Shown here: positions 1 to 64,000 of the stretch, piece after piece | Layout of the letters: the number at the start of each line of letters is the position of its first letter | Position numbering within the stretch: position 1 is the stretch's first letter | Translations under genes and position numbers: made by a program | DNA from: Zhongshania aliphaticivorans | GTDB taxonomy: Bacteria > Pseudomonadota > Gammaproteobacteria > Pseudomonadales > Spongiibacteraceae | Direction: 5' to 3' | NCBI RefSeq assembly: GCF_001586255.1 | Contig: NZ_CP014544.1 | Coordinates: forward strand, 3,566,501-3,630,500 | Length of the DNA stretch: 64,000 nucleotides | The notes under the pieces: model-generated | Databases searched by the model: none | What the model was told of the DNA's origin: nothing | The model's input: only the letters and a program-made list of their open reading frames with translations

Positions 1-1
1 T

Positions 2-151
2 GACCTCAAGGGTGGTGTGCATAGTGGGCAGCCCGCACGCAATAAAGAGCAACTCAAACAGAAGGTATCGAAGCACATGCGTATGCTGCAACGGAAGCCA
101 CATCGTGTCCGCAAATATTTTAAGCACGAGAAAATTCGTTATGCCGCATAA
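2..151 (+). mobile_element. IS630-family transposase, C-terminal fragment
   Basis: The first 49 codons form an open frame that enters from the left edge and ends at TAA 149-151. The peptide is basic and ends in a block with KPHRVRKYFKHEKIRYAA. This closely resembles the C-terminus of IS630-type DDE transposases, which commonly end in a RVRKYF...YAA block. The catalytic DDE residues lie outside the window, so activity cannot be judged. The element's right end should lie between 152 and about 215, just before the YbaK-like gene. I could not delimit its terminal inverted repeat or the TA target duplication from one end alone. Confidence 0.7.
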
Positions 152-215
152 CAGATACCAAAATCCGCCGGGTTAATAATGAATGCGTTTCTTGCAAACG
201 CCGGAGGATAAAACC

Positions 216-713
216 GTGAGTATGTCTCCACGCATCGCCGCCCACCTCAATAAAATTGGGGTTAATTTTGACCTAGTCAGCCACGCCCATAGCCGCAATA
301 GCATGCAAAGCGCACGCATGGCGAAACTACCGCCCTCGCAAATTGCCAAGGCAGTAATACTGCACGACGGCGACCGCTACCGCATGTGCGTGATTCCCGC
401 AAACCATCGGCTCATACTCGAGCGCGTCAATGCCCACATGCACGGCAACTACCGCCTGGCAACGGAGCGCGAAGTCGCCATGCTTTTCGACGACTGTGAA
501 ATTGGCGCGGTTCCCGCTCTCGGCCAAGTCTATGGCCTGCCCGTTAGCTGGGAAGTCGAGTTCAATCACGCCAAAGACGTTTACCTCGAGAGCGGTGACC
601 ACGAACACTTAATCCATCTTCAGCACGGGGCATTTATGGAGCTGATGAATGGGCAGGATCATTTGTATATGAGCTGCCCACAAGACGATCGCTTCGGATC
701 TATAGTTCACTAA
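216..713 (+). CDS. YbaK/prolyl-tRNA-editing-domain protein
   Basis: This 165-residue protein is essentially one YbaK/aa-tRNA editing domain, the fold that hydrolyses misacylated tRNAs (Ala- or Cys-tRNA(Pro)) or serves as a free-standing deacylase in the cytoplasm. The family core is visible as AKAVILHDGDRYRMCVIPA; its conserved lysine is the residue needed for deacylation in characterised members. A GGAGGA at 203-208 sits 7 nt before GTG 216, which I take as the start. ATG 222 is a close alternative, and an ATG at 183 lacks a ribosome site. Substrate specificity cannot be read from sequence. It follows the transposase remnant and has no operon partner. Confidence 0.75.
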   Translation: MSMSPRIAAHLNKIGVNFDLVSHAHSRNSMQSARMAKLPPSQIAKAVILHDGDRYRMCVIPANHRLILERVNAHMHGNYRLATEREVAMLFDDCEIGAVPALGQVYGLPVSWEVEFNHAKDVYLESGDHEHLIHLQHGAFMELMNGQDHLYMSCPQDDRFGSIVH

Positions 714-944
714 CACGTATTGACGCCCTCGCTGCCGCTATCCCGAGCGGGGCCGTTCTATGGTCCCGCACAGTCGCTATGCCCCCTACCAAGACGGCCT
801 TCATAAAGCCCTTTGAAAATAACTACACTATGGTGTAAATTTATATTATGGTTACTTCAAGCCATATACGGAGAAGCGCCCAGTAATAGCGCTTCAGCAA
901 GGTCGAAATTAAACCAGGATAAAAACCATAAATGGGGAGCAAAG

Positions 945-1823
945 ATGCAAGATTTCACCGATAAAGTCGTTGTCGTTACCGGCAGCGCTAGCGGCATAGG
1001 CAAGGCACTGGCCAAGGCGTTTCTCGCTGGAGGCGCCAAGGTAGTGCTTTCTGATGTCGAAAAAACAGCATTGGATAAAACCGCCGCCGAGCTTAGTGCC
1101 AACGGCGGCGTGGTACGCGCCATTGTCACCGATGTATCAAAAGCGGAGTCGGTCACCGCCCTCGCCGATGCTGTGTTTGCGGAGTTTGGTGCCTGCCATA
1201 TTCTTTGTAACAATGCCGGCGTTAGCGTTTCAAACTGCAATGTTTGGGACACCACCCCCAACGACTGGGCCTGGGTATTAGGGGTAAATTTACGGGGCGT
1301 TGCCCACGGTATTCAAGCATTTGTGGCGCGAATGATTGAGTCGGGCGAACCCGGCTTAATTATGAATACCTCGTCGGGCGATGGCGGCATATCCCCCCTC
1401 GCCGACCAGTCGGTATACGCCTGCAGCAAAGCCGGTGTGTCTATTATGACCGAATGCCTAAACGCCCAGCTTGTCGGCCAAAACACCAAGCTCCGCGCCT
1501 GTATTTTCTACCCTTCTGGCGGCATTTTGCCAACCGGAATTTGGACCACGCGCCGCAACCGTCCCGCCGAATTAGCGCGCGAGAAGCCAGCCCCCGCTGG
1601 CGGCGAAATGACCTTTGACGAATTCATGACGGGCATGAAAGAAATTGGCGTTGAACTGCCAGTTCAAGATTTAGATGAATTAGCGGCATTCGCCCTAGAT
1701 GGAATACGCAAGGAAGATTTTGTCATTATGATTGGCCGCGAAACGATGGAAGCGACACTCGTAGCGCGCGCCAAAAAGCTGGCTAACGGCCAGTGCCCGA
1801 TCGAACACGGTCTACACGGCTAA
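945..1823 (+). CDS. Short-chain dehydrogenase/reductase (SDR)
   Basis: A classical SDR of 292 residues, a cytosolic NAD(P)-dependent oxidoreductase. Visible hallmarks are the glycine motif TGSASGIG (12-19), NNAG (89-92), the catalytic serine near 143-144 and YACSK (Y158, K162). The C-terminal half (about 190-292) is longer than a minimal SDR and carries an insert rich in Arg, Pro and Glu that may shape the substrate pocket. ATG 945 is chosen because GGGGAG (934-939) lies just upstream. An in-frame ATG at 813 would add 44 unlikely residues. The substrate is unknown; such enzymes are common in lipid and steroid catabolism. A hairpin follows the stop. Confidence 0.85.
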   Translation: MQDFTDKVVVVTGSASGIGKALAKAFLAGGAKVVLSDVEKTALDKTAAELSANGGVVRAIVTDVSKAESVTALADAVFAEFGACHILCNNAGVSVSNCNVWDTTPNDWAWVLGVNLRGVAHGIQAFVARMIESGEPGLIMNTSSGDGGISPLADQSVYACSKAGVSIMTECLNAQLVGQNTKLRACIFYPSGGILPTGIWTTRRNRPAELAREKPAPAGGEMTFDEFMTGMKEIGVELPVQDLDELAAFALDGIRKEDFVIMIGRETMEATLVARAKKLANGQCPIEHGLHG

Positions 1824-1829
1824 GACTGT

Positions 1830-1861
1830 GCCGGGCAATACTCTCTGGAGCATTGCCCGGC
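1830..1861 (+). terminator. Hairpin terminator after the SDR gene
   Basis: A 10-bp perfect stem (GCCGGGCAAT at 1830-1839 pairing with ATTGCCCGGC at 1852-1861) encloses a 12-nt loop that can itself form a 3-bp helix. It begins 6 nt after the SDR stop. There is no long U tract downstream, so intrinsic termination is likely but not certain. Confidence 0.5.
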
Positions 1862-1913
1862 CGGTTTCACTGCTGTAGTTTAGGCTGCTGTCACCTCAAA
1901 CCGGAGCGCCAAA

Positions 1914-2297
1914 ATGAACAGCCCCCTCGCCGCATGGCACCAGGCTATTAGCGCTAAAGACGCCACCGCCCTAGACACCCTTCTCGCTGACACCGCAGTA
2001 TTTCATTCACCCGTTGTGCATAGCCCGCAAGTGGGCAAAGACGTGACCAAGATGTATCTAAGCGCCGCCTTTCATGTTTTGGCCAACGACAGTTTTCACT
2101 ATGTTCGCGAAGTCGTAGACGGCCAAAACGCCGTTCTCGAATTTGTTGTGGAAGTGGACGGCGTCACCGTAAACGGTGTCGACATGATTCACTGGGATGA
2201 AAACGGTAAGATTGCCGATTTTAAGGTGATGCTCAGACCCTACAAAGCAATCAATCTTATCAAAGATAAAATGCGGGCAATGCTAGAAAGCCTATAA
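1914..2297 (+). CDS. SnoaL/NTF2-like protein
   Basis: A 127-residue single-domain protein that reads as an NTF2/SnoaL-like alpha+beta barrel. It starts with a helix containing WHQAISAKDATALDTLLAD, typical of polyketide-cyclase-like or ketosteroid-isomerase-like small enzymes, followed by FHSPVVHSP and a C-terminal strand region VLEFVVEVDGVTVNGVDMIHWDENGKI. These proteins may be isomerases, dehydratases or non-catalytic binders, so no reaction is assigned. CGGAG (1902-1906) lies 7 nt before the ATG. It is codirectional with the SDR gene but separated from it by a hairpin, so separate transcription is likely. Confidence 0.7.
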   Translation: MNSPLAAWHQAISAKDATALDTLLADTAVFHSPVVHSPQVGKDVTKMYLSAAFHVLANDSFHYVREVVDGQNAVLEFVVEVDGVTVNGVDMIHWDENGKIADFKVMLRPYKAINLIKDKMRAMLESL

Positions 2298-2304
2298 TCG
2301 CTTA

Positions 2305-2631
2305 TTACAGCGCCTGCGCAGGTATATCCACAAGCTCCAGCACACCTGTATTTACCGGCAAGCTCGTCGGTAGGCTCAGCGAGCCAACAGTATCTAGCAG
2401 CGAACCACCAAGGACCACGCCCGCACCGGGCAGGCTCAGGGTATCATCGAGCAGACTACCACGGAGCATATCGCCGCCAACAACCAAACCAATATCGAGA
2501 AGCTCGCTACTACTGGGTACGATTCCGGCCACCACAGGCACCGTCTGCGCTGATAGCGATGAACTCGCCACCATAGCCACAAGAACGAGAGCGCAAGTAT
2601 TAAGTGCGCGATATCCACCAAGTTTAAACAT
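2305..2631 (-). CDS. Small exported protein of unknown function
   Basis: I do not recognise this 108-residue protein. The N-terminus has a signal-peptide layout: a short basic n-region, a hydrophobic stretch ending VAMVASSSLSA, then a probable cleavage before QTVPVV. The mature part (about 80 residues) is rich in Gly, Leu, Ser and Val, has no Cys and very few charges, and repeats GGSLLDT/GGDMLRGSLLDDT-like segments. ATG 2631 is preceded by GGAG; the upstream TTG is less likely. It ends 7 nt from the convergent SnoaL-like gene. A periplasmic or outer-membrane-associated location is inferred. Confidence 0.55.
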   Translation of the reverse strand: MFKLGGYRALNTCALVLVAMVASSSLSAQTVPVVAGIVPSSSELLDIGLVVGGDMLRGSLLDDTLSLPGAGVVLGGSLLDTVGSLSLPTSLPVNTGVLELVDIPAQAL

Positions 2632-2776
2632 CTTCAACTCCAATTAGTCCCTGTGTGCACTGTATTTTCAGTCGGGCTCAAAATACCACAAAACCCGACT
2701 AAAAATCCCCTAGCTAGACACCGCCCAATGGTCCAGTAAGCGGCATGCCGTCGTTCAATTGCCTTAATAACAGGCA

Positions 2777-3661
2777 TCAAACAGCGCCTGACGCCCCAAA
2801 CCCCCTAGCCAGAAAGTCAACGAGTAGCTTAATTTTGGGCGACAAATGGCGATTATGGGGAAACAGCGCCCAAATGCCCTCCTCAGGCTCACGGTAGTGA
2901 TCGAGTAGGCTAATCAAACGCCCCTCGTCGAGATAAGCTTGAACATAGTAGTCCGGCAATTGAATCACACCGAGGCCTTTTAAGGCGGCATCAACCAGCG
3001 CGTAACCACTATTACAGTGGATGCGACCCGACACCCGAACATTGCGAGATTTTCCGCCCTCCTCAAAACGCCAGAAATCCGACGCCCCCACCAAGCAATT
3101 ATGCTGTTCCAACTCAGCCAGCGAGTGGGGAATACCGTAGCGATCTAAATATTCAGGCGCCGCGCAAACAAAGCGGGTGCGCGCCGCAAGCTTTCTGGCC
3201 ATCATCGCCGAGTCACTTAAGTTACCAATGCGAATCGCCACGTCATATCCTTGGGTAACAAGGTCGTCAAGCTGATTGCTTAAATCACAGTGCAGCTCCA
3301 GCTCTGGGTAAAGTAACAGAAAGTCATTAACCAGCGGCATGACACTTTCCTCACCAAACGTGGTGGGTGCCGTCATCTTAATTTTACCCCGCGGCGTAGT
3401 TTGCAGGTCTAAAATCGCGCGCTCCGCCTCGTCAAGACCATCCATTAAACTGCGACAGTGCTGATAATAAACCCCGCCATTTTCAGTCATCACCACCTTA
3501 CGGGTGCTGCGGAAAAACAATTTAGCCCCCAGACGATTCTCTAAAGCACTGATTTGTCGACTTACCTGCGCTACCGACACGGCCAAGCGTGCCGCCGCAG
3601 CGGTAAAGCTACCAGTCTCGGCCACCGCCACAAATTCAGCCACCCCCTGCCACTGAGTCAT
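2777..3661 (-). CDS. LysR-family transcriptional regulator
   Basis: A 294-residue LysR-type regulator. The winged helix-turn-helix occupies about residues 1-60 (FVAVAETGSFTAAAARLAVS...VSRQISALENRLGAKLF). The periplasmic-binding-protein-like effector domain runs from about 90 to 290 (PRGKIKMTAP...). The length is typical of the family and closest to the CrgA/AaeR-like subgroup. It is transcribed divergently from the formaldehyde-detoxification genes across a 115-bp spacer, the classic arrangement for a LysR regulator and its target. The inducer (formaldehyde, S-hydroxymethylglutathione or something unrelated) is not shown by sequence. Confidence 0.9.
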   Translation of the reverse strand: MTQWQGVAEFVAVAETGSFTAAAARLAVSVAQVSRQISALENRLGAKLFFRSTRKVVMTENGGVYYQHCRSLMDGLDEAERAILDLQTTPRGKIKMTAPTTFGEESVMPLVNDFLLLYPELELHCDLSNQLDDLVTQGYDVAIRIGNLSDSAMMARKLAARTRFVCAAPEYLDRYGIPHSLAELEQHNCLVGASDFWRFEEGGKSRNVRVSGRIHCNSGYALVDAALKGLGVIQLPDYYVQAYLDEGRLISLLDHYREPEEGIWALFPHNRHLSPKIKLLVDFLARGFGASGAV

Positions 3662-3677
3662 TATTACATTCTCGTAA

Positions 3678-4901
<1,224 letters not shown>

Positions 4902-4949
4902 GCCAACACAGCCCATAAGGCGCACGGCTGCAAGGTCGTGCGAATCACC

Positions 4950-5789
4950 ATGACCATTGAAAACATCAGCAGCAACAAGGTTTTCGGCGGCTGGCACAAG
5001 CAGTACCGCCACCGCTCCAGCACCCTAAATTGCGATATGCGCTTTGCGATATTTTTGCCGCCGCAAATCAACACTGGCGTAAAAGTGCCCGCTTTTTATT
5101 GGTTATCTGGCTTAACCTGCACCGACGAGAATTTTATGCAAAAAAGCGGCGCCCAGCGTATCGCCGCTGAACTCGGCATTGCCCTTATCGCGCCTGACAC
5201 CAGTCCGCGCGGCGAAGACGTTGCCGACGACGACAGTTACGACCTCGGCAAAGGCGCAGGCTTTTACCTAAATGCCAGCCAAGCGCCGTGGAATCGTCAT
5301 TTCCATATGTACGATTATATCGTTAAGGAACTGCCGGAACTCATTGAGCAGCATTTCCCCATCTCAACTCAGCGCGCTATTTCCGGTCATTCCATGGGTG
5401 GCCACGGCGCCTTGACCATCGCCCTAAAAAACCCGAAGCGCTACACCTCTGTGTCTGCGTTTAGCCCGATAAGCAATCCCATTAACTGTCCTTGGGGGCA
5501 AAAGGCCTTTAGCGCTTATTTAGGCAATGACAAAGACACCTGGAAAGCATACGACAGCTGCGAACTCATGGGCACGGCAACAGAGCGGCTCCCAACCCTC
5601 ATCGATCAGGGCAATGATGACCAGTTTCTCAACGAGCAACTCAAACCCCATTTACTGGCGGCAGCGGCCAAGAAACGAGCCTATCCCTTGCAGCTGAACT
5701 ATCACGACGGCTATGACCATAGTTATTATTTTATCGCCAGTTTTATAGAATCTCATTTACGCTTTCATCACCAGCACCTTTATTGCTAA
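4950..5789 (+). CDS. fghA: S-formylglutathione hydrolase
   Basis: A 279-residue esterase-D family alpha/beta hydrolase that splits S-formylglutathione into formate and glutathione in the cytosol. The nucleophile elbow is GHSMGG (Ser148). The expected Asp is in DQGNDDQF (about 224) and the His in HDGYDHS (about 257). The N-terminus [15 protein letters not shown] is characteristic of the family and fixes the start at ATG 4950; an in-frame GTG at 4938 is too close to the upstream purine stretch. It lies downstream of adhC and is probably cotranscribed with it. Confidence 0.93.
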
Positions 5790-6124
5790 GGTCTAAGCAG
5801 CTAAATAAATGACTGCTGAGCGTCCCCATCGGTTCACCGAATCGTGTCGTGGTGCGAAATGCAGTCTTTTACCTTCGAAGTTCCTTGAATTTAGCAGCAC
5901 TTTCTAGGCAAATACCCGGCGCTCAAACATTCCAGACACTATACCTCCAGCAATACCGATTGACATTGGTGGCCTTTATTTCCGAAAAATGAAACTTTCT
6001 CACAAAGTTACACTCACAAAATTACGTGCAGGAGAAAATCGCAAAAAAAAGCAGGGAGCGCTTCCATTCACGAGTCGAAACCAATGTTTACTTAATGGGT
6101 ATTGACGAAAAATTGGAGGAAATT
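5790..6124. other. 335-bp intergenic region without a gene
   Basis: No coding sequence or RNA gene is visible between fghA and the DUF4382 lipoprotein gene. A -35-like TTGACA occurs at 5960-5965 without a convincing -10 partner at normal spacing. The last bases carry the strong ribosome site of the next gene (GGAGG near 6115). No convincing hairpin terminator for fghA was found. Confidence 0.5.
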
Positions 6125-7168
6125 ATGCGTTTTGAATTAACGCCTAAGCTCAACAATATTATTAAATTTACAAGCCTAGGCCTCGGCATATCCTTAGTCA
6201 GCGCATGCAATGACTCATCCAACCATCCGGTGCCACCACATGCCGAAACGTCAACGGCAACATTCTCGGTAACCGACGCGCCTGTTGACGCCGTCGACGG
6301 CGTGAAACTTACCTTCAACCGCCTAGAACTTAAACACGCTGATGGCGATATAATTAAGCTCAATTTTAGCGAGCCGGTGGTTATCCCTAACTTGCTCAAT
6401 CTAACGGGAAATATCGCTACACCAATCATTTCCGATGCGACCATACCAGCAGGTAACTACCAGTGGATCCGACTTTTCATTGAGGGCGGCTACCCCGATT
6501 CAACGGTGTCACCAAAACTGGGGAACGAAGCCGATCTATTTATTCCAGGTCAGCAGAACACGAGCAATGTAGAGCAATCACTATTATTAAATTCTGGATT
6601 TATAGCGCCAACCGGCGGTGAAGCGGCATTCACAATCGACTTTGTTTTGCGCAAAGCACTCACCAAACCGGCGAATGCAGATTACTACTTATTACGCCCC
6701 GCACTTCGGTTAGTGAATGACGCCGAAGTGGGCACTATTGCGGGTACAGTCGACTCAACCGTCATTGCCAGCAACGCGTGTAGTGATCTGAGCGGACACA
6801 GCGTCTATTTGTATGAGGGCGACATCAATTCAGCGAACCAAAGACCAGAAGACTTCTACGACCCCAGTATTGCGGCGGATCAAGCTAATGCCGAAACGGA
6901 AGCCGAGGTGGGTGATACAAGCGATTTAGCTAGACCGATTAGCAGTGCGGAAATCACTCAAAATGATAGTGGCGCCTATATCTTCAAAATCGGCTTTGTA
7001 GAGGCTACTGCTGCTGGCTACAGCGTCGCACTCACCTGCCAGTCTGCTTTCGACGAGCCAGACAGTGACGACGACATCAATTTCACCAACGCCATTCCGG
7101 TAGATGTCGACGCTGGGCAAACTAGCAATGTCAGGTTTTCTGTCGCACCAAACCCACCAAGCAACTAA
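6125..7168 (+). CDS. DUF4382-domain lipoprotein
   Basis: This 347-residue secreted lipoprotein has a basic N-terminus, a hydrophobic core and a lipobox LVSAC with the acylated Cys at about 28. The next segment, STATFSVTDAPVDAVDGVKLTFNRLELK (in pieces, about 42-70), is the typical opening of a DUF4382 domain, a beta-sandwich found in bacterial surface lipoproteins of unknown role. The domain runs to about 205 and is followed by a second beta-rich region starting near GTIAGTVDST. ATG 6125 is preceded by a very strong GGAGGA site, overriding an earlier in-frame GTG at 6026. No partner gene suggests a function. Confidence 0.75.
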   Translation: MRFELTPKLNNIIKFTSLGLGISLVSACNDSSNHPVPPHAETSTATFSVTDAPVDAVDGVKLTFNRLELKHADGDIIKLNFSEPVVIPNLLNLTGNIATPIISDATIPAGNYQWIRLFIEGGYPDSTVSPKLGNEADLFIPGQQNTSNVEQSLLLNSGFIAPTGGEAAFTIDFVLRKALTKPANADYYLLRPALRLVNDAEVGTIAGTVDSTVIASNACSDLSGHSVYLYEGDINSANQRPEDFYDPSIAADQANAETEAEVGDTSDLARPISSAEITQNDSGAYIFKIGFVEATAAGYSVALTCQSAFDEPDSDDDINFTNAIPVDVDAGQTSNVRFSVAPNPPSN

Positions 7169-7211
7169 GGTGAGTATTATGGACTCACCAACGAGGGCGA
7201 TGCCGCCCTCG
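7169..7211. terminator. Tandem hairpins between convergent genes
   Basis: Two perfect hairpins lie in the 56-bp gap between the DUF4382 gene and the convergent monooxygenase gene. The first is GGTGAGT/ACTCACC (7169-7175 with 7183-7189). The second is an 8-bp stem CGAGGGCG/CGCCCTCG (7192-7199 with 7204-7211) with a 4-nt loop. They probably act as bidirectional transcription stops. Neither has a long T run. Confidence 0.5.
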
Positions 7212-7224
7212 CCTATGCTAATGG

Positions 7225-8685
7225 TTAAGTGAGTTGATAATCCTTCCATTTTAAGCGCCGGGTTCGGCGAATATATTCATACGTCGAACCCGGCCAATTG
7301 TTAGTGATTTTATTGCCGTCCTTATACCAGCTCGCCTCAATCGCGTTCCACGCCATCTTGGCCAAGCGCCGCTGCATTTCACTGTTATATTCTTGTTCAG
7401 CCTCGGCTTTTACCTCAATCGCCGAGTAACCGTCGCGACCTAAAGCCGTAATTGCCTCGCAAATATAACGAGCCTGAGACTCTGCCATGATTACGATGGA
7501 GTTGTGACCAAGGTTTGTATTGGGGCCATACAGCACAAATAAATTCGGGAAGCCGCTCGTCATCATTCCTAAGTAGGCCTGAGCACCGCTACGCCAAGCA
7601 TCACGCAAATGCCTGCCCTCAACGCCGCGTATATCCATTGGCGCCAAAAACGGATTGGTTTTAAATCCGGTGCCGTAAATAATCACATCAGCTGGGATAT
7701 CGCGGCCGTCGGTGGTGGTAATACCGCGCTCTGTCACTTGCGCAATACCGTCAACCTCCAACTCAACATTCGACCTGGCCATCGCCGCGTAATAGTCATC
7801 AGATACCAGTATGCGCTTTGCGCCCATGGGATAATCAGGTGTTAATTTGGCCCGTAGCACTGGGTCGCCAATATGTTTATTAATATAGCGACGATGCATC
7901 CACAAGCCAATTCGGCAATGTAAACGTCGGCCCTGCATTATCGGGTATATCAACAATTCATTTCGCAGCCAAATACTAAAGCGGTAATAACTCGCCACCA
8001 GCGGGACCCGAGCCGACAACCATTGCTCCCATGCCGCGTAGGGCCGATCGAGCTTGGGGATCACCCAGTTTGCGCCACGCTGGAACACAGTCAGCTTTGC
8101 CGCCTCCGGCGCGATTTGCGGTATAAACTGCAAGGCGCTGGCGGCATTGCCAACAACCGCGACGTGTTTATTGCTAAGATCCACATCATGCTGCCAGCGC
8201 GCGGAATGAAATTGCGCGCCTTTAAACTCACTCTGGCCCGGAATTTCAGGGGTAAATGGGTGATGTAACTGGCCCACAGCGGCCACTAAAAACTGACAAC
8301 ACCACTCCTCGCCGTCGACGCTTCGTAGGCGCCAACATTTTCCCTGTTCATCGTATATTGCGCTAGCAACTTCCGTTGCGAAATGAATATGTTCATACAA
8401 ATTGTATTTCTTGGCCGTACCCTTAAGGTAGTCAAATATTTGCGGCTGCTCAGCCCATTTATATTGCCAATCGGCATTATGTTCAAAGGAGTAGCTGTAC
8501 AGCGCTGACGCAATATCGCACTCCGCACCGGGGTAATGATTTTCTCGCCATGTGCCGCCTACCTCGTCGGCCTTTTCCAAAATCGCAAAATCGCGAATAC
8601 CTGACTTTTGCAAATGAATCGCGAGGCCCATGCCTGAGAAGCCCGCGCCAATAATGATGATTTTTTTCTGTTTGCTCTCTGACAC
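7225..8685 (-). CDS. Flavin monooxygenase, Baeyer-Villiger type
   Basis: A 486-residue FAD/NADPH-dependent class B monooxygenase. The FAD Rossmann motif GAGFSG is at 13-18, GGTW at 43-46 and the NADPH motif VVGNAAS near 177-183. Between them FKGAQFHSARW (154-164) matches the Baeyer-Villiger fingerprint F-x-G-x3-H-x3-W. The residue after W is Gln rather than the usual Pro or Asp, so the fit is close but not perfect. Enzymes of this type convert ketones to esters or lactones. It lies downstream of the SMP-30-like gene on the same strand, with a 130-bp gap, and is likely part of the same cluster. The substrate is unknown. Confidence 0.85.
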   Translation of the reverse strand: MSESKQKKIIIIGAGFSGMGLAIHLQKSGIRDFAILEKADEVGGTWRENHYPGAECDIASALYSYSFEHNADWQYKWAEQPQIFDYLKGTAKKYNLYEHIHFATEVASAIYDEQGKCWRLRSVDGEEWCCQFLVAAVGQLHHPFTPEIPGQSEFKGAQFHSARWQHDVDLSNKHVAVVGNAASALQFIPQIAPEAAKLTVFQRGANWVIPKLDRPYAAWEQWLSARVPLVASYYRFSIWLRNELLIYPIMQGRRLHCRIGLWMHRRYINKHIGDPVLRAKLTPDYPMGAKRILVSDDYYAAMARSNVELEVDGIAQVTERGITTTDGRDIPADVIIYGTGFKTNPFLAPMDIRGVEGRHLRDAWRSGAQAYLGMMTSGFPNLFVLYGPNTNLGHNSIVIMAESQARYICEAITALGRDGYSAIEVKAEAEQEYNSEMQRRLAKMAWNAIEASWYKDGNKITNNWPGSTYEYIRRTRRLKWKDYQLT

Positions 8686-8815
8686 TCGTCGCCCTCAACT
8701 TGCGTGCTTTAGCTTCTTTCGCGATACGTCACTAGACGCTAGCGTAAAGCGATTATTATTTTCAAAAATGACCGGATGGCCTAGCAATATCGCGTACCGA
8801 GCGCGGCCCATCACG

Positions 8816-9928
8816 CTAGTTCACGGGTTCGCGCTGCTCCATGGTGCGAGGCAACGGCAACACTGCCACAGCAGGCATTGCCAAGCTACCCAACCAAATA
8901 TGACCATCGTACTCATTAACACTGGTCACCGTATGGTAAATGCCAGCGCCCGACTGCAAATTAAATTTAACACTGCCGTCTAAACCTAAGCCGACAACAA
9001 AGCCATAGTGATCAGATGGCACGAGCAGTTCGGCGGGCAAGCCACCAAGTAATTTGCGGACAAACGGGTACGAGGCCAATGCATCTATCTCTTTACTTCG
9101 CAACGCAGGCATCGCCACCCAAAAGGTATCAACACCATTAAAGCTGATGTTATCCGGCATACCGGGCAAACCCTCGATAAACACATCGCTCACGCCGGCT
9201 TTTGGCCCCTTTAGCCAAAGGCGGCTTACCCGCGACGCACCGGTTTCATTTACCAGCACCCAGTTATCGTCTGGGCCGAGGGCAACCCCATTCGCAAAAT
9301 ACAAACCCTGTAAATGCACCTTGGTTTGGCCGGTAGTGGGTGAATAACTGAGTAAGCGACCTGTTGCGCTGGCCTCCACTAAATCAAAAATATAATCGTG
9401 TAAACCGAAGCGCGTTGAGACATCGCTAAACCAAATGGTGCCGTCCTCAGCAACATCGACATCATCAATAAAACGTAAAGAGGGGTCATCGGCATAATCG
9501 ACGAGTGTTGTTATTTCGCCCGACGGTGACACTGACAGCAAACCTTTGAAAGCATCTGCCACAATCAAGTTTCCGCCGCCATCAAACTGCATACCCAAGG
9601 GACGGCCGCCAGTGTTAACAAACTCCTTAGCAGTAGCGCCTACTACTTGGCCGCCGTGAACAACAAAACTGACAATACGACCATCTTGATAACCCGTATA
9701 AAAATCACCATCAGGGCCTTTTACAATGTCTTCTGGCCCTGTGCCGATATTCTGCAAATATGTCGTTACCGCTGCCAAGCGTTCATTTTCCGCGAAGTCG
9801 CCGTTCAAACCAGCACTAACCGGAACGCTAAACACCACCGGCTGAAGAGGCGAGCGGACATATAACACCAAGCCCGCAGCGAATATGAGTAAAGCCACGA
9901 TGGCGCTCGCACGCAAAAAACCTTTCAT
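8816..9928 (-). CDS. SMP-30/strictosidine-synthase-like beta-propeller protein, membrane-anchored
   Basis: This 370-residue protein begins with one hydrophobic segment (about 5-27), acting as a signal anchor, followed by a periplasmic six-bladed beta-propeller. Propeller signatures include GPEDIVKGPDGDFYTG, RPLGMQFDGGGNLIVADAFKGL, FANGVALGPDDNWVLVNE and MPDNISFNGVDTFWVA, all typical of the SMP-30/gluconolactonase/strictosidine-synthase superfamily. Members hydrolyse lactones or organophosphates, or have no known activity. Upstream of a Baeyer-Villiger-type monooxygenase, a lactonase role is an attractive inference but not proven. A GAGGGTG ribosome site precedes ATG 9928. It is divergent from the AraC regulator. 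Confidence 0.75.
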   Translation of the reverse strand: MKGFLRASAIVALLIFAAGLVLYVRSPLQPVVFSVPVSAGLNGDFAENERLAAVTTYLQNIGTGPEDIVKGPDGDFYTGYQDGRIVSFVVHGGQVVGATAKEFVNTGGRPLGMQFDGGGNLIVADAFKGLLSVSPSGEITTLVDYADDPSLRFIDDVDVAEDGTIWFSDVSTRFGLHDYIFDLVEASATGRLLSYSPTTGQTKVHLQGLYFANGVALGPDDNWVLVNETGASRVSRLWLKGPKAGVSDVFIEGLPGMPDNISFNGVDTFWVAMPALRSKEIDALASYPFVRKLLGGLPAELLVPSDHYGFVVGLGLDGSVKFNLQSGAGIYHTVTSVNEYDGHIWLGSLAMPAVAVLPLPRTMEQREPVN

Positions 9929-9976
9929 TACACACCCTCTTATTGTTATTACTTTTCAATTTACCGCAATACCGTT

Positions 9977-9992
9977 ATGCTAAATTTAGCAT
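9977..9992. promoter_or_regulatory. 16-bp perfect palindrome in divergent control region
   Basis: ATGCTAAATTTAGCAT is an exact palindrome midway between the SMP-30-like gene and the AraC gene. It overlaps the 3' side of a TGTCGTCAAATG box on the minus strand (9990-10001), so it may be part of the AraC-family operator or a binding site for a second dimeric regulator. Confidence 0.45.
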
Positions 9993-10001
9993 TTGACGAC
10001 A
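9990..10001 (-). promoter_or_regulatory. Candidate AraC-family box, copy 1 (TGTCGTCAAATG)
   Basis: On the minus strand this 12-mer reads TGTCGTCAAATG, the same word found twice as a direct repeat upstream of the TonB receptor gene at 11128 and 11149. It lies 62 nt upstream of the SMP-30-like start codon, a normal place for an activator site. Its recurrence suggests a shared regulator, most simply the AraC protein encoded next door. Confidence 0.5.
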
Positions 10002-10031
10002 GTCAGGCCGACACTCTTGTGGATGTAAGCA

Positions 10032-11060
10032 ATGCGCCCGTTAATACGCACCTCCGCCCTCGGCGGCTACAACGAACTCGTTCGCGAACTAGGTGGACAG
10101 CCAGAACCACTGCTACGGCAATTTAATATTGACCCCGAACGACTCGACGATATCAGTTATCTTATTTTCTTCCACAGCTTAATGCAGTTGCTCGAAGCCT
10201 CGGCCGAAGAATTGCAATGTCCCGATTTTGGTCTGCGTTTATCCGCAAAACAAACTATGGAAACCCTTGGCCCAATTGCAATTATGGCGCGCACCTCAAA
10301 CACGGCTGGCGACGCCCTGTTTTGTATTGCCCGCTATATCTCCCACCACAGCCCCGCCATCACTTTGGGGCTAGACAACACATCCGCACCGCAATTCCCA
10401 CGGATCACGCTCGACATTAATATCACGGATTTCCCATACCGCCACCAAACAGTAGAAATGGCGATTGGCTTAACAGCTAATATTCACGCCATGTTAACGG
10501 AAAATCGCAAGCGACCTGAAGCCGTGTTGTTTCGGCACAGCAGGATCTTAGAGCCAAAGGTCTATAAACGACACTTTGGCTGCCCAGTGCTTTTTAATCA
10601 AGACTGCAATGCCCTAGTCCTAACCCCGGAGCAACTTGATTTTCCGATTCGCACCGCCGACGCGTTTCAGCGCGACATTATCGCGAACTACCTCATCAAA
10701 AAAAGTGGTGGCTCACCGCTAAGTTTCATCGAACAAACTAATTTCATTATTAGCCGCCTGCTGCCCACCCAGTGCTGCAATATTAAAAGCGTGGCGAACG
10801 AACTGTTTATGCACCAACGCACCCTCCAGCGCCGTTTAAAAGACGAAGGTTATATCTTTGAAGAAATGGTAGACAACATCAGAAAACAGGATGCCCAAAA
10901 CTTCCTCGCCGAACGGAGAATGCCTATGGCGCAAATTGCCGCGCTGCTCGGCTACCAGGAGCAAAGCTCTTTTAATCGCGCGGCCAAGCGCTGGTTCGGG
11001 GTCACCCCCAACCACTACCGCAAATCACTGCACACCATCGTCGGCGCAAAACCTGAGTAA
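10032..11060 (+). CDS. AraC-family regulator with arabinose-binding-type N-domain
   Basis: A 342-residue regulator. The N-terminal ligand domain (about 20-210) is of the Arabinose_bd/OruR type, with a segment ETLGPIAIMARTSNTAGDALFCIARY typical of regulators of lipid, steroid and cyclic-compound catabolism. The C-terminal AraC double helix-turn-helix (about 240-335) contains MHQRTLQRRLKDEG and the second-helix motif IAALLGYQEQSSFNRAAKRWFGVTP. The gene is divergent from the SMP-30-like and monooxygenase genes and upstream of a TonB receptor gene; copies of one 12-bp box flank it on both sides. Control of both flanks is inferred from this arrangement. Confidence 0.88.
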   Translation: MRPLIRTSALGGYNELVRELGGQPEPLLRQFNIDPERLDDISYLIFFHSLMQLLEASAEELQCPDFGLRLSAKQTMETLGPIAIMARTSNTAGDALFCIARYISHHSPAITLGLDNTSAPQFPRITLDINITDFPYRHQTVEMAIGLTANIHAMLTENRKRPEAVLFRHSRILEPKVYKRHFGCPVLFNQDCNALVLTPEQLDFPIRTADAFQRDIIANYLIKKSGGSPLSFIEQTNFIISRLLPTQCCNIKSVANELFMHQRTLQRRLKDEGYIFEEMVDNIRKQDAQNFLAERRMPMAQIAALLGYQEQSSFNRAAKRWFGVTPNHYRKSLHTIVGAKPE

Positions 11061-11127
11061 GGCTTTACCGCCACGCTATGTAGCGTAATTGCCCAATAAA
11101 AGGAATATGAACAATAGCCAGGCCTAG

Positions 11128-11160
11128 TGTCGTCAAATGATAAACATATGTCGCCAAATG
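11128..11160 (+). promoter_or_regulatory. Candidate AraC-family direct-repeat operator, copies 2 and 3
   Basis: TGTCGTCAAATG (11128-11139) and TGTCGCCAAATG (11149-11160) are direct repeats 21 bp apart, two helical turns, the geometry expected for an AraC-family dimer. Similarity continues into the following bases (AT/C-AA). The pair lies 91-123 bp upstream of the TonB receptor start, and the same word occurs upstream of the divergent SMP-30-like gene. Confidence 0.6.
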
Positions 11161-11250
11161 ACAATTATTGCCACCGAAATATCGGCATTCTCCACGCTCG
11201 TAAAGCTGAAGCACAAGATCAGCCCTGCCACCGTTTTAAAGGAATAGTCC

Positions 11251-13686
11251 ATGCAGCAACGTCGTCCACACGCATATAAGAGTCGTCGGAATCTATTACG
11301 CGCCGGTATTTGCCTTGCCATTGCCAGCTCCACCAGCACTACTTTTGCCGCGCCAATGCTTGAAGAGGTACTGGTTACCGCGCAAAAGCGCAGCCAAAGC
11401 ACCCAGGATATACCCGTAGCGGTTACCGGCTTAACCGGCACCCAGCTCGACAAATACGGTTTTGAAAATGCCAGCGACATTTCTGCGCAGGTTCCCAATA
11501 TGCAGGTCAGCGGCCCCTACGGCGACATTCAACCCATCTTTGCGATTCGCGGCGTCAGCATGTCTGACTACAGTTCTAACCAGGCCAGCCCAATTGGTGT
11601 ATATGTTGACGAAACGTATTTAGCCCCGGTGTACAGCCACGGCGCTAACTTTTTTGACATCGAACGTCTTGAGGTTCTGCGTGGCCCTCAAGGTACGCTT
11701 TACGGTAAAAACACCACCGGCGGTGCGATCAACATCATCACTCGCACCCCCCAATTTAGCGACGAGCCCAGCAATTACATCAAGCTCGGTGCAGGTAGCT
11801 TTAATGCCACCAGCGCTGAAGCGGGCGCAGAAACCCAGCTCATTGACGGTATTCTCGCGGCACGCGGGGCATTAAGTTTCAAGCGCGATGAAGGTTACGT
11901 CGACATTGTCGGCCGCAGTGAAAAGGGCGCCCAAACCGATTTTCAAGGCGGCCGCTTTGCCTTGCATTTTGCGCCCAACGACACCTGGGACGCCGTTTTT
12001 AAATACACCGCCTCCGGCAACGACGCCCTTAGTACGCCAGCCCGAAATGAAGGTCGCACCGATCTTCTTGGCGCCCCAAATTCCGACTACAACGCCTACT
12101 CACGCCAGAGCCGCAATTTAGATTTTCATGAAACTGAGGCCAATGAAGTTGGCGCGCTGATCACCAATACCGAAATCCTCGGTTTAACCGTCACCTTTGC
12201 TGGCGACGGTTTCTCTATCACCTCAGTATCGTCTTACTATGACGCCGACTATTATCAAAAAGCAGACACCGACGGCTCGCCCAACGACTTGCTCACTATT
12301 ACTTGGTCGTCCGACACCATCGGCTACAGCCAAGATCTGCGCTTCTCTTCTGAATTCGACGGCATGTTCAATATCATTGCCGGTGTGTATTTCGGCTATG
12401 AAGACCAATATATGCACAATATCTACGACATCTTTGACACCCCACCCGATGTCCGAGTTGGCGTCGCAAAGCCTGATACTGCTCAGCAATACCCGTTCTT
12501 GCTGGACTACGGCATGCTCGACCAACGCATGGAAACCAAAAAAACCAGCTTAGCCGCTTATTCGCAGATGCGTTTTGATTTTACTGACCGCTTCGGCATG
12601 GATTTAGGTCTGCGCTACACCAAAGACGGCAACGAACAAACCTACTTCAATATTTCCCGGGTCGGCTATGACGGCAGCCCTAGAGGGACTTATGTACCGG
12701 GTAATACCACCGGGGTTGACGATGCCTATATTTCGCTACCACTGTCGCAGTCGCAGCTAATTGATATTCTCGGCGACCCAACGCTATTGCTAAACCTACT
12801 CAGCATTGGCTATACCCACGGTCCCTACACACTCGATTCGGCGCCCGAGCTCGAGGCAAATGAAGCGGAATGGACTGGCAAACTCGGCTTTGACTACCGC
12901 ATAAACGAAGATGTAATGGTGTATGTAAGCGCTAGCCACGGCTACCGCAGCGGCAGCTTCAATGGCGGTGCGTACTACCTCGCGCGCCCAATTGAGACGG
13001 CCTATGCATCACCAGAATATATCGATGCCTTTGAAGTTGGCTTCAAAGCAGATCTGCTCGACAACAGTATGCGTTTGAACGCGGCGCTATTCTCTTACGA
13101 TTACACCGACCAGCAATTTATCAACGTCGTCGGTTTCTCTAACTTTCTTGAGAATGCGGGTAGCTCAAAAATTGCTGGCGCCGAAGCAGAATTGTGGGCA
13201 CGCATAACAGAAAGACTCACCCTGCAAATTGGCCTTGGCTTTTTGCAAACCGAGTTTTCTGAGCTGACCCTGGCCAATACCGAAACCATCGCAGACGCTG
13301 ATGACCGAGTTGACCTAAGCGGCAATGAGTTAATCTCAGCACCCAAGCTGAATTACAGCATCTCGCTAGACTACGATATTTTGGTGACCGAAGCGGGCTA
13401 CCTCACCACCAACCTAAATGGCAACTTCCAAGATGACCAGTGGTATAGCGCCTACAACGATCAATACGGCTACGGCGCTATTCGCCAAGACGCCTATTGG
13501 TTGTTCAACGCCCGCACCAGCTGGCACGCCTCCGACGACAGCTACTCGGTGTCGCTGTGGGTAAAGAACCTGATGGATGAAGAGTACGATAGCTACGCAA
13601 TTAATCTGCAAGCAGGTTTCGGTCACGACAACTACCTTGCCGGCCCACCGCGGAGCTACGGTGCCGAATTTACGTATCGCTTCTAA
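11251..13686 (+). CDS. TonB-dependent outer-membrane receptor
   Basis: An 811-residue TonB-dependent receptor. After a signal peptide (about 1-34, ending TTFAA) comes a TonB box with EEVLVTAQKR. The plug domain (about 50-165) carries DIPVAVTGLTG and VLRGPQGTLYGKNTTGGAINIITRTP, and a 22-strand barrel ends in FTYRF with the terminal aromatic. It imports a bulky substrate through the outer membrane, powered by TonB-ExbBD. The plug type matches receptors common in marine degraders and is not of the siderophore-specific form. Two AraC-type boxes upstream and its position after the AraC gene suggest coregulation with the monooxygenase cluster; the ligand could be that pathway's substrate (inference). 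Confidence 0.92.
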   Translation: MQQRRPHAYKSRRNLLRAGICLAIASSTSTTFAAPMLEEVLVTAQKRSQSTQDIPVAVTGLTGTQLDKYGFENASDISAQVPNMQVSGPYGDIQPIFAIRGVSMSDYSSNQASPIGVYVDETYLAPVYSHGANFFDIERLEVLRGPQGTLYGKNTTGGAINIITRTPQFSDEPSNYIKLGAGSFNATSAEAGAETQLIDGILAARGALSFKRDEGYVDIVGRSEKGAQTDFQGGRFALHFAPNDTWDAVFKYTASGNDALSTPARNEGRTDLLGAPNSDYNAYSRQSRNLDFHETEANEVGALITNTEILGLTVTFAGDGFSITSVSSYYDADYYQKADTDGSPNDLLTITWSSDTIGYSQDLRFSSEFDGMFNIIAGVYFGYEDQYMHNIYDIFDTPPDVRVGVAKPDTAQQYPFLLDYGMLDQRMETKKTSLAAYSQMRFDFTDRFGMDLGLRYTKDGNEQTYFNISRVGYDGSPRGTYVPGNTTGVDDAYISLPLSQSQLIDILGDPTLLLNLLSIGYTHGPYTLDSAPELEANEAEWTGKLGFDYRINEDVMVYVSASHGYRSGSFNGGAYYLARPIETAYASPEYIDAFEVGFKADLLDNSMRLNAALFSYDYTDQQFINVVGFSNFLENAGSSKIAGAEAELWARITERLTLQIGLGFLQTEFSELTLANTETIADADDRVDLSGNELISAPKLNYSISLDYDILVTEAGYLTTNLNGNFQDDQWYSAYNDQYGYGAIRQDAYWLFNARTSWHASDDSYSVSLWVKNLMDEEYDSYAINLQAGFGHDNYLAGPPRSYGAEFTYRF

Positions 13687-14029
13687 TCCCTTAGCGTCAG
13701 CCAGCTGACGTTAAGCATCTATCTATAGCAGGCCTCGCACGGACGCGACCTGCTATATACTGCAACACCCCTTCTGCTCAGCAAAACTCACATTATTGAA
13801 GGCCGCGCATTCGCTACACCCCATCAATACCGGCGTGAACGCCATTATTCAGATGTTAGCCCCTCTACTCCCCTCACAACACTAGCGACTGATCTCAGAA
13901 TTTATTAACGCAAACACCCAGCATAAGCTGCGCATTCTACGTATTGAAAGCGCCCTAGCAGTAGGGGCAATATAATAGCCTGTGTACTCATCCATTCCGC
14001 AACACAGCCGGAATAGGAGCCGTAAGTCT
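13687..14029. other. 343-bp intergenic region with two hairpins
   Basis: This gap contains no credible gene. It holds the receptor-gene hairpin and a second inverted repeat, TATAGCAGG (13724-13732) with CCTGCTATA (13749-13757), separated by 16 nt. The remainder shows no RNA gene or clear promoter. Confidence 0.5.
13691..13714 (+). terminator. Hairpin after TonB receptor gene
   Basis: TTAGCGTCAG (13691-13700) pairs with CTGACGTTAA (13705-13714) with one G-T wobble and a 4-nt loop, starting 4 nt after the receptor stop codon. No U tract follows. A second, longer-range dyad is at 13724-13757. Confidence 0.45.
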
Positions 14030-14545
14030 ATGCACCCTACAAAGCTTGGCAGCGTCCAACCCACTCCGATTTCGCTGGGGCAACTACTGGTATCAGGCGG
14101 ATTCATTACGACCGGCATACTGAATCAGGCCTTGAGCATCCAGCGCTGGAGTCGTCGCCGCCTCGGCGAAGTTCTAATGCAGCGTCACGAACTTTGCCCA
14201 CTTGAAAAGCAAACAATACTCGCCTTACAAAAAAAGCTCGCGGCGCAGGCACTCGAACTCAAACCCGACGGCAGTATGCCCAAAGCTCTGCAGCTAAGCT
14301 TAGGTCAGCTATTGCTAGACAATGGCGAAATTACCCAATCACAATTGGACACAGCACTAGCCGAACACAGCAGCCAACATCGTCGCCTTGGTGAGGTTTT
14401 AATTGAGCAGCAGGCACTTTCGCCAATTCGCCTAGCACACTGGCTGCAACTGCAGAAAAAATTAATCAGCGCCGCTGCGGTCGCGGCTTGGATGATGGTG
14501 AGCAATCTATATGATAGCCGCCGACTCTATTGCCGTACGCCTTGA
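14030..14545 (+). CDS. Stand-alone protein with two T2SSE_N/MshEN-like repeats
   Basis: This 171-residue protein contains two copies of the same module. Both have the form LGQLL-x-G-x-IT...(S/A)...RRLGEVL...L-P: SLGQLLVSGGFITTG...RRRLGEVLMQRHELCP (about 15-62) and SLGQLLLDNGEITQSQLD...HRRLGEVLIEQQALSP (about 87-135). This is the helical N-terminal module of type II secretion/type IV pilus ATPases (GspE, PilB), which in MshE binds cyclic di-GMP. No ATPase domain follows, and the strongest MshEN ligand residues were not individually verified. TAGGAG (14014-14019) precedes ATG 14030. A role as a soluble signalling or adaptor protein is inferred. Confidence 0.6.
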   Translation: MHPTKLGSVQPTPISLGQLLVSGGFITTGILNQALSIQRWSRRRLGEVLMQRHELCPLEKQTILALQKKLAAQALELKPDGSMPKALQLSLGQLLLDNGEITQSQLDTALAEHSSQHRRLGEVLIEQQALSPIRLAHWLQLQKKLISAAAVAAWMMVSNLYDSRRLYCRTP

Positions 14546-14763
14546 CACTGCCCTCATTTACTTCTAAATTATACGCATGCTAACAAAATTATCGCTTGCC
14601 GTATTTTCCGCCGTACAACTCCCGTGAAAATAGCTCTGCGGTTAAGCACTCAGCGCCGCAAGTATTGCCACTGATATCAATTAAGGCCTTTAGGGCTAAA
14701 CAATCCGAGGGTTTACTTCCGCTCCTTTACTAGGAACGCAAACCCGCTTGTTTGAGTATTACA

Positions 14764-16173
14764 ATGAAACGAATAATGCGCGCTGCCAGTATTAAGAAAC
14801 TGCTGGCACCTCTTATCTTGGCCGGTGCAAGCACGAGTAATTTTGCAGTTGAACTAGGCAGAATAGAAGGCTTTGGCCCAGTTTCTCGTGGCTTTGCTGG
14901 GGGCGGTGTCGCCCACGCTACCGGCGCCGCAGCGATAATTCTAAACCCCGCCGAACTGCTGTCCAACAAGCCCGGTCACGAGTTCATGGTACAGGTCTCG
15001 GAGATACAAGCCGCCATCGATGTACGCAATGAACAGACTCACGAAATTGTACACACAGCGAATTTAGGAAATAATCGCGGCCCCTATGATTTACCCGAAG
15101 TAGCCTACAGCTATCGCGGTGACGACTGGGCCTTTGGCGCCGGAATTTTTGCCGCCGCCGGTTTTGGCATTGAGTACGGTCGCGACTCCTTTCTGTCCAC
15201 AACGACAACCGGCAATGTCGCCACCGGCTTAGAAAGCTCCGGCCGCTTAACCGCTTTGCGCATACCCATCGCCTTGGCTTGGCAAGCAAGGCCTACGCTG
15301 CGTCTTGGCGCGGCACTGGACATTGTTAATTTAGGTCTTAATATCGCAACACTTTACGACGCCAAACAAGTACGCATGTTAGTACAACAGGATCGCGCCT
15401 CTGGCGGACTCGTCACAATCGTTGGCGCTCTACCGACACTCGCTGGCGTCCATCTCGATTTCGTCAACGATCACCCGATCGCAGGTGGATTATCTGGTTG
15501 GGGTATAGGCGGCAGAGTTGGCGCCTCATGGCAAGTCAGCCCGCAAACAAGCCTTGCCCTTGCCTATGAGTTTGAAACTCAGCTGACAGACCTCAGAGGC
15601 AAAGGCAGACTGACCGCCGTTGATATTTTAAACAATCATATTCCAGTAGATGGCCTGGGACGCTTTGAAGATATGCAATTGCCAGCCGCATTTGTTGTTG
15701 GCGTATCCCATCAAGCGTCGACTAGCGTAGCGGTGATTGCCGACCTGCGCAGGACCTATTGGCGAAAAATGCTCGGCGATGCCCGTTTTTCCTACCGCGC
15801 CGAAGGCGGGCTTTTCGATGGCCAAGAAATGAATGCGCTATTGGCACTAGGGTTTAATAATATTACCTCGCTAACGCTCGGTGCCCAGTGGTCACCTAAC
15901 GACCGATGGACTTTCCGCAGCGGCGCGTCCCATGCAGTGCAACAGCTAGTTAAGGACAACAATTTTAGCGGCGCGTTTCCAACCCTAACCCGAAACCATT
16001 TGGTTGTGAACGCCAGCTACCTTTGGCAATCACAATATGAATTCACCTTTGGCTGCACTTACGCGTGGACACCACCCGTACATAACCCGGGTAACAACAC
16101 CGCCAGTATTCCGCCCATTAAAGGGCGAAATCATCAGATAACACCAGTTATATCTTACAGGCTCGCGTTTTAA
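14764..16173 (+). CDS. FadL/OmpP1-family outer-membrane transport protein
   Basis: A 469-residue outer-membrane beta-barrel of the FadL family, which passes long-chain fatty acids and other hydrophobic compounds across the outer membrane. Evidence includes a signal peptide (MKRIMRAASIKKLLAPLILAG in part, ending near ASTSNFA) and the hatch-like opening GFGPVSRGFAGGGVAHATGAAAIILNPAEL, matching the FadL G-x-A...NPA motif. Repeated amphipathic strands lead to a terminal aromatic, SYRLAF. ATG 14764 is chosen over TTG 14752. It fits the lipid-metabolism character of the window (WS/DGATs, thioesterase), though no direct partner is adjacent. Confidence 0.8.
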   Translation: MKRIMRAASIKKLLAPLILAGASTSNFAVELGRIEGFGPVSRGFAGGGVAHATGAAAIILNPAELLSNKPGHEFMVQVSEIQAAIDVRNEQTHEIVHTANLGNNRGPYDLPEVAYSYRGDDWAFGAGIFAAAGFGIEYGRDSFLSTTTTGNVATGLESSGRLTALRIPIALAWQARPTLRLGAALDIVNLGLNIATLYDAKQVRMLVQQDRASGGLVTIVGALPTLAGVHLDFVNDHPIAGGLSGWGIGGRVGASWQVSPQTSLALAYEFETQLTDLRGKGRLTAVDILNNHIPVDGLGRFEDMQLPAAFVVGVSHQASTSVAVIADLRRTYWRKMLGDARFSYRAEGGLFDGQEMNALLALGFNNITSLTLGAQWSPNDRWTFRSGASHAVQQLVKDNNFSGAFPTLTRNHLVVNASYLWQSQYEFTFGCTYAWTPPVHNPGNNTASIPPIKGRNHQITPVISYRLAF

Positions 16174-16245
16174 GAAAAGCGGATTTCACTACGAATTGAA
16201 TATCGCTAGGCAGATCTGATTTTAAATCAAACGTTTGGCGGGCAC

Positions 16246-17103
16246 TCAATCCTCTTCATTCGCCTCGCGAATTCGTTCACGGCGCTCAGCCTCTTCGGCC
16301 ATGACCGCTTTAATTTCCATTAAGACGGCGTCAACATCGGCAGCTTCGCCACTGTCTTCAAACAAGCCCGTTAACTCGGTGTCTTCATTGAGTTCGCCCT
16401 CTTCATACAGGGCCCAAATTTCATCTGCGTAGCGGGTTTGCAATAACTCGGGGGCGTATTGACCGTAGTATTCGGTCATATTATTGACGTCTCTCGTCAA
16501 CATACTGTGGGCATTATTATTGCCCGCAGCGTCAACGGCTTGGGGCAGGTCGATAATCACTGGCCCGTATTCGTCAACCAGCACATTAAACTCAGACAAG
16601 TCGCCGTGGACCAGACCTGCGCAAAGCATTAGTTTTACGTAGTGCATGACCACCGCATGATCTTCTATGGCCTGTTCGGCGGGCATAGACACATCGTTTA
16701 AGCGTGGCGCTACGCCACCCTCTTCGTCGGTAACCAGCTCCATGAGTAGCACGCCGTCAAAACAGCCATAGGGCTGCGGCACTCGCACCCCGGCTTTAGC
16801 TAGGCGATAGAGCGCATCAACCTCGGCGTTATGCCAGGCGTCCTCCTGCTGCTTGCGACCAAACTTAGAGCCTTTTTCCATTGCTCTGGCGCGGCGGCTA
16901 TTGCGCACTTTACGGCCTTCTTGGTAAAGCACCGCTTGCTTAAAGCTGCGCTGAGCAGCTTCTTTGTACACTTTGGCACAGCGAATTTCTTCGCCACAGC
17001 GCACCACATAGACGGAGGCTTCTTTACCGCTCATTAAAGGCCGCAGCACTTCGTCAACAATGCCGTCGTCAATCAGCGGCTGGATACGTTTGGGTGTTTT
17101 CAT
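16246..17103 (-). CDS. RIO1-family serine/threonine kinase
   Basis: A 285-residue atypical protein kinase of the RIO family, small cytosolic kinases/ATPases. The family's key residues are present: the ATP-binding Lys in CAKVYKE (Lys44), the catalytic loop HGDLSEFN (H166, D168, N173) and the metal-binding Asp in IIDLPQ (D185). The acidic C-terminus (about 245-285) is low complexity. Archaeal and eukaryotic RIO proteins act in ribosome maturation; the bacterial role is not established. The next gene on the strand, PhnA-like, lies 128 bp upstream and is probably separate. Confidence 0.9.
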   Translation of the reverse strand: MKTPKRIQPLIDDGIVDEVLRPLMSGKEASVYVVRCGEEIRCAKVYKEAAQRSFKQAVLYQEGRKVRNSRRARAMEKGSKFGRKQQEDAWHNAEVDALYRLAKAGVRVPQPYGCFDGVLLMELVTDEEGGVAPRLNDVSMPAEQAIEDHAVVMHYVKLMLCAGLVHGDLSEFNVLVDEYGPVIIDLPQAVDAAGNNNAHSMLTRDVNNMTEYYGQYAPELLQTRYADEIWALYEEGELNEDTELTGLFEDSGEAADVDAVLMEIKAVMAEEAERRERIREANEED

Positions 17104-17231
17104 TGCGCCCTTTTTGGGGTCTGAATCAAGACCATTTAAGAATAGCTGAAAATCAGCGCCGTTAGGCCATTGTAAACGGCCACGCCAAATTAGGCGATCA
17201 GCGCTAGATTCACAGTGAATACGGACAAAGC

Positions 17232-17807
17232 TTAATTGGTTTTCTTAACGAAGGCACTGATAATCACGATACGCGTACCATTTATCCGCCCTTCAATATG
17301 CTCGGGGTTATTCGTCAGAGAGATATTGCGCACGGGGGTTCCACGCTTGCCAACAAAGCTAGTGCCCTTCACATCTAAGTCTTTAATGAGCACCACCGAA
17401 TCTCCCGCAGCCAGCTGAACGCCATTGCTGTCTAAACATGGCTCGCGGTCATCGCTGGCCGTAACCTCGGTCGCGACAGCCCATTCTTTGACCTCGTCGT
17501 CAAGATAGACCATTTCCAGAAGATCCTGCGCCCACGCGTGCTCACTCAGGCGCGCTAAGAGACGATACGACAATACTTGTACGGGGGGAATCGGGCTCCA
17601 CACGGTGTCATTTAGGCTGTGCCAGCGATTCACGTCTAGCTCACTGCCGTCAGCCAGTTGCTCTCGACATGCCTGACAGCTCATAACACAGCGCTCAGCG
17701 TCGTCATCGCCATAGGGCGCTACTGGAAACACCGCCAAATGCTCAGCAGAAGAACACAGCTCGCATTTAGAGTCACTGCGCTGCATAAGGGCTTGTTCGG
17801 TGTTCAT
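17232..17807 (-). CDS. PhnA-domain protein
   Basis: A 191-residue PhnA-family protein. The N-terminal zinc-ribbon part has CELC and CQAC pairs (about 16-19 and 45-48). The C-terminal PhnA domain (about 125-190) has GDSVVLIKDLDVKG, GTPVRNISL and EGRINGTRIVI. Despite the historical name, this family is not shown to be needed for phosphonate breakdown; nucleic-acid or metal binding is possible. Two ATGs (17807 and 17786) are each preceded by the same ACAAGCCCTT sequence because of a 21-bp direct duplication, so the true start is uncertain and no good Shine-Dalgarno marks either. Confidence 0.8.
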   Translation of the reverse strand: MNTEQALMQRSDSKCELCSSAEHLAVFPVAPYGDDDAERCVMSCQACREQLADGSELDVNRWHSLNDTVWSPIPPVQVLSYRLLARLSEHAWAQDLLEMVYLDDEVKEWAVATEVTASDDREPCLDSNGVQLAAGDSVVLIKDLDVKGTSFVGKRGTPVRNISLTNNPEHIEGRINGTRIVIISAFVKKTN

Positions 17808-17820
17808 AAGGGCTTGTCCG
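17779..17820 (-). repeat. 21-bp tandem duplication across the PhnA start codon
   Basis: Read on the minus strand, ACAAGCCCTTATG occurs twice 21 bp apart, each copy supplying an in-frame ATG for the PhnA-like gene. The first unit continues AACACCGA before the second copy begins. It looks like a small recent duplication that gave the gene a second start site. Confidence 0.6.
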
Positions 17821-17947
17821 CGCTAAAAGCGAGGTATTTTACGGCGTATGGCGGTGAGAAACGACCTTAAATTTCAACGGGCCACAACTCAACACCACGG
17901 TAGGGGCGCTCTGACTGGCGCCGCAACACCGGCGCCCACCAATAAAG

Positions 17948-17964
17948 CCGCCTTTATTAGGCGG
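17948..17964 (-). terminator. Terminator at the end of the bactofilin gene
   Basis: CCGCCT (17948-17953) and AGGCGG (17959-17964) form a 6-bp stem with a 5-nt loop that includes the bactofilin stop codon. A/T-rich flanks on both sides (CTTTATT on the minus-strand 3' side, TTTTATTTT on the plus side) could support termination in either direction. A second GC-rich hairpin, GGCGCCG/CGGCGCC, lies about 15 bp further downstream on the minus strand. Confidence 0.5.
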
Positions 17965-18403
17965 TTTTATTTTCCCAATCACTGGTACTGGCATCTGCGT
18001 CGGCGCTTGTGGACGGTGACTCATCAACTGATCGAAGTTGCGGTGCGTCGTGCTTTTTGACTTGGCTGGCGCCAATAAACTGACCGCCGGACTCTATCAC
18101 CAACTCCCGCACTTTAATTTCGCCACTGACTTGGCCTGAAGCAACAATTTCCAAACGATCAGCATCAACCTTGCCGTCAAGAATGCCGCTGACCAATACC
18201 CGCTTAGCACTAACATCGCCGGTATAGCGACCACTGCTGCCAATCGTCACATCACCATCGGAGTTCAACTTACCCTCCATGGTCCCGTCGAGATGGAAGT
18301 TGTCGGTTAGCTTGACGTCGCCGACAAGGGTGGTGCCAGCTGCGACCACCGTCGTTCTGGGGCTACCGTCTGTTTTCTTAGCGTTTTTGCCAGTGAATCC
18401 CAT
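17957..18403 (-). CDS. Bactofilin
   Basis: A 148-residue bactofilin, a cytoskeletal protein that polymerises without nucleotide into membrane-associated filaments. The central domain (about 20-112) is a right-handed beta-helix with repeats such as TTLVGDVKLTDNFHLDGTMEGKL, GDVTIGSSGRYTGDVSAKRVLVSG and SGEIKVRELVIESGG. Both termini are polar and probably disordered; the C-tail is Ser/Asp rich. ATG 18403 (MGFTGKN) is preceded by a GGGGAA purine stretch. The first 97 bp overlap the 3' end of the upstream M23 peptidase gene in another frame. Pairing with an M23 peptidase is common and suggests that the filament localises cell-wall cutting. Confidence 0.9.
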   Translation of the reverse strand: MGFTGKNAKKTDGSPRTTVVAAGTTLVGDVKLTDNFHLDGTMEGKLNSDGDVTIGSSGRYTGDVSAKRVLVSGILDGKVDADRLEIVASGQVSGEIKVRELVIESGGQFIGASQVKKHDAPQLRSVDESPSTSADADASTSDWENKTA

Positions 18404-19257
18404 TTTATTTTCCCCTCGCGCGTAAAAAGTACGTCGTAATTTTCCCAAGACCATTCCATAAACGGACCGGGTGCTAAACGCCGGTGCAAATGCCGTACCT
18501 CGTAATGCAGGTGAGGTGCACTGGACATGCCGGTATTGCCGCTGTAACCCAATAAATCGCCCTGCCTAACATAATCGCCAATGCTAACCGCAGTTTTGTT
18601 GAGATGACCGTACAGGGTGGTAAAACCAAAATTGTGATCCAATTTCACTAAGCGGCCAAAGCCACTGTCGTTCATGCCAGCCCACTCCACCACGCCGTCG
18701 GCGGTCGCGTAAACCGGCGTTCCGATACTTGCACGTAAATCCGCGCCGCCGTGCAAAGCCATGCGGCCAAGCACTGGATGATTACGCATACCGAATCGGC
18801 TGGTGACATACGCTTCGGCAAGTGGGTAGCCGCTGGGGATGGTGCTGAGCATAAAGCGTTTTTCGGAGGCGGTTTGACTTGCGGTGTCTAGGCGCTGGTA
18901 AAGTGCCGTTTCAGGTTCGGGGCTCAAACCAATCATGGTTTCGATGGTGCCTAATTCATCACTCATCACTGACAAGGCGGCGACTTTTTCTTCTACCGTG
19001 GCCTGCAATAACTTTTGTTGTCGCAGCAAGCTCTCATTTTTCTCTTTTACTAGCGCCTGGTATTCTTGCAGCTCGATCACTTCGCCATTCAAGCTATTAA
19101 GCTGGTACGAAAGGAAATAAATCGCCAGAAAGCCGCCCAAAAAGCAGGTAGCGATAAATATCGCAATACCCGCCATAAAGCGGCGCATCAATTGCGTTAC
19201 GGTATAGTGTCTGGCACCGCTATAACTTGTTATTGTAATTCCGTAGTGCTCGCGCAT
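18307..19257 (-). CDS. M23-family metallopeptidase, membrane-anchored
   Basis: A 316-residue LytM-type endopeptidase acting on peptidoglycan cross-links in the periplasm. A short cytoplasmic N-tail is followed by one transmembrane helix (about 28-50), a coiled coil (about 52-110) and the M23 domain (about 145-260). The zinc ligands look intact: H169 and D173 in HGGADL, and H251 in HLHYEV, with H218 (YGHL) and H249 as the usual catalytic His residues. The protein is therefore probably an active enzyme rather than an EnvC/NlpD-type activator. Its C-terminal tail is encoded in the segment overlapping the bactofilin start, implying translational coupling. Confidence 0.92.
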   Translation of the reverse strand: MREHYGITITSYSGARHYTVTQLMRRFMAGIAIFIATCFLGGFLAIYFLSYQLNSLNGEVIELQEYQALVKEKNESLLRQQKLLQATVEEKVAALSVMSDELGTIETMIGLSPEPETALYQRLDTASQTASEKRFMLSTIPSGYPLAEAYVTSRFGMRNHPVLGRMALHGGADLRASIGTPVYATADGVVEWAGMNDSGFGRLVKLDHNFGFTTLYGHLNKTAVSIGDYVRQGDLLGYSGNTGMSSAPHLHYEVRHLHRRLAPGPFMEWSWENYDVLFTREGKIKWDSLAKTLRKQTVAPERRWSQLAPPLSATSS

Positions 19258-19474
19258 TCAATTTCTCGTGGTTTCAGGATGCAAAAACACTGTTATAAGC
19301 CCTTTAATTTAAGCGCTAACAGTCCTGCCGAACGATTATGTTTGCGGGCACAATTCGTGCCCAAGTCAATACAGCTGAGCGGATTATGTTATTAGTTCGC
19401 AATGGATGCAAATTGTAAGCTAATTCAAGCTATTACATGGCCGAGTAAAACCCATTGCTAGGCGCGTAAAGGCA

Positions 19475-20437
19475 ATGATTAATTGGCCCGCCACGGCTGA
19501 GGAGCCCCCCGTTTTGAGCGCACAATTACCGCTGGTCAGCAATCCCCTGTACAGCTACCCATTTGCTTCTGGCCACCGCTTTCCCATGCAGAAGTTTTCT
19601 TTATTATTTAATCACTTGCGTGAAATTGGCATTGCCACGCAAGCCAACACTTACCGACCAGGACGGGTTCGCGGCGAAGTCTTAGCGCTCGCCCACTGCC
19701 CCCAGTATATCCATGCCTTTTGTAACAACACCCTCAGCCCCAGCGCCAATCGGCGCATGGGCTTGCCGTGGAGCGAGAGCCTGCGCCAGCGCAGCTTAAT
19801 TTCACCGAATGGCACCTTTCTCACCGCCCAATTGGCACTGAAATACGGCATGGCCTGCCATCTGGCTGGCGGCACCCATCACGCCCACTACGACTTTGCC
19901 TCTGGGTTTTGCATCTTTAATGACCTTGCGGTGACGGCGCGCACCCTCTTGGCGCAGAAAAAAGTCCAGCGCATCCTCATCTTTGACTGCGATGTTCACC
20001 AAGGCGATGGCACAGCCCGTATTTTGCAAAGCGATACCGCGGTGTTTACTTGCTCAGTGCACTGCGAGAAGAACTTTCCTGTTCGCAAAGCCCGTAGCGA
20101 CCTCGATATCAATGTTGCCGCTGGCTGCGGCGATCAGGAATATTTAGATATTGTGAACGCGGGCCTGAGCCAGGCACTGCGTCTTGCCCGGCCCGATATC
20201 GTGCTTTACGACGCGGGCGTCGATATTTATGAACACGACCCCCTAGGCTTACTCAATATCAGCAATGCCGGAATCCGAGAGCGAGATCGATTGGTTTTAG
20301 AAAGCTGTGTGACCCAAGGCATTGCCGTTGCAACAGTGATTGGCGGCGGTTACGACCGGGACCAGCTGGCCTTAGCGCTGCGTCACGCGATTGTTGTCGA
20401 AGAAGCCGCCAAATTATTTAACGCTGCCTTAAACTAA
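19475..20437 (+). CDS. Histone-deacetylase-family zinc hydrolase
   Basis: A 320-residue member of the arginase/deacetylase fold that includes bacterial acetoin-utilisation-type and acetylpolyamine deacetylases. The active site is recognisable: paired His135-His136 in GGTHHAH, zinc ligands D173 and H175 in DCDVHQGDGT, and a third Asp in LYDAGVDIYEHD (about 244). It probably removes acyl groups from lysine or polyamines in the cytosol; the substrate is not predictable. ATG 19475 has only a weak AAAGG upstream, and a TTG at 19514 behind GGAG is an alternative that keeps the domain intact. It is convergent with the lipoprotein gene downstream. Confidence 0.88.
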   Translation: MINWPATAEEPPVLSAQLPLVSNPLYSYPFASGHRFPMQKFSLLFNHLREIGIATQANTYRPGRVRGEVLALAHCPQYIHAFCNNTLSPSANRRMGLPWSESLRQRSLISPNGTFLTAQLALKYGMACHLAGGTHHAHYDFASGFCIFNDLAVTARTLLAQKKVQRILIFDCDVHQGDGTARILQSDTAVFTCSVHCEKNFPVRKARSDLDINVAAGCGDQEYLDIVNAGLSQALRLARPDIVLYDAGVDIYEHDPLGLLNISNAGIRERDRLVLESCVTQGIAVATVIGGGYDRDQLALALRHAIVVEEAAKLFNAALN

Positions 20438-20456
20438 AAAGCGGCCCGTAGGCCGC
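20436..20456 (-). terminator. Intrinsic terminator for the GTPL-repeat lipoprotein gene
   Basis: On the minus strand GCGGCC-TACG-GGCCGC is followed by TTTTT, a textbook rho-independent terminator 23 nt past the lipoprotein gene's stop. On the plus strand the same hairpin begins 4 nt after the HDAC-like gene stop but lacks the T run, so it may also weakly stop that transcript. Confidence 0.75.
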
Positions 20457-20478
20457 ATAAGAACTCGTTACCGACGCG

Positions 20479-21819
20479 TCATCTGTTTGAAAAAATGCCC
20501 AGTATCGATTCTAGTAAACCTTGCAATACCGCCAATGGGTCAGCACTGGGGTTTAGCGTTAGCGCTGATTGCAAATCACCGACCACATCGCAAACGGCAG
20601 CGAGTGGTGTTGTTGCCAATGGGCAGGCCCCGCCACCCTGCAGCGCCGAGGCGACTGGTGCCAGCAACACATCCAATGGCGTACCAGTAAGGCCACTGCC
20701 GCCCTGCGCAGACAATGCGGCTTGAATAGGCGCCAATTGATCTAAAACAGCGTCAAGTGGCGTACCCGTTGTGCCCGAAGAACCGCCACCGGCTAGTGCG
20801 CCAGTAATTGCGCTCTGTAAGCCACCGAGCACAGTATCGCTCAGCGGCGCAAAGAGATCACCGGCACCCGCACCAAACAAAGACGTAAAGTCGCCAGCGG
20901 TTAAGCCGCTAAGGTCTCCGCCGAGCAGCCCCGTTAGACTTGCCACTGCCGCTTCAATTTGGCTACTAAGTACCGGCCCCTGTCCCGCCTGCTCTTCAAT
21001 AAAGGCAATGGGCACGACCTTGGTTAAAACATTGTCGAGCAAGTTATTCACCGTGCTAGTAACCGCAGCGCCGGTGATGTCGGGGTCCATGGTTTCTAAC
21101 GCTGCGACGGTAACGGCAAGATCGCTAAACGCCTGATTAAGCGTAACTAACAAACCACCTAAGATTGGTGCATCAGCCACTTGATCTTGCGCCATGACGG
21201 TCGCGAGCCCCTCGCTGAAAGCCGTGCTCAATTGCTGCATCAGTGCCGCCGCGCTTGGTGCATCACCGCCACTGCTACCACCGCCGCTGGCGGCGGCAAA
21301 CACAGGCGCCAGCGCATCACCGAGGGGGGCTAATGGTGTGCCTGCCAAAGGATTGCTGCCACTTTCACCGGCGCTACCACCAGTACAGCTAGCGCCCGTT
21401 AAGGAGGCCAAAGCCGCTGGAAGGTCGGTAGCCAACTCGGTTACTGACGCCTGCAGCCCCGAAGCTGAATTAGCCAATAACGCAGCAGGGTCTAGCAGGG
21501 TTGCGGGGTCTACTTGCACAAGCACTGAATCTAAAATATCCAAAACGTCAGTAACAACAAAACCACCAACGCAATTGATTGCACCTTCCAGCGGTGTGCC
21601 TGCCGCCGCTCCGGCCAGCTGAGTAATGACCTGCTCAGACAAAGGCTGCTGAACCACATCAAGGGGGCCTTCAACCTCAGAATAACTTGAGGTAACCGGC
21701 TGCTCTTCCTCTGACGTTGTCTTGCCAGACTTACTACTACCGCCACCACCGCAAGCGGTCAGCGCCAAACTGGCGCCGAAGCTCACTGCAAGAAGGGTTT
21801 TTCCTGAAAAGCACTTCAT
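20479..21819 (-). CDS. Large Ala/Gly/Leu-rich lipoprotein with GTPL repeats
   Basis: This 446-residue lipoprotein has a signal peptide ending in lipobox LTAC (Cys23), then a GGGGSSKSGK linker and an acidic segment. The body is low in aromatic residues and built of amphipathic Leu/Ala/Gly stretches. At least four copies of a phrase GTPL(D/A/E)-x2-L-x-(Q/P)-x-A recur (about residues 74, 160, 350, 378), with a shortened TTPLAAV near 404. I do not recognise a defined domain; proteins of this look are sometimes annotated as collagen-like in marine gammaproteobacteria, but there are no true Gly-X-Y repeats here. GGAG precedes the ATG. A cell-surface or periplasmic structural role is inferred. Confidence 0.65.
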   Translation of the reverse strand: MKCFSGKTLLAVSFGASLALTACGGGGSSKSGKTTSEEEQPVTSSYSEVEGPLDVVQQPLSEQVITQLAGAAAGTPLEGAINCVGGFVVTDVLDILDSVLVQVDPATLLDPAALLANSASGLQASVTELATDLPAALASLTGASCTGGSAGESGSNPLAGTPLAPLGDALAPVFAAASGGGSSGGDAPSAAALMQQLSTAFSEGLATVMAQDQVADAPILGGLLVTLNQAFSDLAVTVAALETMDPDITGAAVTSTVNNLLDNVLTKVVPIAFIEEQAGQGPVLSSQIEAAVASLTGLLGGDLSGLTAGDFTSLFGAGAGDLFAPLSDTVLGGLQSAITGALAGGGSSGTTGTPLDAVLDQLAPIQAALSAQGGSGLTGTPLDVLLAPVASALQGGGACPLATTPLAAVCDVVGDLQSALTLNPSADPLAVLQGLLESILGIFSNR

Positions 21820-22142
21820 ACTAAATACTCCGTTAATCCGTTAATTAGCTTAAATAAAATGGTGGCCCCCATTTTAGAAAACACGTCCGATCACCCAGCT
21901 TTAACTCTGCAGTAGAGTATTTATTACAGCGTTCTGAGCGTGCTGTGTGCAGTATAACAAGATTTGCAGTTGAATTAAGTAAGGGAAAACCGAGGAGCAA
22001 GACCAAAACGGCGTGAACTCCATCACAAACTGCAATAAAACCCTCGCAGCCAATTTCACCGCAAATGCAGTGGCTCAAAACTAAAATCGCCCTTTGCTCG
22101 CCAGTCAGGAATAATAGGTGTTTTATCTGGGACAACAGCCTT
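21820..22142. other. 323-bp intergenic region, divergent promoters
   Basis: This region separates the minus-strand lipoprotein gene from the plus-strand thioesterase gene and must carry both promoters. I see a ribosome site (GGAG) for the lipoprotein gene, and a short tandem TTAACGGA repeat just before it. No gene or RNA is evident. Confidence 0.5.
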
Positions 22143-22595
22143 ATGCCGCAAGCCCCTAACTGGGACAGACCCACGCCATTCACCATGGACTTTAGCGTTG
22201 ACAGCAGCCATATCGACGGCATTGGCCATGTTAATAACGCGGTTTATGTCGACTGGTGCCAGCAAGCAGGCTGGAGCCACTCTTTGGCACTGGGTCTTAA
22301 TCTTGAGGATTACCGTCGGCTTGATGCCGCCATGGTGATTCGCCGCGCCGACTACGACTATATTTTATCGGCCTACGCTGGCCAGGAATGTGTGATGGGA
22401 ACCTGGCTGACCGCCAGTGACGGCAAGCTTATTATGGAACGGCAGTTCCAATTGCAGCGCAAAATCGACGGTAAAACCCTGTTGCGAGCCACCTGGCAAC
22501 TCGTTTCTATTCGGATGAGCAACGGCAAACCAAGACGGATGCCGCCAGAGTTTATTCAGGGCTATGGCCAAGCTGTCGTTACCGCACCGCAATAA
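22143..22595 (+). CDS. Acyl-CoA thioesterase, 4-hydroxybenzoyl-CoA thioesterase type
   Basis: A 150-residue hotdog-fold thioesterase. The signature DSSHIDGIGHVNNAVYVDW (about 19-37) matches the 4HBT family pattern D-x-x-GHVNN-x-x-Y; in that family the acidic residue and helix N-terminus activate water against the thioester. ATG 22143 begins the recognisable domain; an earlier in-frame ATG at 22065 adds 26 unrelated residues. It would hydrolyse acyl-CoA or acyl-ACP in the cytosol, with chain length unknown. It is followed 121 bp later by small membrane-protein genes. Confidence 0.82.
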   Translation: MPQAPNWDRPTPFTMDFSVDSSHIDGIGHVNNAVYVDWCQQAGWSHSLALGLNLEDYRRLDAAMVIRRADYDYILSAYAGQECVMGTWLTASDGKLIMERQFQLQRKIDGKTLLRATWQLVSIRMSNGKPRRMPPEFIQGYGQAVVTAPQ

Positions 22596-22716
22596 TTCTG
22601 GCACCACCTTAAGCCCGATGTCCGAGCAAAAATCAGCAAGGTCAATGCAGGCTCGGCCATTCGGTGTAGAATAAGACAAACTCCCACCCACATTCCCATA
22701 AAGAGAGTAGCCACTG

Positions 22717-23088
22717 GTGACAAGTCAATACGCTGAACACCCCGCCATGTTTCGTAACAAGCCCCTCGGGTTCATCCTTGCCGTCATCCTTATTCCGGCG
22801 GCTATCGGCATACTTATCCTGATGGTTTGGTATTTACGATGTAAGTCGACCAAATTGGAAATTAACGGCAATGAAGTGGTATTGGAACAAGGCCTGCTGA
22901 GCAAAGAGCGCACCGAGCTATCGGTCAGCGGTATTCGCACCGTTAAAATTAATCAGTCTTTTTTTAACCGCTTATTCAAAGTAGGCACCGTATCAATTTA
23001 CACCGCCGGCGACAGCCCAGAAATTCAAGCGGCGGGAATGCCTCGTCCAGAGGTGTTTCGCGAGCTGGTCAAGGCCGCGCAGGCTTAA
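22717..23088 (+). CDS. Small PH-domain membrane protein
   Basis: This 123-residue protein has a membrane segment (about 17-40, GFILAVILIPAAIGILILMVWYL) followed by a bacterial PH-like (bPH) domain: STKLEINGNEVVLEQGLLSKERTELSVSGIRTVKINQSFFNRLFKVGTVSIYTAG in pieces. That pattern is typical of YdbS/YdbT-type proteins, of unknown function at the inner membrane. Translation probably starts at GTG 22717; ATG 22747 is an alternative. The next two small genes follow closely (22 and 27 nt), suggesting an operon that may extend to the ABC exporter. Confidence 0.75.
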   Translation: MTSQYAEHPAMFRNKPLGFILAVILIPAAIGILILMVWYLRCKSTKLEINGNEVVLEQGLLSKERTELSVSGIRTVKINQSFFNRLFKVGTVSIYTAGDSPEIQAAGMPRPEVFRELVKAAQA

Positions 23089-23110
23089 GGCCTGATAAGG
23101 ATCTAACTGC

Positions 23111-23422
23111 ATGAGTGAGCAAAACTCGGGCGACGACCGCCAAGTCCTTAAAATCGCGGTAGCGTCATTGGTCATTGCCGCCCTTCTCGGTGTCGCGCTG
23201 ATGCTATTCCTACCCTTGCTAGGCAGTTTTGTCGACCAGCATTTCAGCGCAGGGATGGGCTTGAAAGACGCCGCCGTGGTGGCATTTTTTACCACTGTCG
23301 TCACCCTTGTTATTTTTGCCGTGGCCGCTGGCGACGGCTTATTGGGCGAGCTGCAGTTTATGCTCAGCGGCTTCTTTGGCTTTTTTTTGGTGCTATGGCT
23401 GCTTATCGCATGGATATTTTAA
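23111..23422 (+). CDS. Small three-helix membrane protein, unknown
   Basis: A 103-residue hydrophobic protein with a polar N-tail and three predicted membrane helices (about 13-36, 50-68 and 82-103). I do not recognise a family. The short spacing to the PH-domain gene upstream and the DUF3301 gene downstream supports cotranscription and perhaps a shared inner-membrane function. Confidence 0.6.
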   Translation: MSEQNSGDDRQVLKIAVASLVIAALLGVALMLFLPLLGSFVDQHFSAGMGLKDAAVVAFFTTVVTLVIFAVAAGDGLLGELQFMLSGFFGFFLVLWLLIAWIF

Positions 23423-23449
23423 TGCGCCAAGCCCCCCTGGGAGCACCGC

Positions 23450-23782
23450 ATGTTTGACCTCGGCGACCTCACCCTAAGTTTTTGCTTTTTTGGTTTGCTC
23501 GCATATTTTTGGCGCGCCCAAGGCACCCGCGAACTCGCGTTGCGCGCCACCCGAAAGCACCTAGAGCAACAACAGCTGCAGTTATTAGACGGCCATGTCG
23601 CCCTGCGCGCGGTGTGGTGCAAACGTGACACCAATGGCCAAATCAAACTGTGGCGCCGTTATATTTTTGAATTTACCGCCACTGGCCATGAGCGCTACAA
23701 AGGCCAGGTGGTAACCCTCGGCAATCGCGTTGAGGGCTTTGAGCTAGAACCCCATCGCTTCCCCAACGACATTATTCACTAG
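23450..23782 (+). CDS. DUF3301-domain protein
   Basis: A 110-residue protein with one N-terminal membrane helix (about 7-21) and a soluble region with RRYIFEFTATGHERYKGQVVTL, ending in EPHRFPNDIIH. The arrangement and conserved YxFEF...GxxRYxGxV pattern match DUF3301, a gammaproteobacterial family of unknown function. The last gene of the small-protein group, it sits 35 nt before the ABC exporter gene. Confidence 0.75.
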   Translation: MFDLGDLTLSFCFFGLLAYFWRAQGTRELALRATRKHLEQQQLQLLDGHVALRAVWCKRDTNGQIKLWRRYIFEFTATGHERYKGQVVTLGNRVEGFELEPHRFPNDIIH

Positions 23783-23817
23783 GCGCTCACTACAGCGCCT
23801 TACAAAAGAAACTCCTT

Positions 23818-25620
23818 ATGCGCCACGGCACCAGTTTTAATCCCGAACAAGACGTTAATTGGAAAACCCTAAAAGAGCTAATCCCCTATTTGCTGGCCTT
23901 TCGTCAACGTATCGGTGTTGCCCTGCTCTGCCTGGTGGCAGCCAAGGTTGCCAGTGTCGGCCTACCATTTATACTCAAACATATCGTCGATCAGCTCGAC
24001 AGCCAAGATCAACCCGCCATTGTCGTCTTGCCCTTGGCGCTGCTAATCGCCTATGGCGCACTGCGTTTTGCCAATGTGTTGTTTGGCGAGGTGCGCGACA
24101 CTATTTTTGGCCGGGTTACCGAGAGCGCTATGCGCAATATCGGCCTGACCGTGTTCAAACATTTGCACTCATTAGATTTAGATTTTCACCTTAATCGCCG
24201 CACTGGCGGCCTGTCCCGCGACATTGAGCGCGGCACCAACGGCATTAATTTTTTACTGCGTTTCATGGTTTTCAATATTGTGCCCACCTTTATTGAAATA
24301 GGCTTGGTGGTGGTATTGCTCGGCTGGCGCTACAGTATTTGGTTTGCGCTTATCGTGCTCATTGCCGTCATTTGCTATGTGGCCTTCTCCATCTACGCCA
24401 CCGAACGCCGCACGGCCTATATTCGTCGCGCCAACGAAGCGGAGTCCCGCAGCAGCAGCCGCGCGGTAGACAGCCTACTCAATTTTGAAACCGTCAAATA
24501 CTTTGGCAACGAACACTACGAAGCCCAACGCTACGACGAAGAACTGGCCAGCTGGCAATTAGCCCGTCGCCAAAATCGTTTGAGTCTGTTCGCCCTTAAC
24601 GCGGGCCAGGCCTTTATTATCGCCGCCGCGATGACCGCTGCCATGATTCTGGCCGCCAGCCAGGTACAGGCCGAGAAAATGACCCTCGGTGACTTTGTAC
24701 TGATCAACGCCTTTATGATGCAGATTTTTATGCCGCTTAATTTTCTCGGTTTTGTCTACCGCGAGATGAAAGGCTCCATGGCCAATATTGAAGCCATGTT
24801 TGCGCTACTCCGCCAGCGGCCCAGTATTAATGACGCCGCGCAAGCCCCAACGCTGGCGCTGAAGGACGGTTGCATTGAAGTACAAGACCTCAATTTTCAG
24901 TACCACAGCGACCGCCCCATTTTAAACAACATCAGCTTTACGGTTGCCGCAAAACAAAAGGTCGCTATTGTTGGCAGCAGCGGCGCGGGCAAATCCACCC
25001 TGCTTAAATTATTGTTTCGCTTTTACGACGCCAGCAGCGGCCGAATCCTCATTGACGGCCAAGACATCAAAACGGTCAGTCAGGCATCTCTGCGCGGCGC
25101 ACTGGGTATCGTCCCCCAAGACACAGTACTGTTTAATATGTCGATACTTGAAAATATTCGCTACGGCCGCATCGACGCCAGCGACGAGGATATTTACGAG
25201 GCCATTCGCATGGCCCACCTCAGCGACTTCATCGCGCGCTTGCCCAAAGGCGTAGACACCTTGGTGGGTGAACGCGGTTTAAAACTGTCGGGCGGCGAAA
25301 AACAGCGCGTCGCCATTGCCCGCGCCCTGCTCAAGAAATCCCCTATCATGATTTTTGACGAGGCCACCTCGTCATTAGACAGCGCCTCGGAACGGCTTAT
25401 TTTAGAGGCCATAAAAGATATTGCTCGGGAGCACACCATGCTGGTGATTGCCCACCGCCTGTCAACGGTAGTCGATGCCGACCATATTTTAGTGCTCGAT
25501 CAAGGCGAAATTGTTGAGCAGGGCAATCACGCGTCGCTATTGGCCCAGCAAGGCCAATACGCCCACTTGTGGCTGATGCAGCAGCGCGAGCGCAGCATAG
25601 CCCCTACTGCAGAAGAATGA
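23818..25620 (+). CDS. Atm1/HMT-type ABC exporter (permease-ATPase fusion)
   Basis: A 600-residue half-transporter with a six-helix type-1 ABC membrane domain (about 30-325) and a C-terminal ATPase. The nucleotide site is complete: Walker A GSSGAGKST, Q-loop VPQDTV, signature LSGGEKQR, Walker B IMIFDEATSSLD and the H-loop histidine in VIAHRLST. Sequence in the membrane domain (LHSLDLDFHLNRRTGGLSRDIERG, FNIVPTFIEI) is characteristic of the Atm1/HMT1/AtmA group, which exports glutathione-linked sulfur or metal conjugates. It works as a homodimer in the inner membrane. The substrate is inferred from subfamily resemblance only. Confidence 0.9.
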   Translation: MRHGTSFNPEQDVNWKTLKELIPYLLAFRQRIGVALLCLVAAKVASVGLPFILKHIVDQLDSQDQPAIVVLPLALLIAYGALRFANVLFGEVRDTIFGRVTESAMRNIGLTVFKHLHSLDLDFHLNRRTGGLSRDIERGTNGINFLLRFMVFNIVPTFIEIGLVVVLLGWRYSIWFALIVLIAVICYVAFSIYATERRTAYIRRANEAESRSSSRAVDSLLNFETVKYFGNEHYEAQRYDEELASWQLARRQNRLSLFALNAGQAFIIAAAMTAAMILAASQVQAEKMTLGDFVLINAFMMQIFMPLNFLGFVYREMKGSMANIEAMFALLRQRPSINDAAQAPTLALKDGCIEVQDLNFQYHSDRPILNNISFTVAAKQKVAIVGSSGAGKSTLLKLLFRFYDASSGRILIDGQDIKTVSQASLRGALGIVPQDTVLFNMSILENIRYGRIDASDEDIYEAIRMAHLSDFIARLPKGVDTLVGERGLKLSGGEKQRVAIARALLKKSPIMIFDEATSSLDSASERLILEAIKDIAREHTMLVIAHRLSTVVDADHILVLDQGEIVEQGNHASLLAQQGQYAHLWLMQQRERSIAPTAEE

Positions 25621-25678
25621 TTGCCTGCGCTAACAGACTCTTATAGTCTGAAGACCACCAACACAAAATGAGAATAAT

Positions 25679-27139
25679 ATGCAGCAGCTCTCTGGTCAGG
25701 ACGCCATGTTCATTCACACTGAAGCCACCGGTATACCACAGCATATCGGTGCCCTCAGCATTTACGATCAATCCACAAGCGCCGACGGTATTGTCCGCTT
25801 CAAACAAATATTGCAGTTAATCGAGAGCCGCGCCCACCTCTCCCCCATATTTAAGCGCCAGCTGCGCAGGGTTCCCCTTGGTCTTGACCAACCCTATTGG
25901 GAAGACATCGAAAACCTCGACATTGAAAGTCATATTCATCATATCGCCCTGCCCAAGCCCGGAGACTGGCGCCAACTCTGCATTCTGGCCTCACGCATTC
26001 ACTCCCGCCCCATGGACTTGAGCAAACCACTGTGGGAGATGTATGTCATTGAAGGCCTCGACAGCGTTCGCGGCCTGCCTAAGAACTGCTTTGCGGTGAT
26101 GATTAAAATTCACCACGCCGCCATGGACGGCGCCACTGGCGCTCAGTTTATTCCCATGATTCACGACCTTAGCCCAGATGTTGGCGATGCTGGCACAGCG
26201 CCCCAACGGGTCGTACAGCAATACAATAACTGGCATATGCTAAGTCGCGCCGTGGGCAATAATTTAAAAAAACCCAAGCAATTTTTTGACCTCGCTGGCA
26301 GTTTAATTCCCGCTTGGCAGCGCATTCGCCGGGGCAAAAAAGAGCAGGATTTTGTCAGCCTCGACGACAAACAAAAAACCTTATTTCAGGGCAAAATATC
26401 CCCCCACCGAGTTTGCGACGCCGTGCCCTTCGCCTTTGAAGAGCTGCGCGCCATAAAAAACACCGTACCTGGCGCCACCATTAACGACACCATGCTCTGC
26501 GTGGTTTCCGGCGCTCTGCGCAAATACCTAAGCGCCAAACAAGCCCTGCCCGAAAAGACCCTCGTGAGCGGCTGCCCTATTGATGTTCGCAGCGATGCAG
26601 AGCGCAGTGGCGGCGGCAATATGGTGGGCTTTATGACCGTGTCGCTGCGCTCCGACATTGCCGACCCCAAAGCGCGGCTGGCCGCAATTCACGACGCCTC
26701 CATGAGCAGCAAAGCCTATGCCGAAGCCCTCGGCCCCCGCGTTGCGGTCAATGTGACCGATGTCCTGCCCGGCGGCGTTTTATCGCTGGCCTTGCGCGCA
26801 GCTGCGTCCACCGGCCTGACCGAATCTGCGGTGATCTTCAATACCGTGGTCACCAATGTACCTGGACCCAATCAGCAATTGTATTTTTGCGGTGCCAAAT
26901 TGGTCGACGGCATGAATTTCGGCCCCTTATTACCCAATGTTGGGCTGTTTCACATTGTTTACAGCTCAGTGCTGAATAAAGTGGGCAGTATTTCTATTTC
27001 CTTTACCGCTTGCCGTAAAATGCTGCCAGACCCCGAATTTTATTCCGAGTGCCTGCAGGCGTCGTTTGACGAGCTAAAGGCGGCCACCCTCGGCAGCACT
27101 AAAACAGCAAGCCCAGCATTAGACTCAGTACACCAATAG
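25679..27139 (+). CDS. Wax ester synthase/diacylglycerol acyltransferase (WS/DGAT), copy 1
   Basis: A 486-residue bacterial WS/DGAT that joins acyl-CoA to a fatty alcohol or diacylglycerol to make storage lipid at the inner membrane. The catalytic motif HHAAMDG (H145, H146, D150, G151) is intact and preceded by PLWE (117-120). The second conserved region appears as VTNVPGPN, and the C-terminal domain has FGPLLPNVGLFHIVYS. A paralogue with the same motif spacing lies 4 kb downstream. The start MQQLSGQDAMF is the family start. The AAA ATPase gene follows after 20 nt. Confidence 0.92.
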   Translation: MQQLSGQDAMFIHTEATGIPQHIGALSIYDQSTSADGIVRFKQILQLIESRAHLSPIFKRQLRRVPLGLDQPYWEDIENLDIESHIHHIALPKPGDWRQLCILASRIHSRPMDLSKPLWEMYVIEGLDSVRGLPKNCFAVMIKIHHAAMDGATGAQFIPMIHDLSPDVGDAGTAPQRVVQQYNNWHMLSRAVGNNLKKPKQFFDLAGSLIPAWQRIRRGKKEQDFVSLDDKQKTLFQGKISPHRVCDAVPFAFEELRAIKNTVPGATINDTMLCVVSGALRKYLSAKQALPEKTLVSGCPIDVRSDAERSGGGNMVGFMTVSLRSDIADPKARLAAIHDASMSSKAYAEALGPRVAVNVTDVLPGGVLSLALRAAASTGLTESAVIFNTVVTNVPGPNQQLYFCGAKLVDGMNFGPLLPNVGLFHIVYSSVLNKVGSISISFTACRKMLPDPEFYSECLQASFDELKAATLGSTKTASPALDSVHQ

Positions 27140-27159
27140 CTAGGGAGTAGCTCGCAGGC

Positions 27160-28629
27160 ATGAATGACAGTCACGATCTCCGCCTAATTATCGAATCACG
27201 AATCCCCGTGATTATCATTGAAACTTGGGAGGAGCGCCGCGCGCTGTCGCTGCTGACTAAGCTCGGTATTCAGCAGGGCCTGCCGGTGTTCTCGTGGTCG
27301 GTGACCGACGGCCTGCGCCGCGCCGATTTTGATCAGGCGCCCAACCAGCCTCTTACCGCCGAACCCGAGGCCGTGCTAAAACATATTCGCAGTACCGGCA
27401 GTGCCGGGCTATACGCCCTTTGTGATTTTCATCCCTACCTCAACGACGAGCCTCGCAATATTCGTTTAATCAAAGAAATTGCCATGCAAGCCGAAGACAG
27501 CGGCAAGAGTTTGGTGTTTATCAGCCATGCCTTCAATATTCCCAGCGAGTTCAAACGTCACAGCGCCCGCTTTAACCTGTCTATGCCCGAAGACCACAAA
27601 CTTCGCGCCGCCATTTACAAAGAAGCACAAAACTTCAGTAACACCACCGGCCGCAAAGTTAAAACCGACCGCGACGCGCTAGACAAGCTGATCAACAATT
27701 TGCGCGGGCTACCCTTAGAAGACGCCCGCAAGCTCGCTCGCGGTGCCATTATTCAAGACGGCGCCATTACCCATTCCGACCTCAGCAGCGTCAATAAGGC
27801 CAAATTCGAGCTACTCGACATGGACGGTGTGCTCAGCTTTGAATACGACACCGAAAACTTTGCCAATGTCGGCGGCTTAAGCAAGCTCAAGGACTGGCTG
27901 GGCAAACGCGAACAGGCATTTCAGCAAGGCGGCGCCGACTCGCCCAAGGGCATTATGATGGTGGGCGTGCAAGGCGGCGGCAAAAGCCTAGCCGCCAAGG
28001 CGGTGGCCGGCCTATGGGGCATGCCGCTATTACGCATGGACATGGGCGCGCTCTACAATAAATTTTTTGGCGAGTCTGAACGCAATGTTCGCGAGGCCTT
28101 AAAACTGGCCGAAACCATGGCGCCCTGCGTATTGTGGATAGACGAAATTGAAAAAGGCATTGGCAGCGATGACCACGACGGCGGCACCTCCAAGCGGATT
28201 TTAGCCACCCTCCTCACTTGGATGGCAGAACGCCAGCACGCCGTATTTATTGTTGCCACCGCCAATAATATTCAGCGCCTGCCACCTGAATTAATACGCA
28301 AAGGCCGTCTCGACGAGGTGTTCTTTGTCGACCTACCCTCGGAGCAAGTGCGCCAACAGATCTTTGCCATTCACCTTGAGAAGCGCAACTACCCCTTGGC
28401 CAATTTCCGCTGCGCCGAACTCAGCGCTGCCAGCGCTGGCTTTACCGGCGCCGAAATAGAGCAGGCAATTGTCGCCGCTCGTTACTCCGCCAAGGCTCGC
28501 AATGAAGAGCTGTGCACCGCCCATATCATTGCCGAAATCGACGCCACCGTGCCGCTGTCGGTGACCATGAGCGAGCAGCTCGATGCCCTCCGTGCCTGGT
28601 GCCAAACCCGCGCCGTCGCGGCCGACTAA
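27160..28629 (+). CDS. Ycf46-type AAA ATPase
   Basis: A 489-residue AAA+ protein. The N-terminal half (about 1-235) is the Ycf46-like region, including IPVIIIETWEERRALSLL. The AAA domain has Walker A GVQGGGKS (about 268-275), Walker B VLWIDEIEKG and an arginine-finger region PPELIRKGRLDEVFF. Related proteins occur in cyanobacteria and plastids, where CO2-related phenotypes have been reported; the function here is unknown. The 20-nt gap from the WS/DGAT gene suggests cotranscription, which may be incidental. An imperfect hairpin lies just downstream. Confidence 0.85.
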   Translation: MNDSHDLRLIIESRIPVIIIETWEERRALSLLTKLGIQQGLPVFSWSVTDGLRRADFDQAPNQPLTAEPEAVLKHIRSTGSAGLYALCDFHPYLNDEPRNIRLIKEIAMQAEDSGKSLVFISHAFNIPSEFKRHSARFNLSMPEDHKLRAAIYKEAQNFSNTTGRKVKTDRDALDKLINNLRGLPLEDARKLARGAIIQDGAITHSDLSSVNKAKFELLDMDGVLSFEYDTENFANVGGLSKLKDWLGKREQAFQQGGADSPKGIMMVGVQGGGKSLAAKAVAGLWGMPLLRMDMGALYNKFFGESERNVREALKLAETMAPCVLWIDEIEKGIGSDDHDGGTSKRILATLLTWMAERQHAVFIVATANNIQRLPPELIRKGRLDEVFFVDLPSEQVRQQIFAIHLEKRNYPLANFRCAELSAASAGFTGAEIEQAIVAARYSAKARNEELCTAHIIAEIDATVPLSVTMSEQLDALRAWCQTRAVAAD

Positions 28630-28670
28630 GAAATATCGCCTCATCGACCTCGGCAAAGTGACATAATAGC

Positions 28671-28706
28671 GAACAAGCCGCTGGGGTTACCCCGCTGCGT
28701 TTGTTC
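28671..28706 (+). terminator. Imperfect hairpin after the AAA ATPase gene
   Basis: GAACAA (28671-28676) pairs with TTGTTC (28701-28706), and an inner GGGG-TTA-CCCC helix lies at 28683-28693, with mismatches between them. It lies between the AAA gene and rlmA and may separate the transcripts. Confidence 0.3.
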
Positions 28707-28734
28707 TGCCATCTCACCTCAACTTGGACCAGCC

Positions 28735-29595
28735 ATGCCCCTGCTCGCCCTAGAACACATGCTCTGCCCCTTAGAGCAATACCCATTACACCGCGACGGT
28801 AAAACTTGGCGCTGCAGCAACAACCACTGCTTCGATATTGCCAAGCAGGGCTATGTTAATTTACTGCCGGTACAGAACAAAAAGTCCCTAGACCCCGGCG
28901 ACAGCCAAATAATGATTCAGGCCCGCCGCCAGTTTCTGGATAGCGGCGCCTACGCCCCCCTCGCCCAAGCGCTCGCGACGACGGTTGCCGATTTATGCAA
29001 AGACCATAATGACCTTGCCATTCTCGATGCCGGCTGCGGCGAGGGCTATTACCTCAACACGGTTTGCAACAGCTTGCTCGCCGCCCAAGCCGAACTTGCG
29101 CTCACCGCCACCGGCTTAGACATTTCCAAATGGGCGGTGCGCGCTACCCGCATTCGCAATGCGGGTATCAATGGACTGGTGGCGAGCAACCGGCAAATTC
29201 CACTGCCCGACAACAGCCAAGATATCCTACTCTGCACCTTTGGCTTTCCAGTGTTTAGCGAGTTTCAGCGAGTCGTTAAGCCTGGCGGTCATATTATTAT
29301 GGTCGACCCCGGCCCCGAGCATTTGATCGAACTGCGCCAGCAAATTTACGACGAGATCCGACGCTCGCCCCCGGCAAGCTTGGCCGCAGGCATTAACTCA
29401 GAGTGGCAGCAGAGCAGCGAAACCGCGCTTAGCTTTAGTACCCCAATACTCAGTGCAGCCTTATTTGAGCAACTGCTAATCATGACCCCCCACCTCTACC
29501 GCGCCAGCAAAGCCGGTCGGGAGCGCGCTGCCAAACTTGAGCAGCTCGCGCTCACCGTCGACGTCTGCATACGCGTCCTCAGCCACCAACCTTGA
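28735..29595 (+). CDS. rlmA: 23S rRNA (guanine-N1)-methyltransferase
   Basis: A 286-residue SAM-dependent methyltransferase of the RlmA family, which methylates N1 of G745 in 23S rRNA hairpin 35. The N-terminal zinc finger and linker are recognisable (CPLEQYPL, DIAKQGYVNLLPVQNKKSLDPGDS), as are the SAM motif DAGCGEGYY and the C-terminal substrate region TPHLYRASKAGRERAAKLEQL. The E. coli finger has CPLC...C...H; here the second Cys is Glu14 while an extra Cys (C32) follows His31, so the zinc site looks rearranged. A strong hairpin ends the gene. Confidence 0.9.
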   Translation: MPLLALEHMLCPLEQYPLHRDGKTWRCSNNHCFDIAKQGYVNLLPVQNKKSLDPGDSQIMIQARRQFLDSGAYAPLAQALATTVADLCKDHNDLAILDAGCGEGYYLNTVCNSLLAAQAELALTATGLDISKWAVRATRIRNAGINGLVASNRQIPLPDNSQDILLCTFGFPVFSEFQRVVKPGGHIIMVDPGPEHLIELRQQIYDEIRRSPPASLAAGINSEWQQSSETALSFSTPILSAALFEQLLIMTPHLYRASKAGRERAAKLEQLALTVDVCIRVLSHQP

Positions 29596-29598
29596 GCG

Positions 29599-29623
29599 CC
29601 GGGCCACGTTGAACGTGGCCCGG
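29599..29623 (+). terminator. Strong hairpin terminator after rlmA
   Basis: An 11-bp perfect stem (CCGGGCCACGT with ACGTGGCCCGG) with a 3-nt loop starts 4 nt after the rlmA stop, followed by TTATTGCT. It isolates rlmA from the second WS/DGAT gene. Confidence 0.7.
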
Positions 29624-29775
29624 TTATTGCTGTCACTTAAGGACTAAGTTAGTGACAGCCAGTCCCGCGTTGCGGCGCAACAGCACCGTCACTTTCTATC
29701 TGTATTCTGGCTATCAGCGCCTGCGCACCGCGCAATAACAAGGCGTGCTTGCACACAATAATGGATGGATTCGCA

Positions 29776-31203
29776 ATGCAGCAACTCAATGGCCTCGATG
29801 CCCTCTTCGCCCATAATGAACGCCAGCATGCCCCCATGCATATTGCCGCGCTCATGGTATACACCCCGCAAACCACCAAGCACAAAAAATTTCGCCTACA
29901 GGAAGTCCGCAATAGCATTGAACAACGCCTATCGGTATCGCCGGTATTTCGACGCCGCCTGTTAACCGTCCCCTACAATCTTGATCAACCCTACTGGCTT
30001 GAAGATGAAACCTTCAATATCGACAAGCATATTCACAGCCACGAGCTAACAGCCAAAAGTAGTGAAGCGGATTTCCACACCCTTATTGCCACGCTTCACG
30101 CCCAGCCAATGGATATGAGCCGCCCGCTATGGGAAGCCCATGTTATTCACGGCCTCGGCCGACTGTCGAATTACAGCAAAGGCAGCTTTGGCATTTACAT
30201 GAAGGTACATCACGCCGCCTTGGATGGCGTCTCCGGCACCGATATCCTCGCTGCGCTGCACGGTATAGAACCGCTTGCGTTTAAACCCGGCGCACTCCCC
30301 GACACCTGGGCCGGTGAAACCCCACCATCCCAGTGGGCGGTAAGCCGCAACGCTTATAAGAATAACCTGCAAAAGCCGCTGCAACTGTTCCGCCAGGCTC
30401 GCCAACTCTTACCCAAGCTCCGTCAAGAAATACAAGAACACGGCAGCGACCACACACCGGGGGTCAGTTGGCAGAAATCGCCATTTAATACCCGCATCGA
30501 CGCCCAGCGTCAGGTGTTTGTGGTGCGCTTTGACTTTTCACGCCTGCGCGCCATCCGCCGCGCCTACCCACGCACCACGGTGAACCATGTCATTCTCTGC
30601 ATCGTCGGCGGCGCACTGCGCAGCTACCTCATTCAACGCAATGCACTGCCAAATAATCCGCTGGCATCCCTTGTTCCAGTGAACGTGCGCAGCAAAGATC
30701 TCGACAACTGCGGCAATGCCATCAGCATGCTGATTAGCAATCTGCGCACCGACATCGAAGACCCGCTGCAACGTTTAGTGGCGGTGCGCGACGCCGCCAC
30801 GTCGGCCAAAAAGCGCAACGACAATATTGGTCGCAGCAGCTTGAGCAATATTTTTCGAGCGCTGCCCAGCAGCGTAGAAGCGGCGGCGCTGCGCACCTTA
30901 TCGGCCCTTGCCTACTGGCCAGGCGGTCTTCCCTTGCCGGCCTGCACCTTTGTCAGCAATGTGCCTGGGCCACCTATACCGCTGTACTTTAACGACGCCA
31001 AACTTGTCGACATGCTTGGCCTTGGCCTAATCATGGATCATGTCGGCTTATTTCATGTTGCCATGAGTTATAACGGCGTACTTAGCCTATCGGTCCTTAG
31101 CAGCCCCAAAACCCTACAAGACCCAGCGCTTTATCAACGCTGCTTGAAGGCGTCCTTTTCTGCACTGGATCAAGCCATGCAACGACAGGCCAATAAGACA
31201 TAA
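29776..31203 (+). CDS. Wax ester synthase/diacylglycerol acyltransferase (WS/DGAT), copy 2
   Basis: This 475-residue WS/DGAT is paralogous to the gene at 25679. The start MQQLNGLDALF, PLWE (117-120) and HHAALDG (H145, H146, D150, G151) fall at identical positions. The later motif FVSNVPGPP and the C-terminal LGLIMDHVGLFHVAMSY are also conserved. ATG 29776 is chosen for this alignment and for the GGATGGA just upstream; earlier in-frame starts exist at 29749 and 29761. It makes wax esters or triacylglycerol from acyl-CoA at the membrane. It is flanked by the rlmA terminator and the MoxR operon promoter region, so probably monocistronic. Confidence 0.92.
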   Translation: MQQLNGLDALFAHNERQHAPMHIAALMVYTPQTTKHKKFRLQEVRNSIEQRLSVSPVFRRRLLTVPYNLDQPYWLEDETFNIDKHIHSHELTAKSSEADFHTLIATLHAQPMDMSRPLWEAHVIHGLGRLSNYSKGSFGIYMKVHHAALDGVSGTDILAALHGIEPLAFKPGALPDTWAGETPPSQWAVSRNAYKNNLQKPLQLFRQARQLLPKLRQEIQEHGSDHTPGVSWQKSPFNTRIDAQRQVFVVRFDFSRLRAIRRAYPRTTVNHVILCIVGGALRSYLIQRNALPNNPLASLVPVNVRSKDLDNCGNAISMLISNLRTDIEDPLQRLVAVRDAATSAKKRNDNIGRSSLSNIFRALPSSVEAAALRTLSALAYWPGGLPLPACTFVSNVPGPPIPLYFNDAKLVDMLGLGLIMDHVGLFHVAMSYNGVLSLSVLSSPKTLQDPALYQRCLKASFSALDQAMQRQANKT

Positions 31204-31295
31204 TCCCAATTTGGTCTTGAAATAAGCGATCAAATCCCCATTTCTAGTGTCACATATCGGCAACACTAAACTCGCTTGCTAAGGGACCGCCCGCA

Positions 31296-32252
31296 ATGAC
31301 GGAAAAAAACGCTATTGGCCAGTTACGCAACTGGCTGACTTCGCAGATTATTGGCCAACAAAGCCTAGTCGACCGCCTGCTCATCGCCCTCTTGGCCGAC
31401 GGCCATTTACTGGTCGAAGGTGCACCTGGCTTAGCCAAGACCAAGGCAATAAAAACCTTATCAGACGGCATTGCCGCGAGTTTTCAACGTATTCAGTTCA
31501 CCCCCGACTTACTTCCTGGGGATGTCACCGGTAGCGATATTTACCGGCCAGAGACCGGCGCCTTTGAATTTCAACCCGGCCCAATTTTTCATAATTTAGT
31601 ATTGGCTGACGAAATTAACCGCGCCCCCGCCAAGGTGCAGTCGGCGCTACTTGAAGCCATGGCCGAACGCCAAGTCAGCGTGGGCAGCAACACACTGCAA
31701 CTCCCACCCCTGTTCTTGGTAATGGCCACCCAAAACCCCTTAGAGCAAGAAGGCACCTACCCCCTGCCTGAAGCCCAACTCGACCGCTTCTTAATGCACG
31801 TCAATGTCGCCTACCCCGACGCCGCGGCGGAATTGGAGATCCTGCGCCGGGTGCGCGCCGAAGCCAAGGGTGAAATTCACCAGCCCGAGCCACTGAGCCA
31901 AGACATCTTATTCGCAGCGCGGGAACAAATTCTCAACTTGCACATGGCCGAAGCTGTTGAGGAATACATGGTCCAGCTGGTGATTGCCAGCCGCGAACCC
32001 GCTCGCCTCGACGCGGAATTGGCGAGCTGGCTAGAAGTGGGCGCCAGCCCCCGCGCTACCATTGCCCTCGACCGCTGCGCCCGCGCCCACGCTTGGCTCA
32101 ACGACCGCGACTACGTCAGCCCCGACGACGTTCAAGCTGTTGCCCACGACGTGTTGCGCCATCGCCTAATTCTCAGCTTTGAAGCCGAGGCCGACGGCAT
32201 TCGCAAAGACCATATTATCGACCGCCTCCTGCAGGTGGTGCCGGTGGCATGA
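31296..32252 (+). CDS. MoxR-family AAA ATPase
   Basis: A 318-residue MoxR AAA+ ATPase, thought to act as a chaperone for the von Willebrand factor A (VWA) proteins encoded beside it. Walker A is GAPGLAKT (about 48-55), the usual MoxR variant. Walker B is LADEINR, sensor 1 is MATQNP and the lid is at about 230-310. GGGA precedes the ATG. It is the first gene of a six-gene operon whose members overlap by 4 to 14 bp: DUF58, DUF4381, BatA, BatB/C and BatD. Confidence 0.92.
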   Translation: MTEKNAIGQLRNWLTSQIIGQQSLVDRLLIALLADGHLLVEGAPGLAKTKAIKTLSDGIAASFQRIQFTPDLLPGDVTGSDIYRPETGAFEFQPGPIFHNLVLADEINRAPAKVQSALLEAMAERQVSVGSNTLQLPPLFLVMATQNPLEQEGTYPLPEAQLDRFLMHVNVAYPDAAAELEILRRVRAEAKGEIHQPEPLSQDILFAAREQILNLHMAEAVEEYMVQLVIASREPARLDAELASWLEVGASPRATIALDRCARAHAWLNDRDYVSPDDVQAVAHDVLRHRLILSFEAEADGIRKDHIIDRLLQVVPVA

Positions 32253-33205
32253 GCAGCCTGCCCCGGGGCAATTTTAGCGCACCAGTACGGGGCGCCATTG
32301 TGGATCAGCAAACGCTGATCCACACCCGTTTTGCCGGTGCGCAATTGCGCGCCACCCCCAAGCGGCGACATTTTGCCAAGCAGAGCGGCAGCCACGCCTC
32401 GCCGGTTAAAGGGCGCGGCTTGGCCTTTCACCATGTGCGCGAATATCAGGGTGGCGATGAAATTCGCCACATTGACTGGCGAGTCACCGCCCGCACCGCG
32501 AAAGCGCACACCAAGATTTTTGAAGAAGAAAAAGAGCGCCCGGTAGTGCTCTGCTTAGACCAGCGCCACGCCATGTTCTTTGGCAGTCGCCACTGTTTTA
32601 AATCGGTACTCGCCTGCCATGTTGCCGCCACCCTCGCCTGGGCGGGGCTAGACAATAACGACCGAGTTGGCGGCCTGGTATTTACCGACAGCGGGCACCG
32701 CGAAGTTCGGCCTCGGCGCAGCCACCGCGCGGTATTGAATTTTATTCACACTGCCGCCGACTACAATCAGCAACTGGCCGACACCTCAGCCAGCGCCGAC
32801 GACAGTATTGCACCGCCGCAAAGCCTCGCCACCGCCTTCGAAGAATTGCGACGTATCACTCGGCCCGGCTCAACAGTCTACGTGGTCAGCGACTTTAACG
32901 GTTTCGAACAAGACGCCGAGCGGCAATTGCATTTAATCGCGCGCCACAACGATGTCATCGCGATTACCATCAGCGACCCACTAGAGGAAGACCTGCCGAG
33001 CTCCGGCATGTACCCGGTAAGCAATGGCCGTGAGCGCCTGCAACTGATGCTTAACTCTGGCATCCGTCAACAGTTTCACGACCGCAGCGAAGCGCGCCAA
33101 GCCGCCTTAAAAGCCAGCTTTCGTCGCGCGGGCATTCATCACATTGGCCTAACAACCGACGCGCCGTTTTTTGATCTTTTACAGCGGGGCATGATGGGCA
33201 AATGA
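32249..33205 (+). CDS. DUF58-domain protein
   Basis: A 318-residue DUF58 protein, a VWA-related fold that regularly accompanies MoxR. The conserved block PVKGRGLAFHHVREYQGGDEIRHIDWRVTART (in pieces, about 50-85) is diagnostic, followed by RPVVLCLDQ and a domain ending near DLLQRGM. It overlaps moxR by 4 bp (ATGA) and the next gene by 4 bp, so it is translationally coupled. Its role in the MoxR-Bat complex is unknown. Confidence 0.9.
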   Translation: MSSLPRGNFSAPVRGAIVDQQTLIHTRFAGAQLRATPKRRHFAKQSGSHASPVKGRGLAFHHVREYQGGDEIRHIDWRVTARTAKAHTKIFEEEKERPVVLCLDQRHAMFFGSRHCFKSVLACHVAATLAWAGLDNNDRVGGLVFTDSGHREVRPRRSHRAVLNFIHTAADYNQQLADTSASADDSIAPPQSLATAFEELRRITRPGSTVYVVSDFNGFEQDAERQLHLIARHNDVIAITISDPLEEDLPSSGMYPVSNGRERLQLMLNSGIRQQFHDRSEARQAALKASFRRAGIHHIGLTTDAPFFDLLQRGMMGK

Positions 33206-33720
33206 ATACGCCAAACCCAACAATGCCGCCAGGCGGCGCAAGCCCCCTAGACCAGCTAGCGGATATCCATCTTCCGCCAGCGGTGCCTAGTTTTCCCTGG
33301 GCGCCCGGCTGGTGGGCATTACTGATTTTAGCCATTGGCCTCATTGCCACTGGTATTTGGCTGTGGCGGCGCTATCGCCAGCGCAGTGCTTACCGCCGCG
33401 CAGCCCAATTAGAATTAACGCGTATTCAGGCTATCGCCGACGATGCCGAATTTGCTCGCCAACTCAACCAACTATTACGCCGAGTAGCTATTCACTGTCA
33501 GTCGGCAAGTTCGTCTGCGCCGACTATAGCGGGGCTAAGCGGTGAGCAATGGCAGAATTTTTTGCTCAATAGCTGCGGCGCCAAGCCCGCGTTTACCAAT
33601 ACCACGCTCGACGCACTTGTCGCCGCCGCCTACCAAAGCCAATGTCCTGCGCTAGACCGTCAGCAGCTTTTAGGGCAAGCGCGGCTATGGATTCGTCGTC
33701 ACCGGAGCCAGTATGTTTGA
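33202..33720 (+). CDS. DUF4381-domain membrane protein
   Basis: A 172-residue protein with a Pro-rich N-tail containing DQLADIHLPPAVPSFPWAPGWW, one membrane helix (about 36-54, LLILAIGLIATGIWLW) and a helical cytosolic part ending in RHRSQYV. This is the DUF4381 layout, normally encoded between DUF58 and BatA in gammaproteobacterial Bat operons. It overlaps DUF58 by 4 bp and BatA by 8 bp. Confidence 0.85.
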   Translation: MNTPNPTMPPGGASPLDQLADIHLPPAVPSFPWAPGWWALLILAIGLIATGIWLWRRYRQRSAYRRAAQLELTRIQAIADDAEFARQLNQLLRRVAIHCQSASSSAPTIAGLSGEQWQNFLLNSCGAKPAFTNTTLDALVAAAYQSQCPALDRQQLLGQARLWIRRHRSQYV

Positions 33721-34762
33721 GTTTCAATGGCCATGGATATTTGTTCTGCTACCGCTGCCCATACTGGTGCGCTGGCTATCAAAAGCCCAGAACCGCGCCA
33801 GCGGCGCCGCACTGCGGGTGCCGTTTTTTGCCCAATTGCGCAGCCTAAGTGGCGAACAAAACACCCCTGCTGTCAACGGCAATAAATTTCATTTACTGCT
33901 CCTCAGTTTGCTGTGGCTGGCCCTGCTCGGCGCCTGCGCCAGACCCATCTGGATTGGCGACGCCGTTGCCATGCCCACCAATGGCCGCGACTTAATGCTC
34001 GCCGTGGATATTTCTGGCTCAATGTCCCAGGAAGATATGATCATCCAAGACGAGGCCCTGCCCCGCCTCACGGTGGTAAAAGCCGTTGTAAACCAATTTG
34101 TGGAGCAGCGTCGGGGCGATAAACTCGGCCTGATTTTATTTGGCTCGCAACCCTATATTCAGTCGCCGCTGACCTTCGACCTAGACACAGTTAACACCTT
34201 AATGAACGAGGCTCAGGTCGGCTTTGCCGGTAAACAAACGGCCATCGGCGACGCGATTGGCTTTGCCATAAAACGCCTGCGCGAGCGGCCCGAAAATAGC
34301 CGCGTAGTGGTCTTGCTCACTGACGGCGCCGACACCGCCAGCAATTTAAAACCCCTCGAAGCCAGCAAATTAGCCGCCGCTGAAAAAATTAAAATTTACA
34401 CTATTGGCGTTGGCGCCACAGAGATGCGCGTGCCCGGTATTTTCGGCAGCAACTTTGGCGCCCGCACCGTTAACCCCTCCGCCGACCTCGACGAAGGCAC
34501 CTTACAAAGTATTGCCGACACCACCGGCGGCGCCTATTACCGCGCTCGAAATCCCGCCGAGCTACAAGCTGCTTATGCAGCCATTGCCGCCTTAGAACCG
34601 GTAGAGCAAGAGCAGGAAATGCTCAGGCCTGAGCGCTCGCTATTGCACTGGCCACTATTGGCCGCCGCCGGTCTTTGGCTACTTTTGGGCCTTGGCCGGA
34701 ATTTGCCTGCGCTGCCTGTGCGTAGCAATGCCGATGACACAAAAAATGAGGCCGCGCAATGA
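33713..34762 (+). CDS. batA: BatA-like VWA-domain membrane protein
   Basis: A 349-residue inner-membrane protein: two N-terminal helices (about 5-22 and 62-80), a VWA domain (about 90-285) and a C-terminal helix (about 305-325). The metal-ion-dependent adhesion site is intact, DISGSMS (D-x-S-x-S), with LTDGAD further on. In Bacteroides and Leptospira, Bat proteins are linked to oxygen or stress tolerance; the biochemical role is unresolved. It is the fourth gene of the MoxR operon and overlaps the next gene by 4 bp. Confidence 0.88.
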   Translation: MFEFQWPWIFVLLPLPILVRWLSKAQNRASGAALRVPFFAQLRSLSGEQNTPAVNGNKFHLLLLSLLWLALLGACARPIWIGDAVAMPTNGRDLMLAVDISGSMSQEDMIIQDEALPRLTVVKAVVNQFVEQRRGDKLGLILFGSQPYIQSPLTFDLDTVNTLMNEAQVGFAGKQTAIGDAIGFAIKRLRERPENSRVVVLLTDGADTASNLKPLEASKLAAAEKIKIYTIGVGATEMRVPGIFGSNFGARTVNPSADLDEGTLQSIADTTGGAYYRARNPAELQAAYAAIAALEPVEQEQEMLRPERSLLHWPLLAAAGLWLLLGLGRNLPALPVRSNADDTKNEAAQ

Positions 34763-36726
34763 ACCTGCCCAGCCTGCACTGGATTCGCCCCGACTTACTG
34801 TGGACCATTATTCCGCTGCTCATTGCCGCGCTGCTTCTGGCCCGCCAAAGTCGTCAACAGGGTGCCTGGCACAAGCATATTGACCCTAGTTTGCTGCCCT
34901 ATTTGCTCGACGGTCAACGCAGCGACAAACCGGCGCGCTCCATCGCACTATTACTATTGGCGGCGCTGCTCGCTTGGCTGGCACTGCTCGGCCCCGCATG
35001 GCAGCAAGCACCCACACCGCTCTACAAGAACAATGAAGGCCTGGTGGTGGTCTTGGATTTATCACCGTCGATGCTCGCCGAAGACATTCAGCCCTCGCGG
35101 ATTCGCCAAGCCCGTTTTAAACTTCGAGACCTCCTGCAGCTCCGCCAAGACGGTCAAACTGGCTTGGTGGTATTTGCTGCGGACGCGTTTGTGGTCGCCC
35201 CACTTACTGACGACGTCAACACCTTACTCACGCTGATCCCGGGCCTACACCCCGGAATGATGCCGCAAACCGGCAGCAACCCCTTGGCAGGGCTAGTACA
35301 GGCCAAGGACTTATTGGATCAAAGCGGCGGCAATGGCAAAATTTTATTAATAACTGACGGCGTTAATGAGGCGCAACTAAAAGGTTTAAAAAGCTTCCTC
35401 AAAGACAGCCCTTACACGCTCTCTGTGCTCGCCGTTGGCAGTCGCGACGGCGCACCCATTCCCCTGCCTGACGGCGGCTTTGCCAAAGATAGTAGTGGCA
35501 ATATTATTGTTCCCGCGCTGAGCAGCAAAGAATTAAAAGCCCTTGCCAGCGCCGGTGGCGGCGAGTATCGGGAGCTAAGCTTAGACGACAGCGATATTCG
35601 CGCCTTAAACCCAGACGCCGCGAGCTTGGCCGAGAACAGCCAAGATCCGTCCAGCACATCCTCAGATCGCCACTTTGACCAATGGAAAGACGCTGGCGGC
35701 TGGCTGGCCTTATTACTGTTGCCACTGGCCTTACTCGGCTTTCGGCGCAGCTGGCTGCCCAGCCTATTACTGCCGCTATTGTTGCTAGGCCAAACTCCGC
35801 AGGCCAATGCCATTGAATTCGACGCCCTGTGGCAAACCCCAGATCAACGCGGCGCCGCCTTATTAGACAGCGATCCGGCAGCGGCAGCGGAACAATTTAA
35901 AGACCCCGCATGGAAAGCCAGCGCCCAGTATCGTGCAGGCGATTATGCCGCAGCAGCCGAAAGCTACGCCAAACTTCCCGGCAGCGACGCAGCCTATAAT
36001 CGCGGCAATGCCCTGGCCAAAGCGGGCAAATTAGATGACGCCATCGCGGCCTACAACGAGGCGCTAAAGCAAGAGCCCAATATGAGCGATGCCCTGCGTA
36101 ATAAAAAACTTCTCGAAGACCTGAAAAAACAACAAGAGCAGCAGCAAAACCAAGAGCAGTCTGGCGACGGCGACAAGCAGGACCAAGACCAGCAATCCCA
36201 GTCGTCTGAGCAAGAAAATCAACAGGGCCAAGACGGGCAGCAAACGCCCTCAGATCAAGAGCAACAGGGCGAGCAAGGTCAGCCGCAATCGGATCAAGAT
36301 CAATCCGAACAACAAAATTCCAATGACCAGAAAGAGGGCCAGACGCAGCCAAATCAAGAGCAGCCCGATTCCTCAGCGCAGGAGCAAAGCGAATCCAGCG
36401 CCGAGCAAGAGAAGGCGCAAAAAGAACAACAGGACGCCGAGCAGCGCCAAGCCGAATTAGCTGAGGACTACGCCAAGCAAGCTGCTGAGCAACAATCTGC
36501 GGCGGCCGAGCCAAAAAACGACGCCAAGCCAGATGAGCAAAGCGAGCAAACCTCGCTTGCTGAAAGCCAAAAACCGCTGAGCGAAGAAGACCAATCCAAA
36601 GAACAGTGGCTGCGTAAGATTCCCGATAACCCCGGCAATCTACTGCGCAATAAATTTCAGTACCAGCAACAAATGCGTCAACAACGTGGCAATCAAATTG
36701 AGCGAGAGAATTATGCGCCCTATTAA
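34759..36726 (+). CDS. BatB-BatC fusion: VWA plus TPR protein
   Basis: This 655-residue protein joins two Bat parts. Residues about 1-335 are BatB-like, with two membrane helices, a VWA domain with MIDAS DLSPSM, and a third helix near 315-345. From about 350 to 450 come TPR-like repeats (AGDYAAAAESYAKLPGSDAAYNRGNALAKAGKLDDAIAAYNEAL in pieces) as in BatC. Then a very long Gln/Glu/Asp/Ser-rich segment (about 455-610) is probably disordered, and a conserved tail EQWLRKIPDNPGNLLRNKFQYQ ends the protein. The tail is typical of BatC-type proteins, so the fusion is real rather than a read-through. It overlaps batD by 14 bp. Confidence 0.88.
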   Translation: MNLPSLHWIRPDLLWTIIPLLIAALLLARQSRQQGAWHKHIDPSLLPYLLDGQRSDKPARSIALLLLAALLAWLALLGPAWQQAPTPLYKNNEGLVVVLDLSPSMLAEDIQPSRIRQARFKLRDLLQLRQDGQTGLVVFAADAFVVAPLTDDVNTLLTLIPGLHPGMMPQTGSNPLAGLVQAKDLLDQSGGNGKILLITDGVNEAQLKGLKSFLKDSPYTLSVLAVGSRDGAPIPLPDGGFAKDSSGNIIVPALSSKELKALASAGGGEYRELSLDDSDIRALNPDAASLAENSQDPSSTSSDRHFDQWKDAGGWLALLLLPLALLGFRRSWLPSLLLPLLLLGQTPQANAIEFDALWQTPDQRGAALLDSDPAAAAEQFKDPAWKASAQYRAGDYAAAAESYAKLPGSDAAYNRGNALAKAGKLDDAIAAYNEALKQEPNMSDALRNKKLLEDLKKQQEQQQNQEQSGDGDKQDQDQQSQSSEQENQQGQDGQQTPSDQEQQGEQGQPQSDQDQSEQQNSNDQKEGQTQPNQEQPDSSAQEQSESSAEQEKAQKEQQDAEQRQAELAEDYAKQAAEQQSAAAEPKNDAKPDEQSEQTSLAESQKPLSEEDQSKEQWLRKIPDNPGNLLRNKFQYQQQMRQQRGNQIERENYAPY

Positions 36727-38503
36727 GCACGGCCTAGTTGCCCTGAACAAAATCAATACAGGCACCAGCATGCATGTTCATCAATTTGGCTTTCGCCAAT
36801 TAAAAGCCGCCACCCTTGGCATATTGCTGCTAAGCCTGCTCTGCTGGGTACCCAGCGCCTTTGCCGAAACCAATGTGCGCGCCAGCGTAGATCGGCAACA
36901 AATTTCTAGCGAAGAAACCTTTACGCTGTCTCTGGTCGCCGACAGTATTTTATTTTCTGGCGAACCTGATGTAAGCGCGCTAGAAAAAGACTTTCATATT
37001 ATTAATCGCCAGCAAAGTAGCCGCACAAATATTATCAACGGCAAGGTCAACAGCAGCCGTCAATGGGATTACACGCTTGCCCCAAAACGCGAAGGCACGC
37101 TAACCATCCCCGCCATTCCGATGGGCAAATTTCAGACTCGGGCGCTGACCATTTCCGTCGACAAGGCCAACCGCCAGACTCGCGGCGCCAATGGTGACAG
37201 TGTGTATTTAGAGTCCGACATCACGCCCCGCTCTGCCTATGTGCAGGCGGAGCTGCAATACACCGTTAAAATTTTTACCTCTATTAATTTTTTAGACGCG
37301 TCTCTTGAGGCTCCCGAAGTGGAGAATGCCGTGGTGGAAGCCACAGGTGAACAGCGCTACCAAACCCTCGTCGATGGCCGTTACTACCAAGTGATTGAGC
37401 GCCGCTATTCCATTTACCCACAAACCAGCGGCGAGCTAAGCATTCCCGCACTCACCTTGCAGGCGCGGGTAGAGGGCTACCGCCCATCAATGCTCGACCC
37501 CGGCCGCTTGGTGGTAAAACGCAGCCAAGAGCACCACCTCAATATTAAGCCGCCACCAGCAGAATTTAAGGGCGCGGTGTGGTTGCCCGCCAAGAAGCTA
37601 GTCCTGGCCGAAAGCTGGAGCAAAGACCCCAACAGCATCCAGATAGGCGACTCCATTACTCGCACAGTGAATATTCAGGCTAAGGGTTTACTCGGCTCGC
37701 AGTTGCCTGCACTCCCGACTTATACCCTAAACAAGGCCAAGCTCTACCCAGATCAAGCCAAAATTGAACAAGGCGATGAGCAGTCAGAATGGAGCGGCGT
37801 ACGCAGTGAGTCCGTCGCAATTATTCCGACCGAGGCCGGTGAGCTAGTGTTACCCGAAGTGCGCATTCCCTGGTGGAATACCACCACCAATAAGCCCGAA
37901 GTGGCAGTGCTGCCAGAGCGCCGTATCACCGTTGCGCCCGGCATGATGGACAATGTAAATTCCACGCCACTCAGCACAAGCAATTCAGCATCAAATCAAA
38001 CCCTGAGCACAAACCCAGCCGATAATACCTCGGCAGCCACCAGCAGCCCCGAACAAGCAACGACCAACGCCCTGCTTTGGATGGTCATTGCGGCGCTGAG
38101 CCTAAGTAATATTGGTTTTGCTCTAGCATGGCTGCGTAACCGCAACGGGACGCCAAGCGCCAAAAATAACGTCAGAGTAAAACCGGAAAACGAGAGTGAG
38201 GCCGCCGCATTTAGCAAACTCAAAAAATGCGTCCAAGGAAATGCTGACGCCAGCAGCCTGCGCGGCGCGCTAGTAAACTGGGGGCAATGCTATTACCAAC
38301 AAGCCCTAAGCCTTAGCCAGTTAGGCGCACGCGCCAAGGAACTTGAACACTATTGCCAAGCGTTGGATGCCCAGCTTTTCGCTGGTCGCGATGCAGAAAT
38401 TGACGCCAAGGCGCTGCTAGATGCGGTAAAAAAACTACGCGCCACAAAACCCCACAAAAATGCCGCTAGCGCGCCTTTAGCCCCGCTGTATCCGTCGACG
38501 TAG
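36713..38503 (+). CDS. batD: BatD-family protein
   Basis: A 596-residue exported membrane protein of the BatD (oxygen-tolerance) family. A signal peptide (hydrophobic run LGILLLSLLCWVPSAFA) is followed by several beta-rich domains: NVRASVDRQQISSEETFTLSL, then QSSRTNIINGKVNSSRQWDYTL and IPAIPMG. A Ser/Asn/Thr linker, a membrane helix (about 455-475) and a cytosolic helical domain complete it. ATG 36713 follows GAGAGAA and overlaps the previous gene by 14 bp. ATG 36770 would give a more compact signal peptide. It closes the Bat operon and its end overlaps the convergent EamA gene by 38 bp. Confidence 0.88.
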   Translation: MRPIKHGLVALNKINTGTSMHVHQFGFRQLKAATLGILLLSLLCWVPSAFAETNVRASVDRQQISSEETFTLSLVADSILFSGEPDVSALEKDFHIINRQQSSRTNIINGKVNSSRQWDYTLAPKREGTLTIPAIPMGKFQTRALTISVDKANRQTRGANGDSVYLESDITPRSAYVQAELQYTVKIFTSINFLDASLEAPEVENAVVEATGEQRYQTLVDGRYYQVIERRYSIYPQTSGELSIPALTLQARVEGYRPSMLDPGRLVVKRSQEHHLNIKPPPAEFKGAVWLPAKKLVLAESWSKDPNSIQIGDSITRTVNIQAKGLLGSQLPALPTYTLNKAKLYPDQAKIEQGDEQSEWSGVRSESVAIIPTEAGELVLPEVRIPWWNTTTNKPEVAVLPERRITVAPGMMDNVNSTPLSTSNSASNQTLSTNPADNTSAATSSPEQATTNALLWMVIAALSLSNIGFALAWLRNRNGTPSAKNNVRVKPENESEAAAFSKLKKCVQGNADASSLRGALVNWGQCYYQQALSLSQLGARAKELEHYCQALDAQLFAGRDAEIDAKALLDAVKKLRATKPHKNAASAPLAPLYPST

Positions 38504-39368
38504 GCTCTGGCGGGCTGCGCAATACCAACACCCCACCCAGCACCACGCAAATTATCCCGACCAAGGTTAGGTGGTCGGGAATATGATCCCATATCAACCA
38601 ATCTATAACGCCACTGAAAACCACCGCAAAATAGCTTATCGGCGCCGATACCGAGGCCGATATATAACGGTATGCCAAGGTATAAAGAACAAAACCCAAA
38701 TAAATGACCACGCCCATATACACCAAGCCCGGCCATGCCGACAGGGGAATTGGCTGATAATGAAACAAAAAGAAGGGCAAGCTCACAATGACGGAGATCA
38801 AAAAATAGTAAAACAGTATTCGGTTTTGCGGCTCACCCTGCATTAACTCTCGGGTACTGATCATCGACACGGCTAAACCCAAGGCTGACAGCAGGGCCAG
38901 TACATGCCAGACACTGAATCCGGCAAAGCCTGGTTTTAACACCAGTACCACCCCAATAAAACCAATGAGCAACGGCGGCCAAGCATGGCGACCTACCCGC
39001 TGTTTAAACCATAGTAAAATAACAACTGGCACCATTAAGGGGGCTGAAGCCCGCAAGAGGGTCGCCTCCACCAAGGAGATATGACTTAGGGCGAGATAAA
39101 ACAAATAGAAACAAGCGCAACCACTAACTCCCCGCACAAGGTGCAAGCCAGGACGACGAGTGACCAAACTTCCCCGCCCGGCCCGCATTATCGACGGTAG
39201 AGCAAACAAGAAACTCAGGCCGTACTGCACCATAACAATAGCGGAAACATGGACCTCTTGGGAGACGTGTTTACCTACCGCCGCGACGGTGCTCGACAGC
39301 AACACAGTCAGTAGGGACAGCGCCAGACCAGTGAGCAGTTGTTTTTTGGGGGTAGAAACAGTAATCAA
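38466..39368 (-). CDS. EamA/DMT-superfamily transporter
   Basis: A 300-residue inner-membrane protein with about ten hydrophobic helices arranged as two EamA repeats (about 12-140 and 150-285), the drug/metabolite transporter layout. Motifs such as VEATLLRASAPLMVPVVILLWFKQR and the second-half APISYFAVVFSGVIDW are typical. The exported compound is unknown. The start is a TTG (39368) with only a weak ribosome site, and no better ATG precedes the first helix. Its 3' end overlaps batD by 38 bp tail to tail. Confidence 0.8.
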   Translation of the reverse strand: MITVSTPKKQLLTGLALSLLTVLLSSTVAAVGKHVSQEVHVSAIVMVQYGLSFLFALPSIMRAGRGSLVTRRPGLHLVRGVSGCACFYLFYLALSHISLVEATLLRASAPLMVPVVILLWFKQRVGRHAWPPLLIGFIGVVLVLKPGFAGFSVWHVLALLSALGLAVSMISTRELMQGEPQNRILFYYFLISVIVSLPFFLFHYQPIPLSAWPGLVYMGVVIYLGFVLYTLAYRYISASVSAPISYFAVVFSGVIDWLIWDHIPDHLTLVGIICVVLGGVLVLRSPPEPTSTDTAGLKAR

Positions 39369-39497
39369 GGACAGATCTCAATATTGCCAGCTGCCACACT
39401 ATAAAGAGGCCTTGATGCATTGGCCAGCGAGATCGATGCGAGACAGCACTCACCCAGCCCAAAACCAAGCAGCTGGGCGAGCACTCAGTGGACGGTA

Positions 39498-39824
39498 TTA
39501 CTTTTTAGCGCCGCATTTCGCTTCGCCACATTTGCCTTCTTTGGCCGCTTTGTCAGCGCCGCATTTGGCTTCACCACATTTACCTTCTTTGGTCGCTTTG
39601 TCAGCGCCGCATTTCGCTTCGCCACACTTGCCTTCTTTGCTCGCTTTGTCAGCGCCGCACTTGGCTTCGCCGCACTTACCCTCAGCGTCTTTGGCGTAGT
39701 CGGCCAACTGGTAGCCACTGCTCATTACCTTGGCAGCAAAGGGGTTGGTATCGGCTACCGCAACAGAGGCCATTGAAGAAGCAAGCATCGCAGCGCTGAA
39801 AGCAGTCATCGCAGTTTTTTTCAT
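39498..39824 (-). CDS. hvfA: HvfA-family EGKCG-repeat precursor peptide (copper-binding RiPP)
   Basis: This 108-residue peptide has a signal sequence (about 1-24, ending AVADTNPF), a short spacer, and four 16-residue repeats with core EGKCGEAKCG (from 48, 64, 80 and 96), giving eight Cys (51, 56, 67, 72, 83, 88, 99, 104) and no other Cys. EGKCG is the core motif of HvfA-type RiPP precursors, whose cysteines are converted by an MNIO (DUF692) enzyme with a DUF2063 partner into copper-binding heterocycles. The gene is divergent from the HvfX/DoxX gene, as in hvf operons, but no modification enzyme is in this window. ATG 39824 has an AAGGGTG site. Confidence 0.82.
   Translation of the reverse strand: MKKTAMTAFSAAMLASSMASVAVADTNPFAAKVMSSGYQLADYAKDAEGKCGEAKCGADKASKEGKCGEAKCGADKATKEGKCGEAKCGADKAAKEGKCGEAKCGAKK
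39510..39683 (-). repeat. Four 48-bp tandem repeats within the HvfA gene
   Basis: The EGKCGEAKCG-encoding region consists of four near-identical units of 48 bp (16 codons), the last truncated. Units differ mainly at one codon in the spacer (AS, AT, AA) and at synonymous positions. They are coding repeats, not a CRISPR array, and could expand or contract by slippage. Confidence 0.9.
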
Positions 39825-39907
39825 ATTGTCGTCACCCTTAATAAATGAAGTTTTAAATTGGCCGTCCAATGACGACACTCGCCATTAGAGAAATCTCGTT
39901 ACCGAGT

Positions 39908-39936
39908 GTTACAAAGCCAGTGCTAATAAATTGTCG
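39908..39936 (-). promoter_or_regulatory. Weak ECF-like promoter candidate for hvfA
   Basis: On the minus strand TGTAAC (39913-39908) and, 7 bp later, GGTAAC occur 80-90 bp upstream of the HvfA start. GGTAAC is followed after 16 nt by CGAG, a partial match to the TGTAAC-N16-CGTC element seen on the other strand. The match is poor, so this is a low-confidence suggestion. Confidence 0.25.
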
Positions 39937-39944
39937 GCCTACCC

Positions 39945-39970
39945 TGTAACAAGTTTGCGTACTCTGCGTC
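39945..39970 (+). promoter_or_regulatory. ECF-sigma-type promoter for hvfX
   Basis: TGTAAC (39945-39950), a 16-nt spacer and CGTC (39967-39970) form a classic extracytoplasmic-function sigma promoter, 55 nt before the HvfX start codon. The ECF sigma gene lies immediately downstream of hvfX, so autoregulation of the hvfX-sigma-antisigma genes is plausible. Confidence 0.55.
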
Positions 39971-40025
39971 TCATTGCCAATCGATCGGCGAGTACCGCAT
40001 TGCCCTCTTCTACGGAGTTCTGTTA

Positions 40026-40643
40026 ATGATAGATTTTTTTCGCTATATCCACCGCACCCACAACAAAATCGGCGCGACGCTGACGCATCTTGATGGTATT
40101 CCAGCTTTAGGCCTACGTCTCTACTTGGTGCCGGTTTTTTGGATGGCAGGCAGCAGTAAAATGGCCAATTTTTCAGCAACGGCAGAATGGTTTGGCAATA
40201 GCGACTGGGGCCTGGGACTGCCCATTCCCTATGTGCTGGCATTTCTCGCCACCGCAACCGAGGTACTGGGCGCGGGTCTATTGCTGCTTGGTCTCGCAAG
40301 TCGCTGGATCGCCATTCCGCTCGCCGTCACGATGATTGTTGCCGCCTTAAGCGTGCACTGGCAATTTGGCTGGCAGGCGATTGCCGATGCCAGCGCGCCC
40401 TTTGCTAATGCAAGAGTCGCCGAGTCCGTAGACAAGCTCGCCGCCGCTCGCTCACTACTGGACGCGCACGGCAATTACGACTGGCTAACATCCAGTGGCA
40501 ATATTGTTATTCTCAACAACGGCATTGAGTTCGCGGCAACATACTTATTCATGTTACTGGCCTTAATGGCCCTAGGTGGCGGCCGCTATGTCAGCGCGGA
40601 CTATTGGTTGAAACGCAAATTTGAGCAAGCAACTAAGGTATAA
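40026..40643 (+). CDS. hvfX: HvfX-like DoxX-family membrane protein
   Basis: A 205-residue DoxX-type protein with four membrane helices (about 25-45, 65-90, 93-113, 158-180). The features LRLYLVPVFWMAGSSKMANFSATAEWFGN and ATATEVLGAGLLLLGLASRW are those of the larger DoxX proteins found in hvf clusters. A loop of about 40 residues between helices 3 and 4 contains the W-x-AIADAS-x-PFAN segment typical of that subgroup. It is proposed to act in maturation or copper handling of HvfA at the inner membrane; the mechanism is unknown. GGAG precedes ATG 40026. It is divergent from hvfA and upstream of the sigma-factor gene. Confidence 0.8.
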   Translation: MIDFFRYIHRTHNKIGATLTHLDGIPALGLRLYLVPVFWMAGSSKMANFSATAEWFGNSDWGLGLPIPYVLAFLATATEVLGAGLLLLGLASRWIAIPLAVTMIVAALSVHWQFGWQAIADASAPFANARVAESVDKLAAARSLLDAHGNYDWLTSSGNIVILNNGIEFAATYLFMLLALMALGGGRYVSADYWLKRKFEQATKV

Positions 40644-40747
40644 GTATGGGGACAAGCACAACTTTATAGTGAAAAGGCGGTGACTTGCTTGCGCCAGCAC
40701 CTCGGGATCAGTGACACTAGCAACATAATCTGGGTTTGGAAGCCTCC

Positions 40748-41362
40748 GTGTCACAACTTATCAATGATCCTGAATTTATTGCGCGCCTGCAGTCTGGGGA
40801 CAATAGCGCCTTTAAATCGCTCATCAGCAGCTACCACAACAAATTGCTGATCGTCGCGCGGGCCATTGCTGGCGACGTGTTTGCAGAGGACGTCACCCAA
40901 GAAGCCTGGGCATCTATTTACAAGGCCATTGGTAAATTTGAAGGGCGCTCCAGCCTGTCGACCTGGATGATTCAAATTGTGAGCAATGAAGCCAAATCAC
41001 GACTTCGGCGAGAAAAACGCCACAGCAGTTATGGTGATGTCAGTGATATTGGTCAGGGTGTTGACCCCGACGCTTTTGACAGCAGTGGGCATTGGAGCAA
41101 CCCGCCCGCGCATTGGGATATTAATACCCCAGAGTTAATGCTGCAGGAAGATCAGCTGCGCCAGTGTATAGAGCACACGTTAACAGTGTTACCAGAAAAC
41201 CAGAAGGCGGTGTTTTTATTGCGCGATGTTGAACAAATCGATTTGAATGAAATTGCCGACACACTGGCAATCAGCCAGGCCAATGTGCGGGTACTGCTAC
41301 ACCGCGCTAGATTACGGTTAATGATGACGATTAACCACTACCAGGAGACCGGCGAATGCTAA
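40748..41362 (+). CDS. ECF RNA polymerase sigma factor
   Basis: A 204-residue group 4 sigma factor. Region 2 (about 12-80) includes AEDVTQEAWASIYKAIGKFEGRSSLSTWMIQIVSNEAKSRLRRE in pieces. Region 4 (about 145-195) includes LPENQKAVFLLRDVEQIDLNEIADTLAISQANVRVLLHRARLRL. I choose GTG 40748 behind TTGGAAG; an in-frame TTG at 40736 lacks a site of its own. It overlaps the anti-sigma gene by 7 bp. The promoter motif upstream of hvfX suggests that it controls the hvf genes. Confidence 0.88.
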   Translation: MSQLINDPEFIARLQSGDNSAFKSLISSYHNKLLIVARAIAGDVFAEDVTQEAWASIYKAIGKFEGRSSLSTWMIQIVSNEAKSRLRREKRHSSYGDVSDIGQGVDPDAFDSSGHWSNPPAHWDINTPELMLQEDQLRQCIEHTLTVLPENQKAVFLLRDVEQIDLNEIADTLAISQANVRVLLHRARLRLMMTINHYQETGEC

Positions 41363-41616
41363 ATTGCAAACAGTTTACCGATCTCGCCAGCGATAACCTC
41401 GACGCCCAATACCACGGCTGGAAGCGTATTGATATTCGCCTGCATTTGCTCATTTGTCGCCACTGCCGCCGCTTCAATCGTCATCTTGACCGCAGCCGCC
41501 GCACGGGCGCCGAGCTTGCAAAAACGCTCTGGCAAATCGACGGTGCCTCCAGCGAGCACATTTTCTCCCGCCTTCAGCCCGCGGCAAAGCAAGATACCGG
41601 GGACGGCACGCCTTAA
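41356..41616 (+). CDS. Zinc-finger anti-sigma factor
   Basis: An 86-residue soluble protein with the ZAS anti-sigma signature H-x3-C-x2-C (H30, C34, C37 in LHLLICRHCRRF) and an upstream Cys4. It lacks a membrane helix, so it is a cytoplasmic regulator. The zinc site may respond to redox or metal stress, fitting a copper-linked locus (inference). It overlaps the sigma gene by 7 bp and ends 6 nt from the convergent kinase gene. Confidence 0.8.
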   Translation: MLNCKQFTDLASDNLDAQYHGWKRIDIRLHLLICRHCRRFNRHLDRSRRTGAELAKTLWQIDGASSEHIFSRLQPAAKQDTGDGTP

Positions 41617-41622
41617 TGACGG

Positions 41623-42858
41623 CTATGCCGCGGGCAAATACACCCGGAACTCACAGCCTTTATCCAACTCACTAATAATATCAATGCGGCCGTCACACTC
41701 ATCAAGAATGCGCCGACAAATGGCCAAGCCGATGCCCGTACCCTCGTAGTCACCCTCTCGGTATAAGCGTTCAAATACGCCATATACTCGGGACTGATAA
41801 TGACTGGCAATGCCGATACCATTATCGCGGATATAAAACCCCACCTCGTCCTCGCCGGCATCGTCCACGGGGCCGATTTCCACCACCGGCGGCTTTTGAT
41901 CGCGGCTAAATTTCACCGCATTATCGAGCAGGTTCGATAGCAGCTGGTATAGCGGAGTCGGCGACATATTCACCGTACCCAGAGGCTTTCGATGCAGCTC
42001 GGTGGCGTATTTTTTCATGGCGGCGCCATGCTCAACAACCGCGCGGTCGAGACACTCATCTAAGGCCAATGGCGTCGCTGGAACCAGCGATTGAGGGGCG
42101 CAGTACTGCTGTAAATCATCGATCATCTCGGTCATGCGCTGGGTCGCCCCAACCATGGTCTGCAGCCACTTCGACTCATCCTCTTGAAGGGTTTCACCTA
42201 AGCGTTCATTCAATAGTTGACCAAATACCGAAATAGAGCGCAGCGGCTCCTTGATGTCATGAGCCGTTACCTTGGCGTACTCCTCCAATGCAATATTAGA
42301 GCGTTCCAATGAGGCATGATTTTTTTCCAGCAAGGTCTTCATTACACGGGTTTCTGCCAGCTCTTGAGTTCGCTGCGCGACCAATTCCTCTAGGTCTTTC
42401 GTTAAGTGTTCAACCTGCTGCTTTTGGCGCCTATTTTCGTCAGCCTCTTCTCTAAGCTGTTGATTTAAAGCAATAAGCTGCACATTACTCGGAATAGCTA
42501 GGGCCTTGGGAATCAGCGGCCAAACCACAATCGCCGTGCCCACCGAGGCAATAGCGGTAATTAATTTGACGCCACCACTAAGCCAATAGGCGCCATACCA
42601 AACATTAAAGATATTGACGAGATGGGTTGCACCGCAGGCGAAGATGAAAATCGCAAACATCACAAATATGTAGTTAAACTTGAGGTCATCGCGCTTTCGC
42701 ACTAAATACACGAGGGCGACAGGAATGGTGAAGTAAGACAAGCTAATCAGCACATCACTGATAACATGAAGACGAACCAGATCTTCATTCCACAAATAGC
42801 AATGCCCATGGGGCGGCATTTCCGGCCCCAGTAATTTGTTCAAAAACTCATTAGCCAT
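41623..42858 (-). CDS. Histidine kinase with ethylene-receptor-type copper-binding membrane domain
   Basis: A 411-residue membrane kinase. Residues about 28-118 form three membrane helices that align with the ethylene-binding domain of plant ETR1: ISD (D35), SYFTIP (Y42, I45, P46) and ACGATHLVN (C75, H79). In ETR1 the corresponding D25, Y32, I35, P36, C65 and H69 are needed for copper and ethylene binding. A coiled coil (about 125-185) leads to HisKA with TAHDIKEP (phospho-His200) and HATPase_c (LLSNLLDNAVKFS, DNGIGI, GTGIGLAI). There is no GAF domain. ATG 42858 opens MANEFLNKLL. A 20-bp palindrome lies upstream. Bacterial homologues are known, but ligands are rarely established. Confidence 0.85.
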   Translation of the reverse strand: MANEFLNKLLGPEMPPHGHCYLWNEDLVRLHVISDVLISLSYFTIPVALVYLVRKRDDLKFNYIFVMFAIFIFACGATHLVNIFNVWYGAYWLSGGVKLITAIASVGTAIVVWPLIPKALAIPSNVQLIALNQQLREEADENRRQKQQVEHLTKDLEELVAQRTQELAETRVMKTLLEKNHASLERSNIALEEYAKVTAHDIKEPLRSISVFGQLLNERLGETLQEDESKWLQTMVGATQRMTEMIDDLQQYCAPQSLVPATPLALDECLDRAVVEHGAAMKKYATELHRKPLGTVNMSPTPLYQLLSNLLDNAVKFSRDQKPPVVEIGPVDDAGEDEVGFYIRDNGIGIASHYQSRVYGVFERLYREGDYEGTGIGLAICRRILDECDGRIDIISELDKGCEFRVYLPAA

Positions 42859-42888
42859 AATATAACCGAGCCTGTGTATGACGCGCTC

Positions 42889-42908
42889 AATTGCGCAATT
42901 GCGCAATT
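42889..42908. promoter_or_regulatory. 20-bp perfect palindrome upstream of the ethylene-receptor-like kinase
   Basis: Three AATT words separated by two GCGC words (AATT-GCGC-AATT-GCGC-AATT) form an exact 20-bp palindrome 31 bp upstream of the kinase start codon. Its length and position fit an operator for a dimeric or tetrameric repressor; no candidate regulator is adjacent. Confidence 0.5.
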
Positions 42909-43082
42909 TACGAACTTGGGAAATTACCCCCTCCAAAGCCTTTATAGCAAGGGAGCCCTAAGCTAAGTAACCGGGGAATTCACCTAGATGAACCCTGAAC
43001 GCAGTGCCGCTCCCCACAATTTTAATAATAGTGCATTATTGCTTAAAGTCATCGTCGGCTAGGGAGCTTTCCCAGAGTTTGC

Positions 43083-43721
43083 CTAGATTTTAGTCGGGCA
43101 ACTGCAATCCAAATGCGGGTGTTTCGCGGTTATATTTCGATAAAACTCCTGGATTTGGAGTTGGTCTTCCGCATAATTTCCGCTGGGGAAGTACGGCGCG
43201 GACAATGAAATGGATTTTTTTGCGTAATCCAGAGCCGTCGCAACAATAGGCACCCCGGCTGCCGCAGCAATGTGATAATAGCCGCCCTTCCAGCGGGCGA
43301 CCTTACTGCGAGTGCCTTCTGGGGCAATAATCAACACCATGCCATCGGTGTCGCCAAACACATCAGCCATTTGCGCAACAAAATTATGCTGGCGACTGCG
43401 CTCCACCGCCACCCCGCCAAGCCAGCGCAATAACATCCCCAGCGGCCCAACAAACAACTGATGCTTACCCATAAACCGAATTTGTCGCCCCAAGGCACTC
43501 GCCACACCCACCATAATAAAGAAATCCCAATTGCTGGTATGGGGAGCAAGTATTAGCACATATTTCGCGGGTGTCGCGGGGCCGTGGGGTAATTGCCACC
43601 CTCGCAAGGTCAGTATTTTGCCACTGACGCGCCTCACTAAATTTAACAGCCATGGGTAACTGCAAATGGTTTTACGCTGGCCATTAGCCACTTCCGTCAC
43701 CAACATTTCGTTAAACCTCAC
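43083..43721 (-). CDS. 1-acyl-glycerol-3-phosphate acyltransferase-like protein
   Basis: A 212-residue PlsC-family acyltransferase. The catalytic motif HTSNWD (H-x4-D) and the phosphate-binding APEGTRSK motif are present, and FMGKHQLFVGPLGMLLRWLGGVAVER between them is typical. Members transfer acyl groups to lysophospholipids or other acceptors at the inner membrane. This short, soluble-looking type is distinct from housekeeping PlsC, so the acceptor is uncertain. The stop leaves 224 bp before the kinase gene on the same strand. Confidence 0.85.
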   Translation of the reverse strand: MRFNEMLVTEVANGQRKTICSYPWLLNLVRRVSGKILTLRGWQLPHGPATPAKYVLILAPHTSNWDFFIMVGVASALGRQIRFMGKHQLFVGPLGMLLRWLGGVAVERSRQHNFVAQMADVFGDTDGMVLIIAPEGTRSKVARWKGGYYHIAAAAGVPIVATALDYAKKSISLSAPYFPSGNYAEDQLQIQEFYRNITAKHPHLDCSCPTKI

Positions 43722-43893
43722 CTACCGCACACCGGAGTCACGCCTTATGGCGAGATAGCACCCGGTCGAATATTACACAAAATCAACGTAATACGCTTGC
43801 TCGGGGGAATACGCTCCACTATTCTGCCCTTCAGTATCCGAGGCCAATAGCAGCGCGGGCACGTGCAGCCCTAATAAGAATGGAGCCCCACTT

Positions 43894-45024
43894 TTGCCAT
43901 TATCACTTCGCAAATTATATTCCGGCTTATTTGTCGTTAGCCTACAGACCCTCACCTTGGCCGCGCATGCCGCTACCGTGCCGTATCAACTCGCCACCCT
44001 GCAGCAAAACCCCGCATCGCTCAGCCTTCGCGACGACATCAGCGATACTGTTATGCAGATGGACGGCTATATTTTCATTGATGACAGTGACGAGCTAATT
44101 TACAGCCTTAAAAAGGCTAACGACGAAGGCCGCGCTTTGCAGGGTCGCTCCAGGGGCATTTTGGTGATACCCGGCGATGAGGCCGAACTAGTACAACGCC
44201 TAGAAGCAATGAGTGACGACACCAATAGCTTTGCCGCCGGCGGTCACTTCACCCTAAGCACCTCATCGCCAGCCTGGCATATTGTTGGCGGTTCAGAATT
44301 TAGCGGGAGCGCACGCTTTAATTATGATGAAGACGACGCCAATCGCCTGCGTTTCGCCACGCTGGTCGGCTTATTCAGCTTTGGTGAATTACAGTCGTCT
44401 ATGGAGGTCTCGGCGCTGTGGTCAAATTACCTAGGCCTGAATTACCGTTTTAACATTGATGGTTTTAGCAACACCCAATTCGGTATCACCCCAAAAATCC
44501 AAAATATCAGTCTCATTGAGCGCAGCATTCTCATATCTGAATACGAAGAAGAAAAATTATTCGACTCGGGCCGCGATGTAGATCATACCCTTCAGCTCAA
44601 TGCCGACCTTGGCATAAGCCATCGACTAAACAGCTGGGTACTTGGGCTGGCGATAAAAGATATTTATCAGCAAGAAATGGAGAGCACAATTGGCACGGTT
44701 TACCAGCAGCGCAGCCGTGTTAATGCCAACATTGACTACCACGCAAGCTGGGCGACATGGCGATTTGATGCCGACCTCACGCCACGGGCCGCTTTCGGCG
44801 AAATGCCCGCCCAGCGCGTTTACAAGCTAAGGAGCGCTATTCCGCTCAGCCAACGGATAGCACTCTTGTTAGGCTACCGCTGGCTAGATAACCCCTACAG
44901 TGACGACAGCCCGTCAATTGGCCTGCATTACAGCCTCGACCAGCTACTGCATATCAATGTCGAGTTTAGCTATGTTAGCAACAATGAACTGGGCGGCAGT
45001 ATTAATCTCCAGCTGCCACTCTAG
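43894..45024 (+). CDS. TraF_2-family outer-membrane protein
   Basis: A 376-residue exported protein with a signal peptide (ending LTLAAHA, about 1-27) and a beta-barrel-like body ending in LGGSINLQLPL. The start of the mature part (VPYQLATLQQNPASLSLRDDISDTV) and the conserved barrel segments match the TraF_2 family (annotated as conjugal transfer TraF). No other conjugation gene is nearby, so a transfer role is unlikely; it resembles FadL-like barrels. The start is TTG 43894 with GGAG 8 nt upstream. It ends 2 nt from the convergent GMC gene. Confidence 0.7.
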   Translation: MPLSLRKLYSGLFVVSLQTLTLAAHAATVPYQLATLQQNPASLSLRDDISDTVMQMDGYIFIDDSDELIYSLKKANDEGRALQGRSRGILVIPGDEAELVQRLEAMSDDTNSFAAGGHFTLSTSSPAWHIVGGSEFSGSARFNYDEDDANRLRFATLVGLFSFGELQSSMEVSALWSNYLGLNYRFNIDGFSNTQFGITPKIQNISLIERSILISEYEEEKLFDSGRDVDHTLQLNADLGISHRLNSWVLGLAIKDIYQQEMESTIGTVYQQRSRVNANIDYHASWATWRFDADLTPRAAFGEMPAQRVYKLRSAIPLSQRIALLLGYRWLDNPYSDDSPSIGLHYSLDQLLHINVEFSYVSNNELGGSINLQLPL

Positions 45025-45026
45025 AT

Positions 45027-46649
45027 TTACACCACATCAACGACCTGGTTTTTTTGCGGAATAAAGCTCATTGCATGCTCTGTTAGTGCAGTAATGGTGA
45101 GCGAGGGGTTCACGCCAAGATTCGATGACAGCATCGACCCATCGCACACCAACATATTGCGGTAACCGAAAACCCGGTTTTGGCTGTCGATCACACCTTC
45201 TTCACGACTTTTGCCCATTCCGACACCACCCATACAATGCGCGGTAGCAGGAATATTGAACAAGACCTCGGTAATCAAGCTGCCAGCCATGCCGCCAAGG
45301 CGGCGGGCAGTGCGCAGTGCAAATTCACTCGCTTCAGGAATATGCGCGGGAATCGGTTCGCCAACACTGACCATGCGCTTGCGCCACGGCCAATACCAGG
45401 CTCGGCGATACTGCATATCAATATGACCGTCGAGGGTTTGCATACACAGAAATATGACCGTCTGCCGCGCCAAACCAAAGGGGATCAGTGAGGCGACAGC
45501 TTGTTTAGGCGCCTTAAATAGCAATTTCAGCATGGTGTACAACCACACAAACACCCGGCGCCAGTTTGGCTTGCCACGGGTCATGGCGGTGACCAACAAG
45601 CCCATGGCATCGGAGCCACGGGGGTAGCGGGTGGCTTCAATATGGGTTTTGTCGTCGAGGTAAATACCCGAGCCAATCGCAATACCCTCATCCATATTTT
45701 GCTCGCCGGGCAGGCGCACGCCAATTAATGACTCGGCATTGGTTCTGACTCTACGGCCAAGTTCCGGGGAAATATTCGGCAGCGAACCCTTATCCCGAAG
45801 TTTAAACAACAGGTCTTGGGTACCAAGTGACGACGCCGCAAACACCAGCGACTTGGCCCGCCAGCGCCGCTTATGGCGGCGCAGCAAAGACGTGCTCGAT
45901 ACCGTGGTAATTTCATAACCGTCTTCGCCGTCGACCTTGCCATTTAGCGGTACAACATCAATCACTTTGGTTTCGGCAAAAACCTGCGCACCCTGCTTTT
46001 CGGCAAAATACAGATAATTTTTATCTAGGCTATTCTTGGCGTTGTGTCGACAACCAACCATGCAGCCGCCACAGGCAATACAGCTATTACGTTCAGGACC
46101 TTCACCATTAAAGTAAGGATCAGGGTATACCTTGCCCGGTGCTGCACCCTCATCACCAAAAAAAACACCCACCTGGGTTTTGTAAAAACTTTCACCACAG
46201 CCCCAATCATCTGCGGCTTCTTTTAATAAATGGTCCGCAGGACCAAGAATACGATTTTCGGTCACGCCGAGCATTTTCTGCGCACTGGCGTAATGGGCCG
46301 GCATCTCAGCTTGCCAGTCTTTTAAGCCCGCCCAACTGCCCTGCTGCCAAATTTCTTGCTTGGGTACCAGCAAGGTATTGGCATAAGTAATCGAACCGCC
46401 GCCCACGGCATTGCCGTGCAAAACCAATACGTGCTTAAACCAGCGTAAATTAAAAAAGCCCTTCATCCCCAGCATGGGTCGCCACAACCAGCGATGAAAA
46501 TGCCAGTTAGAACGCGGATAAGTTTCGGCGCTCCAGCGTCGGCCCATTTCCATCATGCCCACGCTATAGCCTTTTTGGGTCAGGCGATGAGCCGCCGTAG
46601 AACCGCCAAAGCCGGTGCCGATCACCAGATAATCAAAATCGTAGTCCAC
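45027..46649 (-). CDS. GMC-family oxidoreductase, cholesterol-oxidase-like
   Basis: A 540-residue FAD enzyme. The N-terminal FAD motif is GTGFGGS (11-17), the GMC signature appears as HGNAVGGGSITYANTL, and the C-terminal CDGSMLSSNLGVNPSLTITALTEH is typical of the cholesterol-oxidase-like GMC branch. An unusual cysteine cluster C190-x2-C193-x2-C196-x3-C200 (CIACGGCMVGCRHNAKNS), as in actinobacterial ChoD-like proteins, could hold an iron-sulfur or metal centre. It probably oxidises a sterol-like or other hydrophobic alcohol. It is divergent from a TetR gene with twin operators between them. Confidence 0.85.
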   Translation of the reverse strand: MDYDFDYLVIGTGFGGSTAAHRLTQKGYSVGMMEMGRRWSAETYPRSNWHFHRWLWRPMLGMKGFFNLRWFKHVLVLHGNAVGGGSITYANTLLVPKQEIWQQGSWAGLKDWQAEMPAHYASAQKMLGVTENRILGPADHLLKEAADDWGCGESFYKTQVGVFFGDEGAAPGKVYPDPYFNGEGPERNSCIACGGCMVGCRHNAKNSLDKNYLYFAEKQGAQVFAETKVIDVVPLNGKVDGEDGYEITTVSSTSLLRRHKRRWRAKSLVFAASSLGTQDLLFKLRDKGSLPNISPELGRRVRTNAESLIGVRLPGEQNMDEGIAIGSGIYLDDKTHIEATRYPRGSDAMGLLVTAMTRGKPNWRRVFVWLYTMLKLLFKAPKQAVASLIPFGLARQTVIFLCMQTLDGHIDMQYRRAWYWPWRKRMVSVGEPIPAHIPEASEFALRTARRLGGMAGSLITEVLFNIPATAHCMGGVGMGKSREEGVIDSQNRVFGYRNMLVCDGSMLSSNLGVNPSLTITALTEHAMSFIPQKNQVVDVV

Positions 46650-46694
46650 GTTTTATTCACTCTCTCGCATTGTCCGCTGGCGCGCCGACAAATT

Positions 46695-46712
46695 TGACAT
46701 GCCTTCGTGTCA
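46695..46712. promoter_or_regulatory. TetR-type operator 1 (TGACA-N8-TGTCA)
   Basis: An inverted repeat with 5-bp arms and an 8-bp spacer between the GMC and TetR genes. An identical-geometry copy lies 27 bp away at 46722-46739. It overlaps the likely promoters of both genes. Confidence 0.55.
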
Positions 46713-46721
46713 CTTTACATC

Positions 46722-46739
46722 TGACAGCACCTCATGTCA
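46722..46739. promoter_or_regulatory. TetR-type operator 2 (TGACA-N8-TGTCA)
   Basis: The second inverted repeat of the same form as that at 46695-46712, ending 10 bp before the TetR start. Paired sites in a divergent TetR-target region usually mean autoregulation plus control of the neighbour. Confidence 0.55.
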
Positions 46740-46749
46740 AAATCAAAAA

Positions 46750-47397
46750 ATGACCAACTCCCCTACCAAACCTCGCCGGTATCGCGGCGCCAGCGGCGAC
46801 CAACGGCGCGCCGAGCGCTGCCAACAACTCCTGGACGCTGGCCTCAGCGTTATTGGTGATGTCGGCTACCAAGCCTGCAGCGTGCGCAGCATTTGCGCCG
46901 CAGCCGGATTAACTGAACGCTATTTTTACGAGTCATTTGCGAATAAAGAAGCGCTGCTGGCCGAAATCTATCAGGCGCAAACAGACTATTTAAAAGCCAA
47001 TATGCTGGCTGCGTTTACCCGCGCCGAGCGCAATAGCGAAGCCTTTGCCCACGCCGGACTACACGCTTTTTTTGACACCCTGCATCAAAACCCGGCGGTT
47101 GCTCGGCTATTATTGTTTGAGATTCTCGGTGTTAGCGACACCATCGACAGGCTTTACTATGAGGTAATGGAAGACTTTGCGGTTTTGATCCGCTCACTCG
47201 CCAGCTCGCTAGGACTGGCCGATATCGCGCACACACCCAACCAAGACATTATTTACGCGGGCTTAGTGGGAGCGGTAATTCAAATTGCCCGCCGCTGGGC
47301 GCTCACAGACTATCAAGACAGCGTCGACGCCGTAATTGGCAGCAGCCTCTTTCTATTTGTGGCAACCGCGAATTACGCCTCACCAGCCACGCAATAA
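46750..47397 (+). CDS. TetR-family transcriptional regulator
   Basis: A 215-residue TetR regulator. The N-terminal helix-turn-helix (about 22-68) reads LLDAGLSVIGDVGYQACSVRSICAAAGLTERYFYESFANKEALLAEIY. The C-terminal ligand-binding helices follow (about 80-205). ATG 46750 (MTNSPTKPRR) starts just after the second operator; the earlier ATG 46699 would place coding sequence over both operators and is rejected. It is divergent from the GMC oxidoreductase gene across 100 bp, so that gene is its likely target. Confidence 0.88.
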   Translation: MTNSPTKPRRYRGASGDQRRAERCQQLLDAGLSVIGDVGYQACSVRSICAAAGLTERYFYESFANKEALLAEIYQAQTDYLKANMLAAFTRAERNSEAFAHAGLHAFFDTLHQNPAVARLLLFEILGVSDTIDRLYYEVMEDFAVLIRSLASSLGLADIAHTPNQDIIYAGLVGAVIQIARRWALTDYQDSVDAVIGSSLFLFVATANYASPATQ

Positions 47398-47482
47398 GTC
47401 TTCACGTAGCGAGCCAATCACGGCTTGTATTCAGCGTCGCCAAGCGTCAAGGTAAGCGCACTATTAGCGACGCGTTCTCACA

Positions 47483-48466
47483 ATGCCAACGACCTTATAT
47501 CCAGCCTACGCCAGCACCTCGTTCACCCTCAATACCGAGTCGGTTCATCAGCTCTATATTGAAACCAGTGGCAACCCACTGGGGATTCCCGTGGTGTTTT
47601 TGCATGGCGGGCCGGGATCGAGCTGCAATAATAATCACCGCCGCTACTTTAACCCCGAGCACTATTTCATTACCTGCTTCGATCAGCGCGGCTGCGGCCT
47701 ATCTACGCCCCACGGCGAATTATCTGACAACACCAGCCAGCACCTTGTCGCCGATATAGAACGCATTCGGGAGCATCTTAATATTGCACGCTGGCTGGTA
47801 TTTGGTGGCTCTTGGGGTGCGAGTGTAGGGCTGCTATATGCCCAAGCTCATCCTCAGCGGGTGAGCGGTATGATTCTGCGCGGCAGTTTTTTGGCCAGAG
47901 AGCAGGACTTATTTTGGTTTGCCCAGCACGGCGCGAGCGAGAAATTTCCAGAAGCGTGGCAGGCATTTATCCAAGACATTCCTCAAGACGAAAGACACGA
48001 TCTGGTCGCCGCCTATTACCAGCGCCTGCATCACGGCGACAAGGATACCCAGTTAAAATACGCCGCTATTTGGTCGGCCTGGTCTGGCAAAGTCGCTACC
48101 TATAATTTAGGCCAGCGTACCGACAAACATTCAAATAACGACGTCATTACAAACGACGCCCGGCGGCAGGCCGATCCCGCCCTCGTTCGCAAGGTTAAAA
48201 TAGAAACCCACTACGCCCAGCACCGCTATTTTATCGCCGAAAACCAAATACTCGACAATCTTCACCAGCTGCCCAAGGTGCCGGTAACGATTATTCATGG
48301 TGAATTGGACAAAACCTGTTTGCCCACCGCCTCCCGCGCCCTTGCCGCCGGCATTACCAATAGCGAATTTATTCAGCTCGCCGACACCGGCCACCTGATA
48401 GAAGAAGCCAAGATGATTGCCGCCTTGGTGGATGCCACAGATCGCTTTATCAGAAAATTAAATTAG
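47483..48466 (+). CDS. pip: Prolyl iminopeptidase
   Basis: A 327-residue alpha/beta hydrolase of peptidase family S33 that releases N-terminal proline from peptides in the cytosol. HGGPGSS (41-47) forms the oxyanion hole and DQRGCGLS is the family signature. The nucleophile is Ser110 in GGSWGAS; the acid is in IHGELDKTCLP and the His in DTGHL. Length and order are normal. The start is ATG 47483; no strong ribosome site is visible. The TetR gene 85 bp upstream is not obviously related. Confidence 0.92.
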   Translation: MPTTLYPAYASTSFTLNTESVHQLYIETSGNPLGIPVVFLHGGPGSSCNNNHRRYFNPEHYFITCFDQRGCGLSTPHGELSDNTSQHLVADIERIREHLNIARWLVFGGSWGASVGLLYAQAHPQRVSGMILRGSFLAREQDLFWFAQHGASEKFPEAWQAFIQDIPQDERHDLVAAYYQRLHHGDKDTQLKYAAIWSAWSGKVATYNLGQRTDKHSNNDVITNDARRQADPALVRKVKIETHYAQHRYFIAENQILDNLHQLPKVPVTIIHGELDKTCLPTASRALAAGITNSEFIQLADTGHLIEEAKMIAALVDATDRFIRKLN

Positions 48467-48552
48467 CGTCCCTCACAAATCAGCGCGGCCATTATTGATC
48501 CACGCGGACAAACTTATACCTATTCAAGGAAGATCAAAAAACTAATGATCAA

Positions 48553-48906
48553 CTACACCAAAACTTGCCTGGTATTAGCGATGTAGTAATGAACCTGCCG
48601 CTCAACCTCGGGATCGACCATCTCGACTGGGCGGCGATCATTTGGGCAGGGCATACGCGGGGTAGTACCAAACAAACGACAAATCAAAGGCCGTTCGCCG
48701 TACACCGTGCAGCCCTTAGGCCCGAGGTGTACACAGCTCAGCTCACTTAGAGCGGCCTCGTGTTCAGCATCAGTTTTTACTGGCAGCCGCGACATCTCTT
48801 CAGAAGACGTCGTAACAGGGCCGCAACAATCGTGACAACCCGACACACATTCAAACGACGGAATACGCTCGCGCAGCCGCGCGATGATATCTCGATTTTG
48901 GTACAT
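48553..48906 (-). CDS. YkgJ-family cysteine-cluster protein
   Basis: A 117-residue protein with the YkgJ zinc/iron-chelating cysteine pattern: C20-x3-C24-x2-CC (FECVSGCHDCCGP), then CVHL, GCTVY and RPLICRLFGT, the last being the diagnostic RP-x-x-CR segment. The family is thought to bind Fe-S or Zn, function unknown. Cys-rich small proteins like this often accompany metal or redox systems, but the neighbours here (pip, YgjP) give no clear link. Confidence 0.85.
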   Translation of the reverse strand: MYQNRDIIARLRERIPSFECVSGCHDCCGPVTTSSEEMSRLPVKTDAEHEAALSELSCVHLGPKGCTVYGERPLICRLFGTTPRMPCPNDRRPVEMVDPEVERQVHYYIANTRQVLV

Positions 48907-49030
48907 TTATTTCTGCCTTATCAGCGAATTCCAACAAATTTGAGCAACGCTAGTGCATACCAATTCTCAATGACCCCTAATTACCGCATGGACCATCACC
49001 TAAATTTGTTTACTATTGCAATAGCAACAA

Positions 49031-49798
49031 TCACTCTCGAATAATCACTCCGCCGCAGGCTTCTAGTTCGGCTTTACACTCCCGCCACTCAGGCATTGCG
49101 GCGTCCATTAAGGCATAAAACCGTGGACTGTGATTAAACTCCTGCAAGTGACAGAGTTCATGAACTATTACATAGTCAATACAGCGCTCGCTGGCTTTTA
49201 TCAGATGGGTATTTAAACACAGACGACCACTGCTAGAGCAGCTACCCCAGCGCGAGCGCATTCGTCGCAAACGCAATGCTGGCACTGTATTTACCCAAGG
49301 TAATTGAACCGAAAAAATAGCCAGTCGTTGCTGAAAATGCTGCTGTGCCTGTTGGCAATACCATTTTTGCAATAAGCGGCTAATGACATCGGGCGAGCGG
49401 GTTTGAACTAGCATTTCGCTGTCAACAATTGCGACTTTCTGACTGTTGGGCATCACGTCTGCGCCAATGCGCAATACATAGCTGCGCCCTAAAAATAAAT
49501 GGGCTTCGCCGTCAATAAAACGAAAGCCAATATGGCGGGGCTGCTCTTGCAACTCTTGTCGACGCTGAACAATCCAGTCGCTATTGCGAAAGATCAGTCC
49601 GTCGATTTCCTCGCGCCGCGCCGCAAAGGGCGCGCGCACGACCAAGCCACCTTCGGCGTCAAGCTGCAAACTTAATTTACGACGGCGGCGCCGACTGCGA
49701 ATTAGGGTAACATTGAGGCGCTCGCCGCCGATACAAACGCTGCGCTGCGTCCTTTCTTCGGCATTTCCGCGCAATAAATCCTTTAGCGAAGCGCTCAT
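49031..49798 (-). CDS. YgjP-type zinc metallopeptidase (M48-like)
   Basis: A 255-residue protein of the YgjP/DUF45 family (SprT-like gluzincin). The HE-x2-H motif is in VIVHELCHLQEFNHSPRF (HE and H about 213-217, with a downstream His near 223), preceded by the family segment RRMRSRWGSCSSSGRLCLNTHLI. It is probably a soluble cytosolic protease with unknown substrates. ATG 49798 is preferred to the in-frame TTG 49807. It lies 27 bp downstream of the FixL-like kinase gene on the same strand but is unlikely to be functionally tied to it. Confidence 0.85.
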   Translation of the reverse strand: MSASLKDLLRGNAEERTQRSVCIGGERLNVTLIRSRRRRRKLSLQLDAEGGLVVRAPFAARREEIDGLIFRNSDWIVQRRQELQEQPRHIGFRFIDGEAHLFLGRSYVLRIGADVMPNSQKVAIVDSEMLVQTRSPDVISRLLQKWYCQQAQQHFQQRLAIFSVQLPWVNTVPALRLRRMRSRWGSCSSSGRLCLNTHLIKASERCIDYVIVHELCHLQEFNHSPRFYALMDAAMPEWRECKAELEACGGVIIRE

Positions 49799-49825
49799 TT
49801 GCCGCAACTCATAAAGGAGATCGCC

Positions 49826-51340
49826 TCACGAGTGGGCGGGAAATTCACAATGGAATATCGCGCCGCCATCGGGATTATGTTCATGACGAATACCGCCGCC
49901 ATGAGCCTGCATAATCGACTGGCAAACAGACAGACCAATCCCCATGCCGCCCTCTTTGGAACTCACAAAAGGACTAAACAACTGCGCTTCGATTTCAGGC
50001 GCCAAGCCGGCCCCGTGATCGCTCACACTGAAGCACACCATTGCCCCCTTGGCGTAAGTTCGCACTTCAACCGGGCTCTCATTTCCGGCATTAGCGGTGG
50101 ACTCCATGGCGTTGCGAATCAAGTTCAATGCGACCTGCTGCACTTGCACTTCATCGACCTGGATATCTGGCAGGTTCTCCCCGCCGTGTAAAACCACCGG
50201 TATCGCGTTCACGCGAGAATCGACCTCTGCCAGTGCCAGCACATCTTCCAGAACACTGTTTAATCCCAGCACTTCACTCTCACCGGTCGGCTTTTTAACA
50301 TAGCTGCGCATCCGCTGGATAACCGCCGCGGCACGCTCGGCCTGAATCGCGATCTTGCCTAGGACATCGTGCATTTTTTCCCGTTTGTTTTCGGGAATAT
50401 CCACCAGTAAGCGCTGGGCCACGCGCGCGTAGTTTGTCACTGCGGTCAGCGGCTGATTCACTTCGTGAGCGATACCCGCCGCCATCTCACCGCCGGTACT
50501 AAGGCGCTCAATATGGGCGAGGTGCTGGCGCTGGCTGTCTAACTCGCCGCGCGCTGAATCCAGCGCCGCTTGACTAGCCAACCATTCGCTAATGTCGCGC
50601 AATACCAAAACGGCGCCGCCTTCTTTGCGCGGCGAAGCACTGAGCGCAACATGCACAACATCACCGTTACGCGCAGTTAATTTGGCACTCTCTTTACGCA
50701 GACTAACCCCGCCTTCACACAGCAAGGTTAGCGCCTGATTCAATCCGTTATCATTTGGAAAAAGTTTTAGCTGGGCAAACAACTCACCGACGGTATCTGC
50801 AACGGCGCAGCCGGTTAACACCGCGGCTCGTGCATTCATCGAGGTTACTCTACCCTGCACATCTAAACCGAAAATACCTTCTTCAACCGCATTCAAAATA
50901 CGTTGATTTTCGTCTTCAAGCTCACTGTTGCGACGGGCGAGCGCGCGCTCTAAACGCTGTATTTTAACGTGAGTGCGCACCCGCGCTAAGACTTCGTCGG
51001 TCTGGAAAGGCTTCGCGATATAATCTACACCGCCAATGGCCAGGCCATGAACCTTGGATTGACTATCGGTGAGCGCCGACAAAAAGATAATGGCGATGTC
51101 TGCGGTGTCGGGGTCGGCTTTAAGCCGCTCACAGACTTCAAAACCGTCCATGCCCGGCATCATCACATCTAGCAAGATCAGGGCTGGGTGCGCGCGCTTA
51201 GCGGTATACAGTGCCGATTCACCGTCTCGTGCTGCCAATAAGCGGTAACCGCTACCCTCTAAGGTTTTAAATAGAACCTGCAAATTAGTCGGATTATCAT
51301 CGACCAGTAAAACCTGCTCGCTACCCAGTTCATGCGCCAT
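49826..51340 (-). CDS. REC-PAS-FixL-like histidine kinase
   Basis: A 504-residue soluble kinase: an N-terminal receiver (about 8-125, VDDNPTN and phospho-Asp in LILLDVMMPG), a PAS domain (about 145-255), a HisKA of the FixL/DctB subtype (MAAGIAHEVNQPLTAVTNYA, phospho-His near 297) and HATPase_c (NLIRNAMEST, GMGIGLSV). It has no membrane helix. Its start overlaps the end of the Cache hybrid-kinase gene by 11 bp, so the two are cotranscribed. The FixL-type HisKA fits the FixJ-type response regulator encoded divergently, suggesting a phosphorelay. Confidence 0.88.
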   Translation of the reverse strand: MAHELGSEQVLLVDDNPTNLQVLFKTLEGSGYRLLAARDGESALYTAKRAHPALILLDVMMPGMDGFEVCERLKADPDTADIAIIFLSALTDSQSKVHGLAIGGVDYIAKPFQTDEVLARVRTHVKIQRLERALARRNSELEDENQRILNAVEEGIFGLDVQGRVTSMNARAAVLTGCAVADTVGELFAQLKLFPNDNGLNQALTLLCEGGVSLRKESAKLTARNGDVVHVALSASPRKEGGAVLVLRDISEWLASQAALDSARGELDSQRQHLAHIERLSTGGEMAAGIAHEVNQPLTAVTNYARVAQRLLVDIPENKREKMHDVLGKIAIQAERAAAVIQRMRSYVKKPTGESEVLGLNSVLEDVLALAEVDSRVNAIPVVLHGGENLPDIQVDEVQVQQVALNLIRNAMESTANAGNESPVEVRTYAKGAMVCFSVSDHGAGLAPEIEAQLFSPFVSSKEGGMGIGLSVCQSIMQAHGGGIRHEHNPDGGAIFHCEFPAHS

Positions 51341-54300
51341 TCAAACTTGCCTCACCAGATGCTTGACGAAGTAGGCGCGCCAAATTTTCAAAATCAAACT
51401 CGCTTAAAAACTCTTCTGCTTCTTCAACAAAACCAAGGCACTCTGGCCGATTACGGCGCAGTTGGCCTAGCAGTTCTCGAGTTCCTGTCACGTCGCCTAG
51501 GTCTACCGCCATTAACAACTCCTGCAAATCGCAATCGGGGGGCAATACCACGCTCGAGCGCGGTGCCTCCACATCCGGCACAATCACGTCAGCGGTGTTG
51601 ACAAGGGCCTCGCTTCCGCAGGTACTTGCAACGACTTTTAATAGATCATCAATGCCAATGGGCTTGGGTAAAAACCCATCACAACCCACCTCGACGGCCT
51701 CGGCCATCATGTCTTCGTCGGTTGTAGCCGAAGCCATGATGATCGACACCCCCGTCATTTTAAGTTCTTGTTTAATAATCCGAGTCGCCTCCATGCCATC
51801 CATTTCAGGCATGCGCAGATCCATCAACACCAATTGCGCGGTGCGCTCTTTTAACAGCGCGATTACCTCAAGGCCATTAGCGGCCTCGCGGATGTCGTCG
51901 CTGACATCTTCGAGCATGCCGAGTAAAACATGACGGTTCACTGCGACATCATCAGCGACAATGATTGCGGGGTTATCGGCCACTTTCGCCAATACATCTG
52001 GTTCAGGTTCTGCAGTAAGCTCGATTTTTTCGCCCGGCTCACTGGCTTTAGGCACATCGAGTAGTGGGATATCAAAATAGAAACAGCTGCCCTTGCCGAA
52101 CTCGCTACTGAGATTTAAATTGCCGCCCATTGCCTCAACCAGGCGACGACAAATGGCCAAGCCCAAGCCCGTGCCTTTGCCGTCTTGGGGGTTTACTTGC
52201 CGGAAAGGCTCAAAGACGTCCCGCAGTTTCTCGTCGGGAATCCCCATGCCACTATCCCGCACACTGAATAGTAATATGTGACGATCCAGATCAACGTCGA
52301 GCTTGAGCTCAACCCGACCCTTAGCCGTAAATTTAACGGCATTATCAAGCAAATTAACCAGCACCTGACGCAATTTAACTTCGTCGGCTTGCACTATATG
52401 TGGGACGTCGGCCGCGACATTCACGACAAAGTCCAGGCCCTTTGATTTAGCGCGATGGCCGACAATATCACTGACACTGGACACAATTTCGCTCAAGTCA
52501 TTGGCGCGGTGAACAATATCAATATTACCGCTTTCAATTTTGGCCAAATCCAACACGTCGTTAATTAAGGTCAGCAGATGTTTGCCGCAACTTTCAATAG
52601 CCCGCAAATATTCTTGACTGCCACTGGGCACACCGGCGTCCCGCTGCAATAACTGGGCATAGCCCAAAACACCATTTAAGGGGGTGCGCAATTCATGACT
52701 AACACTCGACAAAAACTGGCTCTTGGCATGCAGGGCATCCTCTGCCGCTATACGCGCGTTCACCAGCTCTTGCTCTATGCGCTTGCGATCAGTGACATCG
52801 GTCATAATACCCATCGCGCGGATCGGCTTATCGTTGGCATCGTTTTCTACTACATCGCCACGGCTGTATATCCAGTGATCGTTGCCTGAACGATCTTTAA
52901 CCCGAAATTCGACACTATTCCCCGTTGCCAAGCCCAGCCAACTGTCCACCGCCGAGGCAATAATTTGCATATCGTCATCATTAGCAATATTTTGAAATGC
53001 ACCAACGGGATAAGGTTTAGCGGGCACGTCGTAACCCAGCATGCGGAAAAAACTCTCACCCACCGTAACCAAACCGGTCTGCAAATCTAAATCCCAAAGA
53101 TGGTTATGTGCGGCGTCGAGGGCGAGCTGAAAACGCCGCTCGCTCAGTTTTAAAGCACGCTCGGTCTGAGTGCGTTTTTCCACCATAAAATTAGCTTCTT
53201 CAGCTAATTTTTGAAACTCAGCAAAGGGCAGGCGGTTAACATCAATCGCCGTTGAACGCTTACTCGCATCGGCAAAAAACTGTTGAAAAATGGTAAAACC
53301 CGACTTACTTCGACGCGCCAACCAACGTGCCGTCAAGGTTGAGAACACCATTAGGGCAAACGCAATTATCACAATAAATTGAATATGCTCTTTTACGCGC
53401 AGCTGCAACGCGGCATGCTCTTGTCCCAGCTTAATATTCAGCTCGTCTAAGAACACCCCTGAACCCAAAGTCCAGCCCCAGGGCTCAAAGCGGCGAATAT
53501 AGGAGATCACTGGCTTATTCTCGCCATTTTGGTCAAGCCAACTCAGTTCGGTGAATAGACTGCTGTCAGCGCCACTGACTTGCGTGCTCTTTTGCACGAT
53601 ATTCGGCATCAGCGCTCCGACACTGGCTGGATCATAGGCATTTACCAGCTGCCGCCCGTCGTTGTCGACCACAAACATAATGGAGTTGTCAGGATCGATG
53701 GGCACCGCCGCAATTCGCTCAACGACTTCGCGCTTCAAGCGACTCACTTCGTCGCGCAGATAAACACTGGCCCCCATATAGAGATCGAGAGGTTTGTAGT
53801 AGTAAACAAAGCTAAAATTACGCTCTGTTGCGCGATTTTTGCTGTCAGTAAAACGGTATTCTAAAAAATCGTAATTTTTGTCTTTAATCGAATCCCTAAT
53901 CTGACTAGAAAATGCATTCAGTGCGTCGCGATCTGATATTCGCTGACTGCCTTGGGGATACTTCGGCGCCAAAATTGACTTACCCGCGCCATCAAACAGA
54001 AAGAAAAAACCTTTGTTATCGAGAAAGCTCAGGGAGCTCATGGTTGCCCGCAACCGGCTAATTTGCGCCGCGCGGCTCTCGCCGACAAACTCCTTGCGAG
54101 TGGTTTCGATTAACGACAAACCCACCGCAACCTGCTGACGCAGATCGTTGTACAGCTGGCGATTAAGCTGGGTACGTTTAAATTCTAGGTACTCCATCGC
54201 CTTATCGACTTCGCGACGCAGAAGCTCGCGGCGCGACTCGATATAGCTATCACGCCAGGCCTCACTCTGCTGGGTATAGCGCTCGTACTCCTTGGCAATC

Positions 54301-54389
54301 CAGATGTAGCCGAGAATCGCCAAGGGAATCGCTGATAAAGCGACTAGGCTTATGAGATATATCTGTACTAAACTGCGCTTAGTACGCAT
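51330..54389 (-). CDS. Hybrid sensor kinase with double-Cache periplasmic domain
   Basis: A 1019-residue membrane kinase. Order: transmembrane helix (about 10-30), a periplasmic double-Cache ligand domain (about 50-325, with FFFLFDGAGKSILAPKYPQG and PWGWTLGSGVFLDEL), a second helix (about 338-358), a PAS domain (about 415-535), HisKA with SVSHELRTPLNG, HATPase_c (NLLDNAVKFT, GTGLGLAIC), a receiver (LVLMDLRMPEMDG) and a C-terminal helical tail (about 930-1019). The Cache domain probably binds a small organic acid or similar nutrient. ATG 54389 has AAGGG upstream; TTG 54395 is rejected. The gene is divergent from the FixJ-like regulator. Confidence 0.9.
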   Translation of the reverse strand: MRTKRSLVQIYLISLVALSAIPLAILGYIWIAKEYERYTQQSEAWRDSYIESRRELLRREVDKAMEYLEFKRTQLNRQLYNDLRQQVAVGLSLIETTRKEFVGESRAAQISRLRATMSSLSFLDNKGFFFLFDGAGKSILAPKYPQGSQRISDRDALNAFSSQIRDSIKDKNYDFLEYRFTDSKNRATERNFSFVYYYKPLDLYMGASVYLRDEVSRLKREVVERIAAVPIDPDNSIMFVVDNDGRQLVNAYDPASVGALMPNIVQKSTQVSGADSSLFTELSWLDQNGENKPVISYIRRFEPWGWTLGSGVFLDELNIKLGQEHAALQLRVKEHIQFIVIIAFALMVFSTLTARWLARRSKSGFTIFQQFFADASKRSTAIDVNRLPFAEFQKLAEEANFMVEKRTQTERALKLSERRFQLALDAAHNHLWDLDLQTGLVTVGESFFRMLGYDVPAKPYPVGAFQNIANDDDMQIIASAVDSWLGLATGNSVEFRVKDRSGNDHWIYSRGDVVENDANDKPIRAMGIMTDVTDRKRIEQELVNARIAAEDALHAKSQFLSSVSHELRTPLNGVLGYAQLLQRDAGVPSGSQEYLRAIESCGKHLLTLINDVLDLAKIESGNIDIVHRANDLSEIVSSVSDIVGHRAKSKGLDFVVNVAADVPHIVQADEVKLRQVLVNLLDNAVKFTAKGRVELKLDVDLDRHILLFSVRDSGMGIPDEKLRDVFEPFRQVNPQDGKGTGLGLAICRRLVEAMGGNLNLSSEFGKGSCFYFDIPLLDVPKASEPGEKIELTAEPEPDVLAKVADNPAIIVADDVAVNRHVLLGMLEDVSDDIREAANGLEVIALLKERTAQLVLMDLRMPEMDGMEATRIIKQELKMTGVSIIMASATTDEDMMAEAVEVGCDGFLPKPIGIDDLLKVVASTCGSEALVNTADVIVPDVEAPRSSVVLPPDCDLQELLMAVDLGDVTGTRELLGQLRRNRPECLGFVEEAEEFLSEFDFENLARLLRQASGEASLNGA

Positions 54390-54522
54390 GCGCAACCCTT
54401 GTTGTTATATAGCGAACGCAAGTGTTTCTTGCGATTTATTGAGACGAAAGCTTATCCAGTCTTAACACTTATCGCCAGTACCATTCACCTAAAACGTGAA
54501 TACATTAATTAAGCACAGCAAT

Positions 54523-54550
54523 AGCTTAGGATTTCATGATAGCCTAAGCT
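54523..54550. promoter_or_regulatory. Inverted repeat upstream of the FixJ-like regulator gene
   Basis: AGCTTAGG (54523-54530) and CCTAAGCT (54543-54550) form an 8-bp perfect dyad with a 12-bp centre, 32 bp upstream of the regulator start, in the divergent control region. It is a candidate operator for the regulator itself. Confidence 0.4.
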
Positions 54551-54582
54551 CACGATAATACGGTAACCGCCAGGACGGAATC

Positions 54583-55200
54583 ATGACAGCAGAAGCCACG
54601 GTATACCTCGTTGAAGACGACGACGCGGTAAGAGATTCACTACAAATGGTGCTGGAATCGGTCGGCCACAAGGTCGCCAGCTATTCACGGGCCGATGCCT
54701 TTTTAGAAGACTACAGCGTTGATATGGCTGGCTGTATGGTACTGGATATTCGCATGCCAGGCATGAATGGCATGGAGTTACAGCGCCAACTCAATGCCCG
54801 CAACTCTATTTTGCCCATTATTTTTGTCACCGGCCACGGCGATGTCCCCATGGCAGTTGATGCGATGCAACGCGGCGCCGTCGATTTTGTACAAAAGCCG
54901 TATCGCGAAGAAGAACTGCTCGGCAAGATTCAACAAGCCATTACCGCCGACATTGAAAATCGTGCAGATCTTGAAGAAAAGCACAAAATTCGCGCCAAAT
55001 TGACCGATTTAACTCCACGTGAAACCCAGGTTATGGAGCTGATGATTGAAGGCAAGGCGAATAAAGTCATCGCCTACGACCTCGACATTAGCCAGCGCAC
55101 GGTCGAAATCCACCGCGCCCGCGTTATGGAGAAAATGGGCGTGCGCTCATTGGCCCACCTCGTCCGCATGGTAATGGCAGCAGAAGAGAACAACAGCTAG
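54583..55200 (+). CDS. FixJ/StyR-type two-component response regulator
   Basis: A 205-residue regulator with a receiver domain (about 5-120; phospho-Asp55 in MVLDIRMPG, conserved Lys in QKPY) and a LuxR/FixJ helix-turn-helix (about 138-200: LTPRETQVMELMIEGKANKVIAYDLDISQRTVEIHRARVMEKMG). The sequence is closest to FixJ, TtrR and StyR types. It is divergent from the two kinase genes and is their likely output; target genes are not shown. A dyad lies upstream. Its stop overlaps the convergent yqcC by 4 bp. Confidence 0.92.
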   Translation: MTAEATVYLVEDDDAVRDSLQMVLESVGHKVASYSRADAFLEDYSVDMAGCMVLDIRMPGMNGMELQRQLNARNSILPIIFVTGHGDVPMAVDAMQRGAVDFVQKPYREEELLGKIQQAITADIENRADLEEKHKIRAKLTDLTPRETQVMELMIEGKANKVIAYDLDISQRTVEIHRARVMEKMGVRSLAHLVRMVMAAEENNS

Positions 55201-55523
55201 CGCTTGCCGCCAAGCAGCTCGTCCATCCGCACCAACGCGTTCAGCAGCCCAGCCACCGGCAGCTGTTGACCGCGAAAATATTCCTGCGCCATTGGCGTAA
55301 TTCCGCATGCATTTGGCAGCGCCTGCTGCTCCGCCACGAGAAAATGCATCTTGGGAATAAAGACAAACTGCAACCACTGGGCAAAACTCAGCGTATCCAC
55401 CGCAAACGGCTGCTCACTGCGCAATGCCTGCGGCGCAGGTGCAACGGCATCCCAACAGCCGATTTGACGCATCTCCGCTTCAATATCAATTAACACTTCC
55501 GCAACTTGGTGGTAATGGCTCAT
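55197..55523 (-). CDS. YqcC-family protein
   Basis: A 108-residue protein matching the YqcC family (helical): VAEVLIDIEAEMRQIGCWDA and FAQWLQFVFIPKMHFLVAEQQALPNACGI with MAQEYFRGQ are diagnostic stretches. Function is unknown; in many gammaproteobacteria it is encoded beside truC. Here it follows dinG by 5 nt, so it is probably cotranscribed with it. ATG 55523 is used; GTG 55526 immediately precedes it. Confidence 0.82.
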   Translation of the reverse strand: MSHYHQVAEVLIDIEAEMRQIGCWDAVAPAPQALRSEQPFAVDTLSFAQWLQFVFIPKMHFLVAEQQALPNACGITPMAQEYFRGQQLPVAGLLNALVRMDELLGGKR

Positions 55524-55528
55524 CACGC

Positions 55529-57652
55529 CTACTCGATAATTTGGCGGTAAGGTGGCATAGAGGCTAACATTTTGCGACCGTAGTGGCGGCTCACCATTCG
55601 TCGATCAAGAATAGTAATGCGGCCCGTGTCGGCTTCATTGCGCAGCAGTCGGCCACTGGCTTGAATCAAACGCACCGCGGCGTCTGGCACGGTGATATCC
55701 ATAAAGGGATTGCCCTTGTTGCGGCTGATCCACTCAGCCAGGGCCTCTTCAACCGGGTCTTCTGGCACGGCAAACGGAATTTTGGCAATCACCACATGAC
55801 TACAGTATTTACCAGGCAAATCAACGCCCTCGGCAAAGCTGGCCAGCCCAAAGATCACACTGCCTCTGCCCTCATCCAAGCACTCGCGATGGCGGCTGAG
55901 AATTTCGTGTTTGGGTAAATCGTCCTGCGCGAGAATGCGCCCCTGCCACTCGGCCGACACGCCCTCTCGCACCGCGCGCAACTGTTTCCGGGAGGAGAAC
56001 AACACCAAGCTCCCCGCATCAGCATCTAATAAGGTCGGCAACATCTCGATGATGGCGGCGGTATGCGCTTCGGCATTACCGGCATCGCAATCCATGGCCG
56101 GAATATACAATTCCGCCGCTTCCGCGTGACGGAAGGGACTGGGCACCACTTCAAAGCTCGCGTCTGTATCTAAACCCGCGCGCATACTAAAGCGATCGAA
56201 ACTGCCTAGCGCAGTCAGCGTAGCTGAGGTCAGCACGGCGCCGTAGCAGCGCGACCACAAGGCCGATTTAAGCGCATTGGCCGCGAGTATCGGGCTGGCG
56301 TTTAGCTCAACATCAAATAGCCCCTGCCCGGCTTCTACTAGCGCCATCCACCGGGCATTAGGCGGTTTTTCCTTGGTCGCGTCGCTGGCATAAGATCGCC
56401 ACAGCGCCGCAGCCGATTCGGCCCGAAAACGCGCCATCGACACCGTGGTTAACCACTGTTCGTTAGCCTCACGGTTACCGCTCAGCTCATTATTGTCCAT
56501 GCCGTCTTGCAGACTATCGATGATTTTCTCGGACTGCTTAATGACCTCGCTAAAACCCGCCAACAAGCTTTTGGCGTGCTCCGTCAAAATAGCGGGCACT
56601 ATGCCGTCAGCAAAGCGCACACTTTTTATACCTTGGCGCTCCTGCGCACCGTCAAGTAAGTCTTCCAAGACGGGCCGCAACGGAATAAGCCCCCGCCGCA
56701 CCGCAATTAATTGGCTCAGCAAGCTTTCTAGTTCACTGCGGATATTATTATCCATGACCGGCAGCGCAATCATGGCGCTCAGCGCCCGCTCTATTTGCTC
56801 CATCCACCGCTCGGTGGCCGCCAGCCGGAAGTTAGCGCTAAAGTGATTAATCACTTTGTCGGGCAGGTGGTGCGCCTCGTCAAAGACGTAAATGCACTCC
56901 TCCGGCGGCGGCAGTATTGCGCCACCGCCCAACGCTAGGTCGGCGAGCACCAGATCGTGATTGGCCACAATCACGTCAGCCTGGGTCAAAGATTCACGGG
57001 CCTTAAAGAAACTGCATTGTTTGACGTGGCTACAGCGTCGGCCAGTGCACTGGGCGTGGTCAGTGGTGACTCGCGCCCATTTATCATCGGCGATGACGGT
57101 CTTCCAATCATCTCGGTCACCCGCCCATTTGCCGGTGGCCATCTGCTTGGCAAAATCAGTGTACAGCGACAAACTCTCCGCATCTGGTGCGGCCATATGC
57201 TCGTCAATATACAAGGGCAGCACTTTGGCATCCGCGCCAGACAGCAATTGATCTAGCTTAGACAAACAAATATAGCGGCGACGCCCCTTAGACAGGCTAA
57301 TGGAGAAGTGCAGACCACTATTGGTCAGCACATCTGGGAGGTCGCGGTAGATAATTTGTTCTTGCAGAGCCACGGTGGCGGTGGAGATCACCAAGGTTTT
57401 ATCGCAGGCCTTAGCGATAGGCACCGCCGCGAGGGCGTAGGCCAAGGTTTTTCCGGTACCAGTGCCCGCCTCAATTACACAGAGATGGTCGCCACCGCCG
57501 CGCTGGTGTTCCTGATTGCGCTTAATGCCACCCAAGGTTCGGGCGATATGGGCAATCATTAGCCGCTGCCCGTAGCGGGCTTTGAGGTTTTTTACATCCA
57601 AAAACTGCCGATACGCTTCCTGAATGGTCTTTTTCAGCTCGTCGGTGAGCAC
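55529..57652 (-). CDS. dinG: DinG-type ATP-dependent DNA helicase
   Basis: A 707-residue superfamily 2 XPD/DinG helicase that unwinds DNA 5' to 3', including R-loops and branched DNA. Walker A is EAGTGTGKT (61-69) and the DEAH box is VFDEAHH (about 256-262). Four cysteines (C129, C202, C207, C213) are positioned to bind the 4Fe-4S cluster typical of this group. C-terminal helicase motifs include GLASFAEGVDLPG and QASGRLLRN. The start is GTG 57652, directly after the acyltransferase gene's TAG, implying translational coupling. Confidence 0.92.
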   Translation of the reverse strand: MLTDELKKTIQEAYRQFLDVKNLKARYGQRLMIAHIARTLGGIKRNQEHQRGGGDHLCVIEAGTGTGKTLAYALAAVPIAKACDKTLVISTATVALQEQIIYRDLPDVLTNSGLHFSISLSKGRRRYICLSKLDQLLSGADAKVLPLYIDEHMAAPDAESLSLYTDFAKQMATGKWAGDRDDWKTVIADDKWARVTTDHAQCTGRRCSHVKQCSFFKARESLTQADVIVANHDLVLADLALGGGAILPPPEECIYVFDEAHHLPDKVINHFSANFRLAATERWMEQIERALSAMIALPVMDNNIRSELESLLSQLIAVRRGLIPLRPVLEDLLDGAQERQGIKSVRFADGIVPAILTEHAKSLLAGFSEVIKQSEKIIDSLQDGMDNNELSGNREANEQWLTTVSMARFRAESAAALWRSYASDATKEKPPNARWMALVEAGQGLFDVELNASPILAANALKSALWSRCYGAVLTSATLTALGSFDRFSMRAGLDTDASFEVVPSPFRHAEAAELYIPAMDCDAGNAEAHTAAIIEMLPTLLDADAGSLVLFSSRKQLRAVREGVSAEWQGRILAQDDLPKHEILSRHRECLDEGRGSVIFGLASFAEGVDLPGKYCSHVVIAKIPFAVPEDPVEEALAEWISRNKGNPFMDITVPDAAVRLIQASGRLLRNEADTGRITILDRRMVSRHYGRKMLASMPPYRQIIE

Positions 57653-58819
57653 CTATACCGCCTTGTCAACAATCCGCAGATCCGCGCTACGCAATTGGTT
57701 TTTAACAGGGTTGGCGTAAATTTCCATGGCCTTTTCGCGATACTCGGCCGACATCTGGCTAAAACGCCGATCAAAGGCGACATGATCGGCTTGGGTGAGC
57801 TTTGGCACACGCGCTAAACTCATCCACTTGTCATCATTATAAATCCGCTGATACGCGATAATATTGCTTGGGTGCAGGCGATACTGATCAATAATAATTT
57901 CATCCAATGCCGCCGCGACCTCGGCGGCATCACTAAACTCGCCCTTTAATGGCGCGCCGAAGGCAACATGAACATTGCCTTTGTCGCCCACAATCCCCGA
58001 GGCAATGCTCTTTAAATCTTCATGCTCAGCCTTTTGATAGGCGCCATCGCGCGCGATATGCACCAACTCTTGAGCTTTGGCGGCATCCAGCGGATCCCAC
58101 TCGTAGGAAATAGACACCGGCACGATATTGAGTTTATTAACGTAGTCAGAAAAACACTCATCAGGCTTATTCTGCGCCATGCCAATCATTTTGATAACGG
58201 CCGCCTCGGTGGCGTCGTTGCCATCTTTAGCGCGACCTTCACGCTGGGCAATCCAAATTGAACTGCGCTCTTCTAGCAGTGAAAAGCGAATATAACTGGC
58301 CAACTGGCGAAAAGCAGCCAACATCTGCCGAGGTCCACGAGCAGAGCGACGCACAATAAAGCTTTTATTCAGCCGCATTAAATCGGCGGCGAAAGGCTTG
58401 GAGAGCAAATTATCGCCAATCGCGATACGCACGGTATCGCGGTCATGATGATATAACGCGTAATTAACAAAGGCGGGGTCGAGGGCAATGTCGCGGTGAT
58501 TACTAATGTATAAATAGGCTTGGTCTGAATTGAGGTTATCTAGACCAGAAACTTGAAAGCTTGTGGTGCTGCCTTCAATCATGGCATCCATATAGCCTTT
58601 GACGACCCACTGAAAATCGGCAACATTGGCAATACCCTTCATCTCACGCCCTAAATACCAGCGTAACAGCGGTCGAACTAGCCATGGCAGGGCCTTGCTT
58701 AAGCACGGCATCCGCAAGCTGGCAATGATATTGAGCATCTCAGGATCAACCAATAGTTTCGCCAATACCGGCGCCACTTCGTCGTCGTGGTAGGGCCGTA
58801 TTTCAGCGAAGGTATCCAT
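57653..58819 (-). CDS. PlsB/PlsC-type acyltransferase
   Basis: A 388-residue acyltransferase of the glycerol-3-phosphate/lysophosphatidate superfamily. The catalytic motif is NHRDIALD (H-x4-D), with FIVRRSARGPRQMLAAFR following as the substrate-binding block and IWIAQREGRAKDG in place of the usual EGTR motif. Length and C-terminal part (SNIIAYQRIYNDDKW) differ from PlsB and standard PlsC, so it belongs to a less characterised subgroup. It probably acts on the inner membrane. Its stop abuts the dinG start. Confidence 0.82.
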   Translation of the reverse strand: MDTFAEIRPYHDDEVAPVLAKLLVDPEMLNIIASLRMPCLSKALPWLVRPLLRWYLGREMKGIANVADFQWVVKGYMDAMIEGSTTSFQVSGLDNLNSDQAYLYISNHRDIALDPAFVNYALYHHDRDTVRIAIGDNLLSKPFAADLMRLNKSFIVRRSARGPRQMLAAFRQLASYIRFSLLEERSSIWIAQREGRAKDGNDATEAAVIKMIGMAQNKPDECFSDYVNKLNIVPVSISYEWDPLDAAKAQELVHIARDGAYQKAEHEDLKSIASGIVGDKGNVHVAFGAPLKGEFSDAAEVAAALDEIIIDQYRLHPSNIIAYQRIYNDDKWMSLARVPKLTQADHVAFDRRFSQMSAEYREKAMEIYANPVKNQLRSADLRIVDKAV

Positions 58820-59117
58820 TGCTCTGTGCTCTCACAAATATAAAGGGGCGTACAATAAAGGATTCAGCCGCAGGCGTCATCTCCCCGCCGCCGCAAACTG
58901 GCAATTTGCCAAATCTTCTCACTAGGCAAGGCAATTTAAGAAGCAAATTGCAAAAACGGTAAGCCCCCACGCAAGAAAAAACATCACTAAAACCACTAAA
59001 TCATTAAAAATCAATTACTTAAAAATAAAAACACCCTTGGAATGCAAGTTGCTTTTACATATGCAACTTAGCAAACATCACGATCAAGGCATTCAGCATT
59101 AGCCCAAGGGAGGCGCC
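58820..59117. other. 298-bp AT-rich intergenic region with a dyad
   Basis: This is a divergent control region between the acyltransferase and isochorismatase-like genes. The right two-thirds are markedly A/T-rich (poly-A stretches near 58976-59030). AAGTTGC (59046-59052) and GCAACTT (59063-59069) form a 7-bp inverted repeat with a 10-nt centre. No gene is visible. Confidence 0.5.
59046..59069. promoter_or_regulatory. Candidate operator upstream of the isochorismatase-kinase operon
   Basis: AAGTTGC-N10-GCAACTT, a 7-bp dyad with a 17-bp centre-to-centre spacing of arms, lies 49 bp before the start codon of the isochorismatase-like gene in an AT-rich promoter-like stretch. Confidence 0.35.
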
Positions 59118-59714
59118 ATGAAAACCCCAACACGCACCGCATTGCTACTTATCGGCTTTCAAAACGATTACTTTGCCAACGAAGGTATTTTGCACTCGGT
59201 AATAGAAGAGTCCTCGCGGGTTAGCGGGGTGTTGCAAAATACCCTTACGTTACTTGAGGAATCAGCCGAGCAATTTGACCTTATTATATCGACTCCTATT
59301 CTGTTTACCGACGGCTATAGCGAATTAGTCGATCCTGTTGGCATACTCCGCACGATAAAAGATGTTGGCGCCTTTAAGGCGGGCCAATTCGGATCGAAAA
59401 CAATCCCTGAATTCGATGCCTACAAAGACGTTATCACCGAGATACCCGGTAAAAGGGGCTTAAACGCCTTTTCCAATACGCATTTAGAATCCCTACTACG
59501 GGAAAACGGCATTGAGCATCTCGTGCTTGCCGGCACCGTAACATCGATATGCATAGATTCGACGGGCCGCCACGCCGCCGATCTCGGCTTTAAAGTGACG
59601 ATTCTGTCGGACTGCACGTCGAGCCGAACAATTTTTGAACAGGATTTCTACTGCGAAAATGTGTTCCCTCTCTATGGCAGCGTCTGTAGTTCATCTACAC
59701 TGAAGGTGGCATAA
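59118..59714 (+). CDS. Degenerate isochorismatase-family protein
   Basis: A 198-residue isochorismatase-fold (cysteine hydrolase) protein. The nucleophile Cys145 (VTSICIDST) and Lys112 (GKRGLNAF) of the triad are present, but the first residue, normally Asp in a LLVIDMQNDF motif, is Gly13 here (LLLIGFQNDYF). Catalysis by the usual mechanism is therefore doubtful. The gene is followed after 21 nt by a triple-PAS hybrid kinase, so it may act as a binding or signalling partner (inference). GGGAGG precedes the ATG. Confidence 0.82.
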   Translation: MKTPTRTALLLIGFQNDYFANEGILHSVIEESSRVSGVLQNTLTLLEESAEQFDLIISTPILFTDGYSELVDPVGILRTIKDVGAFKAGQFGSKTIPEFDAYKDVITEIPGKRGLNAFSNTHLESLLRENGIEHLVLAGTVTSICIDSTGRHAADLGFKVTILSDCTSSRTIFEQDFYCENVFPLYGSVCSSSTLKVA

Positions 59715-59735
59715 AAGAAAATCAGAGGGCTGTAA

Positions 59736-62312
59736 ATGAGCGCCACCGACAGCGAGCGCGAGCTTTTGCTCCAACACCGCATGGTAGAAGAGCTGGCGGC
59801 TAAGCACCAAGAATTCCAAACCCTAACGGATTTACTGGAAGAGGTAGTTTTCCGCTGTGACGACAGCGGGAAATTAACCCTGCTCAACTCCGCTTGGACC
59901 CGCAAAACTGGCTGGCCAGTAAACGAGTGTATTGGTCGCCGCTTTGTGGAGTTTATCGACGACAGCGAGGCTGTTACGCAATTAAGTAGCAATCTCAACG
60001 ACAGCGAACCGCTGATTAGCGAATTGCGTATCGCCAGTCGATTTGGCGACATTAAAACGTTTAGTATGCGCGCGCGCCGCAGCGGAGATACGTGGTACGG
60101 CTCGCTCTACGACGTCACCGAATTGCATCTGGCCATGGGGGCTTTAGAAGAAAGCCGCGAGCAAGCAAGAAAACTCGCCCTGGTTGCAAGTCGCACCGAC
60201 AATCTCGTTATTATTTCCGACGCTAAGGGGCTTATCGAATGGGTTAACGAGAGTTTCACCCTCATTACCGGCTACAGCCTCCAAGAGGTGCGCGGCAGAT
60301 CGCCGGGGTCTTTTTTACAAGGACCGCAAACAGATCACCGAGCCGTCGAACAGATGCGTGACGGTCTCGCTCAAGGCAAAGGGTTTAATGTTGAAATCAT
60401 TAATTTCAATAAAAATGGCACCCCGTACTGGCTGGCGATCGACTGCTCGCCAGTACTCAATGAACACGGTGAGCTGGTCAATTTCATTGCCGTAGAGCGG
60501 GAAATCACCGAGCGCAAACAAACCGAACAAGCCCTGCGTGACAGCGAGCAGCACTATCGAAATATCTTAAACACGGTAAGCGAGCCTATTTTTTACTGCG
60601 ACACCGGTCTACAAATTCACTTTGCTAATCCGGCCTGGCAAGCGCTGACGGGCAAAGTGATTAATAGTGATGCTCCGCGAAATCTTCACGACTTTATTCA
60701 CCCAGAAGATATCCCGTTTCTAGAGCAGGCGCGGGACCACATTTGTGCTGGGTTACCGCCAAGTCGCCAAGAGGTACGTTTGTGCGACAGCCGCCAGAAC
60801 TGGCGTCGAGTTGAACTACTGCTATCGAGCAACGGGCACTCGAAGGGCGGGCGCACCCAACACCTCACTGGCGCACTCTTCGACGTCGACGAACGCTGGC
60901 AGCAAACCCAAGCCATTTTACAGTCAAAAGCCGCTGCCGAAGAGCTGTCTAAATCGCGAACCCGCTTTGTGGCGAATATGTCACACGAAATCCGCACCCC
61001 GCTCAATGCCATTCTCGGCATGGGCTCTGTACTCCAAGAAACCGATCTAACACCGGAGCAACGGGGGTATTTAGACACCTTGTGCAATGGCGGCAAGGCC
61101 TTGCTGGCCTTAATAAACGATGTACTCGATTTATCCAAATTAGATTCTGATGAAATTCAACTCGAGAATATCGAATTTAATCTCGGCGAGGTATGCGAGG
61201 AAGCCGTCGATATTATTGCAGCGCGGGTTGAGGAGAAGAACCTCACGCTAACGATGCACTGCACACCCAGCGTCCCGCAAATCATCATTGGCGACCCTCA
61301 CCGCATGCGGCAGCTATTAATCAACCTCCTCGGCAACGCCGTAAAGTTTACCGCCCAAGGTGGTATCACCATTACCCTCGACTGGCAGGCAATGAGTAGC
61401 CATTACGGCACATTACATCTCGATATTATTGATACTGGGGTCGGTATTCCCGAAGATCGGATTTCCAGTTTATTTAATGCCTTCACTCAAGCAGACACAT
61501 CAACAACTCGCCGCTATGGCGGCACCGGTCTTGGCTTGGCAATTTGCCAGCAAATTTGCACGGCAATGGGCGGCGAGATAAATATCACGAGTACCGTTGG
61601 CAAGGGCACGAGTTTTCGCTGCCAGCTACCTCTTAACACCATTACGTTTGCGGCGCCGCAGAGCAAAAATACATTGCGCGGAATAAACCTCGATCAGCGC
61701 GCTCAACGAGTAAGCCAGTCGCTGGCACACTGCATGGCTTATCAATATGAAGCCGCGCGCGTCGACAATACCGACAGCAGCCTCAGCCTGATATCCGCAG
61801 ACGGCAATATTCTGAGCCTAAATTCACCTCAGAACTACGCGGTGCTAACACCCAACCGGCTGCTGCGTAAACTTCAAGCGCTGGACAAACAATCGGTTCG
61901 ACCATCTATACCGCAAACCGATCCCCGCGAGTCCGCGCTGCGAATTTTAATTGCCGAAGACTCGATCCCCAATCAAATGGTTGTCGATGCGATGCTTAAG
62001 CAATTAGGTTATAAACACGTTGTGATTGTTGACAACGGCCAGCTCGCGGTCGATGCCGCCAACGGCAATAATTTCGATTTAATTCTGTTAGATATTCACA
62101 TGCCGGTTATGGACGGCTTAAGTGCCGCGAAGGCCATTCGCGAAAATTTGCAGAATGCGACCCCGATGATTGTTGCCGCCTCAGCCGATGTCACCACCGA
62201 TGCCCGCAAAGAAGCCAGCGATGCCGGCTTTGACGACTGGCTGCCCAAACCCTTCACCCGAGAATTACTGCAAGCGCTGCTCGAAAAAACCAGCGCGCAG
62301 TTAAATAACTAA
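59736..62312 (+). CDS. Triple-PAS hybrid histidine kinase
   Basis: An 858-residue soluble hybrid kinase. An N-terminal coiled coil (about 5-30) is followed by three PAS domains (about 30-135, 150-270 and 275-390), HisKA with NMSHEIRTPLNA (phospho-His near 418), HATPase_c (NLLGNAVKFT, DTGVGI, GTGLGLAIC) and a C-terminal receiver (LILLDIHMPVMDG). The second PAS has RSPGSFLQGPQTD, LOV-like in form but with no reactive Cys. No membrane segment is seen. It forms an operon with the isochorismatase-like gene and probably phosphorylates a response regulator encoded elsewhere. Confidence 0.9.
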   Translation: MSATDSERELLLQHRMVEELAAKHQEFQTLTDLLEEVVFRCDDSGKLTLLNSAWTRKTGWPVNECIGRRFVEFIDDSEAVTQLSSNLNDSEPLISELRIASRFGDIKTFSMRARRSGDTWYGSLYDVTELHLAMGALEESREQARKLALVASRTDNLVIISDAKGLIEWVNESFTLITGYSLQEVRGRSPGSFLQGPQTDHRAVEQMRDGLAQGKGFNVEIINFNKNGTPYWLAIDCSPVLNEHGELVNFIAVEREITERKQTEQALRDSEQHYRNILNTVSEPIFYCDTGLQIHFANPAWQALTGKVINSDAPRNLHDFIHPEDIPFLEQARDHICAGLPPSRQEVRLCDSRQNWRRVELLLSSNGHSKGGRTQHLTGALFDVDERWQQTQAILQSKAAAEELSKSRTRFVANMSHEIRTPLNAILGMGSVLQETDLTPEQRGYLDTLCNGGKALLALINDVLDLSKLDSDEIQLENIEFNLGEVCEEAVDIIAARVEEKNLTLTMHCTPSVPQIIIGDPHRMRQLLINLLGNAVKFTAQGGITITLDWQAMSSHYGTLHLDIIDTGVGIPEDRISSLFNAFTQADTSTTRRYGGTGLGLAICQQICTAMGGEINITSTVGKGTSFRCQLPLNTITFAAPQSKNTLRGINLDQRAQRVSQSLAHCMAYQYEAARVDNTDSSLSLISADGNILSLNSPQNYAVLTPNRLLRKLQALDKQSVRPSIPQTDPRESALRILIAEDSIPNQMVVDAMLKQLGYKHVVIVDNGQLAVDAANGNNFDLILLDIHMPVMDGLSAAKAIRENLQNATPMIVAASADVTTDARKEASDAGFDDWLPKPFTRELLQALLEKTSAQLNN

Positions 62313-62346
62313 GACATATGAAGCGCGACGCATTATCGCGCAAAAA

Positions 62347-64000
62347 TTAAAAGACAAACTTCAAATCAACACCGTAGGTCAGCGGCGCAATTATGCCCAC
62401 ATGGTAGGTGCCTAACTCGCCGCCAGTCAATCCGCCGGGCTGCGACACTCGCTCATTGCGCAACAAGTTTTTACCCCACAGCGCAAACTCATAGCTCCCG
62501 CTTGGCGTGGTCCACGCCAAGCGGCCATTAAGCAAACTAGTGTCATCACCGTAACCGTTAACGCGATTAAACTTATCGAGATGATCCTCATTGGATTGCT
62601 CGACATTTTCTTCATAAATATAATCAACATGCAGCAATAGCAAGCCGTAATCAAACTCCGGCGACCAATCCATCGTCAACGTGTATTCCTGAGGCGCCGT
62701 GGCATTCACCTGGTTAGCCTCTTGGAAATTACCGTCTTTATCGTAGTAGGCCGCGCGGCTGGACTCCTGTTCACGATAGGTGTAAATCAAACCAAAGCGC
62801 AAATTATCATTAACCAGCCAGTCGGCCGTCAGTTCAATACCCTGAATATCTTCGTCAGTACTAATCACCGTTGGTACCGCGCCATTATCGTCTGGCCCTT
62901 TAGACTCTATCGACTCTTGGCGGTCATCAATAACCATTTTAAACAAGGCAATTTGCGTACGTATTTTGTCTTCGAGTAAATCGCCCTTCAGGCCCAACTC
63001 GACGTTTGTTACCACTTCCGGCGCCAGCGGCACTTCGCGGGAGCTGGTGTTCAAGGAGTCGTAGCCCCCCGACTTATAGCCAGTTGAATAACTCACGAAC
63101 GCCATAGCACCTTCGCTAATTTGTGCGTTGGCAACAACACGACCAGTGATTTTGTCCCAGCTAGCACTGCCCTGTTCAAGACCGTCTGAGTTAAAAAAGA
63201 AATTTTCGCCCTGTGCTTGCGACAGCACAAAATCGGTGAGCGGGGCATGCCAGCTAAAGGCCTTTTTATCGTTGCTGTAGCGCAGGCCGGTAATAATATT
63301 CAACCAATCGTTAATGGTGAAATCGAGGTCGGAAAATATGCCATACGTTTCAAAATCGCCCTCGTTGGTCATTGTTTCGGTGACATAGTTGCCCGCGATA
63401 GGACCACCAATCAGTGTATTTAAAACGCCTGCTGGTAGGCCCGTCATCGCCGAGGCTAATTCCACCACCGCGCCATAACTAAAAGTAAGCGCTGTTTGCT
63501 GATAGGTATCTTCTTTGCTGTAGTTAGCACCAAATACTGCGTCAACCCAATCGAGCGATACATTAAATTGCGCTTCAAAATAGGCAATATCGGAATCTTC
63601 AATATTATTGGTATCGACGTAAACTGACTCATCTGCCGTCGCATCTTCATCTTGCAAATTATAGGTTTCAAACGCGCGGTAACTGGCAATCAGGCTCATG
63701 GTAGTGACATCGCTGATGTCGTACCAAAGCTTGCCGGTGATGCCCTGCATATCTCGTGTTTCACCACCATTGATAGCGTCAGTTTCTAATTTACGCTCCG
63801 TCGGGTCAGGGTGGGTTGCGTATTCTTCACTGGTGCTGAGCCGCGCCTGGGGGCCGTTGTCGACGCGGTCAATATCATAGGCCATTTGCAGGGTGAGTCG
63901 GTCGGTGGTTTCCCAGCGCAGCGCCATACGCGCAAATTGATTATTCTGCTCGCCGGGGTCCGGCTTGGCAGGACCGAGCATGTCGAGGACCGCGCCGCGC
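62347..64000 (-). CDS. TonB-dependent receptor, C-terminal part (continues beyond window)
   Basis: The open frame enters from the right edge and ends at 62347, giving about 550 residues of TonB-receptor barrel. It includes ITGLRYSNDKKAFSW, VSYSTGYKSGGYDSLNTSSREVPLAPEVVTNVELGLKG and the terminal TYGVDLKFVF. The plug domain and TonB box lie beyond 64000. The barrel sequence is of the large class common in degraders of complex substrates, distinct from the receptor at 11251. No ligand can be assigned. Confidence 0.88.
   Translation of the reverse strand, partial: RGAVLDMLGPAKPDPGEQNNQFARMALRWETTDRLTLQMAYDIDRVDNGPQARLSTSEEYATHPDPTERKLETDAINGGETRDMQGITGKLWYDISDVTTMSLIASYRAFETYNLQDEDATADESVYVDTNNIEDSDIAYFEAQFNVSLDWVDAVFGANYSKEDTYQQTALTFSYGAVVELASAMTGLPAGVLNTLIGGPIAGNYVTETMTNEGDFETYGIFSDLDFTINDWLNIITGLRYSNDKKAFSWHAPLTDFVLSQAQGENFFFNSDGLEQGSASWDKITGRVVANAQISEGAMAFVSYSTGYKSGGYDSLNTSSREVPLAPEVVTNVELGLKGDLLEDKIRTQIALFKMVIDDRQESIESKGPDDNGAVPTVISTDEDIQGIELTADWLVNDNLRFGLIYTYREQESSRAAYYDKDGNFQEANQVNATAPQEYTLTMDWSPEFDYGLLLLHVDYIYEENVEQSNEDHLDKFNRVNGYGDDTSLLNGRLAWTTPSGSYEFALWGKNLLRNERVSQPGGLTGGELGTYHVGIIAPLTYGVDLKFVF

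Follow-up and report, generated by a model that had tools for sequence, protein, structure and literature searches.

Organization of the locus

Within the window (the whole stretch of 64 kb that was analysed), the gene of a Cys-rich peptide, here termed hvfA2, is divergent from a plus-strand run of three genes, hvfX-ecf-zas. The features are as follows.

39498..39824, minus strand: hvfA2, an open reading frame starting MKKTAM that encodes an HvfA-family precursor of 108 aa (profile match)
39510..39683, minus strand: core of hvfA2, four EGKCGEAKCG units with a 16-residue period (from the sequence)
39887..39913, minus strand: ECF-type promoter-like site of hvfA2, relaxed form TGTAAC-N16-TCTCT
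39945..39970, plus strand: ECF-type promoter-like site of hvfX-ecf-zas, TGTAAC-N16-CGTC
40026..40643, plus strand: hvfX, DoxX-family membrane protein, divergent from hvfA2 (PF07681, 4.7e-19; NF050144, 224 bits)
40736..41362, plus strand: ECF sigma factor gene, 3' of hvfX, TTG start (PF04542, PF08281)
41356..41616, plus strand: ZAS-type anti-sigma factor, 86 aa (NF052368, 57 bits, cut-off 50)

The translation of hvfA2 agrees with the first-pass annotation, which had described a peptide with four EGKCGEAKCG repeats and eight Cys residues at 39498-39824. A signal-peptide-like N-terminus, which by eye shows a Lys-rich start, a hydrophobic stretch and small residues near residue 25, is followed by NPFAAKVMSSGYQLA and then by the Cys core (Cys51, 56, 67, 72, 83, 88, 99 and 104). 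In a six-frame translation of the window, EGKCG occurs four times, always within HvfA2. The peptide matches the HvfA family model NF050137 of NCBIfam (4e-28, 96.8 bits, cut-off 19.5) and lies below the equivalog model NF050188 (62.7 bits, cut-off 95), and is therefore classed with the HvfA family rather than as a strict equivalog; HvfA1, a second precursor encoded beside hvfBC, likewise falls below NF050188 (56.3 bits). Both precursors contain NPFAAKxMxSGYxLA downstream of the signal peptide, and the leader and KCG contexts of HvfA2 resemble those of precursors adjoining MNIOs. Repeated EGKCG motifs of this kind mark the HvfA/Buf_EGKCG (oxazolin, captophorin) precursors. HvfA2 is probably the precursor of a copper-binding peptide.

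The assignment of an HvfA-type precursor together with HvfX and an ECF/anti-sigma pair is borne out by matches to NF050137, NF050144, PF04542/PF08281 and NF052368. The pair had been placed after the peptide gene; it is present, but it follows hvfX on the plus strand. HvfX passes the NF050144 equivalog threshold (224 bits, cut-off 80), and both the Sigma70 r2 and r4 domains of the sigma factor are matched in the profile search. The anti-sigma protein carries the signature C-X25-H-X3-C-X2-C (Cys4, His30, Cys34 and Cys37), which fits the ZAS motif C/H-X23-26-H-X3-C-X2-C as given in PMC7907618. This ECF/ZAS stress switch probably controls hvfA2. By eye, GTG at 40748 is a possible alternative start of the sigma factor gene. 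A consensus scan of 39300-41900 is uninformative because its counts are near those of shuffled sequences (sigma-70-like sites, 4 vs 2.3, sd 1.5; terminator-like sites, 1 vs 3.2, sd 1.4).

The probable modifying enzymes are encoded at a distant locus

Searches of the whole genome of this marine bacterium (one contig of 4.20 Mb; E <= 0.001) reveal one MNIO (DUF692) gene and one DUF2063 gene, both at approximately 1.734 Mb, 1.87 Mb away from the window locus. The 64-kb window therefore contains neither, as had been stated, and the claim that HvfB and HvfC are lacking is true of the window and not of the genome, where the search proposed in the annotation finds the pair. The distant locus has the order hvfA1-hvfB-hvfC, without hvfX, and its products match NF003818 (HvfB, MNIO; 425 bits, cut-off 360) and NF050145 (HvfC, DUF2063; 308 bits, cut-off 142). 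HvfA2 has an MNIO and a DUF2063 partner in the genome, but they are absent from its own gene cluster, which would be their usual place. A single enzyme pair, 1.87 Mb off and beside hvfA1, points to one pathway at two loci. An assembly artefact was rejected as the cause of the split, because the genome is one 4.20-Mb contig and three congeneric genomes are split within one contig.

A common promoter-like site

The string TGTAAC-N16-CGTC is present upstream of hvfX and also upstream of hvfA1BC; the site of hvfA2 has a weaker -10 box. The string, which was picked after both loci had been seen, matches the genome of 4.20 Mb at three places (the third within an ORF of 484 codons), and read backwards it matches at 11. 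A search of the 18 genomes of the genus for a third conserved regulon member gave 1 to 13 sites per genome. Seven further matches to a looser pattern were viewed as raw sequence, with ORFs listed for one.

Among 46 regions upstream of hvfA1, hvfB, hvfA2 or hvfX from the 18 genomes of the genus, 43 contain TGTAAC-N16-(CGTC or nnTCT), whereas alternative spacers from 8 to 26 yield at most 6 matches, reordered -35 letters yield at most 3, and the relaxed site is found in 0.14% of letter-shuffled regions. The three regions that miss the pattern at N16 are those of G007 hvfA (N17), G011 hvfA2 (CATCC) and G009 hvfA1 (a match further upstream). The 46 regions omit hvfX of G012 and G013 for want of a landmark, and both of these have the strict site. 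By gene, 13 of the 14 hvfA2 genes of the genus carry the pattern. In the collected strict sites, the box letters are fixed by the search pattern itself. Degenerate -10 boxes are seen at several hvfA1 sites of the genus, and at 10 of the 11 loci inspected the -35 box in front of hvfA1BC or hvfBC coincides with the final codons (..Val-Thr..) of the gene before it, which means that coding constraint accounts for part of its conservation.

Separation of precursor and enzymes within the genus

hvfBC and the sigma pair lie apart in 17 of the 18 genomes. The split falls within a single contig in G004, G011 (in which the loci are 0.96 Mb apart) and G014 (2.26 Mb apart); in 13 other split genomes the loci are on different contigs, from which no distance can be obtained. 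In four genomes (G011-G014), no precursor adjoins hvfBC, the sole EGKCG precursor found adjoins the ECF/hvfX genes, and the promoter-like site precedes hvfB. An overlooked precursor beside hvfBC was rejected for these four: the 9-kb hvfBC loci contain no ORF with at least three xCG motifs, and the small ORFs with at least four Cys residues within approximately 2 kb of hvfBC (0, 6, 1 and 6, respectively), several of which run across hvfB or hvfC in a different frame, include none with EGKCG repeats or an NPF...GY leader. The G014 precursor, which the curated model scores too low, was detected with a purpose-made repeat pattern, and a second degenerate precursor elsewhere in that genome is possible.

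G001, G004 and G010 lack hvfA2 at their ECF locus, and in G003 the gene is shortened (five xCG motifs). Thirteen other genomes of the genus have it as a repeat-containing open frame, 12 of them with the promoter-like site at N16. No HvfX-family match is found in G010.

Relatives beyond the genus

The best 80 named relatives of the ECF factor, out of 333 confirmed, were compared at loci of 4.2 to 10.6 kb; 70 of these loci fall beyond the genus, and 15 of the 70 carry hvf genes. Among these best 80, the strict site outside the genus is present at 14 of the 15 loci with hvf genes vs 3 of the 55 without, and at 24 of 25 hvf-bearing loci when the genus is included (Fisher p 4e-16 on the 80 loci, which is too strong because the motif was picked post hoc and related genomes are not independent). 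Seven out-of-genus hvf loci in this set, all from Pseudomonas, join the ECF-ZAS pair to a full hvfABCX run. Three additional genomes outside the genus show a strict site at hvfABCX and not at ecf (G084), at ecf and not at hvfABC (G076), and at neither ecf nor the hvf genes (G018).

In a set of 115 relatives, an EGKCG match occurs in 58 genomes, each of which has an MNIO, and in none of the 27 MNIO-less genomes (Fisher p 1e-10, likewise too strong). The ECF factor (E <= 1e-30) is present in 38 of the 115 and an MNIO in 88, and 55 of the 80 best ECF loci of 333 have no hvf gene in the 4.2-10.6-kb stretch, which indicates that ECF and MNIO are not strictly tied.

Comparison with known systems

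The meningococcal operon NMB2140-NMB2145 is autoregulated and encodes, besides sigma-E and a ZAS anti-sigma factor, a DoxX-like protein and three hypothetical proteins; msrAB is a target of its sigma factor (PMC2893595, PMC3240639). Since the H. influenzae and Neisseria clusters are reported to be homologous (PMC7907618), the three hypothetical genes may correspond to hvfA, hvfB and hvfC. The ZAS protein of the window resembles meningococcal MseR, with Cys4, His30, Cys34 and Cys37 numbered identically; whereas the six meningococcal genes form a single operon, here 1.87 Mb separates the window locus from hvfBC and a second precursor. The site deduced for neisserial sigma-E (GTMAGBWTT, 12-13 bases, CGTCTAAH; PMC2893595) shares the CGTC -10 box and has a gap of 16-17 when counting starts at the fifth letter of its -35 motif; its -35 letters are GTMAG, and those of the present sites are GTAAC.

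In H. influenzae, RpoE2 (HrsE) is reported to control a homologous four-gene hvf operon, with strong RpoE2 dependence after HOCl (PMC7907618, PMC13419390). This oxazolin operon likewise combines an EGKCG-repeat HvfA, HvfB, HvfC and HvfX with a ZAS anti-sigma factor; there the hvf genes are together and the sigma gene is elsewhere, whereas here it is the precursor and hvfX that accompany the sigma gene, with the enzymes at another locus. HvfBC of H. influenzae is reported to prefer a precursor that retains its signal sequence (PMC13419390). For a related pathway, a mass shift of approximately -4 Da per Cys is reported (PMC12538549, on the Microbulbifer mmr cluster). The ECF factors Caulobacter sigma-F and Sinorhizobium RpoE7 are described as governing DUF692/DUF2063 operons from related promoters (GTAACC-N16-CGAA; RpoE7 sites with TGTAAC and CGAA; PMC3511200, PMC6180224). 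The Caulobacter system differs in its DUF2282-type precursors, its DUF1109 anti-sigma protein and the location of precursor and enzymes in the same operon (PMC3511200).

Stand-alone Buf_EGKCG/oxazolin precursors are already published, and the authors propose an MNIO from another locus, or no modification; sigma factors are reported for Buf1 clusters (PMC12452194). The present case differs from those stand-alone precursors in its shared promoter-like site and ECF/ZAS pair, neither of which appears in the available text of that survey. A literature search, with subscription journals mostly outside its scope, found no description of the two-locus layout. The annotation had called the layout unusual; its own regulator is not, given NMB2140-NMB2145 and H. 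influenzae RpoE2 as reported (PMC2893595, PMC3240639, PMC7907618), and the unusual part is that precursor and regulator are stably separated from the enzymes.

Proposed pathway and alternatives

The window would encode half of one MNIO/RiPP copper-peptide pathway. Upon stress, the ZAS anti-sigma protein would free the ECF sigma factor, which would transcribe hvfX-ecf-zas (autoregulation), hvfA2 and the distant hvfA1-hvfB-hvfC from TGTAAC-N16-CGTC-type promoters. Guided by the signal-peptide leader, HvfB and its partner HvfC would act in cis on HvfA1 and in trans on HvfA2, modifying the KCG cysteines of both, and the modified peptide would pass through Sec to the periplasm and bind copper there, with HvfX as a membrane accessory. 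We infer the modification of HvfA2, its 5-thiooxazole chemistry, copper binding, sigma control and the role of HvfX from sequence. It is likely that HvfA2 is modified in trans by the distant HvfBC within one ECF/ZAS regulon that represents a rearranged Neisseria sigma-E/DoxX operon. Action in trans, one of two options raised in the annotation, is supported by the single distant hvfBC, the common sites and the four genomes G011-G014, all of which are sequence evidence.

The other option, now disfavoured, is that HvfA2 is exported unmodified and serves in the periplasm as a Cys-rich buffer of metals or thiols, under common regulation with HvfX and independent of HvfBC. Free Cys residues are able to bind copper, which is in line with such a role, and hvfA2 lies apart from hvfBC, which has its own precursor here; since hvfA1 adjoins hvfBC, HvfA2 in this organism is not necessarily a substrate. 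A buffer is also compatible with the 67 of 2583 EGKCG genomes without MNIO genes in Table 3 of PMC12452194. However, no EGKCG match is found in the 27 MNIO-less genomes of our 115, G011-G014 keep hvfBC though the sole precursor found is sigma-linked, and the leader and KCG contexts match those of MNIO-adjacent precursors, all of which makes an unmodified buffer unlikely. It is highly improbable that the two loci are regulated separately, with the ECF factor governing its own operon only and the common site being a coincidence or a leftover. The post hoc choice of the motif, the overlap of the -35 box of hvfA1BC with codons, the degenerate -10 boxes at several hvfA1 sites and the lack of a strict site at hvfABC in G076 and G018 would fit such a coincidence; the spacer peak at exactly 16 (43/46), the site before hvfB in all four genomes without an hvfBC-adjacent precursor and the recurrence outside the genus (14/15 vs 3/55 among the best 80 of 333) speak against it. 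The absence or shortening of hvfA2 in four genomes could suggest a decaying duplicate of hvfA1, a rearrangement remnant with no function of its own, but this is scarcely credible for a repeat-containing frame that is open in 13 other genomes, 12 with the promoter-like site, and is the sole precursor found in four.

For modification in trans, the genus provides a natural test, since in 4 of 18 genomes the sole precursor found and the enzymes lie apart and are apparently tied by one promoter type. This suggests that orphan precursors may be linked to their enzymes via the promoter rather than the neighbourhood, and that TGTAAC-N16-CGTC is a candidate signal of an hvf regulon in the Spongiibacteraceae and in some Pseudomonas. 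A further, quite improbable variant is that HvfA2, HvfX, the sigma factor and ZAS form a sensor module apart from bulk HvfA1, with HvfA2 feeding back on sigma activity through its state of modification (by the distant HvfBC) or its copper load; if so, the pathway would gauge its own enzyme capacity, with HvfA2 as the fast arm of the circuit.

The window locus and a distant enzyme locus

The Zhongshania aliphaticivorans genome is a single contig of 4.20 Mb, of which bases 3,566,501-3,630,500 make up the window. The relevant features are as follows, in window positions unless marked otherwise.

39824..39498, minus strand: hvfA2, precursor of 108 aa; signal-like N-terminus, then NPFAAKVMSSGYQLA, then four EGKCGEAKCG units, eight Cys
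39945-39970: TGTAAC-N16-CGTC, upstream of hvfX
40026-40643, plus strand: hvfX, divergent from hvfA2
40736-41362, plus strand: ECF sigma gene (ecf)
41356-41616, plus strand: anti-sigma gene (zas), 86 aa; ZAS residues Cys4, His30, Cys34, Cys37
genome 1,733,236-1,733,261: TGTAAC-N16-CGTC, upstream of hvfA1BC

The first-pass annotation described an HvfA-type peptide with four repeat units and eight Cys near hvfX and an ECF/anti-sigma pair, and this description holds: HvfA2 scores far over the cut-off of the HvfA-family domain model, and the three neighboring genes are all divergent from hvfA2 on the plus strand. The cut-off of the strict HvfA equivalog model is reached by neither HvfA2 nor HvfA1, the second precursor of this genome. 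Seven bases are common to ecf and zas, and the scan detected no terminator-like site in the hvfX-ecf interval, so hvfX, ecf and zas probably form a single operon.

The annotation also reported no HvfB or HvfC gene in the window, which is correct; the genome encodes both elsewhere. A whole-genome search reveals one MNIO match (PF05114) and one DUF2063 match (PF09836), mutually adjacent at ~1.734 Mb, which curated models identify as HvfB and HvfC, respectively. Immediately upstream lies hvfA1, which encodes a precursor of 150 aa with ten Cys. Because the enzymes and HvfA1 are located there with no hvfX found in the surrounding 16-kb stretch, and the top HvfX-family match of the genome is that of the window, the customary hvfXABC set is split across two loci, 1.87 Mb apart.

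A second, longer HvfX-family protein (205 bits, above the family cut-off) is encoded at genome 3,349,740-3,350,363 on the minus strand; it carries a long C-terminal extension rich in Ala, Ser and Pro, and its neighbors, judged by eye, appear to encode a ThiF/MoeB-like protein and a methyltransferase. Similar copies (~200-220 bits) are present in 16 of the 18 genus genomes.

Gene layouts across the genus

The split is genus-wide in the sample of 18 genomes, the present one included. Ten genomes, again including this one, carry hvfA1BC at one site and hvfA2/hvfX/ecf/zas at another. In four (G011-G014), hvfBC has no adjoining precursor, and the sole precursor found is next to hvfX/ecf. Two (G001, G004) possess hvfA1BC and hvfX/ecf and lack hvfA2, and one (G010) has hvfA1BC and ecf/zas, with no HvfX-family match found in the genome. 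The two loci share a contig in 4/17 split genomes (G000, G004, G011, G014; 0.26-2.26 Mb between them) and lie on separate contigs in the other 13. In the remaining genome, G007, everything is in one cluster (G007:C1:1816500-1826500), whose ECF/ZAS pair is diverged (38% identity for the ECF); a short ORF with three xCG motifs lies upstream. G013 additionally encodes a second MNIO, more divergent than the first, in a frame of 367 aa (G013:C11:101500-110500) with a weak HvfX-like neighbor; it probably belongs to another MNIO pathway.

A promoter-like site at both loci

TGTAAC-N16-CGTC, the strict site, occurs three times in the genome at this spacing; the third copy falls within a 484-codon ORF. 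Because the pattern was chosen after the hvfX and hvfA1BC loci were seen, it was tested at further loci. Of the 46 genus regions preceding hvfA1, hvfB, hvfA2 and hvfX, 43 contain TGTAAC-N16-(CGTC or nnTCT). Spacers of 8-26 other than 16 match at most six of these regions, and rearranging the six -35 letters yields no more than three. Where hvfBC lacks an adjacent precursor, the site precedes hvfB in 4/4 genomes.

Among 80 named ECF relatives, the best 80 of 333 (loci of 4.2-10.6 kb), the strict site is found in 24/25 loci with hvf genes versus 3/55 without (Fisher p 4e-16, uncorrected for kinship), and in 14/15 hvf-bearing loci once ten own-genus loci are dropped. Seven Pseudomonas loci in this set combine ECF-ZAS with a full hvfA-B-C-X run and the site at the start of the run; in four of them, the first ATG past the site opens the precursor.

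The association of this sigma factor with the hvf genes is nevertheless separable. In three further genomes outside the genus, the strict site is at hvfABCX and absent at ecf in G084, at ecf and absent at hvfABC in G076, and at neither in G018. Moreover, 55 of the best 80 ECF loci contain no hvf gene in the stretch covered, and the ECF is found in 38/115 relatives versus 88/115 for the MNIO. In 10/11 loci inspected, the -35 box ahead of hvfA1BC or hvfBC overlaps the final codons of the gene before it.

A probable pathway spanning two loci

The most likely arrangement is one ECF/ZAS-controlled pathway over both loci, with HvfA2 modified in trans. Stress, perhaps from oxidants or copper, acting on the ZAS protein would free the ECF factor, which would jointly switch on hvfX-ecf-zas, hvfA2 and hvfA1BC; HvfBC would then modify both precursors, HvfA2 in trans, ahead of Sec export. 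The published chemistry of the family is conversion of Cys to 5-thiooxazole, with copper binding (PMC13097082, PMC13419390). RpoE2 of H. influenzae is described as responding to HOCl and H2O2.

Precursors with EGKCG repeats occur in 58/115 relatives, all 58 with an MNIO, and in 0/27 MNIO-less genomes (Fisher p 1e-10, uncorrected for kinship). The link is strong, although short of absolute, since a survey tabulates 67/2583 EGKCG genomes that lack MNIO genes (PMC12452194, Table 3). HvfA1 and HvfA2 share NPFAAKxMxSGYxLA, and a similar stretch is present in Pseudomonas precursors adjoining their MNIO. Recognition through the leader, rather than through gene position, would fit the report that H. 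influenzae HvfBC poorly modifies a precursor lacking its signal sequence (PMC13419390).

Comparison with known systems

Sigma control of hvf genes is already known in H. influenzae. The meningococcal sigma-E operon matches the gene set of the present pathway, provided that its three hypothetical genes are hvfA, B and C, and its deduced promoter, as reported, has the same geometry as TGTAAC-N16-CGTC (PMC2893595). This neisserial geometry, in favor of the proposed pathway, and G018, G076 and the ECF counts, against it, are roughly balanced. EGKCG precursors that stand alone are also described in the literature, as is the suggestion of trans-modification (PMC12452194). As far as the literature searched shows, what seems new is the stable genus-wide separation of hvfBC from the hvfX/ecf locus, the genomes in which the found precursor and the enzymes are wholly unlinked, and the common promoter that appears to connect them.

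Outside the genus, G084 (L121, G084:C1:4803000-4812000, and L122) carries hvfA-B-C-X as one run with the strict site, and its ECF/ZAS pair lies ~2.5 Mb away on the same contig without it; this intact run with a distant sigma pair resembles H. influenzae and is the reverse of the window layout. Among the best 80 of 333 ECF relatives, a 10-kb locus of Methylophaga lonarensis (L171) contains a precursor, HvfX-like genes and an ECF with a promoter-like site, hvfBC being absent, and is perhaps an independent split. In five others from Halopseudomonas, Pseudomonas and a Pseudomonadaceae MAG (L178, L179, L185, L189, L200), hvfBC comes after the ECF gene, and the pattern of at least three xCG motifs detects no precursor. 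L179 may hold a precursor of a different type, as a signal-peptide-like start follows its promoter-like site.
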